DNA of 64,000 nucleotides. Source: Alkalihalophilus pseudofirmus (GTDB lineage: Bacteria; Bacillota; Bacilli; Bacillales; Bacillaceae_D). The stretch covers positions 1,592,001 through 1,656,000 of the forward strand of contig NZ_CP117835.1 of the NCBI RefSeq assembly GCF_029094545.1, read 5' to 3'. The notes under the pieces are model-generated. The model made no database searches and had not been told where the DNA came from. It saw only the letters and a list, made by a program, of their open reading frames with translations. The translations under genes were made by a program, and so were the position numbers. This document shows positions 1 through 64,000 of the stretch, piece by piece. The first letter of the stretch is position 1, and every line of letters begins with the position of its first letter.

Positions 1-110
1 GAAGCAGGAAATTTGATTCGGATGACGAATTAATGAAAGGAACAAATTTTGAAATTTAAACTTATATAATTAAATGTAAAAGACTTACATAATTGAAAGG
101 TGGATAAAAG

Positions 111-851
111 ATGAGTGAACGTATCAAAAAAGTAGAACGAGATTTTTTAGCATATACCAAAAAGATGGAGGATTACGGACAGGCTTTATCTCTCCTAGCT
201 TGGGATGCTAGAACAGGTGCTCCGAAAAAAGGAATTCAGCAGCGTTCAGAAGTGATCGGCACGCTGTCATCAGAGTTGTTTCAATTATCAACATCAGAGG
301 AGATGGCAAGCTTCTTAGGTGAATTACGGGAAGAGGGTGCAAAAGAGCATCTATCAGAAATTACTCTTAAAAGTGTAGAGCAGTGTCATAAAGAATTTGA
401 GCGGAACTTAAAAATCCCAAAAGATGAGTATAAGGAATATGTAATGCTTCAATCGCAGTCAGAATCAATCTGGGAGGAAGCTAAGGACAAAGCTGATTTT
501 GAGATGTTCAAACCGAACTTAGAGAAGCTTGTAGAGTTTAAGAAGCGTTTTGTCGGCTACTTAGGACATAACGGCAACCCATACAATACATTATTAGATG
601 ATTATGAACCAGGTGTATTTGTTGATACGATCGATAAAGTGTTTGGCGAGCTTCGCGATCAGCTGATTCCTCTTGTCAAAGGAGTCACTGAATCAAGCCA
701 TCAGCCAAAGACAGACTTTTTATTTAAAAGCTTTCCTCGTGAAGCTCAACAAGCGTTAAGTAAAGATATTTTAAAGGAAATCGGATATGACTTTGGGGCA
801 GGACGTTTAGATGAAACCGAGCGAACTATAGACACTAAAATTAATTCGTGA
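111..851 (+). pseudogene. ypwA: 5' fragment of M32 carboxypeptidase, interrupted by prophage
   Basis: The N-terminal ~236 residues look like a thermostable M32 carboxypeptidase (YpwA/Taq type), a roughly 500-residue cytoplasmic metallopeptidase. From residue 237 (ERTIDTKINS) the sequence no longer resembles the family, and translation stops at 851. The HEXXH zinc motif lies later in the family and is absent, so this fragment cannot be an active peptidase. The start is supported by a GAAAGGTGG ribosome site just upstream; a TATAAT-like hexamer at 65-70 may be its -10. I infer that the rest of the gene lies beyond the other prophage end, outside the window. Confidence 0.85.
803..825. other. Probable prophage attachment junction (attL)
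   Basis: Similarity to the host carboxypeptidase stops after residues GRLDET (codon 236, positions 816-818), and the serine recombinase gene starts about 85 bp further on. The crossover core should lie within or just before this point. Serine recombinase cores are very short, so the exact bases cannot be fixed without attR or an uninterrupted host gene. Confidence 0.6.
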
Positions 852-852
852 T

Positions 853-899
853 ATTATCATACTTACTAAGTTGATTACTCATTTGAGAGGTATGATAAT
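853..899 (+). promoter_or_regulatory. Inverted repeat over the recombinase leader
   Basis: ATTATCATAC at 853-862 and GTATGATAAT at 890-899 are perfect 10-bp inverted arms with a 27-bp spacer. The right arm abuts the GAGAGG ribosome site (885-890) of the recombinase gene starting at 903. The same interval holds TTGATT (871-876) and GATAAT (894-899) 17 bp apart, a possible -35/-10 pair. It could be an operator, an RNA hairpin that masks the ribosome site, or part of the att arm. Confidence 0.45.
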
Positions 900-902
900 C
901 TT

Positions 903-2519
903 ATGAATATTGAAGATGTTAAACACATAGCAATATATCTTCGTATTAGTGATGACAAGAAAACATCAACAGGTAAGCGTGTTGAAAATGAAGAAACACT
1001 TGCGAACCATAGAGAGAAGCTTGTAGAAATAGCAAAGCAAAAAGGATATACTTATGAAATATTCCAAGAGGTAGTAACAGGCGGTCACTCTGAAATTGAA
1101 AACAGACCGCAACTTCAATCACTCTTAAGCAGAATAGAAGAGTTTGATGCAATATCTGCAATGGAACTTTCTCGTCTATCTAGGAATGGTAAAATATCTG
1201 AGCTTGTGATGGAATACTGTATTGACTATAGAGTCTTTATATTAATTTCAGATACAGCGATATATAACCTAAGCAATGAAATGGATGCGCTTATGTTTAG
1301 GTTAGGCTCAGCTTTTTCTGCACATGAAAGACAGGTTATTGGGAAGCGTATCAAAAACAACAAAATTCAGATGACTAAAATGGGACTAAATGCTTCTGGA
1401 AGTGTTCCACTTGGGTATAAAAGGAATCCTGAAACAAAGAAACTTGAAATAGACGAGGATGCAGCAATGATTGTAAAATACGCATTCCAGCTTTGCCAAG
1501 ATGGATACGGTGCATCTAAAATAAGCCAAGCACTCAACAATTTAAATTACAAAACAGCTAAAGGAAATAGGTTTAGCACTAGAGCAGTCAAAGAGATGTT
1601 GAAAATACAAACATATAAAGGAAACACTGTCTATCATGATTATATAAAAGTTAAGAGAAAAGGTGTAGTAAAAAGAGAGATAGTTGACACATATGTTATT
1701 GAAAATACTCATCCAGCTATCATAGAACCACATATATTCGACTCTGTGCAAGAAGAGAGGGACAAGAGAAGAGAAAGGTATAGTGGTGGACGAGAAAGAG
1801 ATTCTAAGAAATCACCTCCGTCTATACTAAAAGACTTGATTTACTGCAAGCACTGTGGCGGTAAAATGCGTGTATCTTATGAGCACAGTAAAAAAGAACA
1901 CTTAATAAGAAAATGTGTTAAAGACTTGGCACAAAAAGATTCTGAGTGTGTGAATACAGGATACAAGTCAATCTATGTTGAAAGTTCTCTTATGAAGAAT
2001 TTGGTAGGAAAAATCAATAAGTTAAAAAGTGAAATAGATAACTTGAGCAGAGGAAATGTCGATCAGTTGAGTGAAGATAACTCTAGATTAAAGAAATTTA
2101 TTGAGAAGCAAATTCAGATATTGAATGATGAAATGAAAGGATTATTAAAATTAGAATTGAAATATGAGATGCAGGGAATGACAGAAATACAAGAGGAGTT
2201 TCTGAAAGAGGAAAGACAGAAGAACTTAGATGCAAAAAAGGATCTTGAGTTAAAGTTGGCTGAAATTGAATCTAAAATTGAGCAGCCGTCTGTAAAAGAA
2301 GAGATAAATCATAGAGAAGATACTCTGAAAGTCATTGAGGCTATACTAAGTAGTGATTTATCCAATCAGCAAGAAGCCGAAGCAGTCAATCGCTACTTGA
2401 AAATGATAATTAAACGAATAAACTACTCAAGAGTGCTTCCAGAGGATATTGCAAAACTAGGTGTTAAAAATCCTAAAAGAAAGAACTATCCTGCTGAAGT
2501 TGAAATTGAATATTTCTAA
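903..2519 (+). CDS. Large serine recombinase (prophage integrase)
   Basis: A 538-residue large serine recombinase that would catalyse integration and excision by double-strand cleavage. The resolvase fold starts at IAIYLRIS with catalytic Ser16; the arginine-rich helix ELSRLSRN follows near residue 80. A recombinase domain spans roughly residues 165-290, a zinc ribbon (CKHCGG ... C ... C) about 315-350, and a coiled coil about 365-460, the usual layout of phiC31/SprA-type enzymes. Its position beside the attL junction matches the role. It is not close to SPbeta SprA in the parts I can recall, which fits a different insertion gene. A directionality factor would be needed for excision; I do not identify one with confidence. 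Confidence 0.92.
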   Translation: MNIEDVKHIAIYLRISDDKKTSTGKRVENEETLANHREKLVEIAKQKGYTYEIFQEVVTGGHSEIENRPQLQSLLSRIEEFDAISAMELSRLSRNGKISELVMEYCIDYRVFILISDTAIYNLSNEMDALMFRLGSAFSAHERQVIGKRIKNNKIQMTKMGLNASGSVPLGYKRNPETKKLEIDEDAAMIVKYAFQLCQDGYGASKISQALNNLNYKTAKGNRFSTRAVKEMLKIQTYKGNTVYHDYIKVKRKGVVKREIVDTYVIENTHPAIIEPHIFDSVQEERDKRRERYSGGRERDSKKSPPSILKDLIYCKHCGGKMRVSYEHSKKEHLIRKCVKDLAQKDSECVNTGYKSIYVESSLMKNLVGKINKLKSEIDNLSRGNVDQLSEDNSRLKKFIEKQIQILNDEMKGLLKLELKYEMQGMTEIQEEFLKEERQKNLDAKKDLELKLAEIESKIEQPSVKEEINHREDTLKVIEAILSSDLSNQQEAEAVNRYLKMIIKRINYSRVLPEDIAKLGVKNPKRKNYPAEVEIEYF

Positions 2520-2568
2520 AAATACTATGACAAGCCTCGCTACAATACAGCGAAGGGAGGCATCTAAT

Positions 2569-2877
2569 TTGGAAAAAGCATTATTTAGTAAACGCATAAC
2601 CTGTCTTGATTGCAAAGGTGGACACATCGCCAAAAAACAGAGGAATAAACGTATTTACATTTGTGGGAGAAACCATAATTACAAAACCTGTAGAAGAAAT
2701 AAGGTTTTTCAAGATTATCTAATTGAGCTTTTATCTATGCGCTACAATGATATAGTCAGTCCAGAAGATTTATCATCCAAGGTTGAATATATAGAAGCGA
2801 ATGAGGAAAAGATTGTGATATATGTCATTGATAATGGCAAGCCTATAATCAGCATGAATGATTTTGCACAATTTTAA
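2569..2877 (+). CDS. Small stand-alone recombinase-type zinc-ribbon protein
   Basis: A 102-residue product. The TTG start at 2569 is chosen because AAGGGAGG lies 8 bp upstream; the open frame extends back to 2461 inside the recombinase gene but has no ribosome site there. The N-terminal half has CLDCKGG ... CGRNHNYKTC, resembling the zinc ribbon of large serine recombinases, followed by a helix and a short beta-rich end. It lacks a resolvase catalytic domain. It may be an accessory or directionality partner of the adjacent recombinase, or the remnant of a second recombinase. The function is inferred from position only. Confidence 0.65.
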   Translation: MEKALFSKRITCLDCKGGHIAKKQRNKRIYICGRNHNYKTCRRNKVFQDYLIELLSMRYNDIVSPEDLSSKVEYIEANEEKIVIYVIDNGKPIISMNDFAQF

Positions 2878-2878
2878 C

Positions 2879-2981
2879 TTTAGGGTCGCATTATCAAATA
2901 TCATATATTAGAAAGGAGAGAGGGTGCATGCTTAGTATTAAAGCTTTCTCTCCTTTTAGTTTGTATTTATTTAGGGTCGCA
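2879..2981. repeat. 12-bp direct repeat flanking a terminator
   Basis: TTTAGGGTCGCA occurs at 2879-2890 and again at 2970-2981. The copies flank the hairpin between the + strand recombinase module and the - strand endonuclease gene. Role unknown. Confidence 0.6.
2912..2960 (+). terminator. Rho-independent terminator after the recombinase module
   Basis: AAAGGAGAGA (2912-2921) pairs perfectly with TCTCTCCTTT (2947-2956), followed by TTAGTTTG. It closes the + strand recombinase operon and separates it from the convergent - strand genes. Confidence 0.7.
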
Positions 2982-2982
2982 C

Positions 2983-4125
2983 TTAAGTGGGGATATTACT
3001 ATTAATATTTAATGATTCATCTAGTATTTCCTCAATATTATTATAATCTAAATAAGGAATCCTTATTAATTTTAAATTATTTTCAAGGCAGTAATTCGTT
3101 TTTATTTCATCATTTCTTTTAGTCTTAATAAATGAGGCTTGTCCTCCCCATATGTCTCGTGGTTCAAAGTGCTGTATTCCATCATATTCAATTAAGAAGG
3201 CTAGATTGCCTTGTTTATCAAATATAGCAAAATCAAAAGGTAGTGGTAATACGTTTCTACATTCATTTAATTTGAATTGAGATAAATAACTAATATCATT
3301 TGCTTCTAGATATTTAGATATTCTATTCTCTCCTTTTGATATGGTTTTACACTTGGGACATCTTTGACCGCTTAGAAACTTTGCGGGAGATACAAAATAT
3401 TCATGATTTTTACATTCTGGTGAATTGTGCTTCATAAGTATTTTAACATCTCTGCTTATATATTCTCCTAAAACTGTATATTCATTTTGAACTTGGTCTT
3501 GCACCTCAGATAGGTAGTCTTCCAAGCTTCTTTTATACATATTACTGCATTTGGGGCAGCTACCCAATCCCCTAGAAAAAGTATTTGGTACAACCTCCCA
3601 TTCGTATCCACAAGTTGTATGCTTCATTGATACGTGCTCATGTGAGACAGTGTACTCACTTAAAACTTGATACTCACTACCATATTTACTTTCAAGCTCA
3701 TGAACAAAATTTTCATGGCTTTTTCTTTTTTTGAGGCTTATTTCTTTACCCTTGCACTTTGGACATCGAGAACCAGACAGGAAAGCGTTCGGTTTAACAG
3801 CGTACTCATGATCACAAACACTATGTTTAATTCTTACTTTTGTCTTTGAGTTAATATAAATATCCATTACCTTATATTCATTACCAACTAAGTCAACAAT
3901 TTCTTTTATGAACATATTATGAGATTTTTTTCTGCCAGAGCAATATGCGCAACAGTCTCGCTCAAATAAAGATTTTGGAGTAATCATATCCACTTCTCCA
4001 CAAACCTTGTGTTTAATTTTTAATTTTGTTTTAATATTTTTATATGTACTTAATATTTCGTATTCACCTTTAAAACATAGATATACTTCATCAACAAATT
4101 CCTCATGCGTCTTCTTTTTTCTCAT
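2983..4125 (-). CDS. Free-standing homing endonuclease, EDxHD (Vsr-like) type
   Basis: A 380-residue protein. Four successive ~65-residue units each end in a zinc-ribbon half (CAYCSG, CPKCKG, CPKCSN, CPKCKT), with the pattern EY.VL..Y....V..KH..C between them. The C-terminal ~110 residues hold LPFDFAIFD, LIEYDGIQHFEP, a KRND.IKT.YC stretch and LIRIPY, resembling the EDxHD nucleases related to I-Bth0305I and Vsr. I use the ATG at 4125; the two upstream ATGs (4146, 4143) lie within a hairpin, and GGAGG sits 11 bp before 4125. It is not inside an intron. It may be a mobile gene inserted beside the recombinase. The nuclease assignment is by motif only. Confidence 0.75.
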   Translation of the reverse strand: MRKKKTHEEFVDEVYLCFKGEYEILSTYKNIKTKLKIKHKVCGEVDMITPKSLFERDCCAYCSGRKKSHNMFIKEIVDLVGNEYKVMDIYINSKTKVRIKHSVCDHEYAVKPNAFLSGSRCPKCKGKEISLKKRKSHENFVHELESKYGSEYQVLSEYTVSHEHVSMKHTTCGYEWEVVPNTFSRGLGSCPKCSNMYKRSLEDYLSEVQDQVQNEYTVLGEYISRDVKILMKHNSPECKNHEYFVSPAKFLSGQRCPKCKTISKGENRISKYLEANDISYLSQFKLNECRNVLPLPFDFAIFDKQGNLAFLIEYDGIQHFEPRDIWGGQASFIKTKRNDEIKTNYCLENNLKLIRIPYLDYNNIEEILDESLNINSNIPT

Positions 4126-4128
4126 ACT

Positions 4129-4157
4129 AAAAAACACCTCCATCAACTGAAGGTGTT
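4129..4157 (-). terminator. Terminator hairpin that contains the endonuclease ribosome site
   Basis: On the - strand AACACCT (4157-4151) pairs with AGGTGTT (4139-4133), followed by a run of six T (4134-4129). It would terminate transcripts from the gene ending at 4278. The GGAGG ribosome site of the endonuclease gene (4141-4137) overlaps the 3' arm, so folding should reduce its translation on read-through RNA. Confidence 0.6.
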
Positions 4158-4277
4158 AAAAGGTTATTTATGTAATTTACGATACTCATTCTTATCTCTC
4201 CTCATATTATCATTATATGAATTTTAATTTTCTTTATTTAATCAAAAATAAAAAAGACTGCCATAAGCACTCTCTGT

Positions 4278-4928
4278 TTACAGATATTCTTCAATCTTTC
4301 TATCATCACAATCAATCAAATCAAACATCTGAAGAACCTCAATATCTAACTCTTTTCCTGATGCGTAGTAGGAAGGGTTTACATATATTGCTTTCTTATG
4401 ACCATGCTGTTTAAGTTTAAATAAACCTTTATCCTCAAGTGATTTAATAACTTTTCTAATAGTTCTTTCTTTTAATCCTACGATATTTTCATAATCAGGG
4501 AATTTTGGAACTTCGTTATTTATAAGAATGCAGTTTGTAGGATATGTAATGAAATCACGAAGAGTAAAAAATACTAACTTCTCATTATTACTTAATTTCA
4601 TCGCTATCACCTCATTAATTTTGTTTCTATAGACCATGTTGAATTCACCACCATCATATCTGTCCTTAGTCTTTAAGCGTGGCATATTTATCATTGATCT
4701 ATGGTTAATTAAACGCTGTTCAGGCACTACTTCAAATGTTTCATTAGATTGTTGTTTTATGTCTTGCATGAATTTAGACGTGTACTCTTCAAGCTTTTTC
4801 TTAACATATTTTTTAACTTCTGTTTGAGTGAATAATTCTCCACTGCTCAACTTTACATATGAACCGCCCACAATTTCTGTGAATTCATTATTTAAACTTT
4901 CAATATATTTTCTGGTTTCATTTTGCAT
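4278..4928 (-). CDS. Winged-helix DNA-binding protein
   Basis: A 216-residue protein when started at the ATG at 4928, which has GAGGAGG 9 bp upstream; the open frame extends to 5066 but that part covers the repeat cluster and lacks a ribosome site. The C-terminal half reads as a winged helix: NNEKLVFFTLRDF, then a recognition helix in GLKERTIRKVIKSLEDKGL and a wing KLKQHGHKKAIYV. This resembles plasmid and phage replication-initiator or MarR/GntR-like helices. The N-terminal half is a predicted helical region. The repeats just upstream (4954-5027) suggest it binds its own promoter. Whether it is a repressor or a replication protein cannot be decided. Confidence 0.65.
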   Translation of the reverse strand: MQNETRKYIESLNNEFTEIVGGSYVKLSSGELFTQTEVKKYVKKKLEEYTSKFMQDIKQQSNETFEVVPEQRLINHRSMINMPRLKTKDRYDGGEFNMVYRNKINEVIAMKLSNNEKLVFFTLRDFITYPTNCILINNEVPKFPDYENIVGLKERTIRKVIKSLEDKGLFKLKQHGHKKAIYVNPSYYASGKELDIEVLQMFDLIDCDDRKIEEYL

Positions 4929-4953
4929 AATCAAATGCCTCCTCAATGGATTG

Positions 4954-5027
4954 TTCGGCATGGGTGTACCGAATTGTAAAATAAAAGTGTAACGAAATAC
5001 CGAATTAATGCTTCCAAATGCCGAATT
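4954..5027. promoter_or_regulatory. Repeat cluster, likely operator or iteron sites
   Basis: TACCGAATT at 4967-4975 and 4998-5006 and TGCCGAATT at 5019-5027 are direct repeats 31 and 21 bp apart. TTCGGCA at 4954-4960 is an inverted copy of the last core. They lie immediately upstream of the winged-helix gene, so autoregulation is the simplest reading. Confidence 0.55.
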
Positions 5028-5100
5028 AACTGTGATAAATCCCTTTGTTATTGAGGTTTTTACCACTTTCCCTTCTTCATTCTTAAAGAGTTTATTTAGC

Positions 5101-5391
5101 CTAGACAGATAATTGATTAGCTTGATATTTAAGTTGCTCAGCAGCTATTAACTTTTTAATTTTCTTTATATTGGTTGCATAGCTCTTTGGATTAACCGAA
5201 GCATTACCATTCTGAAAATCATTAAACAAGTCAATTAGATCATCTTTAATTCCCTCAATATGAACAAATGTTTTAATATTTCCATTTCGATCTTTGTTGA
5301 CCTCAATATGATTGTGCTCGTAGCCAATTGTCATTAAGAATCCAATAAAATACGAATCACTGTATCTAAAGTTAACTTTCTCCATCTTCAT
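5101..5391 (-). CDS. Hypothetical small phage protein
   Basis: A 96-residue protein with no family I can name. It starts MKMEKVNFRYSDSY after an AAAAGGATGAT ribosome site; either of the two nearby ATGs could be used. The sequence looks mixed alpha/beta without a signal or membrane segment. It is read in the same direction as the winged-helix gene that follows at 4928 and may share its transcript, because the terminator at 5435-5460 separates both from the lysis genes. Confidence 0.55.
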   Translation of the reverse strand: MKMEKVNFRYSDSYFIGFLMTIGYEHNHIEVNKDRNGNIKTFVHIEGIKDDLIDLFNDFQNGNASVNPKSYATNIKKIKKLIAAEQLKYQANQLSV

Positions 5392-5434
5392 ATCATCCTT
5401 TTCTCTATGTATTATCCAAACAAAACTAAAATAA

Positions 5435-5460
5435 TGAGAGAAGCCCTAAGACCTCTCTCA
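5435..5460 (-). terminator. Terminator downstream of the lysis cassette
   Basis: TGAGAGA at 5435-5441 pairs with TCTCTCA at 5454-5460; on the - strand it is followed by TTATTTTAG. It ends the transcript of the amidase gene. Confidence 0.6.
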
Positions 5461-5537
5461 TACTCTCTCATACTCACGTATACTGTCCTATGTGAGCATA
5501 TATTTTTCAATAAAATCCCACTTTTACTCTAAACAAA

Positions 5538-6560
5538 TTACTTTACTTGCTTCTCCAACTCAGCAATTCTTTCCTCAAGTGGATCTGTAATATATTTTCG
5601 AGTATTAGCAATCACTCTATTTACAACTAATGCAGTCTCTTGACGAGAAATCATTGCTTGCGGTCTCGCTTTGTCAAAGTAAACAGAGTTATCCCACACA
5701 TCTTTTGCCCAAGGACTAGGTGTAGCTGCATTACCTTCAGTAATCATTTTCTTCAATTCAGCCAATTCTTTCTCTAGTTTTTCAATTTTCTCTTTCATTA
5801 AATTCTCCTCCTTAGTAATTGCATCTAATGTATTTTGACCTACGATACCATCTACGATTAATCCCTTATCACGTTGAAAATGCTTTACTGCTGTATCAGT
5901 TGCGTTACCAAATATTCCGTCAGCAATACCACAATCATAACCAATGCTATTAAGTCGTTCTTGTAGAGACTTGACAGCATCTCCTCTGTCGCCATTCTTA
6001 ATTACTGTTGATTGAGCAGGTTGCGAATTAGAAGGCTTAGCAGGGGAAGAAGATGATACACCGTTTTTAAGTTTATTCAACTCTTCTTCAACCCTCCTAA
6101 CAACGTAATTCCAGTTGCCTTCTGACAAAGTTCGATGTGGACAGTATTTTCCATTCCAATCTTGATGTTTTTTCAATCTGTTTACATTCCAATTTCTCTC
6201 ATGTAAAAGTTGAGCAATGAACTTAATGCCTAATTCTCTGGCTTTATTAAACCTCTCTCCACCTGAGCGTGAATAGCACACCTCAACTCCAATAGATTTC
6301 CTGTTTCCTGTTCCGTTAGCACCATCTCCACAATGCCAAGCATTACGATTGATGGGAATCCCTTGAACAACTTCTTTATCATCTGCAGCATAGTGGTATC
6401 CTGTAGAGTTATTGTTGTTAATCATAAAGCTAATCTCATTATTTGCAGACGCATCATTGGCTGTTTCATGATATGTTATGTATTCCGCAGTCATTACATT
6501 TGGACACTTAAGCGAATGCTTACTAGGAGAAACAAGCATTTGTCTAGCTCTAATAGTCAT
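5538..6560 (-). CDS. Endolysin: N-acetylmuramoyl-L-alanine amidase
   Basis: A 340-residue lysis enzyme that would cut the amide bond between N-acetylmuramic acid and the stem peptide. An Amidase_2 domain covers about residues 20-160 with candidate zinc ligands in YITYHETAN and KYCPHRTL and the family segment RKSIGVEVC. A PG_binding_1 repeat follows (about 185-250, GDRGDAVKSLQERLNSIGY ... GIVG). The end carries a short coiled coil and an SLH-like tail with SPWAKDVWDNSVYF. There is no signal peptide, so export depends on the holin encoded 13 bp upstream. The ribosome site is GAGGTGATTTC. It corresponds in position to SPbeta blyA. Confidence 0.9.
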   Translation of the reverse strand: MTIRARQMLVSPSKHSLKCPNVMTAEYITYHETANDASANNEISFMINNNNSTGYHYAADDKEVVQGIPINRNAWHCGDGANGTGNRKSIGVEVCYSRSGGERFNKARELGIKFIAQLLHERNWNVNRLKKHQDWNGKYCPHRTLSEGNWNYVVRRVEEELNKLKNGVSSSSPAKPSNSQPAQSTVIKNGDRGDAVKSLQERLNSIGYDCGIADGIFGNATDTAVKHFQRDKGLIVDGIVGQNTLDAITKEENLMKEKIEKLEKELAELKKMITEGNAATPSPWAKDVWDNSVYFDKARPQAMISRQETALVVNRVIANTRKYITDPLEERIAELEKQVK

Positions 6561-6573
6561 GAAATCACCTCAT

Positions 6574-6921
6574 TTATTTTAATTTATAATTCAACTCTCT
6601 TACTACACGCTCAATTTCCGCACGAACCTCATCTGTTGAAATATTAATACCTCTAGCCTCCGCACGTTTCGAGACGTAGTAGATAGCTTCATTTAACTTT
6701 TCTGTTGAAGAGCTTTCTTTCATTTTGGCTTCAATTAAGTGAAAACTCTGTTCTGCTAATGTGTGCAAAATTTCTTGTGTTCTAATACTATTACGATTAT
6801 CAATCCAAGTTAAAACTCTCTTTCGTAACTCAACTGCAACTGCAATAATCAATGTAGTAATTAATCCAACTAAAGCCAATACAATGTCCTGTAAGAATGG
6901 TGATAAAGTTTCTAAAAACAT
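6574..6921 (-). CDS. Holin, LLH-like
   Basis: A 115-residue protein with one N-terminal membrane segment (about residues 12-32, DIVLALVGLITTLIIAVAVE) followed by a positively charged turn and a long charged helical tail. This is the layout of LLH-type holins, which form membrane lesions and release the endolysin. It sits between the XhlA-like gene and the amidase, which supports the role. The ribosome site is AGGAGATGATT. Confidence 0.8.
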   Translation of the reverse strand: MFLETLSPFLQDIVLALVGLITTLIIAVAVELRKRVLTWIDNRNSIRTQEILHTLAEQSFHLIEAKMKESSSTEKLNEAIYYVSKRAEARGINISTDEVRAEIERVVRELNYKLK

Positions 6922-6939
6922 ATAATCATCTCCTATAAT

Positions 6940-7368
6940 TTAAAATGGTGAAGCAACACCTAAAAGACTGGCTATAATAGCAACCAGAAATAAAATAATC
7001 TTATAGTGCTCTTTTACAAAATTGTCATCTTTACTGTTACTGCTTTCTTTCTTTTGTTCAGTTTTCTTCTCTAATACATCTACACGTTCACTCATATTGG
7101 TCACTGTGCTGTTAAGGTTGTTCAAATTCTCTCCCATGACCTGCTGTGAAGTGTTAATGTGGTTAAGAGTAGTGTTTAGGTTAGACATTGTTCCTTGCAT
7201 ATCTTTCATTGTTGTCATTTGAATCTCTAAAAGAGTGTCCATTCGCACATTCTGAGTTTTTAATGCAGATAAGTCATCTACACGATCATTTAAAACTTTA
7301 ATTTGGTGAGACACCATTTCACTTCTAATTCTACAATCTTGCTGACATTGAATATCCAATTTCTCCAC
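6940..7368 (-). CDS. XhlA/BhlA-like lysis accessory membrane protein
   Basis: A 142-residue protein with a long coiled-coil region (about residues 15-110, including N-rich heptads such as TMSNLNTTLNHINTSQQV) and a single C-terminal membrane segment (YKIILFLVAIIASLLGVASPF). This matches haemolysin XhlA-type proteins that accompany holins, although it is longer than the usual ~90 residues. The start is a GTG at 7368, and its ribosome site is weakly placed, so the start is less certain. It is the first gene of the lysis cassette after the terminator at 7404-7450. Confidence 0.7.
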   Translation of the reverse strand: MEKLDIQCQQDCRIRSEMVSHQIKVLNDRVDDLSALKTQNVRMDTLLEIQMTTMKDMQGTMSNLNTTLNHINTSQQVMGENLNNLNSTVTNMSERVDVLEKKTEQKKESSNSKDDNFVKEHYKIILFLVAIIASLLGVASPF

Positions 7369-7403
7369 ATCCTCTGTTAATTTTCCTCCTTTTAATCAGA
7401 ATC

Positions 7404-7450
7404 AAAAAATCCATGCTTTAAACCAAATTGACAGGTCTGAGCATGGATTT
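7404..7450 (-). terminator. Terminator between tail and lysis genes
   Basis: AAATCCATGCT (7407-7417) pairs perfectly with AGCATGGATTT (7440-7450), an 11-bp stem, and the - strand continues with six T. It separates the giant tail-fibre gene from the lysis cassette, implying a separate lysis promoter or partial read-through. Confidence 0.75.
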
Positions 7451-7520
7451 CTTAATAAATATACTTCTTATTTAATTGTATTATTTACCACCTTCACCTC
7501 CAATATAGGATATTAAAAGG

Positions 7521-10500
7521 TTAGAAAATAAACGCATAACCTATAGCCTGTCTTACTTCAAATGTTAGATGTAAATCATCTTCTGTAGAAATAATAATAG
7601 AACTTTCTATTTCTTGTATTCCTCTACTCAATACTGTTATAGAAGTGTTAATACTATCTTCGTCATCTAATACAACGCCAATACTTGCAGCTAGTTCACT
7701 CTCTACTTCAGGTAGTCTAACAAGTACACTAGAAGGCAAATCTTCTTTGCTTATGAGATTTATGGTAGTAGTTGATTCTAAGTCAGAATGTGGAACGTAT
7801 AGCTGACTATTAAGAGTTTGGTATGAGCCAACATCAATTTCTGAATCCAAGTCTCGTATACTTGGCTCTATGACCTCTATAATAGAATTGAAGTCATTCT
7901 CTGCTTCATCATTAACAATCAATTCTGCACCTAGACTAAAAACTTGAGTAACTTCAATTTCTGATTCTATTTCTGTATCATCTTCTCTACTTACTCTAAA
8001 CTCAGCATTTAGATTAGATTCAGGCGAGACAAATAAGGAAGATTGAATATCAGAAGCAGGGGAGACTGTGATTACTACCTCTAACTCATCATCATCTTCT
8101 TGTAGAACTGTCACTGAAGAGTCAATAACACCATTATTCACAACTTCAAAGATAGAATCCAAATCATCAATATAAACAGACTCAAATGTAGTGTGAATAT
8201 CGTCTTCTGACTTGTTCAATACATCAATCGTTGTTCCTAAATCCTCGGTTGGGCTGACTGTAATTTCAGTATCAAATGCAGCTCTATTAATCGATAAACC
8301 TGATAGTATATCGTACTCATCTTGAGTAGAAATAATAAAACTAACATCAAAATCAGAATCAGCAGGTAGTAAGGTCTGTATTCTTCCATCCAAATCAGAA
8401 TCAGCATTCCTATGAACAATGAGGCTTGTATCAAAGAATGGTTTGCTGACTGTTTGCATACTTTCAATTTCATCAATTCTTCTGTCTATAATTGAGAAAG
8501 TAGTATGTAATTCAGCATCATCTTGATTTGGTATGTAAATAGCAGCATTCAGATTTTGTCTCTCAACAACTATCTCAGAGTCTAGGTAACTTCCGTTCTG
8601 CACATTGATTTCAGAATAGAAATCATGATCTCTTTGATAGGTTTCTACATGCAACTCGGCATTTAATTCTTCTTCTTGATGATTGATAACAGTAAATCCT
8701 GAATCAACATCTCCGACCAAATGATTCTTTGTAGTTAAATCATAGTAAGACAAACTGATGAATGGCGAGTAGTGACTTTCTCTAGTAAAAAATCGAGTAT
8801 TCTGTGTATTAGACTCATCGATCAGTTTAATTACGAAGCCATTGCGATATGTTTCATTTTTATACCAATCTTCAATAATTTCCATTAAGTCAAATTCAAT
8901 ACGATTATTTGCTAAAGGCACTCCAGAGAATGTTTTAATTAATTCAGTAGCGTTTGGCTGATTAATATAAGTAATACCATATTCATTCCATCCTGCGCTA
9001 ACACCGTACAGTCCAATTGTATAATTAATAGGTAGTGCATTTGGCAAGGTTAATACTAGCTTAGCCTCATCAAACTGAATATTCGTAGGCAGCTTGCTTA
9101 TATCAAATTGAATAAACGACCTAAAGATTTCTCCACTAAAGTTAACTCCTGAAAGCATATCCATAGTGTCACCATAATTCATATAAGGATTACCACTTCT
9201 AACAAATGCATCTCTTATAGGTGTTATAGATTTCTGAATAGGTTCAGGGTGAATGATCTCAGTCTTACCCTGCATTCGATTGTGAGGGAAAATTCCTAGT
9301 TCAGCATTTAACTCTTTATCAATATCTTTCACAACTGTAAATGCAGCATCCAATTCATCGAATTGTTCAAATCTCACTTTGCCATGCATGGAGTTATTAT
9401 ACGGTACGCTTACTGTAGCGCCTGCATCATATGGATAGTGAGAGTAGAAAGAAGAATGAATATCCTCTGAACCAATTCCAATTACATCAATAGTTGCATC
9501 CAAATTTGTTTTAATGACTGCTAATCGAGTATCTAATGTTTCGTTTGCTACAGTGACACTTGAGTCTAACCAATCATTAAGAACACTGAATGTTATCTCT
9601 AAATCTCTTTGTATAATCAAGCTTGAATCAAGTTCAGTTTTACTAACAGTAATTGTAGAGTCTAGGCTTTCTCTAGTGACATGAATTTCAGTATCAAGAG
9701 CACCTTGCTCCATAACCTCTAATTGAGTATTAATATCTTCAGCATGAGGAATGAGCACTTCTAAGTTGCTGTTTAAATCGTTGTAGTGATGAATGTCAAC
9801 ATTTGATATTAATTCAGAAGTAGGTGAAACCTCAATATTTGCACTTAGATTATCCCTATTAACTGCTACGCTACTCTCCACGCCACCTTGCTCAATAACT
9901 TCAAGATTCGTGTTTAAATCATTGTAAAATGGAATAGTTGCACTGAATGAAGAGTCCAAATCTGAATATTGAGTAACTTCAACAGAGCTTTCAATTTCAT
10001 GATTAGGCGAGATGTGAAGTTGAGTTTCTAACTCTTCATAGTTTCTTCTTTCAATAGTAACTGATGAATCAAAATCGTTTTGTAAAACAAATACAGTACC
10101 CTCTAATTCTTTCCACTCTGTAACATCAATTGTGGAAACAAAACTTTCCTCATCATGCTTCTGAATAGAGATATTCGTGTCTAGGTCGGCATTGTCTGAT
10201 TCATATACATTAATCTTTAAAGTAAGATCGTCATACCAAGTAACATCAATAGCCGTTCTTAAATCAATATCTTGTTCTCTTTTAACTATCAACTCACCAG
10301 ATAAATCTTCTACGTCATTGAGCCTAACATTTACATTTGATTCAATGTCGTATGCATGCAGTATTTCAATCTCAACCTCTAGTGTATCTTTGTTGATTGC
10401 TATTGTTCCGACTAAATCAACTTCGCTATCTTTATTAACTATTAATTCACTTTCCAATTCCTTATAATTAGTGACTTCGATTTTACTGTCAAAATAAGGT

Positions 10501-11609
10501 TGAAGTACATAGAATGAGTTTTCTAAATCAACATTGTCATTTCTACTTATATAGAATGATGAGGTAACATCTTGTTCTGACTCTCTATGTACTACTAATC
10601 CTGCATCCATATAGTGTTTAGATATATTGAATGTATTAGGGAAGTCGTTGGCTTGATTAATTAATGTAGAGAAAGTGGCGGCTAGTTCAGTTTCTGCTCC
10701 AACAAAGACAGAGCAGTCAAGATTTTGTTTATTTACATCAAATCCTGCACTCATTTCACCACGTATACGAACGTGAGTAGATGATTCTAAATCAACATCT
10801 CCCTCGTAGCGGAACACATCTAGAGAGGATTGCATATCTGAGCTATCAGGATGGGTAACTCTAACACCTGCATTTACTTCTATACCGCCATAACTAGGAG
10901 GGCTTAGAACAAAATACTCATAATCTATAATAGGAGAATAAATAGACTCTCTTGAAAAGAATCGTTTTGTTTGCGTTATTGATTCATCATCTGAGACTAA
11001 TATAAACCCATAGCTATAGCCTTCTTCATTCTTCCATTGATTAGCTATGTGAGTTATATCAAACTCTAAAATTCTTTTACTTCGAACAGAATCACTAATC
11101 TCAGCTATTAGCTCTCCTTGTTCGGGTTGATTTGCCCACGTAACACCTTGCTCAGACCAGTGACTCTTTGCTGCATATAATTTTATGTTTGGAATGAATT
11201 CCGCTAAATCAGACGTATGCAGCTTTAGTATTGCCTTTGTTATTTCAATATCTGGTACAAGGTCATCGTTATTAAACTCAATAAATGTACGATAGGTGTC
11301 ATTTGATAATGGTTGCTTACCAATCAATAAATCTTGAGCTTTTCCGTAATTAAAGAAAGGAAGAGAGGAGCGAATAAAAGCATCTTTAATAGGTGTAATA
11401 GCATCTTGCTCAATAATATTCTCAACAATATCAATGCGACCTTGCATTCTAGTATGCTTGTTTACAATGAATTGCGAGTCTAAATCTTTTGGTTTGGTTA
11501 TAACGAAGCCAGAATCTAACTCCTCAACACTATCAATTCTGACACGTCCATACATTTTATTTTCAGGATGGAAATATAACTCTCCATCCTCATTCTGATG
11601 CCAACCCAT
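7521..11609 (-). CDS. Giant tail-associated adhesion protein with two DNRLRE domains
   Basis: A 1,362-residue protein. Two DNRLRE-type beta-sandwich domains are seen at about residues 60-235 and 790-975, each with TPI.DAF.RS.P..NYG near the start and a TRFF(S/T)RES-type end. Each is preceded by a matching M.G.VR module, so the protein contains an internal duplication. The rest is a chain of ~20-residue beta repeats with the pattern L.S...V (for example DLDSSF, ELDSSL), probably an extended beta structure. It sits last in the tail operon, before lysis, where receptor-binding or decoration fibres are usual. Host binding is inferred. No signal peptide. Confidence 0.7.
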   Translation of the reverse strand: MGWHQNEDGELYFHPENKMYGRVRIDSVEELDSGFVITKPKDLDSQFIVNKHTRMQGRIDIVENIIEQDAITPIKDAFIRSSLPFFNYGKAQDLLIGKQPLSNDTYRTFIEFNNDDLVPDIEITKAILKLHTSDLAEFIPNIKLYAAKSHWSEQGVTWANQPEQGELIAEISDSVRSKRILEFDITHIANQWKNEEGYSYGFILVSDDESITQTKRFFSRESIYSPIIDYEYFVLSPPSYGGIEVNAGVRVTHPDSSDMQSSLDVFRYEGDVDLESSTHVRIRGEMSAGFDVNKQNLDCSVFVGAETELAATFSTLINQANDFPNTFNISKHYMDAGLVVHRESEQDVTSSFYISRNDNVDLENSFYVLQPYFDSKIEVTNYKELESELIVNKDSEVDLVGTIAINKDTLEVEIEILHAYDIESNVNVRLNDVEDLSGELIVKREQDIDLRTAIDVTWYDDLTLKINVYESDNADLDTNISIQKHDEESFVSTIDVTEWKELEGTVFVLQNDFDSSVTIERRNYEELETQLHISPNHEIESSVEVTQYSDLDSSFSATIPFYNDLNTNLEVIEQGGVESSVAVNRDNLSANIEVSPTSELISNVDIHHYNDLNSNLEVLIPHAEDINTQLEVMEQGALDTEIHVTRESLDSTITVSKTELDSSLIIQRDLEITFSVLNDWLDSSVTVANETLDTRLAVIKTNLDATIDVIGIGSEDIHSSFYSHYPYDAGATVSVPYNNSMHGKVRFEQFDELDAAFTVVKDIDKELNAELGIFPHNRMQGKTEIIHPEPIQKSITPIRDAFVRSGNPYMNYGDTMDMLSGVNFSGEIFRSFIQFDISKLPTNIQFDEAKLVLTLPNALPINYTIGLYGVSAGWNEYGITYINQPNATELIKTFSGVPLANNRIEFDLMEIIEDWYKNETYRNGFVIKLIDESNTQNTRFFTRESHYSPFISLSYYDLTTKNHLVGDVDSGFTVINHQEEELNAELHVETYQRDHDFYSEINVQNGSYLDSEIVVERQNLNAAIYIPNQDDAELHTTFSIIDRRIDEIESMQTVSKPFFDTSLIVHRNADSDLDGRIQTLLPADSDFDVSFIISTQDEYDILSGLSINRAAFDTEITVSPTEDLGTTIDVLNKSEDDIHTTFESVYIDDLDSIFEVVNNGVIDSSVTVLQEDDDELEVVITVSPASDIQSSLFVSPESNLNAEFRVSREDDTEIESEIEVTQVFSLGAELIVNDEAENDFNSIIEVIEPSIRDLDSEIDVGSYQTLNSQLYVPHSDLESTTTINLISKEDLPSSVLVRLPEVESELAASIGVVLDDEDSINTSITVLSRGIQEIESSIIISTEDDLHLTFEVRQAIGYAFIF

Positions 11610-11640
11610 CTCCTCTCACATCCTTTCCATTGTATTGGAA

Positions 11641-14600
11641 TTATAGAGGTTTGGCTTTTGCATGTATCTCAAATGTACCACCAGAACTTGACGAAGATGT
11701 TGAGGAGGAAACAGACACATAGAATGTTAGCGAATCATTTTCTGGTATCACACTGTCACCATAGGCTAATTTTGACGATGGTAAAAATGGTAGATTGAGT
11801 TTACTTAGGTTGACCGAATATCCCGTTGGAGGAGGGTTTAGAGCTATTTCTAAGTCATCTACCGCAAAACCTGTATGGTTCTCTAGTGTGATACGTCTAG
11901 GTTCGGTTATCTGACCAGCTACAATAATCCCAAAATCTAAGAATTTAAGGATATCTCCTTTATCAGTTGAGTAATACTCACCATTCTCATTTTTGAACAT
12001 TAGCCCTCGATACTTACCTATAATCCCTTCGATATCTTTTTTTAGTATAGCTCCCATTTCATCTTTGATTTCTATAGTAATTTTATTCTCTTCTCCAAGA
12101 ATTAAATCATCACTTGACCATACATATCTAATTTCTTTAGGGGTGTCAAAGTAGCTAGAGTAGGTAGGATCAGAAGATGCTGTTTTAGGAAATACTTGAA
12201 CATTATTGATTAGTATGCGGTATTGAATTTTATCTCCATCGCTATCAATGACTGTTCCAGTTAAACTCCAATCATCATGTGTGAATAGGCTAAAGAATGG
12301 TTTTTCATTTACTAGTTCAAAGATGATCGGAGGACTTGTTGATTGTAACCCTCTATCATCCTCAGCTAAGATAGTTAAAGCATTACTACCTGTAGCAAAG
12401 TCTGAGAATTGGAATATTTGATAAATATCTACTTTCTCATCAATCTTCGTCCATTCTGACCATCCATCGCCTGTTTTCATAATAGACTGACCATTAAGTA
12501 GCATTTGATACCTAAAACTATCTCCTTCTAAGTCCTCAATTGTTGCTTGAAACACAGCATTACTTCTACCAATTTCTTCAGGTGTCATTCTCATGTTCTT
12601 AATAGCAGGGGGTTCATTGCTCGGAAATGCTACAGTGAAACTTTCAAGTGTAGGGGAAGATGTTATACTCTGAGACTCAAAGTAAACCATTAGGTCTATT
12701 GCCCCTCTTCTAAACCATCTGTTCCAATCTTCCTTAGTGATACTGTTAATCTCATCTAAGCTCATACCTTGTTGACGAATGTTGTTAGGAAGTATTTGTC
12801 TCCAATTCCCACTAATAAAAGAATTCCATGTACGTTTACCATCTCTTGACACAAGGAAGCGCATTCTCATTTCACTTACAACACTGAGAGACAAAACGAG
12901 ATCTAAGCCACTGTTAGTCCAAACGTAAACAGTCGGGCTAGGGAGTTGCTGTAGCATTTGAGGATTAACTAAATCAAATCCATGTTCAATAAATGCGTCC
13001 TTATTTAATAAGGCTAAAAACGGAAGGGCAGCCCAATCTCCATTACGATAAGTGTAAAAAGTAGAGTTAGATTGAACAATCATTTTTAAGTAGGTATCAA
13101 TTCTGTTTAGGGTAGGATATTCACCCTCTATCATATTCCACACAGGGCTTCCATCCGATCTTGTTTTTGTATCATAGCCCACATAAGAAGAAGGAGTTTT
13201 CATTTGTTCTGTTGTTAATCCGAAAGAATTGCTTATATTAGGGGAAGAATCTAGACCTGTTACTTCTGCATCCCAATAAGAATTGATCATTTGAGGAGTA
13301 GAGTTATATGTTCTCCCAACCAGTGCTCCTCTATAAGTACCGCCTGTTTGGATGAATCTCGTTGCGACATAGCAGCCATTTATAGAAGAAGCGTATCGCA
13401 TATATGTACAAATACCAGCTACATAAGATGATCCACCAGAGTTGATTGTCCCCAAAGCATAGCAGTCATAGAAGTTACAGTAATAACCATATGCACCTAG
13501 TCCTGCTATATGGTTAGAAGATGTAGTACTAATTAACTCACCATCAAAGAAGCATCTATACCAGTTGGAGTTGTTTGTATACCCTGAGATACCTGCTGTA
13601 TAAGTTGAGTTTGTAACAATTTTTATTCTTGATCCACAATCATAATATGTGACACTATCATCTCTTCCGCATATTCCACCTGTGTATGAGCCTGTACCTC
13701 TATCTTCAAACAACCCTTCAGCAATAACATTGTCTAACACAGTATTATTTGTAGCAGAGCCTGCTAAGGAGCCTAGATAGTTACTCTTATTATTGGAGTA
13801 TGTGTTAACTAGTCGCAAATTTTTTATGGTGGCATTACTTATATAGCCAAATAATCCATTATATGTTCCCGTATCTGGTATATACAGCCCGCTTATTGCG
13901 AATCCTCTTCCATCTAAAGTTCCTTGAAAGCTTAATGTGGTCGATGTGCCAATTCTATCCCAGCCCAAACTATTAAATGGAAGTACATCTAAATCTATAT
14001 TTGCACCTAATGCAAAATGAACATTTCTATTCTGCAGAAAGAGTCTTATATTTGACAAGTCTGTAGGGGATTTAATGATATATGGATTTTCTGCCGTGCC
14101 GCTACCACCTGAAAAAGTTGTAGTAGGAGAAGCGTAGTTTACAGATGTATAGCTATCTAAATCTAAATTAATACTATACATAACTCCATCAGCCATAGGT
14201 GTCTGTGAAGTAAATTGATAGTCTATATCAGAAGATTCAATACTATCTCCACTTGCTCGGATTTGAAAGTCGCTAATTTTTCTTTTGCCTATTGTATTAA
14301 TTTTATTTAAATCAGAGGTTTCTACTGTGCCATTCTTAAATCCCTCGGACAGTCTCAGTAAGCCATCTTCTCTAGTAATCGAATCATTTCTTATCCATTC
14401 ATAGCTATAAGATTGATTTCTATTGAATAGAGTCGTGTCTTTATCTTCTAAATAAATATAGAAATCGTATACAGATTTAAAGTTGTTTGAGTAGACTATA
14501 TCAAAAGTTAATCTATTTTCACCCCAGCTTAAATCTTCCTTGTTTATTATATCTAAGTTAATATTGATAGGTGTGGCTTGCATATCAGAATATCCGACAT

Positions 14601-15816
14601 CTGGATATATCTGTTGATCATTAAGAAATAGTTTGTATTGGGCTGTGCTACCGTAGGATTGATTAATTACACCATTAACTGTAGGATTGATTTCGTATTG
14701 ATACCATATATTCATTGGTGAAATATCTGCATTCAGTAATACATCTCTTCGATAATAAGTAAAATGATTAAAGATTGTATCATAAGATGAATTTTGTATA
14801 AGAATTTGTGAATTTCTAGTTAAAGTAGAATTATTTCCAAGTTGATAACTGCTTCCTAATCCTGCTGTATATAGCTTATTACTTCCTCTTTCTAGTAAGG
14901 TAGAGTGATAATCACCGGTTGCTACTGCGGAAATTTTATTATCGGCAACTAAAGTGAGAGTGTTTTTTAAACTAGTGTCACCTGCGCCTAATTCTCCACT
15001 GCTATTTCTTCCTGCACCAAATAAAGAGTGATCATTTCTTAAGTAAAGCATTGAAAATCTTGTTGCTTGTATATCAATGAACGGCATTTCGCTAATTGGT
15101 GTAAATGTATTTCTCTGAACAACATCACCTAAAGCTAATTCACCATAGTTATTTCTTCCACAACCATAGGCAATCCCCAATTTATTAATGGCAACTGTTG
15201 AGAATTGTGTACCTGTCACCTTGGTGAAAAATTCATCACTATCAACTCTAGTAGGAGAGGTAATTGAAACTATAGTATTATCTAACCCTAAGTTCGAATA
15301 TTGATTGTAACCCCATGTCCATAAACTACCATCAGATTTGATTGCCATCGTGTGATTGTAGCCAACTCCAACCTCAACCCAATCTGTATCTGTCCCTACT
15401 TGTGTAGGTATTTCGAGTGTATTAGTATCTCCATGTCCCAGTTGTCCATTAGAGCCTAAGCCCCAAGTATAGATCGTTCCATTAGCACGTAAACCAATAC
15501 TATGTCTGTATCCAGATGCAACCATAACCCAATCGGTAAATGGAGAGATTCTTACTGGCTCTAGTTCGTTTCCAGATGTTCCACTACCCAATGCACTGTT
15601 AGCATTAGAACCCCAAGCCCATAATGAACCGTCCTTTTTAATACCAATAGTAAATGCAGCACCAAGGCTCACATAGTTCCAATCTTTTGTATCATCCATG
15701 CGTGTAGGAACTCTTACAGCAGTTGTATGACCCATGCCGCACTGTCCTGTAGAATTCATACCCCACATGAATAGCTCATTATTAATTACCGCAGCACTAT
15801 GATTACTAAATCCCAT
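11641..15816 (-). CDS. Giant tail adhesion protein with RCC1 propeller and GLUG region
   Basis: A 1,391-residue protein. Residues 1-~320 contain repeated units of the type W.WG.N..GQLG.G.T....P (for example LFMWGMNSTGQCGMGH, IYTWGLGSNGQLGHGD), an RCC1-like seven-bladed propeller. From about residue 570 there is a GLUG-type right-handed beta-helix (GGSGTAENPYII, then repeated GLFGYI, LGSLAG, TGGICGR segments) to about 870. Ig-like regions and a serine-rich end follow. The gene lies between tail genes, so a receptor-binding or carbohydrate-binding role is likely but inferred. The ribosome site TAGGAGGTGATATAA supports the ATG start. Confidence 0.75.
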   Translation of the reverse strand: MGFSNHSAAVINNELFMWGMNSTGQCGMGHTTAVRVPTRMDDTKDWNYVSLGAAFTIGIKKDGSLWAWGSNANSALGSGTSGNELEPVRISPFTDWVMVASGYRHSIGLRANGTIYTWGLGSNGQLGHGDTNTLEIPTQVGTDTDWVEVGVGYNHTMAIKSDGSLWTWGYNQYSNLGLDNTIVSITSPTRVDSDEFFTKVTGTQFSTVAINKLGIAYGCGRNNYGELALGDVVQRNTFTPISEMPFIDIQATRFSMLYLRNDHSLFGAGRNSSGELGAGDTSLKNTLTLVADNKISAVATGDYHSTLLERGSNKLYTAGLGSSYQLGNNSTLTRNSQILIQNSSYDTIFNHFTYYRRDVLLNADISPMNIWYQYEINPTVNGVINQSYGSTAQYKLFLNDQQIYPDVGYSDMQATPININLDIINKEDLSWGENRLTFDIVYSNNFKSVYDFYIYLEDKDTTLFNRNQSYSYEWIRNDSITREDGLLRLSEGFKNGTVETSDLNKINTIGKRKISDFQIRASGDSIESSDIDYQFTSQTPMADGVMYSINLDLDSYTSVNYASPTTTFSGGSGTAENPYIIKSPTDLSNIRLFLQNRNVHFALGANIDLDVLPFNSLGWDRIGTSTTLSFQGTLDGRGFAISGLYIPDTGTYNGLFGYISNATIKNLRLVNTYSNNKSNYLGSLAGSATNNTVLDNVIAEGLFEDRGTGSYTGGICGRDDSVTYYDCGSRIKIVTNSTYTAGISGYTNNSNWYRCFFDGELISTTSSNHIAGLGAYGYYCNFYDCYALGTINSGGSSYVAGICTYMRYASSINGCYVATRFIQTGGTYRGALVGRTYNSTPQMINSYWDAEVTGLDSSPNISNSFGLTTEQMKTPSSYVGYDTKTRSDGSPVWNMIEGEYPTLNRIDTYLKMIVQSNSTFYTYRNGDWAALPFLALLNKDAFIEHGFDLVNPQMLQQLPSPTVYVWTNSGLDLVLSLSVVSEMRMRFLVSRDGKRTWNSFISGNWRQILPNNIRQQGMSLDEINSITKEDWNRWFRRGAIDLMVYFESQSITSSPTLESFTVAFPSNEPPAIKNMRMTPEEIGRSNAVFQATIEDLEGDSFRYQMLLNGQSIMKTGDGWSEWTKIDEKVDIYQIFQFSDFATGSNALTILAEDDRGLQSTSPPIIFELVNEKPFFSLFTHDDWSLTGTVIDSDGDKIQYRILINNVQVFPKTASSDPTYSSYFDTPKEIRYVWSSDDLILGEENKITIEIKDEMGAILKKDIEGIIGKYRGLMFKNENGEYYSTDKGDILKFLDFGIIVAGQITEPRRITLENHTGFAVDDLEIALNPPPTGYSVNLSKLNLPFLPSSKLAYGDSVIPENDSLTFYVSVSSSTSSSSSGGTFEIHAKAKPL

Positions 15817-15828
15817 TTATATCACCTC

Positions 15829-16449
15829 CTATTTATAGACCCAACTAGTCTCACCTGAGACATTGGCTTTTAATGTAGCTTTTGTTGTTTGAACGACTTT
15901 TCCATTTTTAATAACATAAATTTCACCTGATATGTCCTTATCAGAAACAAGCCTGATGTTAAAAGTCATAGGTTTCTTTTCCATTGATATGGCGACAATA
16001 GGCTTAAAGTTAAAGCTTACTTCAGCCGTGTCTACTTTCGTTTTATATCCAAAGTTAAATTGATAAACACTTGTTGAAATGGTCTTCATGCGTCTAGGAT
16101 TAACAATCGATTCTACATCCTTATAAGAAATACAATCATTGTATTTTGTTGAATTATTAGAGCTTAACTTGTACACTTTTTCACTTGTATCAGATTTAAA
16201 AGCAAACTCTATCTCATTGCCGAGAATATTAAATGCACCATTAAATACGGTGTAGTATAAATGATGACCGTATCCCATCATTCCAAATTTAATCAGTTCA
16301 TTTTTCTTGATTTCTCTAAACCAATTCTCCTTGTGGTTATCAAAGTTAAATTCAGGTATAAATGAGCCATCTGCATATTCGCCTAGCCAAATAAAAGGAT
16401 AGTAACGAACAGGTGACTTATATTGATTGAATGTTTGTTTATGTGACAT
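15829..16449 (-). CDS. Putative tail protein, unknown
   Basis: A 206-residue protein started at the ATG at 16449, which has GGAGGTCAAT directly upstream; four extra codons precede it in the open frame. It looks all-beta (for example ETSWVYK at the end and FGYKTKVDTAEVSFNF) with no membrane segment. It lies between the intron-split tail gene and the RCC1 protein in the same orientation, so it is probably a structural component of the tail tip. No family recognised. Confidence 0.55.
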   Translation of the reverse strand: MSHKQTFNQYKSPVRYYPFIWLGEYADGSFIPEFNFDNHKENWFREIKKNELIKFGMMGYGHHLYYTVFNGAFNILGNEIEFAFKSDTSEKVYKLSSNNSTKYNDCISYKDVESIVNPRRMKTISTSVYQFNFGYKTKVDTAEVSFNFKPIVAISMEKKPMTFNIRLVSDKDISGEIYVIKNGKVVQTTKATLKANVSGETSWVYK

Positions 16450-16479
16450 ATTGACCTCCATTGTATTGAAGAAATAAAA

Positions 16480-16505
16480 AAGAGCCTGAATTCAATCAGA
16501 CTCTT
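16480..16505 (-). terminator. Terminator after the intron-split tail gene
   Basis: AAGAGCCTGA and TCAGACTCTT form a 10-bp stem with one mismatch and a 6-nt loop, followed on the - strand by TTTTTATTTC. Confidence 0.65.
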
Positions 16506-16514
16506 AAGTTAAAC

Positions 16515-17314
16515 TTATTCAGAACCAAATGAATATCTAGCTCTAATTTTATAGTTGTATTTTCCTGCATGAGAAGATGAAGGTACGTTAACTCGTAAAT
16601 CTAACTCAACAAAGTTATCTGTGTTAATGTCAGTGCCATCATTGATTGCACCGCTAATCTTATATTCATTAGGAGTGAGAGTAGATCCATTAGCTCCTAC
16701 AAAGTGAGAAATCTCTTGATAGTCAGAGAGGATAGGATCGTAAGTTGCACCGATAGGAGTAAAATCATCCTCTTCTGCTGAAACGTTCTGAATCTCAGTC
16801 CATTGACCTTCAACAACCTCACTAGAAAAAGGAACGCCCGACATACCCCCGTCTGTATCTTTTGCATTATGTTCACATAGGATCGCTAACCCTATGCCGC
16901 TAATAGTAGCAGCTTATGCTTTCACATAAGAGCAGACCATATCAAAATCCTATAAAGGATTCTACCTGTTTCCACTCGCTTGAGTGTACTCCCTAAAGGG
17001 ATGGTCGTTGCACGTTCCTGTGTAAAACAGGCTTCGCTCAGGATTGTCATATGCAATTTGCACTTAGAGTTTCCCTGAATTAAGGTAGTTTCGATATATC
17101 ATTACTGATATAAAGCCCCATTAAATAAGGTGATTCGACACTGAAGCATATCATATGTATCTTCGCTACCCTCTCTATTATTCCATAGGTAATAAGTATA
17201 TGTATTACTGATTGAGCCTGCATCAACTACTGAAAAGTCTGCCAGTGCTGCATCTTCAAATTCACCGAGGTCATTCTTAGTACACCAACTTACAATAGGT
17301 GCGTTTGTTGACAT
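16515..17314 (-). CDS. Tail protein gene interrupted by a group I intron (two exons)
   Basis: Two open frames form one gene. Exon 1 is 17314-17110 and exon 2 is 16858-16515. Removing the intron (17109-16859) joins GCT TTA T with AT ACA GAC to read ALY-TDGGMSG and gives a continuous 182-residue protein. Without splicing, translation stops three codons after the junction region (ALYQ*). The product looks beta-rich, with an Ig-like C-terminal half ending in KIRARYSFG. Its position between tail-fibre genes suggests a tail or baseplate component. The exact splice position is inferred from P1 pairing and frame. Confidence 0.75.
16859..17109 (-). ncRNA. Group I intron, 251 nt, no ORF
   Basis: On the - strand the conserved P7 elements are present: GTGCAACGACCATCCC (R) and GATATGGTCTGCTC (S). 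A P-like segment (AGGGAAACTCTAAGTGC) and a Q-like segment (GACAATCCTGAGCGAAGCC) precede them. The 5' site follows a T whose flanking UUAU can pair with GUAA in the intron, leaving a U.G pair; the intron ends in G (AAAAG). It is too small for an endonuclease gene. It belongs to the same sequence group as tape measure introns 2 and 3. Confidence 0.85.
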
Positions 17315-17331
17315 AAATATCTCTCCTTTTA

Positions 17332-17931
17332 CTAAATCTCAATTTTTATCTGTACGTTTAAGCCCGTAATTTGGGACTTTTTAAGGGGTGTAATTCTGAA
17401 TAAAAGCCCTGTTTTAACTAAATCCATTTTTAAGCTCCAGCTCTCATCATTTACATGACTATTAGATGGAATAACAATATGGTTTTCTGTTATTTCTTCC
17501 CATTCACTTACGCCTAAACTGTCCCGTTCAATAGCCTCAACTTTAAACACTGTCTCTTCGTCATCAGTTCCAATACATGTGGCTGTTATATCCCTTATTA
17601 AACCATCAAAAGGGAAGGGGATAACTAATTCAGACATATTGTCACTCATCACACCAAAATACTGAAAGGAGATTGTCTTTGTTTGTATGACTGACTCATC
17701 TCCTGAAGAAAGTAGTTTCCAATCAGACTCCACTCCTTTATCATCGAGACGAATATATAAAGGATGAGGAGAGATGTTTGATTGTAGATACATAGTGCCA
17801 AGTGGTGCAAATTTAATCTTGTCCAATTTAGACTCATGCGGTTTTCCAGTAGCCTCTTCATCTTTTAATAAGACCTGTCTCTGGGGAAGCTCCTTGTAAA
17901 TATAATCAGATATTGATTGCAGTACTGACAT
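17332..17931 (-). CDS. Putative tail/baseplate protein
   Basis: A 199-residue protein when started at the ATG at 17931, preceded by AAAGGAGAGGTGCAA; the longer open frame to 17997 overlaps the previous gene and has no ribosome site. The N-terminal helix (SVLQSISDYIYKEL) is followed by a beta-rich region. No family recognised. It is 16 bp after the 566-residue gene and probably co-transcribed with the tail-tip genes. Confidence 0.55.
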   Translation of the reverse strand: MSVLQSISDYIYKELPQRQVLLKDEEATGKPHESKLDKIKFAPLGTMYLQSNISPHPLYIRLDDKGVESDWKLLSSGDESVIQTKTISFQYFGVMSDNMSELVIPFPFDGLIRDITATCIGTDDEETVFKVEAIERDSLGVSEWEEITENHIVIPSNSHVNDESWSLKMDLVKTGLLFRITPLKKSQITGLNVQIKIEI

Positions 17932-17947
17932 TTGCACCTCTCCTTTC

Positions 17948-19648
17948 CTAAATAGTTTCTTCCACATAGATAAAGTAATCTCCACCCGAGTTAGCACTGA
18001 TCACACCATTATCTGTTAATCTAATATAAGCACCGTTAGGATCAATATTTCCATTTTCATCAACAATAGTGAATGTGTGTGTTTGATGGCTTAAATGGTC
18101 TTTATAGTTAAACACATATCCTGCTAAATCAATAACCACTAATTTGCTTACATCGGTCACACTCGTACCAAGAGGCATTGTGTGTTGGAATGGCGGGAAG
18201 TAGATTTGACGATTCTTAAATCCACCAATCTCATATGTGTCAGTACCTTCAAATAAATTAACCACTTGATTAGATAAGCTCCTAGCTGACATAGATATAA
18301 TTGAATGTTTACCTTTTGTATCTGTGTCACTAATCTGAATGGTTCTTTGCCATTGTGTTTTATTAGATGAGGTGAATTCATTAATCCAAGTACCATGAGG
18401 AATGCTCAAAACAGGTGGTTCAATAAGTTGCTGTGTAGAATTTACTCTGATCCAGTAATTGCTTCCTGTATCACTACTTTGAAATCTGTCATGTTGAGGC
18501 TGTAAAGTAATAATAGGGGGTACATGAGCAATGTTTACAACTCTATTCAAAGTGGTGGTGCTACCATTTGCAACTCTATGTGCTACTATTCTAAAGTTTG
18601 TTGCAGTGACATTATAATCTCCGCTCATCCTTGTAACAGCTTTTAGTTGCTCATAGTCTTGACTGTTTATAATATCAAGCTGTGAATTAGGAGAGGAGTA
18701 GGAAACTAAATCAGAATTACTTATAGAGCTATTAATAACTGCTGACTCGTTATTCTTTAAGGCTTCTTGATAAGAAGGGTAGATGATGTTATAAAATGTG
18801 ATAGTAGGATGTAAATTGTTTAGACTAAGAACATTTACTTTTTCCTTGTTGCCGAAGTCACTAGTGCTAACCCAATCACTCCAACTACCTGTCTCTGATT
18901 GCACTCTGAATCTTACAGGCAGTAATTGGGGAGAGTCTCCTCTATTTGCAATAGTAATCTCAAGAGCATTCTCATTACTATCAGCAGAAACAGTTTTGCT
19001 TTTAGCAGCTCCGAAATCTTGAATCTGAATACTTTGCAACTTCACATCTGATTTAATAAAAAGGCTATGTGTATCATTTTCCTTAAGCTCAGTCTGATTG
19101 TTAATATATTCGCCAGTGAAATAGGCTTCTTGAACCATAGGCTTATCTTCTTTAACAACCTTTAAAGTGTGATAAGCACCGTCTTCATGAAATACTTTCA
19201 ACTCTGATTTTCCCTCAATGTTTACAGGTATAGTCGCTTCAAATAGAGGCTGACTACCAACCTGTGTGAACTCTATTAATTCACTTTCAAATGTAATTTC
19301 AGGAGCAAATCGTGTATTACCTGTCACAGCTAGTAACTTTACATTAATTAAATCAGTATCCGTAATGACGCTTTCCAGAGTTGTGTTAGTACGGTCAGAA
19401 TAAACCTTTGCACCAACATTTCCTTCGCCTTGAGGGAATGCATCAACAAAGAACACCCCGCCATTTACACTGTTAGAGCTAGAATGTGGTATCCATTCAT
19501 TCCTAAAACCATCGAAAATCATCAGCTCTAGCTCAATACCTAAATCTCCTGTGAAAACAAATAGCTGCCCATGTCTACTTTGAGAAGGGTGGGGGAGTTG
19601 ACTTCCTATTCCGTATCCACCGTTACTTACCATTCGTGAATTATTCAT
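17948..19648 (-). CDS. Putative tail fibre/baseplate structural protein
   Basis: A 566-residue protein, almost entirely predicted beta structure, with several Ig/FnIII-like stretches (for example SETGSWSDWVSTSDFG in the middle). The start ATG has GTGAGGTGTTCTT upstream. No catalytic motif, membrane segment or signal peptide is seen. It follows the 382-residue gene by 12 bp. A structural role at the tail tip is inferred from size, composition and neighbours. Confidence 0.55.
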   Translation of the reverse strand: MNNSRMVSNGGYGIGSQLPHPSQSRHGQLFVFTGDLGIELELMIFDGFRNEWIPHSSSNSVNGGVFFVDAFPQGEGNVGAKVYSDRTNTTLESVITDTDLINVKLLAVTGNTRFAPEITFESELIEFTQVGSQPLFEATIPVNIEGKSELKVFHEDGAYHTLKVVKEDKPMVQEAYFTGEYINNQTELKENDTHSLFIKSDVKLQSIQIQDFGAAKSKTVSADSNENALEITIANRGDSPQLLPVRFRVQSETGSWSDWVSTSDFGNKEKVNVLSLNNLHPTITFYNIIYPSYQEALKNNESAVINSSISNSDLVSYSSPNSQLDIINSQDYEQLKAVTRMSGDYNVTATNFRIVAHRVANGSTTTLNRVVNIAHVPPIITLQPQHDRFQSSDTGSNYWIRVNSTQQLIEPPVLSIPHGTWINEFTSSNKTQWQRTIQISDTDTKGKHSIISMSARSLSNQVVNLFEGTDTYEIGGFKNRQIYFPPFQHTMPLGTSVTDVSKLVVIDLAGYVFNYKDHLSHQTHTFTIVDENGNIDPNGAYIRLTDNGVISANSGGDYFIYVEETI

Positions 19649-19660
19649 AAGAACACCTCA

Positions 19661-20809
19661 CTAAATCATCTGTCTTCCTAAGTCTCTAAGGAGCGAGATG
19701 TAATTACGTAGACCATCAATATTCATAAGCAAGTCAATTGACACATTAAACACTTCATCATTATGTCTGATTCGAATAAACTCATTATTATTCTCATCTT
19801 TTTGAATGAAGTCTATAAAGACATTCTGACCACTCTTAATATTCAGCTTAGCTTTCTTGATTTCTTTTGTGTAGCCCTCATACTCAACTGTAAAGTTAGC
19901 GCTAGAAAGTGGAGGAAGTAATACCTCAAGAGACTTAGAATCTGCTAATTTAAATAGTCCGAATGGATTTTCTTCAAGCACAGCATTAGCAGAAGTGAAA
20001 CTAGAATTTTCACCAGTATACACTTGAACATTTACTTCATGATCATACACAAATGTTAATTCCCATTCTTCACTTTGCAGAGATGAAGTGAATGGTCTTT
20101 CTTCATTCAGCAGTTCTCTAAAAAACCAAATGTGATTCGTATTCTTGTTCAGTTTAATTGTGTCTTGTGGTTCGCCATTCCTTGAAATACTAATCTCTGT
20201 GCCCAATGGAATAGTTGAATTAAAAGAAAGCAGATAATCAGTTAAATATTGAGTAGGGTATTTAGAGCCAAAAAGCGGGTATTCAATTGAAAACTTTACT
20301 TTATTCTTTAATGATTCAACTACAACTTCTGTATTATCAATTGCTTCTCTGATTGCTGACACACTACTTTCGTCTCCAATGGAGATGTCTGACTGTGAAA
20401 GTAGATCGTAGCCATCTGGTACGCCATAGTCATAGACAGCTTGAGGAGAAATACTAAAAAGTTCCTCTTCACCACCGATGATTTTAAATCTTAACAGCTT
20501 ATCTTTAAGGAAGTCTAAGGTAATTAATTCGCTGCTATCAGACTTAGATGATAGAGGAGAACGTGTGACTGAATCTAAATTAGATAACCAAAAAGCGTTT
20601 GTATCTTCGTTGATTATAAAAGTTCCGCTTGAGATGGATGCTATTTTAATTTCCACCAGTTCTCCAGCCTTAAAGCCAATGTCACTCATTATTAGAATAT
20701 CTGACACGTATGTGTCAGGTAGCTCATCGCTAATTACAGGATAGTCAATTAAACAGTTTACAGAAGTTGTGTTGTTACCAAATACATTAATGGTTATGTT
20801 AGGGAGCAC
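19661..20809 (-). CDS. Putative tail structural protein
   Basis: A 382-residue protein starting with GTG at 20809 after GTGAGGTGAGATA. The sequence is mixed beta with an acidic character and repeated short Ig-like strands (for example SANFTVEYEGYTKEIKKAKL). No family recognised. It is the first gene of the second tail-tip block, directly after the bidirectional terminator at 20835-20890, so it needs its own promoter or read-through. Confidence 0.55.
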   Translation of the reverse strand: MLPNITINVFGNNTTSVNCLIDYPVISDELPDTYVSDILIMSDIGFKAGELVEIKIASISSGTFIINEDTNAFWLSNLDSVTRSPLSSKSDSSELITLDFLKDKLLRFKIIGGEEELFSISPQAVYDYGVPDGYDLLSQSDISIGDESSVSAIREAIDNTEVVVESLKNKVKFSIEYPLFGSKYPTQYLTDYLLSFNSTIPLGTEISISRNGEPQDTIKLNKNTNHIWFFRELLNEERPFTSSLQSEEWELTFVYDHEVNVQVYTGENSSFTSANAVLEENPFGLFKLADSKSLEVLLPPLSSANFTVEYEGYTKEIKKAKLNIKSGQNVFIDFIQKDENNNEFIRIRHNDEVFNVSIDLLMNIDGLRNYISLLRDLGRQMI

Positions 20810-20834
20810 TATCTCACCTCACTTTCAAAATTCA

Positions 20835-20890
20835 AAAAATCCATACTCGTAAAACCCAGTATTTATAAGGGTCTTTGAGTATGGATTTTT
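20835..20890. terminator. Bidirectional hairpin terminator
   Basis: AAAAATCCATACTC (20835-20848) and GAGTATGGATTTTT (20877-20890) form a perfect 14-bp stem with A/T runs on both sides. It lies between the - strand tail gene and the start of the + strand XRE gene. Confidence 0.7.
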
Positions 20891-20963
20891 CAATAAAATT
20901 CATCTTTTATATAATCTTTGTTATACTTTAAACTAAATAATTAATTGAATAGGTGATACTTCC

Positions 20964-21179
20964 ATGACAATAAAATCTAATTTGAAGTCAATATTAGATG
21001 AGCGAAACCTATCTGTATTGCAGGTTTCAAAAGACATAGACTATCGCTATGAGTCTTTAAGGATGATGTATAATAATCAAAATAAACATTTTCCCAAGAA
21101 ACTTTTAGATAAACTATGTGAATATTTGAATGTGCAACCTAGTGATTTAATTAGCTATGAAGAAGAGAAGAAGACATAA
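20964..21179 (+). CDS. Small XRE-family helix-turn-helix regulator
   Basis: A 71-residue Cro/CI-type protein, essentially one helix-turn-helix domain: LKSILDERNLSVLQVSKDI as helices 1-2, DYRYESLRMMYNNQ as recognition region, and LLDKLCEYLNVQPSDLI as the closing helices typical of XRE proteins. It is encoded on the + strand, opposite to all surrounding tail genes, and is fenced by hairpins on both sides. The ribosome site is AGGTGATACTTCC. Its target is unknown; an accessory regulator expressed from the prophage is likely. Confidence 0.8.
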   Translation: MTIKSNLKSILDERNLSVLQVSKDIDYRYESLRMMYNNQNKHFPKKLLDKLCEYLNVQPSDLISYEEEKKT

Positions 21180-21217
21180 AAAATAGCCTCTTGGATTTTT
21201 AGTTTGCTGCACATATA

Positions 21218-21331
21218 TCAATTTTTACATAACCAATAAATAGTAGGACTAACAGCCAATAATACCAACCCACCAAAAATAAGAGGTAATATTGGTGGGT
21301 TTTGAATTGCCCAAGACATAAATTCACTCAT
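21218..21331 (-). CDS. 37-residue single-span membrane protein
   Basis: A very small gene with a strong ribosome site (AGGAGGGTAACT) and an ATG at 21331. The product reads MSEFMSWAIQNPPI, then a hydrophobic span (LPLIFGGLVLLAVSPTIYWL), then CKN. It ends just past the convergent XRE gene. The topology resembles small phage membrane peptides in tail/lysis regions; function unknown. Confidence 0.6.
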   Translation of the reverse strand: MSEFMSWAIQNPPILPLIFGGLVLLAVSPTIYWLCKN

Positions 21332-21355
21332 AGTTACCCTCCTAAATAAGCAATA

Positions 21356-21378
21356 AAAAAAGACCTGTTACAAGTCTA
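21356..21378 (-). terminator. Hairpin terminator after a tail-fibre cassette
   Basis: AGAC(c)TGT and ACA(a)GTCT around 21361-21377 form a short stem with one mismatch; on the - strand it is followed by seven T. Confidence 0.45.
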
Positions 21379-21412
21379 GGTTTATTATCAATATTTTAAC
21401 TACATGCTGTTG

Positions 21413-21426
21413 CACATAATGATCCT
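21413..21426 (-). repeat. 14-nt element shared by two fibre cassettes (copy 1)
   Basis: CACATAATGATCCT here is identical to 25211-25224. Both copies follow the last small gene of a tail-fibre cassette (AGGATCATTATGTG on the transcribed strand). Confidence 0.5.
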
Positions 21427-21444
21427 ATTATTCAGTAGGTTCAG

Positions 21445-21576
21445 CTACAATTGGTCACCATAGCCATCCACACCAATAGCGGTTAAATCAGCTTTCACTA
21501 AATCTCTCCACTGTGCAGGTACTTGGTCAATCGTTCTACGCTTGTTAATAACCAAAACCACATACATATCTACCAT
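21445..21576 (-). CDS. CD1375-family small phage protein
   Basis: A 43-residue protein starting at 21576 after AAAGGAGGAAATTAAT. It reads MYVVLVINKRRTIDQVPA followed by a helix and GVDGYGDQL, matching my memory of the CD1375 family found after tail-fibre genes. Its start codon overlaps the stop region of the preceding paralogue. The function of the family is not known to me. Confidence 0.65.
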   Translation of the reverse strand: MVDMYVVLVINKRRTIDQVPAQWRDLVKADLTAIGVDGYGDQL

Positions 21577-21577
21577 A

Positions 21578-21703
21578 TTAATTTCCTCCTTTAAGAGCAG
21601 TTTTAACATCTTCACGGAATCTTTCAGGTACACGATCAATTGTCCAATCTTCATTACCTTTTTCTTCGCTGTTGCGAATAAGACGCACATACATTTCCAC
21701 CAT
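21578..21703 (-). CDS. CD1375-family small phage protein, paralogue
   Basis: A 41-residue protein (MVEMYVRLIRNSEEKG ... TIDRVPERFREDVKTALKGGN). It shares the M(Y)V.L...TID.VP pattern with its downstream neighbour, so the two are tandem paralogues. The ATG at 21703 follows AAAGGGTGACGTAAGG. It begins 8 bp after the stop of the coiled-coil gene 21711-21998. Confidence 0.6.
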   Translation of the reverse strand: MVEMYVRLIRNSEEKGNEDWTIDRVPERFREDVKTALKGGN

Positions 21704-21710
21704 CCTTACG

Positions 21711-21998
21711 TCACCCTTTCATTAATAATTCTTCGTAGATTGTGGCTAATACTTCAAAGTTAGTAATGTTGTCTTGTTGAATCTGACGTTCGAGACGTTC
21801 GATTTTTTCTTCTAGTGTTTCTTGGTACTTAACAGTTTTAGGTTCTGGATTTATGAAAGTGCCATCTCCTAACCTAATTTGACCAATTTCACCTGTTTCT
21901 GATTCGATCTCCCCTCCGACAATTGAACTTCCGTAACGCAAGGATATAACTTCATTTTTTGAGTTCATTTTTATAAGTCTCACTTCAATCACCTTCAT
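21711..21998 (-). CDS. Small coiled-coil tail-fibre accessory protein
   Basis: A 95-residue protein with a beta-rich N-terminal half (VIEVRLIKMNSKNEVISL, IGQIRLGDGTFI) and a C-terminal coiled coil (LEEKIERLERQIQQDN). Its first codon overlaps the stop of the tail-fibre gene upstream (4-bp overlap), so translation is coupled. The GQIRLGDGT pattern resembles the head of phage fibre/hyaluronidase-type proteins. A fibre accessory or chaperone role is possible but inferred. Confidence 0.5.
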   Translation of the reverse strand: MKVIEVRLIKMNSKNEVISLRYGSSIVGGEIESETGEIGQIRLGDGTFINPEPKTVKYQETLEEKIERLERQIQQDNITNFEVLATIYEELLMKG

Positions 21999-22777
21999 TC
22001 TTTAAATTCAACGACAAAATAACTTAATGTTTTTTCGCCCATTGATTTGACAATATAAATCTCATCACTATTTAAATAATATGACACTCCGAAGTTAGCC
22101 ACTGAGTTATCATTATTGTTGTCAGTAAAATATTTATGCGTTATCCAAACAATTGAGTTATTTGGGTTAATATTATTTATCGGTATTCCTGCACCGATAA
22201 GGTGTCCACCAGTTGCATAAATACCTTTTTGGAAACTTTTTATTGCACTTTCCTCGAACTCGACAACCGTGTATGAAATGTGTATTAACCTGTTATTTAC
22301 TGTCATTTCTTTTGAAAAAGTTAGAGTGTTTGAGTTTTTTATCTCTGCCATTACAGCAGATGTAGCGCTACCGATATTACTGTCAGGTAAAGAAATATTA
22401 TTAAGGAATACTACACTCGCACTTGGGTTTACTGTGTCCATACTCACATCTTTTGTTAACTCCGTGGACATTGTCGTATACCCGTTCTGGATACTCTTAA
22501 TCCCTCCGCCCAATAATCCGATATTATTAGCCATCGTTTGAAAAGCTGCGTCACTACTTGTTGGCACACCTTGGTCAGTAATAGCAGTAGCGACTAAACT
22601 TTTCCCATTACTGACAGATGACTTTAAATTATCAATTTCCGTTTCGGTATCACCTTTAAACTGCGTATATTCTGCCGAATGTGCAGTAACGGTTTCTTTT
22701 AAAAGGTCAATTTTATTTAAATCTTCATTTACCTTCTGATTTAATTCTTTACGTGATATCTTACCAAAATTGCTCAT
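21995..22777 (-). CDS. Tail fibre/minor structural protein
   Basis: A 260-residue protein. The N-terminal coiled region (LNQKVNEDLNKIDLLKETVTAHSAEY) is followed by a motif shared with the 581-residue fibre at 25801-27546: SLVATAITDQGV..SSDAAF.TMANNIG. The C-terminal part is beta-rich and probably the distal domain. The ribosome site is AAGGAGGTATCTG. It is the fibre gene of the second of two cassettes in this tail region. Confidence 0.65.
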   Translation of the reverse strand: MSNFGKISRKELNQKVNEDLNKIDLLKETVTAHSAEYTQFKGDTETEIDNLKSSVSNGKSLVATAITDQGVPTSSDAAFQTMANNIGLLGGGIKSIQNGYTTMSTELTKDVSMDTVNPSASVVFLNNISLPDSNIGSATSAVMAEIKNSNTLTFSKEMTVNNRLIHISYTVVEFEESAIKSFQKGIYATGGHLIGAGIPINNINPNNSIVWITHKYFTDNNNDNSVANFGVSYYLNSDEIYIVKSMGEKTLSYFVVEFKE

Positions 22778-22792
22778 CAGATACCTCCTTTA

Positions 22793-23065
22793 TTAAACAC
22801 TTCTTTTTCCTGTGACAAATTTATTTTTACTATCTTTATTAACGAAATGTACCCATACATGATCTCCACTAGTAAACTCCACATCTGGATTACTTGGAAT
22901 GCGCTGTGACACATCTGAGCCATCAACAAACACCTTAAGCATATTCTCTGACAAAACTTCTTCAACCGATCCTAAATGCCATTCTCCAATTAAGACATTT
23001 TCATCATCTAAGATATCATATACGATAGTTCTTATAAGGTTAATTACTTCTCTATTCTTAATCAA
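22793..23065 (-). CDS. Small tail-tip protein, unknown
   Basis: A 90-residue protein with a TTG start at 23065 after TAGGAGGTATTAA. It has a helical start and a beta-rich OB-like remainder (GEWHLGSVEEVLSENMLKVFVDG, GDHVWVHFVNKDSKNKF), reminiscent of small phage spike/baseplate OB proteins. It sits between the tail-tip hub gene and the fibre gene, in tight spacing. Confidence 0.5.
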   Translation of the reverse strand: MIKNREVINLIRTIVYDILDDENVLIGEWHLGSVEEVLSENMLKVFVDGSDVSQRIPSNPDVEFTSGDHVWVHFVNKDSKNKFVTGKRSV

Positions 23066-23076
23066 ATTAATACCTC

Positions 23077-24255
23077 CTAAATGAAATCCCAGTCATCAAT
23101 AACTTTTCTATATTTTTTACAATTGAGTGTCATTAGAGAGGGAGTGAGAGGAATTGAAAAAGAATCAAGTAAGTATTTACCTGAAACATCATTCACAGGA
23201 TCTTCAATTTCAATTATATCGTTCGCATCATGAAGGAAGTTAGGGGAGATGTTCATTTCTAATCTCTCAGTAAAACCAAGTCTCTTCATCAGTTCAAACT
23301 TAGCTCTCCATTTACACTCATCCTCAGTTTCCAATACCGAATCAGGACTCCCATTATTGTGCTCGTACAAAACCGTACCAATCTTTTGAATGGAATAGGG
23401 GGAATCCTCCCATAGTGGATCAGTTTCATCTACTACCAAGTCAAATCTAGCTTCTGCTGTTTGTCCAGAGCCTGCTAATACTCTTATATAGTTAGCTAGT
23501 TCAGATTCATCCATTTTTCTTACATTTCCTGAATAGTAACGCTCATTTCTATCTCCGAACTTATAAGACCAAACAATAGGTTCATTCTCAAATTGATTAA
23601 GGTCAATTTTCTTGAGTCTTAAATATCCGTATACATCATAATACACATCGCATTCTGCTAGGAGAGCTAATTCCTCAATCGCATTCCATCTATTATCACT
23701 AGATTGGTAAGTGATCTCATACGGTATGGTTTTATCAATGGTGTCAAAGTTAAACATTGTTTCTCCTACACCTTGAGCAATAATTCTGATAGCTGTCCCA
23801 ATATTTGCTCCGACTTCCAGTGTTGTCTCATTGATAAACTTGCCACGCTTATCAGTCATAAGAAAAGCTTTATCGAATCCAGTAATATTAGCAATACGAC
23901 CACTCATGTTATTTGAGTCTTCAGGTTCAGATACTACGAATACACCTTGCTGAACATAATGAATCTCACCTTTGAAGTCTTCAAGTCCAATATATAGAAT
24001 CACACGCTTATCAATCCAAATAAGATTCTCTTCTCCCCAGTTGTATAGCTGCTTATCATTTAGTAGAGAAAAAGTGAATGATCTCCTTACAGGTCTGTCC
24101 GCATCTATAGAAATTTCCCCTAAACTTTCCCTTGTTGTTTGCAGAGTTACTTCTTTAAGATAGTTCATTTTATTATCGTAAAGCTCTAATTTAATATGCA
24201 TTCTTTTAGTAGGTGAATTCATTGCTTGCAAGAATTCAGAAGAAGCAGGTAACAT
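23077..24255 (-). CDS. Tail-tip/baseplate hub-like protein
   Basis: A 392-residue protein. Its opening (LPASSEFLQAMNSPTKRMHIKLELYDN) and the segment VQQGVFVVSEPEDSNN..G...NITGFDKAF are typical of Gram-positive phage tail-associated proteins located after Dit. Sequence between about 140 and 260 resembles the hub fold (NRWNAIEELALLAECDVYYDVYG). It lacks an obvious lysin domain. It follows the Dit-like gene by 11 bp. Role inferred from order and these segments. Confidence 0.6.
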   Translation of the reverse strand: MLPASSEFLQAMNSPTKRMHIKLELYDNKMNYLKEVTLQTTRESLGEISIDADRPVRRSFTFSLLNDKQLYNWGEENLIWIDKRVILYIGLEDFKGEIHYVQQGVFVVSEPEDSNNMSGRIANITGFDKAFLMTDKRGKFINETTLEVGANIGTAIRIIAQGVGETMFNFDTIDKTIPYEITYQSSDNRWNAIEELALLAECDVYYDVYGYLRLKKIDLNQFENEPIVWSYKFGDRNERYYSGNVRKMDESELANYIRVLAGSGQTAEARFDLVVDETDPLWEDSPYSIQKIGTVLYEHNNGSPDSVLETEDECKWRAKFELMKRLGFTERLEMNISPNFLHDANDIIEIEDPVNDVSGKYLLDSFSIPLTPSLMTLNCKKYRKVIDDWDFI

Positions 24256-24266
24256 TTAAACACCTC

Positions 24267-25124
24267 CTAACCATTTCTCATATAATCATCGTAATCATTT
24301 ACTTCTACTGCTTCGATAGTGAGAGTGTAGTAATCTCTTCCTTTCCAAGTGTTTTTAGGAGAGGACTTTTGAGGGGAGTGCAAGTCTGCTACAAATATCT
24401 CACCACTTGAGCCTTTAATAATAAATGGCTTGGGGTTCATAGCAAAGTTATGAATAAATGATTCATATTGTCTTCCTGTGCGATTCCATTCTTCAGGCAA
24501 AAATACAGCTTGTAGTTGCATTGAATGATAATTTTGATTGGTATAGAAGATTGAAGGATATTGAGACATGGTTTCAATCTGTTCTCTTCCTTGATTAAGG
24601 GTCATAGAGATATCATCAGAGGAATCAATAGTTTTATCAAATCCTACCGTTTCCTTTGTATCTTTATCTACTACCCACCAACCAACAAAGTCCGATTCAA
24701 TCTCAACTGAATTTGGCTGACCTTCAAGCTCATTCTCACCAACAGGTACGATAGAATAGATGAATCTATCATTAGCTTGAGTGTAGTCGATATATTCAAA
24801 TTGCTTGTCATTATCAAACGGCTCAGTTGATAGGGTAGTATCTAAGAGGTCATCAATTTTTCTTCGTTTAATAGCAAATTTTTCGATGACAATACCTTCA
24901 TTCTGAACATTTCCTGCTTCTAAATTACCTAAGAATCTTGCTAGTAAACGGGTCTCTAACCCCCATTGGTCTTTAGTTTGATCATTCTCTGTGCTCATAT
25001 CTTCAGTAATATGTATTTCATCAAAAATTGCATTGTCTGCTTTAAGAGAGTAAGTGTTTCTAATTTGTCCCGTCTGACTCTCAAAAAATGAAGTTCCATG
25101 AAAATCTAAATCAATAAGTGGCAT
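24267..25124 (-). CDS. Distal tail protein (Dit)-like
   Basis: A 285-residue protein placed directly before the hub gene, as Dit usually is. The sequence is beta-rich with GRQYESFIHNFAMNPKPFIIKGSSGEIFVADL near the C terminus, a layout common in siphovirus tail proteins of the SPP1 gp19.1 type. No enzymatic motif. Ribosome site GGAGGTGAATGA. Moderately sure of the role, based on position and general character. Confidence 0.55.
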   Translation of the reverse strand: MPLIDLDFHGTSFFESQTGQIRNTYSLKADNAIFDEIHITEDMSTENDQTKDQWGLETRLLARFLGNLEAGNVQNEGIVIEKFAIKRRKIDDLLDTTLSTEPFDNDKQFEYIDYTQANDRFIYSIVPVGENELEGQPNSVEIESDFVGWWVVDKDTKETVGFDKTIDSSDDISMTLNQGREQIETMSQYPSIFYTNQNYHSMQLQAVFLPEEWNRTGRQYESFIHNFAMNPKPFIIKGSSGEIFVADLHSPQKSSPKNTWKGRDYYTLTIEAVEVNDYDDYMRNG

Positions 25125-25143
25125 TCATTCACCTCCCATATAA

Positions 25144-25172
25144 AAATAGGGGAGTGATAAATCCACATCCCC
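25144..25172 (-). terminator. Hairpin between fibre cassette 1 and Dit-like gene
   Basis: AGGGGA and TCCCCT arms surround a GTG...CAC inner stem; on the - strand the hairpin is followed by ATTTTTA. Confidence 0.5.
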
Positions 25173-25210
25173 TTAAAGTTTTGTTTTATTATTTTAATTT
25201 ATAGTTGCTT

Positions 25211-25224
25211 CACATAATGATCCT
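25211..25224 (-). repeat. 14-nt element shared by two fibre cassettes (copy 2)
   Basis: CACATAATGATCCT, identical to 21413-21426, lying just after the stop of the 53-residue gene. Confidence 0.5.
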
Positions 25225-25230
25225 GTAGCG

Positions 25231-25392
25231 CTACACTTGGCTACTTAAAAGATCAGTTAGCTCATTGTAATTCTCCAATGTTAATCTTTCACCCAATAAA
25301 AAAACATCCAACATCTGTTGCATGTCCTCTTTCGACTTATAAGACTTTCTTTCGATTGATGATTTAGCTGCTCTGTAAGTTAATGTGTTCAT
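25231..25392 (-). CDS. 53-residue tail-fibre accessory protein
   Basis: A small helical protein (MNTLTYRAAKSSIERK, then DMQQMLDVFLLGERLTLENYNELTDLL). The ATG at 25392 follows AGGAGTGATTTAA. Proteins of this size with a short helical hairpin often follow the XkdW-type gene in Bacillus phages (XkdX-like position). Function unknown. Confidence 0.55.
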   Translation of the reverse strand: MNTLTYRAAKSSIERKSYKSKEDMQQMLDVFLLGERLTLENYNELTDLLSSQV

Positions 25393-25415
25393 TTAAATCA
25401 CTCCTAATTATATTT

Positions 25416-25790
25416 TTATATCCCCATTTCAACCATAAGTAGTCTGAAATCTACGTCTAACAAATAATCCATTTGCTCTTCTACTGCTTCACTTAACGAT
25501 TTAATATACGGTTGCTCCACGTCAGGCTCATTCGGGTCACGATACTGAAACTCTAGCTCTTTTGTTTCGGGATTTACTCGATAGCTTGACGCTTCTGAAA
25601 AGTCTTGAGAATATTGAGTAAAAGGGATTTCTAATAATCTGTATGAATTCGCATTCCTTTCAGATAAAACTTTGAAGTCCGCAATATCTTTTTCGATACT
25701 GGTAGGTGTAACAAAGCCGTTAAAACCCCTTTCAACCAATACATCCCCTGTTTCTTTGTCGTAGTATATTCTCCTAATATTAGTATCCAT
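25416..25790 (-). CDS. XkdW-like tail-fibre accessory protein
   Basis: A 124-residue protein started at the ATG at 25790 with AAGGAGGTAAGT upstream; six more codons precede it in the open frame. It contains IYYDKETGDVLVERG near the N terminus and a helical end with MDYLLDVDFRLLMVEMG, a pattern I associate with XkdW-like proteins that follow tail fibres. It sits directly after the 581-residue fibre gene. Role in fibre assembly inferred. Confidence 0.55.
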   Translation of the reverse strand: MDTNIRRIYYDKETGDVLVERGFNGFVTPTSIEKDIADFKVLSERNANSYRLLEIPFTQYSQDFSEASSYRVNPETKELEFQYRDPNEPDVEQPYIKSLSEAVEEQMDYLLDVDFRLLMVEMGI

Positions 25791-25800
25791 ACTTACCTCC

Positions 25801-27546
25801 TTATTCAAAAGCGCTCCAAAAAACAGAACTGCTAAAAGCTCCTATGTCTATGATCCCTCCACCAGTCCTCCTTAATATTGTTATTTTAGTGTATTCACTT
25901 GTAGGAGTGTTTGATTCAAGCAGTACACGAATCGGTAGACCGCCAGTCGATGATACACCATTCCAAGAGTTGTACCATGTCTGATTTAAGCGGAACTTCG
26001 CTAACAACCACGTATTATTAAAGTTAAAACCTATATTTATTATCGAAGGCACAAACCCAAGATTTGAAATCTCTACGTATGCGGAAGTTGAGTCTGATTC
26101 TAATTTTATCGGCAAACCAGACCCACTTGCTTTTTTAACCCCCATGTCAATTTGCCCTACTTTGGTTGCTAGTTGAGAAAGTGTGTCTGAGGATGAAGCG
26201 GATACGCCCTTACTATTCACTGCTGTAGCAATAGAGTTTCTACGAGCGTTCAACGTGTTAGCCATTGTATTTAATGCGGCTGTATTTGTCGTACTTCCTA
26301 AGATAGGTGCGATGACATTCTTTATATCTTGCGTCTTGTTTTTTAGTTGGGCGGAGGTATCAGTTTCTAATAATGGACTGCCAACAACTCCTGCCCAATC
26401 CGCTTTTAAGTTATTGGCATTTGTAAAAAGCTCATTTAGTGAGCCTTTTAATGTTTTATCTGTTGTTAGTAATTCTGCTGTTCCTAGTTGTTGCTCATAT
26501 TCTGCCTTATGTTCATCAACGTCTTCTTTTAAAATACCGATTTTATCATGAGCTGAATCTATATCTTCTACAACTTCAGGTTTAAGTTTTTCTCTTCCAA
26601 CAGTGCCATCTTGAATCATATTTCCATCGCCATAAGTAGGGTCAATTAAATAGTTTTTAATGACACGAAACTCAAAGAATATAGCTTCTTCAGTGCCGTC
26701 CCACATTCCGCTAATCCTATCAATTGAGCTGCCATTTGGATTAATAGTATAATGCTCATTTTCAGAAAGGGGAGTTTGGTTTTGAATTACATGTAATATA
26801 TCGGTTGAGCGATTGAATTGAGAGATTCCAATAGGTATATTGTTTCTAGTGTCAACTACATGAACGATATTTTTAAATTCTCTAGTTCCTGTGGACTGTC
26901 CTCTCGTTACTGCTAAACTCCAATAAATTGTATCTTGATTTGGGTTTGGTTCATTTCCAATATTGTCTTGTAAGCAAGCATACATTTGCCCACCAAATTG
27001 AACAGCATCATCTTGAATATACTGTATTGAGGGATTATATGAGCCTTTATATCTAAGACCTGTTCCTGCTTCACCTCTGTCTCCTTTTGCACCACGCTGA
27101 GCAATTTTAGCCCAGTATTGAGTATTTGCTAGTGGATTAGGTGAGTTTCCTTGGGTACTTTGTCTTGCTATATATGATTCACCTTGGAATGATACAATAT
27201 TTTTCTTATTGTAAAGAGTGGAAGGATTGTAAACATCCTCAAAGCGAAATTTATCTATTTCATTTTGAAATTCAACTTGCTTTTGCTGAATGAATCCAAC
27301 TGTCTCTTCAAGAAAGAATTGTTGCGTATTAATTAATGCATCCTGAAATTTATTCCACTCTTCAGGGTCAATAAATGCATAGGACAATTCTTGCGCTAAT
27401 TGATTAAGTCTATTATTTTCAGTATCAGTTCTGCCTGTTTTAAGTTTCAATTGCTGATATTCAACAACTTTATTTCTATCAGATGCTTGAATAGGGTATT
27501 TTCTAATAAAGGAGTCTACTTGCTCTGGAAAACTTGAATAATTCAT
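25801..27546 (-). CDS. Tail fibre / minor structural protein
   Basis: A 581-residue fibre. The N-terminal ~125 residues are helical with a tail-attachment look. Two repeated YNPSTLYNKKNIVSF..ESYIA / YNPSIQYIQDDAVQFGGQMYA units flank a short collagen-like GAKGDRGEAGTG, a carbohydrate-binding-like arrangement. A coiled region and the NSIATAVNSKGVSAS..TLSQLATKVG motif follow, shared with the fibre at 21995-22777. The distal ~110 residues are beta-rich. It probably contacts the host surface; inferred. Confidence 0.7.
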   Translation of the reverse strand: MNYSSFPEQVDSFIRKYPIQASDRNKVVEYQQLKLKTGRTDTENNRLNQLAQELSYAFIDPEEWNKFQDALINTQQFFLEETVGFIQQKQVEFQNEIDKFRFEDVYNPSTLYNKKNIVSFQGESYIARQSTQGNSPNPLANTQYWAKIAQRGAKGDRGEAGTGLRYKGSYNPSIQYIQDDAVQFGGQMYACLQDNIGNEPNPNQDTIYWSLAVTRGQSTGTREFKNIVHVVDTRNNIPIGISQFNRSTDILHVIQNQTPLSENEHYTINPNGSSIDRISGMWDGTEEAIFFEFRVIKNYLIDPTYGDGNMIQDGTVGREKLKPEVVEDIDSAHDKIGILKEDVDEHKAEYEQQLGTAELLTTDKTLKGSLNELFTNANNLKADWAGVVGSPLLETDTSAQLKNKTQDIKNVIAPILGSTTNTAALNTMANTLNARRNSIATAVNSKGVSASSSDTLSQLATKVGQIDMGVKKASGSGLPIKLESDSTSAYVEISNLGFVPSIINIGFNFNNTWLLAKFRLNQTWYNSWNGVSSTGGLPIRVLLESNTPTSEYTKITILRRTGGGIIDIGAFSSSVFWSAFE

Positions 27547-27549
27547 TTA

Positions 27550-28554
27550 TTAAACCACCTCGCTTGCTTTTAAGTTATAATCATCATTGACTTGCTGAAT
27601 AAACACAAATAGAGTATCTGAATCAACTTTCTCACTCACATACCTTGCGTACATTCCATTAATATGTTTAAGCAGATGAAATTGATTATCTATGTAGGAG
27701 AGTGTAGTATAGCCATTGCTTCCTCTGATATTAAGAATCTCTTTGTTTTTAATAGGATTCTCAATCCAAAGTTTTAATGTATAGTCATTGTCAACAGTAA
27801 AACCCTCATCAAACTCCACATGGCAAGAATCTCTTAGATCAATTTTCTGATTGTCGATGTAATTCAGTTCCTCACAATTACTCTGACCAATTATTTGAAT
27901 AACTTTCCAAGAAAGTTTTATACCTGCATTATCTACATTTTCAGCCTTGAGTTGAACATTGGTTTGTGGTCTGGTGTATAAAACATAGAAAGGTATTTTT
28001 CCTGTAGTGTTGGTTAGACCTCTTGAGCTAGTTACCTGAACTTCAATGAAGTAATTTGCCTGTGAAGACAGATTATTAACTAAAAATTGTAGAACTTCAC
28101 TAGTGGTTAAGCCCGATTCATGTATTTTAGACTGATTTGAATTATAAACATAGAATATGTGATTCCTAATAGGTAGTCCCTCTGCTTGAGTATATTCTGC
28201 TTCAAATAAATAAGTAGGGGAATTGATTTGATTTGGAACTGCTATTGAAACATTCGGTCTTGATGACGTTTGAAATATAATCGGATCAGAGGTTGCTTGA
28301 CTGTTAGCTTGATTATAAACAGTGACTAGTAGTTTATATTCCTTCCCATTTTCAATTAGGGTAGGGGAGAGGGAGTGATTAGTAGAGTAGCTATTTATTC
28401 TACTTGTAGTATAGATTAATGAGTTATCAAGATTGCTTAAAATGTCTATTTTATAAGCTACAGATACATCACCTGAAATTCTCCATGAAATCCTATTCTG
28501 CTCATTTGCATCTATGGTTGTACCTCTTATATTAATATCAAATGGTTTTTGCAT
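27550..28554 (-). CDS. FnIII/Ig-like tail protein
   Basis: A 334-residue protein of tandem Ig/FnIII-like beta domains: RISGDVSVAYKIDIL, NGKEYKLLVTVYNQANSQATSDP and ANYFIEVQVTSSRGLTNTTGKI are typical strand patterns. No catalytic motif. It lies between the tape measure gene and the fibre gene, spaced 35 and 3 bp, so it is probably a tail-tip or baseplate decoration protein. Confidence 0.6.
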   Translation of the reverse strand: MQKPFDINIRGTTIDANEQNRISWRISGDVSVAYKIDILSNLDNSLIYTTSRINSYSTNHSLSPTLIENGKEYKLLVTVYNQANSQATSDPIIFQTSSRPNVSIAVPNQINSPTYLFEAEYTQAEGLPIRNHIFYVYNSNQSKIHESGLTTSEVLQFLVNNLSSQANYFIEVQVTSSRGLTNTTGKIPFYVLYTRPQTNVQLKAENVDNAGIKLSWKVIQIIGQSNCEELNYIDNQKIDLRDSCHVEFDEGFTVDNDYTLKLWIENPIKNKEILNIRGSNGYTTLSYIDNQFHLLKHINGMYARYVSEKVDSDTLFVFIQQVNDDYNLKASEVV

Positions 28555-28576
28555 AATTCACCTCCAAGTAAGAAGA

Positions 28577-28607
28577 AAAAGCCATAGCATTATCGCTTAT
28601 GGCTTTT
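28577..28607 (-). terminator. Terminator overlapping the tape measure stop codon
   Basis: AAAAGCCATA and TATGGCTTTT pair around a 10-nt loop; the TAA stop (28592-28590) lies inside the loop region. On the - strand a T-rich tract follows. Confidence 0.6.
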
Positions 28608-31600
28608 CGTAAGATGTTTAATTTGTGATAAGAAGTTCTCAGCATTGTCTGTTTTAATTGTGAAGTCCTTTAAATGGTAATGATTTTCTGTGATAGGCTG
28701 AAGCATTTGTGCGCTCACAGGTTTAATTGAACCCATTAATTTTTGTAGGTTAGGGGCAGCAAACTTCGCTAAATTGTCTTGTGGCGAATATAGTTCATTG
28801 TTTAGAGCTTTGATGACCGTCTCATTGGCATTTGTATTTAGTAGTTTATTCATTAACTCTGTAAACTTATTAGGTTTACTGTCACCAACGATACCACCTG
28901 TATGATAAGCCTTTAAGCCATCAGAAGTGTGCCATGTTCCTGTTCCACTATTGTATGATAGCCCTAAATTTTTTCCTATTTGTTGATTTTCCGCAGCTAA
29001 CCTATCTTTTTCGGCTTGATTTGTTGTATTAGCCCAAGCTTGACTGTTTTGTTTCATTTGGTCTATACCAGTAGGAGAAGAATTACCCCCATTTGATGGG
29101 CTACTACCTGCTGACCCTCCTGAGACATTAGGCGCAGAAAGTTGCATATTACCTAAAGACCTAAAGGCTTGCACGATTTCATTGATTTGCTTCTGAACAT
29201 CGTTTCCAAACTCGCCTAAACTTAATAGCGTATCAGCGTAGAAAGTTTCCATTAGCGCATCGAAATCTTTAGTTCCTTTTTGAACTTCTTTAATTAATTC
29301 ATCCCATTGCTTACCTGTTTCTTCAAGATGTTTGTTTTGAAGTTGCTGTAATTGATTAAGTTTATCACTTGTGTCTGCAACTAGCCCATTATATAGAGTA
29401 TTAAGAGCATTCTTTTGGAGATTTAGCTCTGCAATTTCTTGTTGATGAATATTCTTTGTCTTGTCGAGTTTGTTTTGCATCTCGTTAATTTCATCTTGCA
29501 TTGCTTCACGAATATCGTCACGTTCATACTGTTCAAGAAGCTCATCTCGTTGTTTCTCTAACTCTTTCAGTCTACCCTTGTCATAGGTAAGAATTTCTTC
29601 TCCATCTTCTGTGATATAGGAGAATCGTTTGTCATTTCTTACTTTTTCAATTTCATCTAGAAGTTCTTGCAATCTTTTATTTCGATCAAGTTGTTTTTCT
29701 TCTTTGTCTAGTTGTTGTAGCTGTTCTTGTTTTAATTTAATTTGATTTTGTAGTGAGTCTTCTATCTTTTTGTGGTTTAACTGAGTATCACGTATTTGCT
29801 TATCGAGAGCATCTATTTGATTTTTAATTACATTTGCATAAGCAGATTGCTCTCTGATTAGTTGCTCAAGCTCTTGTTTGTTTTCGCTTGTTTTCTTTGT
29901 CATTAAATCGACTGCATTTGCAATACTAATAATTTCATCTCTTGTCTGAGATAGACTATTTCTTAAATCATATGTAGAGTCTCTAAAGAGAGCATTATTA
30001 ATAAACCTCTCATCAATACGATCTAACTCATAGATTAAGTCATCAATATTATCAAGGAATTCGGTTGTATTGAAGATCTCATCCTTTTTAATGAGTTCTT
30101 CTAACTCTTTATTGAGTTTTTCATAAGCTTTCTGAAGACCTTCTATGTATTGACCTTTTTGCTCCTCAAGTTTTGAACCAATAAAGTCCCTCTGTGCTTG
30201 TCTGACAGACTCAATTTCATGTCTAACATCCCACCAAGCTAACCCTAAATCACTAATCATCTCTTCATATTCTGCAACTTGTGCAGGTGTAAGCATCCCA
30301 CTAGCAATTTGGTCTCTTAAAAAGTTTGCCTGATTGTGAAGAGTTTGTTGTTTATAAGCTAGTTGTGCTAATTGCTTATCAACTCTGTCTGTGTAGTTTT
30401 CTGTTCCTTGGTCTATGTATTGTAATTCGTTTGATAAGCGCTTGACATAGCGATCAATTCCTTGGGTTCTTTTATCAAACTGAGTCATTTTAGCTTCAAT
30501 AAATGCTTCTCTTAATTGAGCTAATCTGTCCACGCCAATTTCTAGCTCATTGTTCACATCGGAGAGAGCAGTTCTAAATTCCTGCATATCCTTAGCGGTT
30601 AATTTCCCACTGTTAATGGCTTTCTCGTACTCTTCTTGCTTTCTGCCAAGCAATCTGTTGTGTTCAGCTATATGTTTACTTTCTTGATCAAGGCTTGCTA
30701 CATATGCATTCGAACCTACTACCAGCTTTTCTCTCTCTCTTTGTAGGCGAGCGATTGAACCTTCTTGCTGATCCATTAAACGCTCTAACTGAGTCATTTT
30801 CTCACGAACACGATCAGCATTTCTTTCAGCCTGTTCTAAAGAGACACCTTCTCTACGTAATCTTGCCTCATCACGCATGACTGAGAATTCATGTCTGCCC
30901 GCCTCAGAAATCTTGGTGCTATTTGAAAATTGACCAGCTTTGTATTGAATCTCATTTAATTGTTTGTCAATTAGAGAGTTTAGATAGTTAATTTGATTTA
31001 GTGCTGCATCACGGTCTTTGTGACCTTCTGGAAGTCTATCAATAATATTTTGCTGTTCTTCGATACTGCGCTCAAGGTGAGCAATTGTTCGTTCATGGTT
31101 ATCGATTAATCCATGAAAATATTCTTCTTGTAATTTTTGTTGTTGCAGGTAGAGGGAGTGTTGTTCAGCTTGCATATCTTCAATAGACTGACCTTGATTG
31201 AATAGTGCTTGTTGATGTTGAGCATAATTACCGATATTGCCCATTTGATTATGTCTTCTTGCGCCTGTATACCTTGAACTCCAATAGCTAGAGTTTAAAT
31301 CTGCTTCTGTCTGTAATCCACTACTTCCCATATGAGTGAATTTCCCATCACCTTTGTAAATACCCACATGAGAAAATTGTTTACCAGTTGTATTGAAGAA
31401 TACTAAATCTCCAGCTTGCAAGTTAGACTTTGATACATTTTGCATGTTTGAGTCATTTGCTTGAAGGTGTGCTGTACGTGGAAGCTTAATACCTAAAAAC
31501 TCATCAAACATTTCTTGAACAAATTGAGAGCAGTCTGCTACGGCACGATTGATGAACTGATCAAAAGTACCATTGAAGTTACCACCAATTTGACCATATC

Positions 31601-34600
31601 TGAAAGTACCACTATTTTGAAATTGTCTGGCTTGGCTAAAAAGAGCATCTAAAGAATTGCTTGAAGCTGGGGCTGAAGCAGCATTAACACTTCCGCCAAA
31701 ATCACGTTGATAACCTAAAACCTTTGGCACATAGTTACGAGTCTCTTTAAAAGGAATGTTACCCCATTGTCCATTTCTTTCCCACTTTTTAACATTTCCC
31801 GCACCTGCATTATAAGCAGCTAATGCTTTTTCGATATCTCCTCCGAATGCCTTAAGCTGCATCGAAAGATAACGAGCACCTGCCATAATATTCTGCTCAG
31901 GATCGTAAGAATTTTTAACACCTAAGCTAGCGGCAGTGGCAGGCATTAATTGCATTAAACCTCTAGCCCCTGCGTGAGAGCGAGCATTAGGGTTGAAATT
32001 TGATTCTGCTTTTATAACTGCTGCGATTAAATTAGGATCGAGACCATACTGACTAGCTGCACGGTTGATGATATCAGAGTATTGACCTGAGTAAGTACCA
32101 CCACTAGCTCTTACGGAAGAGGCAGAAACTACACCACTTTGATAAACTTGCCCCATCTGTTCAAGTCGCTCTAGCTCTTTAATTTGCCTTCCAATTTCTT
32201 CTCGTTTTTCTTTAGTTAAGCGAATTTCTTCCTTCATTGCACGTTGCCAACGAGTAGAACCACGCAGTAAATTATTACGTGCGTTTTGCTGCTTAGACAT
32301 TTCACGATTAAGATCGTCTAAAACTTTTTTGTGCTTATCAGCGAGGAAGATTTCTTTTTCTTTTTCTTTGTTAGCGTCTTTAGTGGCTTTCTCATTGTCT
32401 TTTGTGGCACGAGTATTACGCTCTTTGTAATCTGTATTCTTAGCTAAGGCGTCTGTTGCTTGAGATAAACTAGGGATTTCAAGATCAATTGCCGATTGGA
32501 GGTTTTCAATTGTAGATTGATAGTAGTTGCCAACTGCATTCTGAAACATTGAAACATTACTAGTAACAGGGAGAGAGCCATGTTCAAGTAAGTGATTTAA
32601 TCTATACGCACCTTCACCAGTTCGTTGAATCTCATCTTGAATGTTTTTAGCGATTTCCCTATGAACAGTAGCTAAGCGATTTAATGCATTAATCTCTTCT
32701 TGCATGTGACTAATACGAGCCTTTGTAGAAATAGCAGAAGCTAAGTTACGTGCATCTTGAGAAGATAATTCACCTTTAGCGAGTAGGTCAATAGCATGCT
32801 CAAGAATATCTGCTTGTCTAGCTTCCTCTGCCATTGCATCAATATGTAATTCTGTACCGTTTACTAGGTGAGGGAAGATAGAAGAGAGGTATTCTTTAGT
32901 GTCTGCAAGTTGATTTTCGATGTGGGTTAAATCTTCACCATTGTTAGCTGCTTCTTGAAGAGCCATTGTCAAAACATCATAAGCTGCAATTGCATTGTAA
33001 ACTTCTTCTGTGTTAAGTCGAGTAGAGCCGAGTAGCTGATCGTGAAGAGAGGTGAGTTCTTGTACTTTATCGGCTTGATCGTCTAGGGAGTCGTTGTATG
33101 GTATAATTTGCCCGTTTAGTTCTCGGTAAATTTCAATTCCTTCTTCATTGAGCATATTCAATCGCTCAACGGAAGTTATTGGTATTTTGCCTTCGATATC
33201 CTCAAATAACCCTAATGCTAACTGGTCTTGAAGCTCCTTGAATTCATTTTTTAGAGCTTGAACTAATGAAGATGCATCTGCAAAGCCGACACCTTCCAGT
33301 TTAGAAGCATATGCTTCCCAATCTGTTCCACCTTCTAAAACTTCATTATGTACCGTTTTTAACTCTTCTAACATCTCTTTGGACTCTGCTAATTCAGAAA
33401 GGTTTATATCAAGCTCAATCAAGGATTCTAAGTTGAAATTATTACCAAGCTCACTACGCAACACAGCTAGATTTTCAGCATAATCAAGAACCTCATCGGA
33501 AATGTTGTTTAAGCTTTCTAAATTACCTTTTGCAACTTCAGTCATATCAATCATTTCACTTTTGGTTGATTGGTATTGATCTACTAATAAAAGGTCGCTA
33601 TCGGTAAGTTTTTGTGTAACTTCTTCAAGTTCCATTCTAGCTCTTGCATTATCTCGTGTGGATTCTTCTACACTTAGATTGACTAGCTTTATCTTATGCT
33701 CAGCGCTTTCTAAGTCTCTTTCGAGCTTAATTATTTCCCTTTCTATCTCTTCATCTGAATATCCTCTAAGAGTCTTTAAAGATCGAACAAAACCATCATC
33801 ATCATACTTTGCAAGAGTTTTTTGTGCTTTTTCGTACTCTTTCTGATAATCTTTTAAGTCCTCAATATGACTATCGATATCATCACCAAAACCCGCTACG
33901 GTTTCTTGATTCTCTAACTGTCTTAGTCTTTCAAGGTGTTTCACTTCAAGCTCAATCGCTTCCGCAGATCTTAGATGAGACTGACCCTTTTCATCAATAC
34001 GAGAGGTGAATTGGGGCATCAGCTCATTTAAATCGTTGGAAACTTCGAGTAACCTGTCACTTTCTTCTTGAGTTAATTTGGTTTTAGATGAAAGCTCAAC
34101 ATATTCACCAGATAAGCTTTTAATTCTTGAACTATTCTCACTAAATGATTTTTGCTGTTCCTTTAAGTTTTCTTCAAACTTATTAGTCTCTTCTCTTGCT
34201 TCGGCAAAATTTGTTATTAATTTCTCTAGCCCATATCCTATCGCTACAAGTCCTGCCCCAACAACAGTTGAAGCAAGTAAGCCTCTAAGTGCTACCTTTA
34301 CTCCAGTGATAGCTTTAGCTAACAAGCCTTTTGCAACAGTCAAAGCTCTTGTTGAAGTGAGTAAAGTAGTATTATGTAGGACAGCTTGTTTTTTCACTAT
34401 ATTTGAAGATGACAGAGAGGCTGTGTTTTTATTGATGGAAGCAGTTAGAGCCGCTTTACTTACAGTAAGGTGCTGATTGGTTCTAGATGCCTCAACAGTT
34501 GCTCTGCTGTACTTTCTAGAAGATTGAGACAATAGCTCTGTAGTAGTTTGAGCTTTAAATCCTTCGGCAACAAAGTTTGATAGGTGTCTGTTTAGCAATA

Positions 34601-37600
34601 AGATTAAAGGAGATGTAGCACTTAAAATTACTGGTAGCGCACCCATTGTGTCAATTAATTGTGTGACTGCTTGAATAGCATTCGTCACTACAGTTACAAA
34701 CGCAACTATAGCGTCATCAGCAAAAGATTCTCCAATTGAGACATAAGCTGCTGTTATACTATTGCGCATTTTATTAATTTTTGCTTCCCTTTTTACCCCA
34801 TCTTTCGATGTACTTTAACACTTATTTAAAAGTGGGAGTAGACTATACAATCACCTTAATTAAGGTGCGGATATGGTAGTCGTTGAGGGTCTATCATAGC
34901 ACAGCCTTAGATAGTTCCCTGCTTATTGTCCATTATTATAGCGGTTAGTTTTTGACGTACGCCATCCCTATGCTTTTTTCTGCCTTTCGGCTACATTCAC
35001 GAATATCTTTTCAGATTGCGTTTTAGTGTATAGGGCTTTAGGATTTTCAAGCATTTAAATCCGTTATTCAACCTACATTTCTGCAAGAGGGCACTAAAGT
35101 TAATGCGAGTCTAAATATCTCTCATTTTCATTTAAAGCTGAATTGTGAGAGTTGAGTGCTGCACCAGTAGCGTTTTGAGCTTCTGAGTATTGTTGCATCA
35201 AGGTTAGGAATCGGCTGAGTTGGAAGCGCCCAGCTAATTGAAGAGACAGGTTCTGTTGTTGTTCTGAGTTTAGATTTCCCCAATTATTTCCAAGGTCATC
35301 AAGAATATCGCCTACATTGCGTAGCTGACCCATAGAATCGTAAACTGCCACACCTGCAGCCTCTAAACCTTCAATGCTGCCATTCATAGTTGTTATTCTA
35401 GAATAGATAGTTTTCAAGCTATTCCCTAAAATATTTCCGGATTCTCGTGTTACTTGACCTCATTTATACCGTCTCTTTCGAGATACTTTAACACTTAGAA
35501 GAGTCGGATTAGACCATATCTTTACCCTTACAGTAGTTGTAATAGGGCAGTCAGCACTTCCAAACTACGAGTTTCACGTAGAATGTACTCCATAAAGGAT
35601 GGTCGTTACACCTTCAAAGATTTGCATCTAAGCTTGGCACGGTATTACCATATTATCTAAATATAACTTAGGCTTCCACCGTTAGCACATTTAAAATGCA
35701 CACCCTGCATTTGCAGGTTCACTGACTTTTTTCATTTTGTATTACTACAAAAGGCGACAATTTTATCGCTGTGGCATGTCCTACGAGTTGCTCCATTTCT
35801 ACACCAAAAGTATTCGCCGCTCCCGTTTTAGTCGCTTATTTCTAAACGCACAGACTATATCATTACCGTAAATTTATTTGACGGTATTCGGCACTTCGAT
35901 TAGTAACTCATCATCTAACCTACTCCCAAAGGGATAGTCGTTGCACCTTCCTCGTTTTGAGGCTTGGCACAGGATTGTCATATGGTTTTAAACCACTTAG
36001 ATTTCCCTGTTAGCATGTCTATCCACTGTCATTTCCTACAGCTACTTTATAAGTTAGACACACACCCTTGAGTAATAAGGTTCACCGAATTTTCTATATA
36101 ATGTTTCCATTATTAGGGGCTAAATTTAACCCGCCTTCTGAATACTTTGAGCAAGGTGTTCAGTTGTAATCGCAAAATTGTTCCTTTTTACCCTGTATTT
36201 CTACATATTTATGTAGGGAGTAGACTATACCATTAACTCATTCTAAGAGTTACCGATTGGTAGTCGTTGAGAGCTTTCCATATCAATTTATTGACTTAGG
36301 ACTATCTCTGCTGATTGCCCAATCTAATCAATTTTCAGATGCAGGATATATTTCTATAAGCCTGCTACTATGATTAGCTCTAAGGGGTTTCCAGCATATT
36401 CTCGGTTTTCTTATAATGTCACCACTATAAGGGACTTTTACAAATCCACTTCGTTCAATGCGTCTACAACTCGCATGCTTTCTGTTGCTTCAATATTAAA
36501 TACTTTAGTAGCGGCAGTTAATTTACTCATTGATTCTTCTAAGCTCATTGTTGAAACGTTGCTCATGAGAGTAGCCATTTCTGCCATAGAAGTTAACTCA
36601 TCATCACGGAAGCCTTGACGTGCGAAGCCAATGATTGCTTCATTCACCTCTTCTAGTCGATTTCCGAGTCGATCAGCAATTTCAAATGAATTTTGTAAAG
36701 TTTTCTCAATGTCCGCTTCTCCACCTGTAACACGAGAGAGAGTAGTCATTTGTGTATTAATGTCAATGAGCGTTTCTACCAATTCTCTTCCAATTCTTAT
36801 AGGTTGGTAGAAAATAGTAGCCGAAGCCATCCAGATGGGGAATTTTACCAATGCGGTACGCATCATTTCTGTAACACCCATACCAGACTGTTCTAATGCT
36901 CCTGCTGCTGTTTTAGCATTTGCGCTTAATTCAGTGAATTGCATATTCAAGCTACGCATTGCATTTTGTAGGTTAGGTGTAGATGTGCTTAAAGCTCTAA
37001 CTTGACTTTGATATGCCCTTAATCCTGCATCATCTACAGTAGTACCATGTGTTCGCCTTATATTTTGAACATTAACTTGTGCTTGACGTTGGTATAAGGC
37101 AAGTTGTCGCTGAAGCTCTGCAGTTTTCTCTCGCTCTTTTCGTGCAGCCTCTTCAACTAATCTTCTAGTTTGTTGCTCATATCTTAGATTTCTTTCACGG
37201 GCATTGGCTTCCTGCTGGCTTCTTTGTTGAATGGCTTGTCTAGTAGCTTGCTCATATCTTAGATTTCTTTCACGTTCAGCTTGTTGTTGCTTGTTTAGGT
37301 TATATCGAATTTTTTGCTCTTCTTGAAGTGCTCTCTCACGTTGTTTATCTAGTTGAATAGACTGGTCGGCAAATTGCTTTGCATCCCTACTTGCCTCACG
37401 AACTGACTGAGAGGTTTGAGACATTGCACCTACTGTTCCTCTAGCCTTCTTTTCAATCTCCTCGAATGCTCCACCTATACCCTCATAATGAGTCCTAGCT
37501 ACTTTTACACCACTAGGAAGAAGAGCTTCTTCAACTACTTTTCTGGTATTAAGAGCTTGATCTCCAACTGCTTTCATTCTGGTGTTAAACATTTCAATTT

Positions 37601-37751
37601 GCTTTAATGCGTTTTGATCTATGTTTATTTTTAAGTTAAGCTGTTTTCTATTTACAACTTTTTGTAATTGTTTGATTGAAGTATTGATTTCCGAAACAGA
37701 AGCACCTTGATTTATGCCTGCCGTTATGAGAAAGCGAATATCACTACTCAT
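28590..37751 (-). CDS. Tape measure protein with two wall-hydrolase domains, five exons
   Basis: Predicted spliced product of 2,658 residues. Exons: 37751-36444, 36182-36129, 35823-35765, 35460-35103 and 34787-28590. Junction residues read LNEVD/NNFAI, IQKAG/GAANT, HATAI/GQVTR and YLDSH/EAKINK, giving a continuous TP901-type tape measure core. It sets tail length and enters the cell wall at infection. Coiled coils fill much of the length. A lytic transglycosylase (SLT) domain lies near residues 1490-1620 (catalytic Glu in IKAESNFNPN), and an NlpC/P60 domain near 1650-1770 (Cys in ADCSQF, His in FSHVGIY). Hydrophobic segments occur near residues 740-790. Unspliced RNA meets stops right after each 5' splice site. 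SPbeta YomI/CwlP is the likely counterpart. Confidence 0.85.
34788..35102 (-). ncRNA. Group I intron 4 of the tape measure gene, 315 nt
   Basis: P7 elements CCTCAACGACTACC and GTATAGTCTACTCCC are present on the - strand. P1: exon GCAU before the 5' site pairs with GUGC in the intron, leaving U.G at the cut. The 3' end is ...AAAAAGG, and exon 5 starts GAA GCA. No ORF. It shares its R/S elements and 3' end with intron 1. Confidence 0.88.
35461..35764 (-). ncRNA. Group I intron 3 of the tape measure gene, 304 nt
   Basis: P7 elements GTAACGACCATCC and AGATATGGTCTAATCC. P1: exon GCGAU pairs with GUCGC. The intron ends ...AAATG and the next exon starts AGGTCAAG, so it falls inside an Ile codon (AT|A). 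No ORF. Closest in its core to the 17-kb intron and intron 2. Confidence 0.88.
35824..36128 (-). ncRNA. Group I intron 2 of the tape measure gene, 305 nt
   Basis: P7 elements GTGCAACGACTATCCC and GATATAGTCTGTGCG. P1: exon GGGU pairs with GCCC. The 3' end is ...AAAACG and exon 3 starts GGA GCG. A GACAATCCTGTGCCAAGCC segment matches the Q region of the 17-kb intron. No ORF. Confidence 0.88.
36183..36443 (-). ncRNA. Group I intron 1 of the tape measure gene, 261 nt
   Basis: The clearest of the set: a P element (GCTGGAAACCCCTTAGAGC), a Q element (GGGCAATCAGCAG), R (CTCAACGACTACC) and S (TATAGTCTACTCCC) in the right order. P1: exon GGAU pairs with GUCC. The 3' end is ...AAAAAGG and exon 2 starts AAC AAT. 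No ORF. Confidence 0.9.
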
Positions 37752-37781
37752 AGTTTCACTCCTTTCTAAAAATAAATAAAA

Positions 37782-37809
37782 AAAGACAGCTCAATAATTA
37801 ACTGTCTTT
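37782..37809 (-). terminator. Terminator after the lipoprotein gene
   Basis: AAAGACAG and CTGTCTTT form an 8-bp stem overlapping the last codons of the lipoprotein gene, followed on the - strand by TTTTTATTTATTTT. It insulates the lipoprotein transcript from the tape measure gene 46 bp downstream. Confidence 0.7.
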
Positions 37810-38214
37810 AAAGGAACTTATTAGATTTTCTAGGCTTTCAATTTCAACAAGTGTATCAATTAAGTAATCATTTCCATTAGATTCTAATTCATATATATTA
37901 GCTCGGAATGTAACTATCATAGAAAAAGTATTCATAATCAGTGTTTGCTCACCAATGTTAAATTCTTCAAGATTTTCATAGTATTTTTCAACAAAACTGA
38001 TAATAACTTGGTCTTCATCTTTTGTAGTATTTTCTTTTTTAGCTACTGATTCTTTCAGTATGTTGATAATCAGGTGAGATGAATTCCAAAGTTCATGGTC
38101 AATCATTTCAGGTGACTCTCCATATAAGTTATCGCTTGCTTGAGATGAAGAATTGCATGCTGATAGCAATAATATTGAAAATATAACTCCAAATAAAACC
38201 ACTCTTTTAAGCAT
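37798..38214 (-). CDS. Prophage lipoprotein
   Basis: A 138-residue protein started at the ATG at 38214 (AAAGGG 8 bp upstream); the open frame can start three codons earlier at GTG. It has a lipoprotein signal: MLKRVV, a hydrophobic core, and the lipobox LLSAC. The mature part is acidic and helical, with no enzyme motif. It would be anchored outside the membrane. Small phage lipoproteins such as Ltp of TP-J34 block superinfection by acting on the tape measure; this gene sits just upstream of the tape measure gene. That function is only a suggestion. Confidence 0.75.
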   Translation of the reverse strand: MLKRVVLFGVIFSILLLSACNSSSQASDNLYGESPEMIDHELWNSSHLIINILKESVAKKENTTKDEDQVIISFVEKYYENLEEFNIGEQTLIMNTFSMIVTFRANIYELESNGNDYLIDTLVEIESLENLISSFKDS

Positions 38215-38222
38215 ATAAAACA

Positions 38223-38289
38223 CCCTTTCACATATAGAATATACCTACTATTTTATTGGTATGTATTTCCTATAGTATATATGAAAGGG
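38223..38289 (-). promoter_or_regulatory. Long hairpin covering the lipoprotein ribosome site
   Basis: CCCTTTCACATATA (38223-38236) and TATATATGAAAGGG (38276-38289) are 14-bp inverted arms with one mismatch and a 39-nt loop. On the - strand transcript the 3' arm contains the GAAAGGG ribosome site of the lipoprotein gene, so folding would lower its translation, or the pair may be an operator. Confidence 0.5.
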
Positions 38290-38299
38290 GAGGGGTGTA

Positions 38300-39940
38300 T
38301 CAACTTACAATCTTATCAATTTTAGAACTTAGCTTTATTTTTAAATTATTTATGTCCTCGGGATATAAAGCAATGAAATGGTATTTATCTAGCGATTCAT
38401 AGAACTCGACTTTTCTTTTTGTTTTATGCTGATACTCTTGCCAAATATCGCCTCTGTCCCCCATTAAACCAAAGTACTCTACTATTATATTGTCATTTAT
38501 AATCCAATCGGGGATATAACTTTCGTTGTGTTTCACATTATGAAATAAATTTCTACTTTTGTAAGTTGGTCTTTTAACTTTATTATATTTTGTTATTAAG
38601 TAATCATGAATAAGTTTCTCAGGTTTAGATAGCAATTTAGTGCCATCAATTGATATATTTTGTTTGTTGAACTTATACTGCGGATATATTAATCCTAGTA
38701 TAAACTCTGAGTCATACATTGAATATAGAGTAGTCAAAGAGTAAGCTTCAAAGAAATCCTTAAGTCTGATATTATGAAGTTCGCTAACCGAATTAACCTC
38801 TCCAGATTCTATTATTTTATTCACAAGCCATTCATATGCCTCTCTAACATTTTTGGGATCACTCCAGTACTTCTGAGGGACTCTAGTAATCTCCCAATGT
38901 TTCCATTTGTTAGGGAATTTATAATTTACGGCAGAATATATCGATAAATTAAAACAGTGAGTTAAGAAGGAGAGGAGTCCATATCTTTCGAACAATTCTC
39001 TGCTAATAACTTTTGGTACGTCATCCTCGGTTTTAATAACTCCGTCTTTGTGTAGCTCATCAAAAAACCAAGTTAACACCTTTTCTTTACTTAGTTCATT
39101 TTTATAAAAGTTTTTATGAACAGGAAGATTCCACTCTTTAAATGTTTCGGGATATGCTGTAATCAACACTTTAGAAAAAGACCCGCTATAATAAGTAATC
39201 AAAGAGCCTAATCCATAATCTGAAAGAATCTTTTTCATTCCCTTAAACCGAGCAATATCCTCGAATTTCTCTATTCTTTCATCTTTAATCATTTCTTCTA
39301 TGAGCCAATCCACCGCCCATTTTACATTATCTATGTTTCTCCAAAAGTTTTTAGGAACTCTGTTGAATTTCCAAGGCTCGAACTCTCCATTGAAAGCACT
39401 GGTTAAAATATCTGAAAGACCAAAACTATCTGAAATAGGTGTTAGTCTGTATTTTAAAAATGCTTTTTTATCCACCATCTTAGGAACATCTTGTAACGAT
39501 TTTAATTCATTTGCATCAATCATCATTTCCACCATATGTGAGACTAAGCTTTTTGCCTCTTCGAGAGTTATGTTGCTAAAGTAGCAATTTGGAAAGGTTT
39601 TGCGTTTTCCACTTAGAATTTCTTTATAGATGGACAGTTTATCCAACTCTTTACCACGTTTAATCATATTTAACCCGTTTAACTTATCCTTGCAATTTTT
39701 ACAGTTAATTTTAATATTATTGTTAATTCGATATTTATATGTGTCATTTCTAGTACTGAATTTAACTCTACAATTATCGCAATATACATCGATAACGTGT
39801 TTGGTCTGATCGGTTAGATGTAAAGCGTCTACTTCAAATTCTTCGAACATCTTTGTAAATTTATACCCTAAAGATAAAAAATGTTGCTTGTTCTTTGAGC
39901 CCCACTTCACCTTAATCTTCTGATTTTCTACAATCGCCAT
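38300..39940 (-). CDS. Putative Vsr/PD-(D/E)XK-like free-standing endonuclease
   Basis: A 546-residue protein. An N-terminal zinc ribbon (YCDNCRVKFST ... NCKNCKDKL, about residues 50-85) is followed by three to four ~85-residue helical repeats recognisable by W/F...NV..A..WL..E.I and YGL.SL patterns. The C-terminal ~110 residues have EKLIHDYL, PDWIINDNIIVEYFG, a KTKRKVEFY helix and FIALYPEDI, which looks like a Vsr-type or PD-(D/E)XK nuclease core. DNA-binding repeats plus a nuclease suggest a homing endonuclease. It lies two genes upstream of the four-intron tape measure gene. Assignment by motif only. Confidence 0.6.
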   Translation of the reverse strand: MAIVENQKIKVKWGSKNKQHFLSLGYKFTKMFEEFEVDALHLTDQTKHVIDVYCDNCRVKFSTRNDTYKYRINNNIKINCKNCKDKLNGLNMIKRGKELDKLSIYKEILSGKRKTFPNCYFSNITLEEAKSLVSHMVEMMIDANELKSLQDVPKMVDKKAFLKYRLTPISDSFGLSDILTSAFNGEFEPWKFNRVPKNFWRNIDNVKWAVDWLIEEMIKDERIEKFEDIARFKGMKKILSDYGLGSLITYYSGSFSKVLITAYPETFKEWNLPVHKNFYKNELSKEKVLTWFFDELHKDGVIKTEDDVPKVISRELFERYGLLSFLTHCFNLSIYSAVNYKFPNKWKHWEITRVPQKYWSDPKNVREAYEWLVNKIIESGEVNSVSELHNIRLKDFFEAYSLTTLYSMYDSEFILGLIYPQYKFNKQNISIDGTKLLSKPEKLIHDYLITKYNKVKRPTYKSRNLFHNVKHNESYIPDWIINDNIIVEYFGLMGDRGDIWQEYQHKTKRKVEFYESLDKYHFIALYPEDINNLKIKLSSKIDKIVS

Positions 39941-39987
39941 CCCTCACCACTCCCCATAATCACTAATCTAATCATTCAACTATCCAA

Positions 39988-40188
39988 TCAATCCTCCAGC
40001 ACATCCACTAACTCAACATCCTCATCGTGAACATACATATCACCTATGTATTTACCATTTCCATCATATAGCTTAATAGTCTTACCGACCATGTTTACAT
40101 TATGATATCCATGTTTACGCCTCTCAATTTCATCTTCATTACACTTTACAGATACAGTGAGTTTTAACTCTCCGAATATTTCATACAC
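39988..40188 (-). CDS. Hypothetical small protein
   Basis: A 66-residue acidic protein starting at GTG 40188, with AGAGGAGA 11 bp upstream. It looks like a small beta barrel (KLTVSVKCNEDE, GKTIKLYDGNGKYIGDMYVHDEDVELVD). No family recognised. It is divergent from the ribbon-helix-helix gene at 40410 and may be controlled by the palindrome between them. Confidence 0.5.
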   Translation of the reverse strand: MYEIFGELKLTVSVKCNEDEIERRKHGYHNVNMVGKTIKLYDGNGKYIGDMYVHDEDVELVDVLED

Positions 40189-40328
40189 AATAGTTGATCT
40201 CCTCTACAATTGGAATGTTTTTCTTGTTAGCTTTATAATACTACAACTAACTACATGTGTAAAGTAGTTTCTTTATAAAAGTGTAAAATTATTTATTGTG
40301 CATAAAGAGTTGATAAACTGTGTAGCAA

Positions 40329-40355
40329 CTACTATAATGTTATATAACGTAGTAG
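40329..40355. promoter_or_regulatory. 27-bp palindrome, probable operator of the RHH regulator
   Basis: The sequence from CTACTA (40329) to TAGTAG (40355) is an almost perfect palindrome centred on GTTATATAAC. Related half-sites such as ACTACAACTA and GTAGTAG/TGTAGTT occur nearby. It lies in the divergent gap between 40188 and 40410, as expected for an operator read by a ribbon-helix-helix dimer. Confidence 0.6.
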
Positions 40356-40409
40356 CTCATTGTAGTTTAATGAAGTTTATTTAAATTTAAGTAAGGTGAG
40401 GGGAATAGG

Positions 40410-40598
40410 GTGGCTAGAAAAGTCGTTAGAAAGAGATCGCAAATCAACGCAACAATAAACAAAGAACTGCACGAGGAAATTAGAAATCTCTCTTTAGAAA
40501 CCGATATCCCAATCTCCAAGCTATTAGACAAAGCAATTGAAATGTTGTTGAATGAAATGGTTGAGAAGCAAGGATATGTAAGGATATCTAAAAACTAA
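40410..40598 (+). CDS. Ribbon-helix-helix regulator (Arc/MetJ type)
   Basis: A 62-residue basic protein starting with GTG after AAGGTGAGG. The pattern RSQINATINKELHEEIRNLS..TDIPISKLLDKAIEMLL is a complete ribbon-helix-helix domain: a beta strand for DNA reading followed by two helices. It is on the + strand, against the surrounding late genes, and faces the palindrome at 40329-40355. It probably represses its own promoter and perhaps the divergent gene. Confidence 0.8.
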   Translation: MARKVVRKRSQINATINKELHEEIRNLSLETDIPISKLLDKAIEMLLNEMVEKQGYVRISKN

Positions 40599-40723
40599 AA
40601 CAAAGAAACCATTTCTTTATCTGTAAGTAGGGTAGGGGAGTGGTTTTTGGTTTTTATATGTGGATTTGTTGTTGGATGCTGCGATCCCTAAATATTCTAA
40701 CTAAATAATGTCAACCAACACAA

Positions 40724-40762
40724 AAACCTCCACACACTCACAATAGAGTAGGGGGGAGGTTT
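40724..40762 (-). terminator. Terminator after the toxin gene
   Basis: AAACCTCC (40724-40731) pairs with GGAGGTTT (40755-40762); the - strand continues TTTGTG. It ends the toxin-antitoxin transcript. Confidence 0.65.
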
Positions 40763-41141
40763 AATCTTTTCGTGCTTTTTCAATTTTTAGCTTATTCTTT
40801 CTAATAAGCCGTATTAACATTTTCTTAGGAATGTCTTCCTGTTTGTTTTTAGAGTAAATATTGAGTAGATATACCGTGTTTTCACTTGTTACTAAATATT
40901 CTATTACTCTAAACCCACCTGACAATCCTTTGTTTGCACTTGAGTTCTTCATCCGCTTTTTAAATACTTTATTGCCGTCATTGGCAACGCCCTGAATATC
41001 TTCTCCAAGATTACCATTGTCTTCAATATCAGCTAGCAGTTCTTCATAATCATCAACCATTTTGGGATATTTCTTAAGCAGTTTTCTAAACTCTGCTTCA
41101 AATGTTGGGGTAGTTTCAACTGTGTATTTTAGTTCGGTCAT
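40761..41141 (-). CDS. RelE/HigB-like toxin
   Basis: A 126-residue protein when started at the ATG at 41141, four bases after the antitoxin stop; longer starts overlap the antitoxin. It has a RelE-superfamily look: a helical hairpin (FEAEFRKLLKKYPKMVDDYEEL), the strand segment GGFRVIEYLV, and YLLNIYSKNKQEDI followed by a basic C-terminal helix. Such toxins usually cleave mRNA at the ribosome. The operon with a small upstream partner supports a type II system; whether it is active is unknown. Confidence 0.72.
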   Translation of the reverse strand: MTELKYTVETTPTFEAEFRKLLKKYPKMVDDYEELLADIEDNGNLGEDIQGVANDGNKVFKKRMKNSSANKGLSGGFRVIEYLVTSENTVYLLNIYSKNKQEDIPKKMLIRLIRKNKLKIEKARKD

Positions 41142-41145
41142 AATG

Positions 41146-41289
41146 TTATTTTCTGCGAAGCTCCTTGAGGAATTCTCTACCTGATTTTTTACGTAGTTGA
41201 CCATTTTGAATCATTTCAACCTCACGTAAAGCTTTTTGAGTTTTTCGATGAGATTTCTTTGGAGTGGCTTCAAGTGTTTGTGGACTCAT
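41146..41289 (-). CDS. Small antitoxin-like protein
   Basis: A 47-residue very basic protein (MSPQTLEATPKKSHRKTQKALREVEMI ... FLKELRRK) with an AGGAGAAAGAT ribosome site and ATG at 41289. It precedes the RelE-like gene by 4 bp, the usual antitoxin-first order. No DNA-binding fold can be recognised in so short a chain; the antitoxin role follows from position. Confidence 0.55.
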   Translation of the reverse strand: MSPQTLEATPKKSHRKTQKALREVEMIQNGQLRKKSGREFLKELRRK

Positions 41290-41451
41290 ATCTTTCTCCT
41301 CCTCTTTACACATATACTCACCGCCCGTTAATTAAAGTGGTATTAGTATATGGTTGTCTATAAGGAAATTATACCAATTTTTGTTGACAAAGACAACACT
41401 AAAGGTTAACGGGGAGTGGCGTTATTTAATGAAGTACTGTGATGACTAACG

Positions 41452-41628
41452 TTATTTTCTAGTAAATGAAGAAAGGATATTCGCTTCGGTAGGATGCTTA
41501 GGTCTAACACGCCCAGATATTAAATTCCTTTTCTTGGTCTCTGACTGGAATCTTGAAATGGCATCAGCATATTTAATATTATTCTTTCTGACCCGATCCT
41601 CAATTTGATTCAATGGTATTCTTTTCAT
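41452..41628 (-). CDS. Small basic phage protein
   Basis: A 58-residue basic protein (MKRIPLNQIEDRVRKNNIKYADAISRFQSETKKRN ... FTRK), with AAGGTGGCGGTAAA before the ATG at 41628. One predicted helix and a disordered basic tail. No family recognised. It stands alone between the toxin-antitoxin pair and the palindrome at 41689. Confidence 0.5.
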   Translation of the reverse strand: MKRIPLNQIEDRVRKNNIKYADAISRFQSETKKRNLISGRVRPKHPTEANILSSFTRK

Positions 41629-41914
41629 TTTACCGCCACCTTAGTATTTCTCTATTTGAAGGTAATTGTAACGCTTGAGGAGAGTTCTATTCAATAATTA
41701 TTGAATGATATTCGAATTTATTCTCAGCGTAAGCCGCAGACACTAAAAGTTGTATTTTAAGAAGTGTCTAAAACCTTGATTTTACTAGGTTTTTTGCATG
41801 TGTATTTTCCAATAAAAGTGTCATTTTATTGTGTGATGTGCTGCGTACAATTTGTCATTTAGTCACATGTAGACTACCCAAGGGAAGGGTAGTGTAAATC
41901 TAAATAAATGGTAA
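41629..41914. promoter_or_regulatory. Intergenic control region with an 18-bp palindrome
   Basis: ATTCAATAATTATTGAAT at 41689-41706 is a perfect 18-bp palindrome upstream of the small gene at 41628 and a candidate operator. Further right, AAAACCT/AGGTTTT (41770-41793) is a hairpin with a T run on the + strand, and ACTACCC/GGGTAGT (41873-41893) is a hairpin just after the recombinase-like gene. No gene is seen here. Confidence 0.55.
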
Positions 41915-42916
41915 TTAGAATATTTGATTTCGCTCTTCTTCAAAGTCTCTAAGGTCGTAATGCTTGATCGTTGTGGAAACATCGTTATGCTGGGCAACGA
42001 ACTTTGAAACAATCTCCAATGGAACTTTTTTAATTTCTAATAAGTATGTAATAGCAGAAGCTTTAAAGATATGAGGATTAATTCGTCTACCTAGAATATC
42101 ACTTAAGATATCTGAACAGAAGTAATCTGCCCAAGACTCAGACATCATCTTAGGTTCACCTTTATATTTCGTTGAGAAGATATATTCACACTCATAATCT
42201 CTTTTGTCAATCCACTTCTTCATATATTCTAATGCTTCTTTATTGATCATGTAATTCAGAGGCTTTCCTTCTCCAGTACCTTTTCCCATGACTAGATGAG
42301 ATAGCACATAGTTCTGACCTTCAGGAATTTCATAATCTAATATCTCAGTTTTAAATTGAATAATCTCGGCTCTACGTGCTCCAACATTAAATGCAGTTGA
42401 TAGCCAAGCCATACCCAAATAATTCTCATCTGATTCAAGAACTTTCATCATATCCTGATATTCTTCATATGTAATCTTTACTTTGTCATATGTTTGAGTT
42501 TTAGGAATAGGAGGGAGACCACGAGTAAAGTTTCTAAACTTTTCATACCTGTCATCATCTTCTGCAACGATGTTCTCAATGTAGTTGTTCAGACTGGATA
42601 CAGCAGCTTTCTTGAGTGCTTGCCCACTAGATGACATTCCTCTGTTTTTTAGGAAGCTAAGATATCTAAGAAAGTCACGCTTAGAAATTTTATATAAAGG
42701 TTTACCATTTAGTGAAGTCTCAACCCAATAGAAAAACTGTTTAAGGGCAGAAGTATATTGTAGAAATGTTTTCTTTCTAAAAGTATTAACTTCTAGAAAT
42801 TCTTTGACTAACTCTCTATGATCCTCTGAAACAGTGCTCCACATCTCAGGAGTTACATCTGGCAATTTCTTTGCTCGTTCCCTAAGCATATTTTTCTCAA
42901 TTTTAATCTCCGACAT
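41915..42916 (-). CDS. Tyrosine-recombinase-like protein (YomM type)
   Basis: A 333-residue protein with a core-binding domain (about residues 35-125) and a tyrosine-recombinase catalytic fold. Visible catalytic positions: Arg181 in GARRAE, Lys212 in MGKGTGE, His282 and Lys285 in PHIFKAS, His310 in AQHND and Tyr320 in KHYD. The usual HxxR is HxxK here, so strand-transfer activity is doubtful. It is buried in the structural operon rather than at an attachment site, as SPbeta YomM is; YomM has been linked to lysogeny control. I infer a similar regulatory role, since integration is the job of the serine recombinase. Confidence 0.8.
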   Translation of the reverse strand: MSEIKIEKNMLRERAKKLPDVTPEMWSTVSEDHRELVKEFLEVNTFRKKTFLQYTSALKQFFYWVETSLNGKPLYKISKRDFLRYLSFLKNRGMSSSGQALKKAAVSSLNNYIENIVAEDDDRYEKFRNFTRGLPPIPKTQTYDKVKITYEEYQDMMKVLESDENYLGMAWLSTAFNVGARRAEIIQFKTEILDYEIPEGQNYVLSHLVMGKGTGEGKPLNYMINKEALEYMKKWIDKRDYECEYIFSTKYKGEPKMMSESWADYFCSDILSDILGRRINPHIFKASAITYLLEIKKVPLEIVSKFVAQHNDVSTTIKHYDLRDFEEERNQIF

Positions 42917-42958
42917 TAAATCACCTACCTTTTAATTTCAATTACCATACTTTATTTA

Positions 42959-43387
42959 TTACATTACATTAAACCCACGCTTACGAAGATCGCTCAAGAA
43001 AGCAGCTCTTAAACCTGCGTCATTCTTCAATTCTTCCACAGCAGTGTCTCTAAATCTACGAGGGACATTTTCAAAAGGGAAGGACATTGTATATCCATCT
43101 GCTTCGTGGACAATGTAGGCAATGTCTTTTCCATCTTCGTTACGTGTATTGACAATCATTAAACCATCAATGGTTAACTGAACTTCCCAAGACTCTTTTA
43201 GTTGTCCTGTACGTGTGTAAAACTGAGGATTATAAGATTGATATACCTCTACTTCAACATGTCTCTTAGCAGTTTCTACAGCATGCCTAGCTACACTACC
43301 TTGCTTATCACGTAGAGTAGAGTTGACTGCAGCTTCAATTCCTGCAAACAAACTACCTAAATCAGTAAAATTTTTACTCCTTACCAT
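42959..43387 (-). CDS. Tail completion / HK97-gp10-like protein
   Basis: A 142-residue protein with the layout of HK97 gp10-type proteins: an N-terminal helix (LFAGIEAAVNSTLRDKQGSVARHAVETAKRHV), then YTRTGQLKESWEV and a short beta part with AYIVHEADGY. Such proteins join head and tail tube. It precedes the recombinase-like gene and follows the tail assembly chaperone-like gene, a standard place for tail genes. Confidence 0.6.
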   Translation of the reverse strand: MVRSKNFTDLGSLFAGIEAAVNSTLRDKQGSVARHAVETAKRHVEVEVYQSYNPQFYTRTGQLKESWEVQLTIDGLMIVNTRNEDGKDIAYIVHEADGYTMSFPFENVPRRFRDTAVEELKNDAGLRAAFLSDLRKRGFNVM

Positions 43388-43422
43388 GTCATCACACCTT
43401 TAAATAAAAGAACGCTTTTAAC

Positions 43423-44004
43423 TTATTGAACGATTTCTGCACCTAGCTCATCATCAAGTTTTTCTAACTTCTTCTCAGCAGTTGTTTCAGCTTTCACTTT
43501 TACTTGTTCAAAAGCTTTCTCAATAACTTCACGATTTTTCAAATCTAATTTCTCCATCTTTTGATTGATCTGCTCTTGAACACGTTGCATCTGTTCTGCA
43601 GCTTGAACTTTACGTTGGAACATATCTTGAATCTTCATTAGTTCATCTTGGTCAAACATATCTTCCATCATTTGATAGAAGTAATCCGATCCAATTAATG
43701 CATTGCATTGTTGAATCTTTTCTTTAATGTCCTCAGAGATATCATTACCTAGTTCTGTAAAGTATTTAATAGCTAAAAACATTAGGTATGATTGCTCATA
43801 TGTATAATCTATTTCAATTCCTAAATCTTGAATTTGAGGAATGTCATTTACGTATTCATTAATCAACTCTTCAACCGTTGAAAGCTTAAAGACAGGGTTG
43901 TATTTTAATGTTTCTCCATCCTCAAAAGTATGAGGGACACGTTTATCTAAATCTTTATTATGTTGCTCAATCTTTTTAAGTGTTAATTTCTTAGCTTTTG
44001 CCAC
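43423..44004 (-). CDS. Tail assembly chaperone-like protein
   Basis: A 193-residue mostly helical protein located between the tail-tube gene and the tail completion gene. The C-terminal third is a charged coiled coil (FQRKVQAAEQMQRVQEQINQKM...). Position between tube and tape measure is where tail assembly chaperones lie, but the intervening accessory island is unusual, and no frameshift pair is visible. Role uncertain. Confidence 0.45.
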   Translation of the reverse strand: MAKAKKLTLKKIEQHNKDLDKRVPHTFEDGETLKYNPVFKLSTVEELINEYVNDIPQIQDLGIEIDYTYEQSYLMFLAIKYFTELGNDISEDIKEKIQQCNALIGSDYFYQMMEDMFDQDELMKIQDMFQRKVQAAEQMQRVQEQINQKMEKLDLKNREVIEKAFEQVKVKAETTAEKKLEKLDDELGAEIVQ

Positions 44005-44084
44005 TCATATCAACTCCTTTTAATCGTAAAATGGGCAGAACTACATAAAGTAATCCTACCCATAATTTTAACTTATTTTATTTA

Positions 44085-44825
44085 TTAACCTTCGATTGGA
44101 ATTCGCTTAATTGTTCCAATTGTATCGCTACGTTCTGGCTTAAGAACTCGGAACGACATTTCTTGTACAGAGGCTTCACGAGCAGAAGAAGTGTTAAATG
44201 AGAAATCAGAACTTGGTTTTACACGAGCATATTCAAACTGAATGTAGTTAGTAGGTTGCTCATCGTGACCAATTTCTAGAGTTTGAAGTACAATGCGAAC
44301 ATCAGCAGGGAACTTAGATGCATTGATATCTAATTGTTGAGTCTTTTCGTTAGTAGCATATGTATAAGTTAATACTTGTACTTCTTCACCATCAGTAAGA
44401 CCGTCTTCGATAGAAACTGATTTTCCAGTGACAGCAGCATTTAGCACTTCTGTTCCATCAGTCTTTTTAATTACCACTTTATCGATATCTAAAGGTTCTT
44501 TATCTAGTTCGAATGTGTATCCATCTGTACTATCTCCTGCAACCTTATACCATTTCGGGAAAGCCCAAGCAACTCCCTCACCAGTAATAATATCAGTACC
44601 AACATGCTTAGCTAATGTCTCAAGTTTAAATGTTGGTGTATTACCTGTAATTTCGATTTCACGCTTACCGTGTAAAATAGCAATTAGTGCATCTCCACGA
44701 CCAGCATTAACATCACTTGTTTCAGTTGTAACGTTGATGTTTGATTCTTGTAGTGTATCGTGAGCTAATACATCACCATCACGATCAATTACTAACATTT
44801 CAAAAATATCTGCGATTAAAGCCAT
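44085..44825 (-). CDS. Major tail (tube) protein candidate
   Basis: A 246-residue beta-rich protein. The N-terminal part has features of siphovirus tube proteins (LIADIFEMLVIDRDGDVLAHDTLQESNINVTTETSDVNAGRGDALIA), with later strands including ADVRIVLQTLEIG and a C-terminal FEYARVKPSSDFSFN. A hairpin after the gene (about 44030-44075) fits a highly expressed structural gene. Tube identity inferred from fold-like pattern and order. Confidence 0.55.
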   Translation of the reverse strand: MALIADIFEMLVIDRDGDVLAHDTLQESNINVTTETSDVNAGRGDALIAILHGKREIEITGNTPTFKLETLAKHVGTDIITGEGVAWAFPKWYKVAGDSTDGYTFELDKEPLDIDKVVIKKTDGTEVLNAAVTGKSVSIEDGLTDGEEVQVLTYTYATNEKTQQLDINASKFPADVRIVLQTLEIGHDEQPTNYIQFEYARVKPSSDFSFNTSSAREASVQEMSFRVLKPERSDTIGTIKRIPIEG

Positions 44826-44874
44826 TCAATACCATCTCCTAAAATTATTTTAATTTATTATAAGTAGGGTTGTA

Positions 44875-45642
44875 TTAAGATACGCTATCTTTCAACTTGC
44901 CTAACTTACTATCTTGTACAAATACATCATCATAAGGATTCTTATGAAGATCTGTCTTTTCAGCAAAATGATCTTTCCCAATTTCTGTTGAGTGACCAAT
45001 TAATGCCAAGTTTGTTTCGTATGCTTTGAACTTTCCTAGTCGAGCAAACAGTGCTTTTAATTGGTAAACTGTGTAATCTGCTATTTCGCTTGGGTGTTTA
45101 CCCATAGCTACAGCAAGAGTTGTTACATAATCTTCAATCCCCATATCGATACCACTTTTGGCTCTAGTTTCTAAGACTTTATCAGCAAATTGCTGAACCA
45201 ACTTATTCTTGTAAACTTTAGGCTCAAATAATAAATTTTGTTTCATGATTACACCTCTAACAACATCATAGTTGTTTCGGTTGATCTCTCCATTATCTAG
45301 CTGAAACTTTAACCCATTGTGGTCAACGTGATATCTGACATCGCTTTGTCTCAGAGACTCTTTGAAAATTTCAACTAAGTTTTGAAGAATTTGTTCACCC
45401 TCATTGCCTTGCACAGCCGTAAGAAATATTAGATCTAGCAGCTTAACATCCTTGCCTTCGTTATCTTTTAGAATTTCTTCCATGTTAAAATGCTGATAAC
45501 CTATTGTAATAAGGTTTGCCTTAGACATAAATCTTTCATAGACATGCATTTTAACTGAATGTAGATTTCCTACTCCTTCAATACATATAGGGATATCGAG
45601 AATATGATTTACTGTTTCATGGCTAAATAAATCCTTCGTCAT
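44875..45642 (-). CDS. Putative tail/connector protein
   Basis: A 255-residue protein of mixed helices. It starts one base into the stop of the previous gene (TAATG), so translation is coupled. Segments such as NLITIGYQHFNMEEIL and EIADYTVYQLKALFARLGKFKAYETNLAL suggest a globular helical fold. No family recognised. It lies among the head-tail joining genes. Confidence 0.45.
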   Translation of the reverse strand: MTKDLFSHETVNHILDIPICIEGVGNLHSVKMHVYERFMSKANLITIGYQHFNMEEILKDNEGKDVKLLDLIFLTAVQGNEGEQILQNLVEIFKESLRQSDVRYHVDHNGLKFQLDNGEINRNNYDVVRGVIMKQNLLFEPKVYKNKLVQQFADKVLETRAKSGIDMGIEDYVTTLAVAMGKHPSEIADYTVYQLKALFARLGKFKAYETNLALIGHSTEIGKDHFAEKTDLHKNPYDDVFVQDSKLGKLKDSVS

Positions 45643-46142
45643 TACTTTAAACTCCCAAACGTAAAGGCTAATCGATAACCTGTATAGCTGGTAGGTAATG
45701 CATTGAAATTAATCTGACCGCCTTCAGTAAAATCAACTTTCTGTATCCCTGTAATACGCTTATCGAACAATAGGTGAGACAATCTATCACAAATAGTCTC
45801 CATTCTAAAGTCATTAGAAAATGAATTATGAGTTAAAACATCAATAAATATTTCTTGATTAGCCGCAAGATAATTACCTGTTGATCTTCTTCTATTAGGA
45901 TAGATAAGCACACGACACTTCTCAGCACCGTCAAGACCGTCAAATTTAGGTGCAAATACAATCTTGTCTTGAACGTGTTTATATAGTTCAGAAGGATTCA
46001 TTTCTAAGATGTTCGGTCTTTCTGATGTAACTATTAAGATATCGTCATCTATGTTCTCAGCTCTATAAGTAAGCAGTCTCAACAGTTCTTCGTCTTGTCT
46101 TAATACATTGAAAATTTCTATCATGTTTTGACGTAATCTCAT
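45642..46142 (-). CDS. Putative head-tail connector or tail terminator
   Basis: A 166-residue protein with an N-terminal helix (QNMIEIFNVLRQDEELLRLL) followed by alternating strands (EKCRVLIYPNRRRS, EIFIDVLTHNSF, RMETICDRLSHLLFD), the pattern of tail terminator (gpU-like) proteins. It overlaps the next gene by one base and follows 46143-46487 directly. Role inferred from pattern and order. Confidence 0.5.
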   Translation of the reverse strand: MRLRQNMIEIFNVLRQDEELLRLLTYRAENIDDDILIVTSERPNILEMNPSELYKHVQDKIVFAPKFDGLDGAEKCRVLIYPNRRRSTGNYLAANQEIFIDVLTHNSFSNDFRMETICDRLSHLLFDKRITGIQKVDFTEGGQINFNALPTSYTGYRLAFTFGSLK

Positions 46143-46487
46143 TTAATCACACTCCATTAACTGCGGAAGTGAAGTACGTAAGTATTTAATAATGTTCATA
46201 CACTTAAAGACTTCACGCTTAACGACTTCATGATTATTGTCCATGAGTATAAACTCATCATATAAAAACTCTAAAGTAAGGAGGAGAGAGGTGAATTGGG
46301 AATTTCTTTTAAGGAAGGGGAGATATTCTCCTAAGCTTTCAAACTCAAGAAGAATAGTATGGATATTCTTAAAAGCCGACAGATTACTTTCTTCATAGCT
46401 GAATAGAGCGTTATGTAGTTTTTTAGCTCTGAAATCTAAATACTCATCAATGTCTACGTCACTAAAATAGTATCGCTCCTTTTTCAT
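46143..46487 (-). CDS. Hypothetical helical protein in the connector block
   Basis: A 114-residue all-helical protein (YLDFRAKKLHNALFSYEES, LLLTLEFLYDEFIL), with GGAG 7 bp before the ATG and TAAATG spacing to the next gene. No family recognised; it is translationally linked to the connector genes. Confidence 0.45.
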   Translation of the reverse strand: MKKERYYFSDVDIDEYLDFRAKKLHNALFSYEESNLSAFKNIHTILLEFESLGEYLPFLKRNSQFTSLLLTLEFLYDEFILMDNNHEVVKREVFKCMNIIKYLRTSLPQLMECD

Positions 46488-46514
46488 TTTAAAGCTCCAT
46501 TATATTTTATTTTA

Positions 46515-47198
46515 TTATTCGCTTTGGATCTTGTCAGTAAACAATCGAGTAATCCCTTTACCGTTGCTCACTCTTGTAATGTCTACATTGATAATGCGAT
46601 ACCTGTCACCAAACATATTAAACTCCATACCATCTTTTAAGTCTTGGTCTTCGGAGTAGGGGAAGAATATTAACATTCGTCCAGATGGTGCATTTATTTT
46701 ACTATCAAACTCAGTGTAAACATTAAATCGTGCGTTAACTGTAGCATAGCAAGGTCTTTCAAAGAATATTGGCTTAACGCTTCCGTATATAGGCTGACCT
46801 ATGGAAGTATAACCTGTGATTTCACGCTCTTCACCAATTTTAACTCTGATGTGATTATTCGATTTTAAAGCATAATAAACAGGTAGTAATTCACTTTCGT
46901 TGCTATCATAGACAACATAAATATCGTCATCCATTTCAATAATCCCGCCAATTTCTGCATGGAAATTAGGTTTAAATGTAAATGAACGCTGATCTGATTG
47001 GGATTGTGTATATTCATTCGATCTTTTCTCATATGAAATCATTGCTTCTGTTTCAATACCTTCATAACTAACAGCTTTAACAGAAGGGGAACGTCCGAAA
47101 GTTTGATTAACTACTTGCTTCGTATTGTTAGCCCTTGCTTCTAACTGATTTCCACCCATCCGATTCATTCTTTTACGAAAAGTTGAATAGTCACTCAT
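46515..47198 (-). CDS. Putative head-tail joining protein
   Basis: A 227-residue protein started at the ATG at 47198 (AGGTGG 6 bp upstream). The N-terminal ~60 residues are helical and basic, then beta strands appear (FHAEIGGIIEMDDDIYVVYDSNES, GRMLIFFPYSEDQDLKDGMEFNMFGDRYRIINVDI), the latter like stopper or head-closure folds. It starts 10 bp after the previous gene. Assignment tentative. Confidence 0.45.
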   Translation of the reverse strand: MSDYSTFRKRMNRMGGNQLEARANNTKQVVNQTFGRSPSVKAVSYEGIETEAMISYEKRSNEYTQSQSDQRSFTFKPNFHAEIGGIIEMDDDIYVVYDSNESELLPVYYALKSNNHIRVKIGEEREITGYTSIGQPIYGSVKPIFFERPCYATVNARFNVYTEFDSKINAPSGRMLIFFPYSEDQDLKDGMEFNMFGDRYRIINVDITRVSNGKGITRLFTDKIQSE

Positions 47199-47207
47199 CA
47201 AAACCAC

Positions 47208-47636
47208 CTACTTAAAGTCATTTAAATCACGACCATGATAGGAATATTTACTTACTAGAGATTCTACTTCGTTTTTATAGTTATCTCGTAACTCACGAAT
47301 TTCTCTAATATGGTTTGCTTGTGAATATAACTTATAATCTTTTGAACTCATTGACTGCTGCACTAATTCATCTGTATTCAATTTTGGACTTAAATACTCA
47401 ATCAGCATAAGTATAGATAGGATTTCAATCTCTAATCCATCTAACTTCTCATTAAATTGTTTTAGCACAGTGTCATTGGAATATAAGTCTTTTCGACAGA
47501 ATAGAAAGTGGGGGATAGCTGACATAAGCCAACCTTCTAATTCATCTTCCATTTGCTCGTCACTTACATCCACAAAAGACCACGTTTGTATCTTTTGTAG
47601 GAAGCGGCTATACACTTCTTGAAAGCGAGTAGGCAT
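47208..47636 (-). CDS. Hypothetical helical connector protein
   Basis: A 142-residue helical protein started at the ATG at 47636 with AGGTGG just upstream. Helices such as FQEVYSRFLQKIQTW and LEIEILSILMLIEYL recall phage head-tail adaptor proteins, which are small helical bundles. It lies between the capsid block and the joining proteins, which fits an adaptor; inferred only. Confidence 0.45.
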   Translation of the reverse strand: MPTRFQEVYSRFLQKIQTWSFVDVSDEQMEDELEGWLMSAIPHFLFCRKDLYSNDTVLKQFNEKLDGLEIEILSILMLIEYLSPKLNTDELVQQSMSSKDYKLYSQANHIREIRELRDNYKNEVESLVSKYSYHGRDLNDFK

Positions 47637-47652
47637 GTTTACCACCTACCTT

Positions 47653-48222
47653 TTAGAGTTCTTTTAAAGTTACTTTAAAATGTTTCTCAAGAACATCGAT
47701 CTTAGCTAGTGAATCAAGAGTACCATTTGTAATCTTTACTTTTGCTTGCTCAAGAACTAATTCTGCCATTCCACGAGGAAGCTTAGCTAATAATCCTTTA
47801 ATGTCTTCTGCATCCATTTCAAATACTTCTTCTACATCTTCTGGATCTAATACATTTTCATACAAGCGTTTAAGACCTAGACGCTGAACAGCCTCATCAT
47901 CTAAAACTAATAACCAAGGCTCAGTTAAGAAGCGACCTTGAGAGTTTTTCATAGTCATTAACTCGCCAAACTCAATTTCATCCATTTGACCGTATTCGGT
48001 AAAGCGCCACTCATTACCAGTACGCTTTGATTTGTAAATGCAAAGACCGCTTGTGTTATTCATAATTGTTACATAGTCAGTATTAGTTAACTTCTTAGGT
48101 TTGGGAGTTGGTTTAGAAACAGGTTCTTCTGCAGTTTCTACTACCTCATTTTCTAACTCAGGAGTTTCCTTAACCTTAGTAACTGTTTTCTTTTCTGTTG
48201 CTTTAGTTGTTCTACGTGCCAT
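47653..48222 (-). CDS. Head protein with basic, low-complexity N terminus
   Basis: A 189-residue protein started at the ATG at 48222 (AAGGAG 10 bp upstream; the longer open frame overlaps that site). The first ~55 residues are Lys/Glu/Pro-rich and disordered, the rest folded, with ITNGTLDSLAKIDVLEKHF at the end. It follows the major capsid gene after a hairpin at 48255-48278. It corresponds in position to SPbeta YonA; function unknown. Confidence 0.45.
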   Translation of the reverse strand: MARRTTKATEKKTVTKVKETPELENEVVETAEEPVSKPTPKPKKLTNTDYVTIMNNTSGLCIYKSKRTGNEWRFTEYGQMDEIEFGELMTMKNSQGRFLTEPWLLVLDDEAVQRLGLKRLYENVLDPEDVEEVFEMDAEDIKGLLAKLPRGMAELVLEQAKVKITNGTLDSLAKIDVLEKHFKVTLKEL

Positions 48223-48254
48223 CTGTAAATATCTCCTTTCAATCATATAAAATA

Positions 48255-48278
48255 GAGTAGGGATATTTCACCCTACTC
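48255..48278 (-). terminator. Hairpin after the major capsid gene
   Basis: GAGTAGGG and CCCTACTC form a perfect 8-bp stem with an 8-nt loop; on the - strand it is followed by TATTTTATAT. It may give partial termination or protect capsid mRNA. Confidence 0.6.
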
Positions 48279-48301
48279 AAAATTAATTTTATTTAACTTT
48301 A

Positions 48302-49276
48302 TTATGCGAAACGTACAATCCCATATTTCTGTGCTGAGACGACAGTAATACCAGATTTCATGAAGAATTTGTACTCTTGACTCATATCTTCATTTTCTAA
48401 ACCGTCAACTTCTTTAATACGTGCTTCGCCTTCGTTTACAATCTTAACCATCTTATCTTCTAAAACAGGTACGATAAGAAGGAAGTTAGGATCTACAGCG
48501 AACTCATCTGTTCCGATTTTGTGAGCTTGCTTGATTTCATGTAGCTCATACCCTTCAAATACACCAAGGTATCCAACATCATTCTTACGATCTTTCATAC
48601 GATCAGAAAGTTGAGAAGGCTTAACTTTAGCTAGAGCTTGTTTTGTACCAAGAATCATAACTTGAGAATCGGTAGCAGCTTCTACATGTTGAGCAATTTC
48701 AATTACTGTTTCAGGATCAAATGAAGCAGTAGCTTTGTAAGGAGCGTTTACTTTATCGTAAGAGTTGTAAACTGCAGAATAAACTTCGTTAGCAATTTGT
48801 TTTTGGTAAGAACGAGACACACGATTAATCATCTCAACCCAATCAATACGCCCAGCCATTACACGAGAAAGTTCTTCATAGATACCAACTCCACGCCAAA
48901 CTGTCTTGATAGGAACTTCTCCATTATCAATGCGTTGTAGACGGATGTTTTGGTTTCCATCAGAAATTGTAGCAACACGGAATAACTTAGTATCAGGAAT
49001 ACGGAAAATTTGCTGATCTCCCATAGCAACGTCACGCACTTCTGCAAACTCAGAGAATTGATCAGTAAGACCTTCTACTACTAGTACACGTAGAGTTTCT
49101 TCTAAAAATTCAAATAGAGCAGGATTTCTACGGAAAGATTTATCAGTAATCTTTTCCTCTCCACCGTTTAATTCAATTAAAGCTTTGCGAATTGCTTCAT
49201 TAGACTGAGCTTGAGAGAACTCGCCCGTCGAACCCTTGTATGTATCAATTGCCATTTGCACTAATTCTTTTGACAT
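48302..49276 (-). CDS. Major capsid protein candidate
   Basis: A 324-residue protein in the place of the major head protein, after the decoration-like gene. It has an N-terminal helical arm, a central alpha/beta part (TLRVLVVEGLTDQFSEFAEV, FRIPDTKLFRVATIS), a spine-helix-like stretch (VEMINRVSRSYQKQIANEVYSAV) and a C-terminal MKSGITVVSAQKYGIVRF, consistent with the HK97 fold. SPbeta YonB would be the counterpart. Strong ribosome site before the ATG. Confidence 0.65.
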   Translation of the reverse strand: MSKELVQMAIDTYKGSTGEFSQAQSNEAIRKALIELNGGEEKITDKSFRRNPALFEFLEETLRVLVVEGLTDQFSEFAEVRDVAMGDQQIFRIPDTKLFRVATISDGNQNIRLQRIDNGEVPIKTVWRGVGIYEELSRVMAGRIDWVEMINRVSRSYQKQIANEVYSAVYNSYDKVNAPYKATASFDPETVIEIAQHVEAATDSQVMILGTKQALAKVKPSQLSDRMKDRKNDVGYLGVFEGYELHEIKQAHKIGTDEFAVDPNFLLIVPVLEDKMVKIVNEGEARIKEVDGLENEDMSQEYKFFMKSGITVVSAQKYGIVRFA

Positions 49277-49333
49277 TATGTATTACCTCCGATATATTAT
49301 AATATTAAAATTTTAATTTATTTTATTAATAGA

Positions 49334-49831
49334 TTATGCTTTTACAACTTTGATAGCGTAAGCTTCTGCACCGTCAAAACCAAGAACCGTTTTCTCGATA
49401 ACTTTAGCAGCAAAGCGAGTGTTACCAAGCTCAGCAGCAGGGGCAAGTTTCATAGAAGCAGCTTGAGGAACAACATACTCATTTACAACTGGTGTACCTT
49501 CAAATAGGTCAGCAGTAAGAGTTACAATATCACCTGCTGTTAAGTGGTATCCACGACCAACTTCACCAGCTTCTAATTTGAAGTGTTTAAGACCTGCTTT
49601 GCGAGGATCGTACTCTAACTCAGGTGAAGCGTGTAGAATTACCTCATCTGTTACAATAGACTCTTCTGTAGGAACAACAGCTTTAACTGCTTCTCCATCA
49701 CCAGAAACTAAACCTTGCACTAGCTCACCAGCATGAGCGAATACACCATTTGTTACGTCTTGTGTGAATACTAGGTGTTCTAAGTTACCCACTTTTTTAG
49801 CTTGAATTTTGTCTAAATTTACAATAGCCAT
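49334..49831 (-). CDS. Capsid decoration/stabilisation protein candidate
   Basis: A 165-residue beta-rich protein with low-complexity Ala/Val content (NLDKIQAKKVGNLEHLVFTQ ... GRGYHLTAGDIVTLTADLF). Genes between scaffold and capsid that encode such proteins are often head decoration proteins. It starts after a strong AGGAGGAAATATT site and follows a hairpin at about 49868-49890. Confidence 0.5.
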   Translation of the reverse strand: MAIVNLDKIQAKKVGNLEHLVFTQDVTNGVFAHAGELVQGLVSGDGEAVKAVVPTEESIVTDEVILHASPELEYDPRKAGLKHFKLEAGEVGRGYHLTAGDIVTLTADLFEGTPVVNEYVVPQAASMKLAPAAELGNTRFAAKVIEKTVLGFDGAEAYAIKVVKA

Positions 49832-49903
49832 TAATATTTCCTCCTAAATTTTCAATTATAATTAAAATAAACACCGCACATTTATGCCGTGTGAATTTAA
49901 AAC

Positions 49904-51535
49904 TTATTTGCTTGTATACTGTTCAACTAAATGACCCCAAGATTTTGTATACTGAGGCTTTTCATTAAAGTCCACAGGAATCTTGATAGAATCATCTTGC
50001 TTTTGTTTCTTAGAGAATTTAGCTTTCTTCTTGCCAACTGCAACATATAACTTTTCTTCTAAAGATTCGATAGAGAAGTCAGATGCCATAGCTTTAAATT
50101 CTTTAATCTCATCTTCATCAAGTTCAGATGAGAATTGCTCAAATAGAGCGTCTTCCTTAATCTTACGATCTTCAGCAAGTTTATTTGTTTTGAATGTACG
50201 TAGCTCTGCAACTTCATTTTCAAGTGCTGCAAAGTTCTCGTTAACTTTATCTAGATCTGATTTAACTGCGTTCACTTCTAATTCTTTTTCCTCGGCAAAT
50301 GCAGATTTCACCTTAGCTAATTCAACATTGCTTTTGTATTCAGCGAAGTCAGAAGAAATAAAATCTGCTTCTACAGGCTCTTCTGTAAACTCATACTTTT
50401 TAACGCAATACTGACGTGTTGCAAGGTCTAAGTTTACTTTGTCACCATCTGTAGTGTAGCTAAATGCAACAAGACGACCATTATCCTCTTCATCAGTAGC
50501 AATTACCTTTTCTGAATCATGGTCAACATACCAATAGCGATGCCACTTATAACCCCACTCATCTTCTGTTTCCTTAGCATATAGTTGAGCACGAAGTTCT
50601 TGAGTAATTTGACTATTAGCCATTGCAAACTCAGTTTCAGGTTTAGTTTCATTCTCATCTTTTGTAGTGTCATCTGCTGGATTTTCTTCTTTATTTTGTG
50701 TAGCACCATTTTCTTCAGGCTTGTTTTCTTCATCGGTAGAAGCAAACGCTTGAAGCTTTTCCTCTAACTCTTCGTAAGTAAGAGCATCCATATCAATGTT
50801 TTTCTCGACTAAATCTTCTTTTGTAAGAGAATACTTAGTCAGCAATTCATTCTTATCCAATTCAATACCTCCTTGACTCAAACTAAAAGAAGCAACTGAT
50901 TTATATTCAGCCACCATCTTTGAAATATGATTATCTAGATTTGATTGTGAGAACTGTGGGGTAGCGATAGCATTTTGCATGGCAGGGGTTACATTTTCTC
51001 CTAGTAGGCAAGCCCCAAAGAATTTGAAATTGGTAAAGTGGAATAATCCATCTTTAAACTCTCCTTCAAAATTCTCATCAAGCTCCATACTTTGAGGTGC
51101 TGTACCTTGTCGCTCAAAAATCTCCATTGGATCATCAAACTTTGTCCAAATCAATCCATCGCACACCACAAACTCTCTTTCAATTCCATCGTCACACATT
51201 TTCTTCTCAAAGCGAGCGTTATTATCTTCAGGAATAACTCCTATAGCTTGACCCATATATTTAAGTTTTACATCATTATCCTCAATTACAAGTTCCATGC
51301 GATGATCAGAGAAATCTAATTCTCCATCCTCATTTTCTTCCATGTAAGCAAGGATTGGTGTGTTTGCTAAAGAGGGAAGAGCTTCTTCCACGTACTCCTT
51401 AGCAAAGTAAGACCCGTTAAAATTCTCACCAAGATGCATTAACCATATTTCAACTTTCATAAAGCGCTTATCTTCAGCTTCATATGTAACTTTCTTTTTA
51501 AACTCAATAGGAATAGAACGCAATTCTTTATTCAT
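49904..51535 (-). CDS. Prohead protease-scaffold fusion
   Basis: A 543-residue protein. Residues 1-~215 resemble a prohead protease: SLANTPILAYM, DFSDHRMEL (candidate catalytic His), and GTAPQSMELD (candidate catalytic Ser). The middle is acidic and disordered (DEENKPEENGATQNKEENP), and the C-terminal ~150 residues are a coiled coil (SAFAEEKELEVNAVKSDLDK) like a scaffold. Such fusions cut themselves and the capsid delta domains during head maturation. It lies between portal and capsid genes, as expected. SPbeta YonD is the positional counterpart. Confidence 0.6.
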   Translation of the reverse strand: MNKELRSIPIEFKKKVTYEAEDKRFMKVEIWLMHLGENFNGSYFAKEYVEEALPSLANTPILAYMEENEDGELDFSDHRMELVIEDNDVKLKYMGQAIGVIPEDNNARFEKKMCDDGIEREFVVCDGLIWTKFDDPMEIFERQGTAPQSMELDENFEGEFKDGLFHFTNFKFFGACLLGENVTPAMQNAIATPQFSQSNLDNHISKMVAEYKSVASFSLSQGGIELDKNELLTKYSLTKEDLVEKNIDMDALTYEELEEKLQAFASTDEENKPEENGATQNKEENPADDTTKDENETKPETEFAMANSQITQELRAQLYAKETEDEWGYKWHRYWYVDHDSEKVIATDEEDNGRLVAFSYTTDGDKVNLDLATRQYCVKKYEFTEEPVEADFISSDFAEYKSNVELAKVKSAFAEEKELEVNAVKSDLDKVNENFAALENEVAELRTFKTNKLAEDRKIKEDALFEQFSSELDEDEIKEFKAMASDFSIESLEEKLYVAVGKKKAKFSKKQKQDDSIKIPVDFNEKPQYTKSWGHLVEQYTSK

Positions 51536-51565
51536 AATTCACCTCCTTCTCAGAGTGGAATAGTA

Positions 51566-53068
51566 TTACTCTCTGTTCTCGTTAGCTCCTGTATCTCGTG
51601 TGGTTAAACCACTATCAGATAAGTTATCTTCATCCTTTTCTTTAGCACCAGCTTTATTGCTTGTGCCGTTGTCGCCTGTGTGAGAAGAAGATAGGGGAGT
51701 TAGTTTATCGTGAAGACCAAGCACCTCATTCTCTAAGAAAGCCATATCATCCACTGCTGAAGGAGAATTCCCTAAGCTTGCATATAGTTCAATCTTTACT
51801 GGCTTACTAAATTGAGCAGCCTTCAGCAAACGATCAAACATTTCATCCTTATTGAAGCGAGTGATGTCTAAAAACTTTACTTTAAACTTATATGTTTTAC
51901 TAGATTTGTGTTTTAGCTTGCGATTAACCCAACGCTCAAACTGTCTTAGTATAGAAAAGCAAAGCTCTTCATCAGTAATAATTGATTTATTTAGACCTAC
52001 GCTTGAGTTATTCTCACTGTTAAATAGTACCTGACTAACTCCACTTTCGTTATAGTATCCACGCTCAGCCTGTGCTACATGGTCTTTATCTGCTTTATCT
52101 CTCTCAAGTTTAATAGCGTTAAAGTCCATTGGAGATGTAACTAGACCCACTTCATCAGGAAGTGCTTGTGATGCTCTATTGTGGAATTGAATGGCTGTTT
52201 CCAAGTCAATTAAAAACTTATTCGTTTGACCATTCTTTTCGTCAACTGGAATCTTTTGAGTTAAAATAGCATAATTATCAATCTTTGTTTTTGTTTTTCT
52301 TAATTGTTTATATTCTTCGATATCAAATACAGAAGGGAATATATTCATAAAGTAGGGTGCAACAAAGTCAAGATTCTCATCTTCAATTTTTATGCAAATG
52401 GTATTTTTAGAATCGAGTTCTTGCCATCTTTTAGATGTGTCTTTTTGATACACTTTGTATTTAACTTGAAATTCTTTCGGATATCCATTAATTTTATTTT
52501 TATTTAATGGCTTATCGAAATAAGTAAAATCAAAAGAAAAGTTAATACAACCGTCTTCAATGGTAGAGATTTTACAGAAATCTGGATTTAATTTTTGAAT
52601 AAAGTAAGATTCGCTGTTTTCATGCTCGTAACCATAGAAAATTTCTTCTTTAAAGAGAGTCTTCATAATTTTACTGAATTCATGTTTAAAGTTGTACTTC
52701 TCTAGCATGTGAAGATTTTTATAGTAGCTTTTTTTATATGCTTCAATATTGATATTTTCTCTTTTAAGTTGATATGGCTGCACAATATAATCAAACGTTA
52801 GCATATTAGCAAAGTAATTAATCAATCTCTTATAGTGAGGACTAAACTGATAAAGGTATAGACTAATCTCACGTAACTGAGTCTCAAACAATTCAGGACT
52901 TTTCATGAAATCAAGAACTTTATCTTTAGAATACTTTCGTAGAGTCGTATTCTTTTTATTCATGTCGTTAAGGTCACGAACAACTAACTTTCTCAGAGAG
53001 GCATAATCTAACGCTATTCCTTCTTGATTAGAGAGTGGGGGAGAAGAGAGGGTATTTTCTTTAGTCAT
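51566..53068 (-). CDS. Portal protein
   Basis: A 500-residue protein directly after the terminase. Portal-like features: the N-terminal region with LYLYQFSPHYKRLINYFANMLTFDYIV, central beta wing (YEHENSESYFIQKLNPDFCKI), and the helical stem with KDHVAQAERGYYNESGVSQVLFNSENNSS followed by LCFSILRQFERWVNRKL. It would form the dodecameric DNA entry ring. The C-terminal ~50 residues are Ser/Asp-rich and disordered. Corresponds to SPbeta YonE by position. Confidence 0.75.
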   Translation of the reverse strand: MTKENTLSSPPLSNQEGIALDYASLRKLVVRDLNDMNKKNTTLRKYSKDKVLDFMKSPELFETQLREISLYLYQFSPHYKRLINYFANMLTFDYIVQPYQLKRENINIEAYKKSYYKNLHMLEKYNFKHEFSKIMKTLFKEEIFYGYEHENSESYFIQKLNPDFCKISTIEDGCINFSFDFTYFDKPLNKNKINGYPKEFQVKYKVYQKDTSKRWQELDSKNTICIKIEDENLDFVAPYFMNIFPSVFDIEEYKQLRKTKTKIDNYAILTQKIPVDEKNGQTNKFLIDLETAIQFHNRASQALPDEVGLVTSPMDFNAIKLERDKADKDHVAQAERGYYNESGVSQVLFNSENNSSVGLNKSIITDEELCFSILRQFERWVNRKLKHKSSKTYKFKVKFLDITRFNKDEMFDRLLKAAQFSKPVKIELYASLGNSPSAVDDMAFLENEVLGLHDKLTPLSSSHTGDNGTSNKAGAKEKDEDNLSDSGLTTRDTGANENRE

Positions 53069-53093
53069 AAGACACCTCCTTTGTTTTTATTTA

Positions 53094-54899
53094 TTATTTT
53101 GGTTTCTTTACTAAAAACAACTTCGAAATGTCAAAGTCTGATTGTTTGGTTTCTGTGATATCTTTCCTTCTAAGCTCACGTAAAAACCAAGCTAACATTG
53201 CAACTGTGTAAGCACGGTCATCCCCAACTTTACTTTGCTTGTCAGGGGGAAGGTCAAATCGAACATTTCCATTAGTTCCTTTAAATTCATAAATTGAAAC
53301 TAACTCTTCTTTTGTGAGGTCGATATTAATAAGTGCTTTTATTTCATCGTCTGTTAGTTTATATTGTCTTGTTTGACCTTCTTCAATAAAATTCAGTACT
53401 CCTTTGTGATCGTAAGATTCAGGATACTTAATAAGGTCTAGATTAGACATTTCAATTAAAGACTGAAACATTTCTGTTTTATATTTTTTAGGTGAAAGTA
53501 ACCGTAAGATATCTTGATTTGCATTAGGATACTTTGAAAGGTAGTTTTTATATTCATCGTTCTCTTTATCAATCAAACCTTTGTGAACCCTGTTGTTATC
53601 ATCTTTCCAATCCTCTAGTAGTCCGTCACCCCATGCACTAATACCACCACCGCCAGCACCAGAGTCGATTAAAACTGCTAGTATGTTTTGATAGTCTGGA
53701 GTTCGAATTCCATTATAATCTAACAGTATCTGCTTGAACCGTTTGATTTGCTCTGGAGTTTTGAGAGGAGTTTTTCTTTGCTTATTCTCATCTGTAAATG
53801 TAACAGAGTTGACAATATGTAATTTATATCCAACATTTTCGTCTTCAATAATTTCGCCAATCGTACATACGGAATTATCATGAGAACGAGCAGGGTCGAC
53901 TGCCAATATGAATTTCCTATTACTTTCGTTAGCCAGTGTAGGTGGTTTTACTTCAGAGTTTCGCACAATGGTCGCTCTCTTTATGATTTGCTGATCTGAG
54001 CCTTCGGTAGTGAATATGTTTTTATACTCACGCATAGCCTTCTCTTTGTTTTCTCGCATCGCTGCATCTACTGTCTCTTGAGAGAGAAGGGATACAGGGT
54101 ATAGCTTTCCGTTAAAGGTAGCACTGATTACAACGTCAGAACTAATATCAGCTACGAAGTAACGCTTATCTCCAAGAAACATTTTCTTGCTAAAATCTCT
54201 GTACTTCCGATAGTAGTATGTGTCAGTAGATGATGCAGAAGAGGCATAGATCAACTGATTGGGGAACTGCTTTGGTAAGAGGGTTACGTCAACATCTCCA
54301 CCAAGTCTAAAATCACTATTTTGAGTAGTGAAAGGTTCTGATGTTGTGAACAGCTCATCAGGAGCAAAACCAGATTCATCATAGAAATTCAGATTAGATC
54401 GTTTAGAACGGTTATTGTCAAATGAGCCGTTTAAGGAATTAACGATACTTCCATTGTACAATTTATATTGGAAGGAAGAGGGGTTGTGTGTAAACCCATC
54501 GGTGTTTGAAGCACTTTTAACTGTTTCATTATAAAAAATATCTGTTAATCCAGTAAACGAAGCTATCTCACGCTTAGCTATCTTTTCGATCTTCATGAAC
54601 ATTTCCTGACTCTGAGAGCCTACACCAGCCATAATATAAGCTTGGAAATTAGGAATGAGCAAAGACTTTGCCATTATAAATGGAGAGCCTAACGTGGACT
54701 TACCTGCTGATCTACTCATAGTCCATAAGACAAAAGGTGTGTTCCAACTGCTCATAAATACATATTTTTGGTAATCAAGAAGAGGCATTCCAAAGAACCT
54801 CTCAACGAATTTTACGGGATTCTTACGACCCCATTGAATAATCTGTGCTAATTTCAAGTAGCCTTCAATCTTTCTTGATGAGAGGTTTTCTTTATTCAC
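53094..54899 (-). CDS. Terminase large subunit
   Basis: A 601-residue DNA-packaging motor. The ATPase has a Walker A-like SRSAGKST (near residue 63) and a Walker B-like NLNFYDES. The C-terminal nuclease has FILAVDPARSHDNS, AVLIDSGAGGGG and SKVGDDRAYTVAML as acidic metal-binding positions. The gene overlaps the upstream gene by 8 bp and is followed by the portal gene. Counterpart of SPbeta YonF by position. Confidence 0.9.
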   Translation of the reverse strand: MNKENLSSRKIEGYLKLAQIIQWGRKNPVKFVERFFGMPLLDYQKYVFMSSWNTPFVLWTMSRSAGKSTLGSPFIMAKSLLIPNFQAYIMAGVGSQSQEMFMKIEKIAKREIASFTGLTDIFYNETVKSASNTDGFTHNPSSFQYKLYNGSIVNSLNGSFDNNRSKRSNLNFYDESGFAPDELFTTSEPFTTQNSDFRLGGDVDVTLLPKQFPNQLIYASSASSTDTYYYRKYRDFSKKMFLGDKRYFVADISSDVVISATFNGKLYPVSLLSQETVDAAMRENKEKAMREYKNIFTTEGSDQQIIKRATIVRNSEVKPPTLANESNRKFILAVDPARSHDNSVCTIGEIIEDENVGYKLHIVNSVTFTDENKQRKTPLKTPEQIKRFKQILLDYNGIRTPDYQNILAVLIDSGAGGGGISAWGDGLLEDWKDDNNRVHKGLIDKENDEYKNYLSKYPNANQDILRLLSPKKYKTEMFQSLIEMSNLDLIKYPESYDHKGVLNFIEEGQTRQYKLTDDEIKALINIDLTKEELVSIYEFKGTNGNVRFDLPPDKQSKVGDDRAYTVAMLAWFLRELRRKDITETKQSDFDISKLFLVKKPK

Positions 54900-55908
54900 T
54901 TAGCTCAACCTCCGAACTATTAGAGATGAGCTGCTTTTTCATTTTTCTATTTTCCTCTTCTAATTGAGCGTTTTTGCTTGTCATCTTATCTATTATGTCT
55001 CTTTGCTCTATTAACATTTCACTATAATCATTTTCATCAAATTGTAATTGCTTAATGATACTTTCATTGCTCAGGTTAGCTACTTGCAGCATTCCTTGAG
55101 ATGTTTCCACATCAAACAGGTTTACTTCAGCTTCCTCAAATCCTTTTTCTTGTAATTGCTTAATGATTCCTGATAATGTTCCTGATCCCTTGCTTTTGTT
55201 ATTATTATGATTTGCGGAAATTCCGTTATCTTTAGCAAGTGCTAGAATGGAGGCAAGCATTCCTTTCTTAGCATCCATTAAACTCTTAATCCCACCTGTA
55301 GATTTCGTAATTCCAGTTGGATCAGAAGTAATGTTGGCTATAGCTAGATTAATTTTATCAATCTGATTATAAGTTTTAACAATTTCAATTACTGCAGGAA
55401 GTTTGAAACTGTCTTCAAGAGTGCTATCATCCAAATAATCAATTAGATTATTATAAAGTTGTCTCTTGTCAGAGGGGTTCTCACCGATAAAGGGGTCGTA
55501 ACCAAGTATTCTAATAACATCGTCTCTATTTCTATCCTCTGATTCTTGAGGGGCTGATATAATTTCAGTTTCATCTTTTTTGGATGTGCTACCTCTAGTT
55601 TCAAAATCGCTATCTTTAAATGTAAAATCTCTATTTTGCTTCATTCCCACAATACTCATATACTTTCCGAATGTATTGCTCTCAGAATTTACAGCAGTTT
55701 CCCAAAAATCTTTCTTAAAAGGTTTATCCATAATTTGTAAAAGGTGAATGATATCCTCTTCATTTTCACAATCTCCAACGATTTCAAGGAGACACTTTTT
55801 ACAAATAGGAACTTTCCCATTACTGTAAACAAAAGTAGAGCTTGCCATATAGAACTCTTTATGTGCTCGCTCAGTCTCACATTTAAGACATTTAATTTTG
55901 TCGCTCAT
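54892..55908 (-). CDS. Zinc-finger coiled-coil protein, possible small terminase
   Basis: A 338-residue protein with an N-terminal zinc site (KCLKCETERAHKEF ... CKKCL, residues 8-42), a middle segment with GYDPFIGENPSDKRQLYNNLI, and a C-terminal coiled coil (QRDIIDKMTSKNAQLEEENRKMKKQL). It overlaps the large terminase start by 8 bp, so they are translationally coupled. Small terminases occupy this place, and a DNA-recognition role is plausible, but no family motif proves it. SPbeta YonG by position. Confidence 0.5.
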   Translation of the reverse strand: MSDKIKCLKCETERAHKEFYMASSTFVYSNGKVPICKKCLLEIVGDCENEEDIIHLLQIMDKPFKKDFWETAVNSESNTFGKYMSIVGMKQNRDFTFKDSDFETRGSTSKKDETEIISAPQESEDRNRDDVIRILGYDPFIGENPSDKRQLYNNLIDYLDDSTLEDSFKLPAVIEIVKTYNQIDKINLAIANITSDPTGITKSTGGIKSLMDAKKGMLASILALAKDNGISANHNNNKSKGSGTLSGIIKQLQEKGFEEAEVNLFDVETSQGMLQVANLSNESIIKQLQFDENDYSEMLIEQRDIIDKMTSKNAQLEEENRKMKKQLISNSSEVELSE

Positions 55909-56003
55909 TTAATTCACCACCTTGTAATCTCGAAAAGAATAATTTAGAAAAAGCCCATTCAGATAAATGGACTCTATAAAATAATTCTTTTATTTATTTT
56001 TTG

Positions 56004-56612
56004 TTATTTAATAATTTCATCAACGATTCCTAATTCTAGCGCTTCGCTTCCAAACAAATACCATTCTTCATCATTTTTCTTATCGTATAATTCTGAAGTG
56101 ATGACTGTTTTATCTACTGTGATATCTTTTAGACGATCTTCAAGCCCATCATAATAGTCCATTACTTGTCTTGCTTTTTTGCCGCTATGTGAAAGAGATA
56201 AGTTTCCGTCATGAAGTAAGATAGTTGTGTTTTCATAGCACTTGCGATATCCTTTTGTGCCTGATAGTAGAAGTAATGCGCCCATTGAAGCACATACACC
56301 AACCCCAATAGTTTCTACAGGGATTCTGCTAGTCTGAATAGCATCAATCAATGCAAGCCCAGAAACTACACAGCCACCATTTGATGAAACATAAAGCTTA
56401 ATTGGTTGCAGCTCTTCGACAGGCTTATCTTTATCTTCTTCATTCCATCGAATAATCCAATACACTACTCGGTTAATAATTCCCATATCTACTTCTTGAT
56501 TAAAATAAATTGTGCGCTCTTTAAGTCCGAGCCAATATTGATATTCTTCAAGATTGACAGTTGATTCTTGCATAATTTCCAAGTATTCTTTATCGAAATT
56601 TAATTTACTCAT
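56004..56612 (-). CDS. ClpP-like serine protease
   Basis: A 202-residue ClpP-family protease. Catalytic Ser sits in GVCASMGALLLLSG, His in ILLHDGNLSLSHSG, and the substrate-binding NGG is in LYVSSNGGCVVSGLALIDAI. It is slightly longer than host ClpP at the C terminus but otherwise complete. Phage ClpP-like enzymes can act as head-maturation proteases; here a protease-scaffold candidate exists separately. It may process other virion or host proteins. Confidence 0.8.
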   Translation of the reverse strand: MSKLNFDKEYLEIMQESTVNLEEYQYWLGLKERTIYFNQEVDMGIINRVVYWIIRWNEEDKDKPVEELQPIKLYVSSNGGCVVSGLALIDAIQTSRIPVETIGVGVCASMGALLLLSGTKGYRKCYENTTILLHDGNLSLSHSGKKARQVMDYYDGLEDRLKDITVDKTVITSELYDKKNDEEWYLFGSEALELGIVDEIIK

Positions 56613-56703
56613 ATTCTTTAATCCTCCTTATAATTTGTTAAAAGGAGGCATCGGATGGATTTAAAATCCATCGTACCTAATAATTTTATTTAACTTTAAT
56701 TAA

Positions 56704-56976
56704 TTAAAATTCACACTCATCTTCGCAATCGCAATCTGGTGGACATTGACTGTTTAATTCATCAAGTAATTTCATTTGAGCAACAGCACCGTGTACTAGG
56801 CATTGTTTGTAGCCTTCTTCTTTTGCAACAAAGAATAAAGACTCAATTAACTCACGCAATTCATCTTCTGTATCAGAATCTAGAATCATTTCATAGTAGT
56901 CTTTAAGCATTCCGCAATCACGACATTCTAACTCGTGGTGTTGCTCTTCTTCTTGAAATTTGAATAAGTTTGGCAT
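56704..56976 (-). CDS. Small acidic cysteine-rich protein
   Basis: A 90-residue protein with ELECRDCGM near residue 20 and a Cys-rich end (SQCPPDCDCEDECEF), strongly acidic. It may bind a metal. A hairpin (GATGGATTT/AAATCCATC, about 56655-56675) follows the gene. No family recognised; it lies between the phosphoesterase and the ClpP-like gene in one operon. Confidence 0.5.
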   Translation of the reverse strand: MPNLFKFQEEEQHHELECRDCGMLKDYYEMILDSDTEDELRELIESLFFVAKEEGYKQCLVHGAVAQMKLLDELNSQCPPDCDCEDECEF

Positions 56977-56988
56977 ATAAAAACTCCT

Positions 56989-58176
56989 TTAGGATTGAAT
57001 GTTTAGTTTAATAATATATGTAGCTTCTAAACCATCTTCTTTATTAAATAATAAGAATTTCTGTGATGGAGTAGAAAATAATCTCTTCTGAACAGCATAA
57101 TCATCAACACCAATTAAAGAAGGGTTGACTATGTGAGAAGTTTTTCCAAATTCTTTCTCTACGTTATGATGGATGTGTCCACTAATTATAAAATTAGGCA
57201 CATATCCAAGCATTTGAGGGAGAGCCTTAACGCTATTTCCAACGCTATCAAAGTTACCGTGTGCAAAGATAATAGATTCTCCACAAATGTCAGCTTCAAT
57301 TAATCCGTCTGTATCTGAAATAATTTCAATGTTTGAAATAGGGGAGAGGCGTGACTGCAAGTACCAAGGAATAAGATATTCATAATTCTCTTTAATGGAA
57401 ACATCGTTCTTGTGCCCCGAACGAGCATGATTCCCAATCACATTATAGAATTTCACCTCAGGGAAATTACTTGCTAACTCAACAAGAACTTCAGCTAATA
57501 CTTCTGAAACGTATGTGATTTGCTCAATCAATTGCTCATTAGCTTGAACTTTAGAAGATACATGAATCTGTCCTGAAATAATGTCTCCTAGTTGAGCAAC
57601 ATGAAGAGTAGAGATTTCATTTTTCTTACCATTCTCAATAGTTTTATCTACTAACTTACGCACACGCTTATTAAATATATCTTTATTAAAAGTATTAAAT
57701 TTATTGTCAACTTCAATCCCGTAGTGCCAATCTGAGAAAAGAATAAGCCCTTCTCTTTGGGATAGAGAAGGGGCAGAGGGAATACTATGTACTAATGATT
57801 TATGTTGAGAGAGGGAAGAGATAGATTCTTTAATATCCTCTTGGATTTTTTCAAAACGTGCTTGATTGTAATACATTTTTCTATATTCACGCTTCTGATC
57901 TTGCTTGCGAATCTTCTCTTTCTCTGACTCTATTCTTAATTCTTCATACTTTGCTAATACTTCCTCATCGTAGTTCTTGCCAACGATATAATCTTTCCAC
58001 TTACAATATTGCTGATAGTCTTTTCTCCATTTAGATTCATCATAGCTACTGCCAAATTCTTTATTTAATAGCTCAGCAGCTTTAAATTTATCAATTTCAT
58101 ATTCCTCAAGGTGAGAGAAGAGGCGAATGTGATAATCAGCAAACGATTCATCTTGACGCTTCTCTAGCACACTCAT
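56989..58176 (-). CDS. Metallophosphoesterase (calcineurin-like)
   Basis: A 395-residue protein. Residues ~1-130 are helical and charged, possibly DNA-binding. The catalytic domain has the full metallophosphoesterase set: FSDWHYG, QLGDIISG, VIGNHARSGH, FAHGNFD and SGHIHHN. It probably cuts phosphodiester bonds, maybe as a nuclease; SPbeta YonJ, annotated as a putative exonuclease, is the likely counterpart. It overlaps the upstream 33-residue gene by 4 bp (ATGA). Confidence 0.8.
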   Translation of the reverse strand: MSVLEKRQDESFADYHIRLFSHLEEYEIDKFKAAELLNKEFGSSYDESKWRKDYQQYCKWKDYIVGKNYDEEVLAKYEELRIESEKEKIRKQDQKREYRKMYYNQARFEKIQEDIKESISSLSQHKSLVHSIPSAPSLSQREGLILFSDWHYGIEVDNKFNTFNKDIFNKRVRKLVDKTIENGKKNEISTLHVAQLGDIISGQIHVSSKVQANEQLIEQITYVSEVLAEVLVELASNFPEVKFYNVIGNHARSGHKNDVSIKENYEYLIPWYLQSRLSPISNIEIISDTDGLIEADICGESIIFAHGNFDSVGNSVKALPQMLGYVPNFIISGHIHHNVEKEFGKTSHIVNPSLIGVDDYAVQKRLFSTPSQKFLLFNKEDGLEATYIIKLNIQS

Positions 58177-58274
58177 TTAGATTCACCTTTTGCACTTTTA
58201 AACTCATATGTATAAGCGTTCTTAACGTTTACCGTACCATCTGGATTAACTGTATATGTAAGTCCTTTGTGCAT
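58173..58274 (-). CDS. 33-residue peptide gene
   Basis: A tiny gene (MHKGLTYTVNPDGTVNVKNAY ... GESK) with a GAAGAGGTGTAATCT ribosome site. It ends in an ATGA overlap with the phosphoesterase start, so it is likely a translated leader peptide or a small partner. Function unknown. Confidence 0.5.
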   Translation of the reverse strand: MHKGLTYTVNPDGTVNVKNAYTYEFKSAKGESK

Positions 58275-58277
58275 AGA

Positions 58278-58484
58278 TTACACCTCTTCAATAGGTTCGA
58301 TAGGTTCGATATCATTATCAACCTTAAATGTAATTGAAGTTTCAAGACCATCGAAGCGCCTTAGGACATCGAGGATGCTATATACAGTTTCATTGCCATC
58401 TTTATCAGTTTCGGTTGCCGTCATTTCTACAATGTTTACTTTCCCAGTAATATTTGTAGACATAGTTTCTTTATTTTTAGCCAT
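58278..58484 (-). CDS. Small beta-rich protein, unknown
   Basis: A 68-residue acidic protein (NITGKVNIVEMTATETDKDGN ... ETSITFKVDND) ending in a Glu/Pro-rich tail. It is 3 bp upstream of the 33-residue gene and shares its operon. No family recognised. Confidence 0.45.
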   Translation of the reverse strand: MAKNKETMSTNITGKVNIVEMTATETDKDGNETVYSILDVLRRFDGLETSITFKVDNDIEPIEPIEEV

Positions 58485-58564
58485 AGTAAATCATCTCCTT
58501 GTAAATCACATAAATTTTTAGTATAGTGTATAGTTAGATAGGTATAGACTTTTTTGATATAAAA

Positions 58565-59866
58565 TCAAAGCATGTCAGCACATAATTGTGCTAAATTAGA
58601 ACGTTCACCTTTGCTTAGTAACACATGACCAGTTTCTTGTAAGTGCTTCATCTTCTCAATTACATATGTAAGCCCGTTAGAATATTGATCAAGATAAGGG
58701 TGGTCAATTTGATGAGGATCTCCAACTAAAACAATTTTACTTCTTTCTCCTACACGAGTAAGAATAGTCTTAGCTTCGTGTTTTGTTAAATTTTGCGCTT
58801 CATCAATAATGATAAATTGATCAGGGATACTTCTTCCGCGAATATAAGTAAGTGCCTCTACTGAAACAATCTCTTCGTATCCAACTAATAATTTATTAAG
58901 CTCATCTTGATCCTTGCAGTCAAATAGAAACTCTAAATTATCGTAAATAGGTTGCATCCAAGGTCTTAGCTTTTCTTCCATTTCGCCTGGGAGATATCCA
59001 ATATCCTTACCCATTGGAACTACAGGTCTTGCCACACTAACCTTTTTATATTTCTGCTCATCTTGAACTTTATGTAATGCTGTTGCTAATGCTAGTAAAG
59101 TCTTACCTGTGCCAGCTTTCCCTGATAGTGTTACCAAGGGAATTGAATCATCTAATAGCAATTCCAGTGCCATTGCTTGTTCGGTATTCCTAGCCTTCAA
59201 ACCAAAGACATGTTGACTATTATTAGGGTAGTTGTAAAGTTTATGAATTTTATTTTTCTTATTAATAGCAATCTCTTCTTGACTTCCATTCTTAAGAACG
59301 TAGAATTCATTTTCTAACATACCTTCACTTGATAGTTCTGAAAAACTATTCTTCTTTGAGATACTAATAGCATGTGCATCTGAATCAACGGTCTTGAATC
59401 CTGCATATTGATCATCAGAGGATGAAATAACCTTATCATTCTCATAATCTTCTGCTCCAATGTTTTCTACATCGGCTTTGATTCTTACATTCACATCCTT
59501 GGAAACAACTATAACTTTATTTTTCATTTGCTCCATTAATATTTTTGCTGTAGCAATAATCTTATTGTCAGCTTCACTGCTAAGGAAATTATCATATACT
59601 CTTGACTCAACTGGTGGAGGAGCAACTTTCAACAAACCACCATTTTCAAGTTTCACACCCTCATGCAATTTTCCTTGCTTGCGTAAATCATCTAGCAGTC
59701 TTGCAAAGTGTCTTGCATTTCGACCTACTTCATCCATGAGAACCTTCTTCTTATCAAGTTCTTGGAGTACGACAGTAGGGATTACAACAACATTATTATC
59801 AAATGAAAAAATTGCATTAGGGTCAGAAAGTAGTACATTCGTATCGAGAACGAATAACTTTTTCAT
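58565..59866 (-). CDS. PIN-PhoH ATPase/nuclease
   Basis: A 433-residue two-domain protein. The N-terminal PIN domain (residues 1-~150) starts LFVLDTNVLLSDP with acidic catalytic residues and DEVGRNARHFARLL. The C-terminal PhoH ATPase (about 215-433) has Walker A SGKAGTGKTLLALA, the PhoH signature region ARPVVPMGKDIGYLPGEMEEK, and Walker B FIIIDEAQN. Related PhoH2/YlaK proteins unwind and degrade RNA. Here it may remodel host or phage RNA. Ribosome site AAGGAGTAAATACAT. Confidence 0.88.
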   Translation of the reverse strand: MKKLFVLDTNVLLSDPNAIFSFDNNVVVIPTVVLQELDKKKVLMDEVGRNARHFARLLDDLRKQGKLHEGVKLENGGLLKVAPPPVESRVYDNFLSSEADNKIIATAKILMEQMKNKVIVVSKDVNVRIKADVENIGAEDYENDKVISSSDDQYAGFKTVDSDAHAISISKKNSFSELSSEGMLENEFYVLKNGSQEEIAINKKNKIHKLYNYPNNSQHVFGLKARNTEQAMALELLLDDSIPLVTLSGKAGTGKTLLALATALHKVQDEQKYKKVSVARPVVPMGKDIGYLPGEMEEKLRPWMQPIYDNLEFLFDCKDQDELNKLLVGYEEIVSVEALTYIRGRSIPDQFIIIDEAQNLTKHEAKTILTRVGERSKIVLVGDPHQIDHPYLDQYSNGLTYVIEKMKHLQETGHVLLSKGERSNLAQLCADML

Positions 59867-59923
59867 ATGTATTTACTCCTTGTATAATCCGTCATATTTT
59901 AAATGATATTTATAAATAGAAAT

Positions 59924-59951
59924 AAGACACCCGAACGTCTCCGAGTGCCTT
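59924..59951 (-). terminator. Hairpin between HU and PhoH genes
   Basis: AAGACACCCG and CGAGTGCCTT pair with two mismatches around an 8-nt loop; on the - strand it is followed by ATTTCTATTTAT. Confidence 0.5.
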
Positions 59952-59961
59952 ACAAGAATAT

Positions 59962-60024
59962 TTCACGTTTATGGTGGTGAAGCACCAATTTTTTCGTTCA
60001 CCCTTATGGTGGCGAGACACCAAT
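59962..60024. repeat. Two tandem 28-bp hairpin repeats
   Basis: Two copies 35 bp apart (59962-59989 and 59997-60024) share TTCAC..TTATGGTGG.GA..CACCAAT. Each folds as TGGTG(6 nt)CACCA. Substitutions in the loop leave the stem intact. The first copy is followed by TTTTTT on the + strand. They fill the gap between HU and PhoH genes and could be terminators or protein-binding RNA/DNA elements. Confidence 0.65.
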
Positions 60025-60102
60025 AAAAGTTTAATTTTATAGAATGTATTATAGTGTATTTGCGTTTACTTGTATGTATTATTTTAATTAATTTTAAAAA
60101 AA

Positions 60103-60414
60103 TTAAGCTTTAACTAGTTCTTTTAGAGCCTTAGCTGATTTAAATGCAGGAACTTTAGTAGCTGGAATCTCCATTTCCTCGCCTGATTGAGGATTACGAC
60201 CTTTACGAGCTGCACGTTCACGAACCTCAAAGTTTCCGAATCCTGTTAGTTTAACTGTTTCACCTTTAGCTAAGAAACCTTGTACAGCTTCAACCACTGC
60301 ATCTACTGCTAGTGTACCACTTAAACCTTTTTCACCATCTACGCTTACTTTCTCTTCAAGAACCTCTGCTAAAATACCTGCTACTTCTTTTGCCAACTCT
60401 TTACGATTTGCCAT
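60103..60414 (-). CDS. HU-family DNA-binding protein
   Basis: A 103-residue histone-like protein. The signature [19 protein letters not shown] and the arm region with [16 protein letters not shown] are complete. It is about ten residues longer than host HU, with an insertion in the N-terminal helical part ([14 protein letters not shown]). It would bend and compact phage DNA. SPbeta carries a corresponding HU gene (yonN) in the same neighbourhood. It has its own promoter (60463-60491) and ribosome site AAAGGAGAATGAT. Confidence 0.92.
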
Positions 60415-60450
60415 AATATATCATTCTCCTTTTTATCATGTAATTTGTAT

Positions 60451-60491
60451 TGTGATAAGAATATTATTTTTATTTACTCTTATCATAACAA
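60451..60491 (-). promoter_or_regulatory. HU promoter with inverted repeat
   Basis: On the - strand TTGTTA (60491-60486) and AATAAT (60468-60463) are 17 bp apart, a good sigma-A-type pair. Arms TGTGATAAGA (60451-60460) and TCTTATCATA (60478-60487) form a 10-bp inverted repeat with one mismatch that overlaps this promoter, so it may be an operator. Confidence 0.55.
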
Positions 60492-60534
60492 GCAAAAAAC
60501 AAAAAATCGCTGTATCCCATGTAAGATAAGGGTT

Positions 60535-61362
60535 TTAAGAGTTTTCGTTTTCGTTCAAGTTCATTCTTAACAGTCTGACTCTCTGTCTTTCCTTTTCTTT
60601 TGCACATGTTTCACAGTATTTTTTTGAGTTGTAAGATTTTGCGTTTTTCGCTTTAAAGAACCTCCCGCACTTCTCGCATTTCTTTACTCTATTCTCACCT
60701 CTATAGTAATCGTAATAGAATCCGATATCATCATATGTGCTAACTTCCATTACACTATTCTCACTATCTTCTATATTATAGAGGAAATTTAACTTGATAA
60801 AGCCTTTATTCTTAATCTCCACAAGTCCTAGATCACTCATATCTGAAATGATACTATGTATATCTTTTCTTTTCTTATTTCTCACTAGTGGGATTTTAGA
60901 TGTATTTGTTAACTCACGATACTTCTTTGTGCTTCCTCCATAATAATGCTCATTTGAAACAGACGACTCATCTCTGATTCTTTGAGTCTCTTTGCTAAGT
61001 TTATCAATAACTAGTAAAGAAAATGCTACTTTTTTATGAACGTGGTCGAGTGGTATGCTATCAATTAAATCTAATTCTTTGTCACTAATTTCAACAGATT
61101 CAATCTCAACGAGCACATTTTCTTTTTTTCTAGCGTAGTTGAGAGCAGAATTGACAATTTTGAAATGGGTAGCTCTGTCAAAGTCCTTTATATTTTTGCT
61201 GGAGAAGTCGTATAGTGATTTCTCACGCTCTTTAGGTGTTTCGCCTAAATATTTGTAAAACTTAGCTAAGATTTGCATTTCATGTTTGATGTAATTACTA
61301 GTAAATCCTCTATCGAGTATATTTTTCGCATATGTATACTCATTGTATCTATAGTCTAACAA
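60535..61362 (-). CDS. Winged-helix and zinc-ribbon protein coupled to the phage RNA polymerase
   Basis: A 275-residue protein with a TTG start at 61362; its ribosome site (GAGGTG) lies inside the 3' end of the polymerase gene, so the two are translationally coupled. The middle has a winged-helix-like part (KRKDIHSIISDMSDLGLVEIKNKGFIKLNFLY). The C terminus is a zinc ribbon (KKCEKCGRFFKAKN ... KKYCETCAKEKERQR) with a basic tail. No family name is known to me. As the immediate partner of the polymerase it is a candidate transcription factor for it; this is inference. Confidence 0.6.
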   Translation of the reverse strand: MLDYRYNEYTYAKNILDRGFTSNYIKHEMQILAKFYKYLGETPKEREKSLYDFSSKNIKDFDRATHFKIVNSALNYARKKENVLVEIESVEISDKELDLIDSIPLDHVHKKVAFSLLVIDKLSKETQRIRDESSVSNEHYYGGSTKKYRELTNTSKIPLVRNKKRKDIHSIISDMSDLGLVEIKNKGFIKLNFLYNIEDSENSVMEVSTYDDIGFYYDYYRGENRVKKCEKCGRFFKAKNAKSYNSKKYCETCAKEKERQRVRLLRMNLNENENS

Positions 61363-63996
61363 TTAAACATTCACCTCTTTTAATTTATATTTTTCTCCGA
61401 GATAGTCAATGTCTCCATCTGGATCAGGATAGGGGAGTAGGACTGTTTTCTTACTGTTGTTTTTTACATTTTGATAGATTTCTTCACCATATGCTCTCCA
61501 AAGTAAGTCTTTATTAGATTTAGGTTGCTTTATGTAAAAATAGTGAACCAAAATGTTGATCGCATCTTCTGTAGAAACTTTAAGTTTGTAGATGTCTGCC
61601 TTGAAAGACTCAACTTTTTCATCAACAGACAGTTTCTCGTGTTCATCAAAGCCATTGACTTGATTGACTTCGCTTGATGATAAGGCAACGGCTTCATTCA
61701 CTGATTTCTTATGGTCGCTATATGCCTTGACAACTTGCCTGTATTGCCTGCTTCCGCTGTCCACATCTACACTACTCATTAATAATTCATGCAGTCTTTC
61801 ATCATCTATAGTGGCATTATTGCTTCTGATGTTAAAATCAATAGATTCAATGTATCTGCACAAATTATTCATCACACAATCACTATCAATGACTGGAGAT
61901 AGTTTGTAATATAACTTTAGAAACTCTTTTTGTTCTAAGCTCTTTCTTTTTAGAGACTTTAATTCATCGATAGTCATACCAAACTTCTGCTTGCAGGTAA
62001 TATTATATGAATCTACATGCTTTTTATATTTGTTTCTTGTTCCTTTATAGAGATAGGTGAAGAAGTAAGGGTGCTTGTCTAATAAAATAGTATTATTAAA
62101 CTCCTTTATTTTTCTCTCTTCTTCAGTGTCTTCATCTTTAACTTTATGATAATTAACCCATGTCTTAGGGATTCCTTTTACAGCTCTGCCTATTTTAGCC
62201 TTGTCAATCTGAGCGGATTGGAGCTTTGTGCACATTTTAATTCTGTTCATTGTGACTTCAAATTCTGCACTATCTTCATTTAGTGTGGGAAGTAGTGCAT
62301 ATCCACTAGTGCTTTTATTTGTAATAGCACCTATAGCTGAACCGAAAGAGAATATATCTGCTTTGTACAAATCTTCATCAGTGAGGACTTTTTTCTCTGA
62401 TTTTGGAGCTTCGTAAACAACAGGTAGTTCATCTTTATACACACCTTTTATCACTGTGGGATCGGAAGTGGTTGCAATAATATCATAATCAAAATCGCTT
62501 CCTGCCCAATTCATTGTTTCAGAGCCATGTGCATTCACAATAATACCTGTGTAATTATATCTGTACCAATGATTAGTCATCTCATCGTCTCTTAGACCTA
62601 AAAGCAGATGCTCACTACGGTAAGTTAAGGGCGCCCTCATTGAATCAACTACCTTCACACCCTTTCTACTCCAGTAATTAGAATAGTATTCTCTCTTCTT
62701 TAATAATCCAGTGACCTCAATTCCACACACATGCTGCATCATGGCATAGGGGTCACTTACAAGTGTTTGAAAGTTTCCATCAATTAAAATTTGACCTAAG
62801 CAACCAAGTTTTATTTTTCTTTTAAGAAGATCGTAAACTTTCTTTTTGAAGTATCTATCCCTAATTAAGTCATTATTAATTGCTAGGGCTTTGATCCAAT
62901 GATTGTCACTTCCCTGTAAAAAATGATTTAGTTTTTCTTCGGTGATATCAGTTCCTAGAAGAAAAAGGAGGGTTTGGTAAACATCTTTCGTTGACACGCC
63001 TAAAATCCAATCTACAAACTTTTTACATATTTGTTCAATATCCTCTTTATTAAGATTTAGAGTTTGTAAGAATTGATAATTCATTTTTAAGATATCTTTA
63101 TCTTTCTTGGGACTATGTAAGGTGACTCCCCATTTCAAGTTATTTTTCTCACAGTTACCCTTGTATTCTTCAATACTAGCAAAGCTATCCCACAGCTTAA
63201 ATTGTGAGTCTGTAATAATGACATCAATTTCTGACAGGTCAGCGAGGATAGGATTGCCGTCACCATCTTTGTATGATGTTTCAATTAATGTTTTACCATC
63301 ATTCTCTGTTTTACAGAACTCATGAATGGGGAAGGTATTTAACATCCCCTTTATATAATTTTGCCTTACGCACCATTGAGCAGGAACATAGTCTAATTTA
63401 AGCTCGTCCGCCCATTTTTTAGCCATCTCATAGCTAATCAAACCCTGCCCATCAAATCTGTTAAAGGATTCTGTAATAGTCTTTTCTACAATGATATCAT
63501 CATCGTTAAGACCTGTTTCTGTTACAAAGTTCACTTTTACCTCAGAGTCACTATAGTAGTCTGGAACTAAACAGAAGCGAGGTGTTGATACAGGCATTGT
63601 AGCAGAGCCTGCTAATCCCTTATAGGCATTAAGCTTTGACGGTACTAGCTGTTTATTTAAGTCTCTGCCGTTGTCTAATACTTTATCTAGTTTATCTGCA
63701 ATACTCTCTTCTACAAACACTACGGTTGATACACGAGCCTGACCTGCAGAGCAAGAAAACCTTCGGTAGAAGTTCTCATTGATTTTAATTTTATTTTCAT
63801 ACATATACTTATAGTGAGAAGGGTGATCCATGACGATTGTGACATATTCAGGTATGTATAGCATTTTATTAAGTTTCTCAATTGTATGTTTAAGCTTAGT
63901 TGGATCATTTTTATTAAGCTTCTTTTCTTTTTCTAGTTTATCAATATCAGCATAGGATACGCTAGAACGTTTGATATCACGTATAGAGCGCAGCAT
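61363..63996 (-). CDS. yonO: YonO-like single-chain DNA-dependent RNA polymerase
   Basis: At least 877 residues; the frame stays open to the window edge and no ribosome site precedes the ATG at 63996, so the true start probably lies outside. It resembles SPbeta YonO, a one-chain polymerase related to the two-barrel core of cellular RNA polymerase and to QDE-1. The metal site is in NWAGSDFDYDIIATTSD (Asp501, Asp503, Asp505). An upstream segment FDGQGLIS and KGMLNTFPI (about residues 190-235) match the first barrel region. YonO transcribes the late genes of SPbeta, which here lie downstream in the same direction. The fourth motif residue is Tyr, not the usual Gly. Confidence 0.8.
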   Translation of the reverse strand: MLRSIRDIKRSSVSYADIDKLEKEKKLNKNDPTKLKHTIEKLNKMLYIPEYVTIVMDHPSHYKYMYENKIKINENFYRRFSCSAGQARVSTVVFVEESIADKLDKVLDNGRDLNKQLVPSKLNAYKGLAGSATMPVSTPRFCLVPDYYSDSEVKVNFVTETGLNDDDIIVEKTITESFNRFDGQGLISYEMAKKWADELKLDYVPAQWCVRQNYIKGMLNTFPIHEFCKTENDGKTLIETSYKDGDGNPILADLSEIDVIITDSQFKLWDSFASIEEYKGNCEKNNLKWGVTLHSPKKDKDILKMNYQFLQTLNLNKEDIEQICKKFVDWILGVSTKDVYQTLLFLLGTDITEEKLNHFLQGSDNHWIKALAINNDLIRDRYFKKKVYDLLKRKIKLGCLGQILIDGNFQTLVSDPYAMMQHVCGIEVTGLLKKREYYSNYWSRKGVKVVDSMRAPLTYRSEHLLLGLRDDEMTNHWYRYNYTGIIVNAHGSETMNWAGSDFDYDIIATTSDPTVIKGVYKDELPVVYEAPKSEKKVLTDEDLYKADIFSFGSAIGAITNKSTSGYALLPTLNEDSAEFEVTMNRIKMCTKLQSAQIDKAKIGRAVKGIPKTWVNYHKVKDEDTEEERKIKEFNNTILLDKHPYFFTYLYKGTRNKYKKHVDSYNITCKQKFGMTIDELKSLKRKSLEQKEFLKLYYKLSPVIDSDCVMNNLCRYIESIDFNIRSNNATIDDERLHELLMSSVDVDSGSRQYRQVVKAYSDHKKSVNEAVALSSSEVNQVNGFDEHEKLSVDEKVESFKADIYKLKVSTEDAINILVHYFYIKQPKSNKDLLWRAYGEEIYQNVKNNSKKTVLLPYPDPDGDIDYLGEKYKLKEVNV

Positions 63997-64000
63997 CTGA

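What the first reader, a model, noticed from the sequence alone, without database searches (positions are those of the whole stretch)
34788..36443. Four group I introns in one phage gene, the tape measure
Between two long open frames of the tape measure lie four segments with group I core motifs (R: CAACGACYAYCC; S: TATRGTCT). Each starts after a U that forms a U.G pair with an internal guide and ends in G. Removing all four restores a continuous TP901-type core (LNEVD-NNFAI, IQKAG-GAANT, HATAI-GQVTR, YLDSH-EAKINK) and a 2,658-residue frame. The highest number I recall for a single phage gene is three (Twort). The virion gene therefore depends on four splicing events in about 2.1 kb.
Basis: partly seen in the sequence, partly recalled or inferred. 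Interest (0 to 1): 0.92.

Follow-up and report, generated by a model that had tools for sequence, protein, structure and literature searches.

The report
Four introns in a tail-ruler gene
A dormant bacterial virus carries four predicted self-splicing RNA inserts inside the gene that sets its tail length, and related viruses carry such inserts in the same stretch again and again, which makes this gene part an unusually crowded landing site for them.

Summary
On the minus strand, 34788-36443 contains four group I introns (261, 305, 304, 315 nt) in a prophage tape measure gene; both outer coordinates are exact. All four match Rfam Intron_gpI, two above and two below the curated cut-off but significant. 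Each follows a U with a U.G P1 and ends in G. Joined exons give 2,658 residues. Intron-free homologues such as SPbeta YomI read through all four junctions.

Four is not unique. A splice-aware survey of 91 other distinct tape measure cores found introns in 29: 14 with one, 8 with two, 4 with three, 3 with four. Rfam matched 26 of the 41 tested. The four-intron genes are not sisters on the tree. Unrelated introns share a site, and sites lie at conserved residues.

Published phage genes that I found reach three introns, including the RT-PCR-proven tape measure gene of Vibrio phage ICP1. So this is a new member of a known kind, with a higher count and a strong hot spot. Splicing is inferred, not shown. 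A fifth intron lies at 16876-17126.

The parts
36444..37751 (-). tape measure exon 1 (436 codons, intron follows codon 436)
   Evidence: phrog_4211 4.7e-55; PhageMin_Tail 31.4 bits against a cut-off of 33.2
36183..36443 (-). intron I1, group I, 261 nt, splice GTGGAT^TTG...AAGG^AACAAT
   Evidence: RF00028 62.2 bits; P1 GGAU/GUCC, P7 GACUA/UAGUC; intron at the same site with 75.8% identity over 227 nt in L167
36129..36182 (-). tape measure exon 2 (54 nt)
   Evidence: covered by intron-free homologues
35824..36128 (-). intron I2, group I, 305 nt, splice GCGGGT^TAA...AACG^GGAGCG
   Evidence: RF00028 64.5 bits; P1 GGGU/GCCC, P7 GACUA/UAGUC
35765..35823 (-). tape measure exon 3 (59 nt)
   Evidence: covered by intron-free homologues
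35461..35764 (-). intron I3, group I, 304 nt, phase 2, splice GCGAT^AAA...AATG^AGGTCA
   Evidence: RF00028 35.9 bits, under the cut-off of 50, E 1.7e-5 in the whole-window search; P1 GCGAU/GUCGC, P7 GACCA/UGGUC
35103..35460 (-). tape measure exon 4 (358 nt)
   Evidence: phrog_4211 1.5e-46
34788..35102 (-). intron I4, group I, 315 nt, splice TCGCAT^TAA...AAGG^GAAGCA
   Evidence: RF00028 43.1 bits, under the cut-off of 50, E 1.2e-7 in the whole-window search; P1 GCAU/GUGC, P7 GACUA/UAGUC
28590..34787 (-). tape measure exon 5, with SLT transglycosylase and NlpC/P60 domains
17127..17314 (-). exon 1 of a second intron-bearing prophage gene (phrog_11814)
16876..17126 (-). fifth group I intron (I5), 251 nt
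   Evidence: RF00028 82.3 bits; P1 CCUU/GGGG, P7 GACCA/UGGUC
16515..16875 (-). exon 2 of the second intron-bearing gene; joined product 182 aa
   Evidence: of 13 phage records that match the joined protein, 11 cover at least 80% of it in one place
38300..39940 (-). free-standing gene upstream of the tape measure gene with a homing-endonuclease-like N-terminus; possible mobility factor (a guess)
   Evidence: phrog_12131 1.4e-7 over residues 7-101 of 546; no Pfam family

Best explanation
The tape measure gene of a large prophage (its tape measure protein is related to that of SPbeta, but it also has a tail sheath gene) is interrupted by four ORF-less group I introns within 1.66 kb of its conserved core. 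In the transcript each intron folds, pairs the end of its upstream exon with its internal guide (P1, U.G at the cut), is cut there with the help of a guanosine bound in P7, and the exons are joined after its terminal G; four such events give a 2,658-residue protein. By sequence the four fall in three groups, so they most likely arrived separately rather than by duplication in place. They belong to a hot spot: related phages have inferred group I introns at 20 positions in the same 300 codons, two of which are also used in the window, and some carry homing-endonuclease-like genes. Shown: the sequences, structure matches, sites, frame and intron-free homologues. Inferred: splicing in the cell, the chemistry (established for the family), the order of events, and homing as the way of arrival.
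For: RF00028 hits for all four. P1 with U.G, terminal G and a complete P7 in all four; I3 has a compensatory P7 pair, C-G for U-A. Covariation in relatives: 32 of 52 predicted pairs in the I2/I3 group (9 sequences) and 35 of 70 in the I1 group (5 sequences) have at least one double change that keeps the pair. Joined frame of 2,658 residues. Intron-free homologues run through all junctions. Splice-aware alignment recovers the four introns with the window left out of the profile. The I1 site is occupied by an intron in Geobacillus virus E3, L024, L167 and L169. Four distinct four-intron genes, the window's among them, are not sisters.
Against: No RNA data. I3 and I4 are under the Rfam cut-off. 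I1-I4 carry no endonuclease gene, so how they moved is not seen. I4 has no blastn match of 90 nt or more among the 59 introns compared; in the phage collection it matches 48 records (36 Staphylococcus), none over 80% of its length, and I did not check that those stretches are introns. The 3' ends of I3/I4 and I1/I4 share 57-58 nt at 78-79%, so exchange of intron parts is possible. The consensus folds each miss one of the two crossing helices (P7, P3), and no shuffled control of the covariation was run. Whether the prophage can still be induced is unknown.
Confidence: 0.93

Rival explanations
1. The introns are real, but at least one has lost activity, so the prophage is decaying and makes no full-length tape measure protein.
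For: I3 and I4 score under the Rfam cut-off. Prophages often decay (general knowledge).
Against: P1, P7 and the terminal G are intact in all four. The joined frame has no internal stop. Introns that score lower by Rfam (27.6 bits in L154, 30.8 in L167) sit in other genes whose joined cores also have no stops.
Confidence: 0.06
2. The segments are not group I introns but other insertions, frame-shifting decay or an assembly fault, so the gene is simply broken into pieces.
For: A plain ORF list breaks the gene into separate frames.
Against: Four covariance-model hits; exact phase and residue registration at each junction; introns at the I1 site in other phages.
Confidence: 0.01
3. The four introns arose by local duplication of one intron.
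For: I2 and I3 fall in one sequence group and share 102 nt at 71%; I4 shares 57 nt at 79% with I1 and 58 nt at 78% with I3 near the 3' end.
Against: I1, I2/I3 and I4 fall in three groups. I1 is closest to an intron at the same site in L167 (75.8% over 227 nt), and the best matches of I3 are introns at other sites in other phages.
Confidence: 0.05

Closest known systems
Vibrio phage ICP1 tape measure gene (PMC10448857; passages seen)
   Same: A tape measure gene split by several introns; four exons and three introns shown by RT-PCR and Sanger sequencing.
   Different: Three introns, not four; the middle one typically encodes an HNH-3 endonuclease. The passages I saw do not assign the ICP1 introns to group I. 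The protein is too far from this family for a site comparison (aligner score -64, against -146 on the wrong strand and 788 for SPBc2).
Staphylococcus phage Twort orf142 (known here from a title in the reference list and a discussion passage of PMC11878797; original paper not held)
   Same: Three group I introns in one tail gene; exon skipping reported.
   Different: Three introns; a different gene (a tail tube protein according to PMC11878797).
Bastillevirinae DNA polymerase and terminase genes (PMC11878797; abstract, passages and section 15 read)
   Same: Group I introns, up to three per gene; eight of nine tested genes were spliced.
   Different: Genes of DNA synthesis and packaging; 32 of 45 introns carry endonuclease genes. 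I1-I4 here carry none.
Brochothrix phage A9 nrdE (PMC3653736; passages seen)
   Same: Several intervening elements in one phage gene.
   Different: Three introns plus an intein-encoded endonuclease, in ribonucleotide reductase.
Geobacillus virus E3 gp42/gp43 (NC_029073)
   Same: Homologous tape measure gene with a group I intron at exactly the I1 site.
   Different: One intron only in the surveyed core, from another sequence group; annotated as two genes.
Chlamydomonas chloroplast psbA (one sentence in PMC5931967)
   Same: Four group I introns in one protein gene.
   Different: An organelle gene, not a phage gene; so four per gene is a high count for phages only.

Membership tests
Group I intron (RF00028) | covariance-model match over the conserved core | tested here: met
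   4 of 4 significant; 2 of 4 over the gathering score
Group I intron (RF00028) | 5' splice site after a U that forms U.G with the internal guide (P1) | tested here: met
   4 of 4
Group I intron (RF00028) | intron ends in G | tested here: met
   4 of 4
Group I intron (RF00028) | P7 with the guanosine-binding G-C pair | tested here: met
   GACUA/UAGUC in 3 and GACCA/UGGUC in 1 of 4; that this pair binds guanosine is recalled
Group I intron (RF00028) | removal restores the product of intron-free homologues | tested here: met
Group I intron (RF00028) | guanosine-dependent self-splicing | not testable with these tools
   needs RNA work
Group I subgroup IA (usual for phage introns) | P7.1/P7.2 elements between P7 and the 3' strand of P3 | tested here: inconclusive
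   I2, I3 and I5 have an insertion there in the Rfam alignment, I1 and I4 do not; the element names are recalled and no subgroup model was run
Phage tail tape measure protein | match to tape measure profile families on both sides of the introns | tested here: met
   phrog_4211 on exon 1, exon 4 and the first 666 codons of exon 5
Mobile (homing) intron | intron-encoded homing endonuclease | tested here: not met
   longest stop-free run in I1-I4 is 38-53 aa; five long introns of relatives that I looked at do encode endonuclease-like proteins

The most novel reading that the evidence does not exclude
The intron array is used, not merely tolerated. In this gene, skipping exon 2 (54 nt), exons 3+4 (417 nt) or exons 2-4 (471 nt) each keeps the reading frame, so exon skipping of the kind reported for Twort orf142 and the SIOphi polymerase gene (both as told in PMC11878797) could give several tape measure forms or gate tail assembly. 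That would explain why intron-dense tape measure genes recur in separate lineages.
Probability: 0.08. Interest if true: 0.85.

Novelty: new member of a known kind. Interest (0 to 1): 0.6.

Why it matters
Phage group I introns are known mainly from genes of nucleotide and DNA metabolism, and PMC12350094 calls that preference mysterious (section 6 read); a few virion genes are known too (ICP1, Twort, Cluster J mycobacteriophages). Here one virion gene is hit over and over: of 92 distinct tape measure cores (91 surveyed plus this one) 30 carry 58 inferred introns at about 22 positions, up to four at once, with one exon of only 22 nt in L154. Because versions of one gene with none to four introns exist side by side, questions about how such introns arrive, coexist and are spliced in series become testable. 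In practice, tape measure genes annotated as two or more fragments (E3 gp42/gp43) may be intact spliced genes.

Tried and rejected
A genome-wide search with RF00028 returned 2 places and missed three introns that cmscan finds in the window, so it was not used as a count. First searches with exon 1 alone gave one viral contig and matches in 2 of 198 genomes, one of them the window's own. ICP1 tape measure: too distant for mapping sites.

Weak points of the survey. The aligner calls introns in 74 of 175 loci, but 44 calls lie beyond codon 600, where the profile is poorly conserved; none of these 44 has my P7 pattern and all were dropped, leaving 38 of 175 loci with calls at codon 600 or before, near-copies included. 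On the wrong strand it also places introns (four in ICP1, five in SPBc2), with negative scores (-146, -136); counted clusters score 300 or more. Eleven of 102 clusters under 300 were left out, one of which (L172) has a possible intron at 486. Of the 54 counted introns, my simple P7 pattern is found in 30 and a P1 of four or more pairs in 49. Rfam, run on 19 of the 29 intron-bearing relatives with E-value limits of 0.01 to 0.1, matched 26 of their 41 inferred introns (my count; two hits in L104 counted as one intron). It matched none in L024, L097, L102, L106 and L121. Ten loci (L109, L110, L113, L116, L117, L125, L127, L134, L140, L141) were not run. Unmatched introns rest on splice alignment, P1 and, for part of them, sequence kinship. 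Site labels 488.0 and 546.2 (L167) and 552.1 (L113, whose joined stretch has 2 stops) are uncertain and were left out of the conservation test.

Bias: two of the three viral scans behind the survey used queries made mostly of intron-bearing relatives, and the first kept 80 of 148 hits, so 29 of 91 is not an unbiased prevalence. Only codons 301-600 were surveyed.

Literature: searches showed me no phage gene with four group I introns. Most listed papers were not opened. The two hits for 'four group I introns' with 'phage' concern a chloroplast gene and engineered RNAs.

Full report
What was checked. The window lies in a 4.08-Mb contig of a 4.24-Mb genome and holds part of a large prophage: serine recombinase at 903-2519 and portal, tail sheath, tape measure and tail fibre genes. 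The tape measure gene runs on the minus strand from 37751 to 28590.

The four introns. A cmscan of 34600-36600 gives four RF00028 hits on the minus strand: 64.5, 62.2, 43.1 and 35.9 bits. In the whole window their E-values run from 4.5e-14 to 1.7e-5, and the only other hit with E up to 0.05 is a fifth intron, matched at 16913-17137. Fixing the ends by U^...G^ and by the reading frame gives introns of 261, 305, 304 and 315 nt and exons of 1308, 54, 59, 358 and 6198 nt; the joined frame has 2,658 residues and a single stop at its end. Each intron has a P1 with U.G and a P7 helix; I3 carries GACCA/UGGUC where the other three have GACUA/UAGUC, a compensatory change. Alignments with related introns fold into consensus structures in which 32 of 52 pairs (nine sequences, I2/I3 group) and 35 of 70 pairs (five sequences, I1 group) have at least one double change that keeps the pair. 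Each fold misses one of the two crossing helices (P7 in the first, P3 in the second), and no shuffled control was run.

Intron-free homologues. A 240-residue joined stretch over all four junctions matches 85 phage records, 82 of them in one place covering at least 80%, and 11 of 11 matching plasmid records do the same. The 82 include Geobacillus virus E3 and Microcystis phage MaeS, whose matches begin at residues 37 and 34 because their own genes are interrupted there. SPbeta YomI, FADO, phage 949 and vB_BcoS-136 read straight through.

A hot spot in relatives. Searching for the core found 80 (kept of 148) viral loci and 16 bacterial loci; two further scans with a 58-residue exon piece, taken mostly from intron-bearing relatives, added more. 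I wrote a splice-aware protein-to-DNA aligner using a profile of 24 intron-free cores and the window, with T^...G^ ends. It recovers the window's introns exactly, also with the window left out of the profile, and calls none in the intact SPBc2 gene; on wrong strands it does place introns, but with negative scores. Calls beyond codon 600 (44, none with the P7 pattern) were dropped. After merging near-copies and leaving out 11 low-scoring clusters, 91 distinct cores remain: 62 without introns in codons 301-600, 14 with one, 8 with two, 4 with three, 3 with four. With the window this is 30 of 92 genes and 58 introns at about 22 positions, three of them uncertain. Of the 54 introns in relatives, 30 show the P7 pattern and 49 a P1 of at least four pairs. 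Rfam matched 26 of the 41 inferred introns in the 19 intron-bearing relatives on which I ran it. The other four-intron genes are L107 (Paenibacillus sp. Marseille-Q4541), L154 and L167 (IMG/VR); Rfam matches all four introns of L154, three of four in L167 and two of four in L107. In L154 one exon between two introns is 22 nt.

Independent arrival. On a quick maximum-likelihood tree (28 of 88 inner branches weakly supported; the window on a long branch) the four-intron genes need four changes, and starred branches alone force four. Site 486.0 is occupied in 14 cores and needs 13 changes; 434.2 in 9 cores and 8 changes. Among 59 introns grouped by single-linkage blastn, I1 falls in a group of seven with introns at the same site in L167, L169 and L024 and at other sites in L101, L167 and L169; E3, at that same site, falls with I2 and I3; I4 stands alone. 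So introns of different groups share a site, and introns of one group sit at different sites. Nineteen site labels lie beside residues more conserved than random ones (0.66 against 0.50; reached in 1 of 20,000 draws, and in 11 of 20,000 when only codons 430-600 are used). This fits the known habit of such introns to settle in conserved DNA (general knowledge).

Mobility. I1-I4 have no stop-free run longer than 53 codons. Five long introns of relatives encode proteins like HNH or Vsr/DUF559 endonucleases, types described for phage introns in PMC12350094 (section 6 read) and PMC11878797 (section 15 read). A gene just upstream of the window's tape measure gene, 38300-39940, has a homing-endonuclease-like start. 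That it moves any of these introns is a guess.

Comparison with print. ICP1's tape measure gene has four exons and three introns by RT-PCR (PMC10448857, passages). Bastillevirinae polymerase and terminase genes reach three (PMC11878797, section 15). Brochothrix A9 nrdE has three plus an intein (PMC3653736, passages). Twort orf142 has three (title cited in PMC11878797). Outside phages, four in one gene is known, as in a chloroplast psbA (PMC5931967, passage). I saw no report of four in a phage gene in ten searches of an open-licence library; most listed papers were not opened.

Verdict. The introns are ordinary members of a known class. The count exceeds the published phage cases I found, but three other genes in the survey match it. 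The broader result is that the tape measure core is a repeatedly colonised site.

Noticed in passing
window 16876-17126 (-): A fifth group I intron (RF00028 82.3 bits, the best in the window) splits a small prophage gene (phrog_11814); joined product 182 aa, with uninterrupted homologues in phages SP-15, G and Jenst.
   Followed up: yes
window 147-836 (+) and genome C1:1761439-1762245 (+): The prophage (about 168 kb) splits an M32 carboxypeptidase gene: profile positions 3-232 lie on the left side and 221-489 on the right, same strand. A large serine recombinase lies beside the left end (903-2519).
   Followed up: partly
window 2983-4146 (-): A 387-aa protein with DUF4379/CapR-type zinc domains, domains that PMC12350094 describes in a new group of homing endonucleases; possibly a free-standing one. 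A nuclease domain was not seen.
   Followed up: no
L006 6143-13784 (Geobacillus virus E3): Tape measure protein annotated as two genes, gp42 and gp43; they look like two exons around a group I intron at the window's I1 site.
   Followed up: yes
L154 3665-3686: A 22-nt exon between two group I introns that are both matched by Rfam (66.9 and 58.5 bits).
   Followed up: partly
L010 3890-4833 (Microcystis phage MaeS): The endonuclease-like gene inside the tape measure intron is annotated as two overlapping frames and may be degenerate.
   Followed up: no
L124 3207-3462: A group I intron far upstream in the tape measure core (site 307.2), so introns outside codons 301-600 may exist in other genes too.
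   Followed up: partly
L183-L188 (rest of the prophage region in the window's genome): No group I intron over the Rfam cut-off in 107 kb to the right of the window, only one tRNA. At that cut-off weaker introns like I3 and I4 would be missed.
   Followed up: partly
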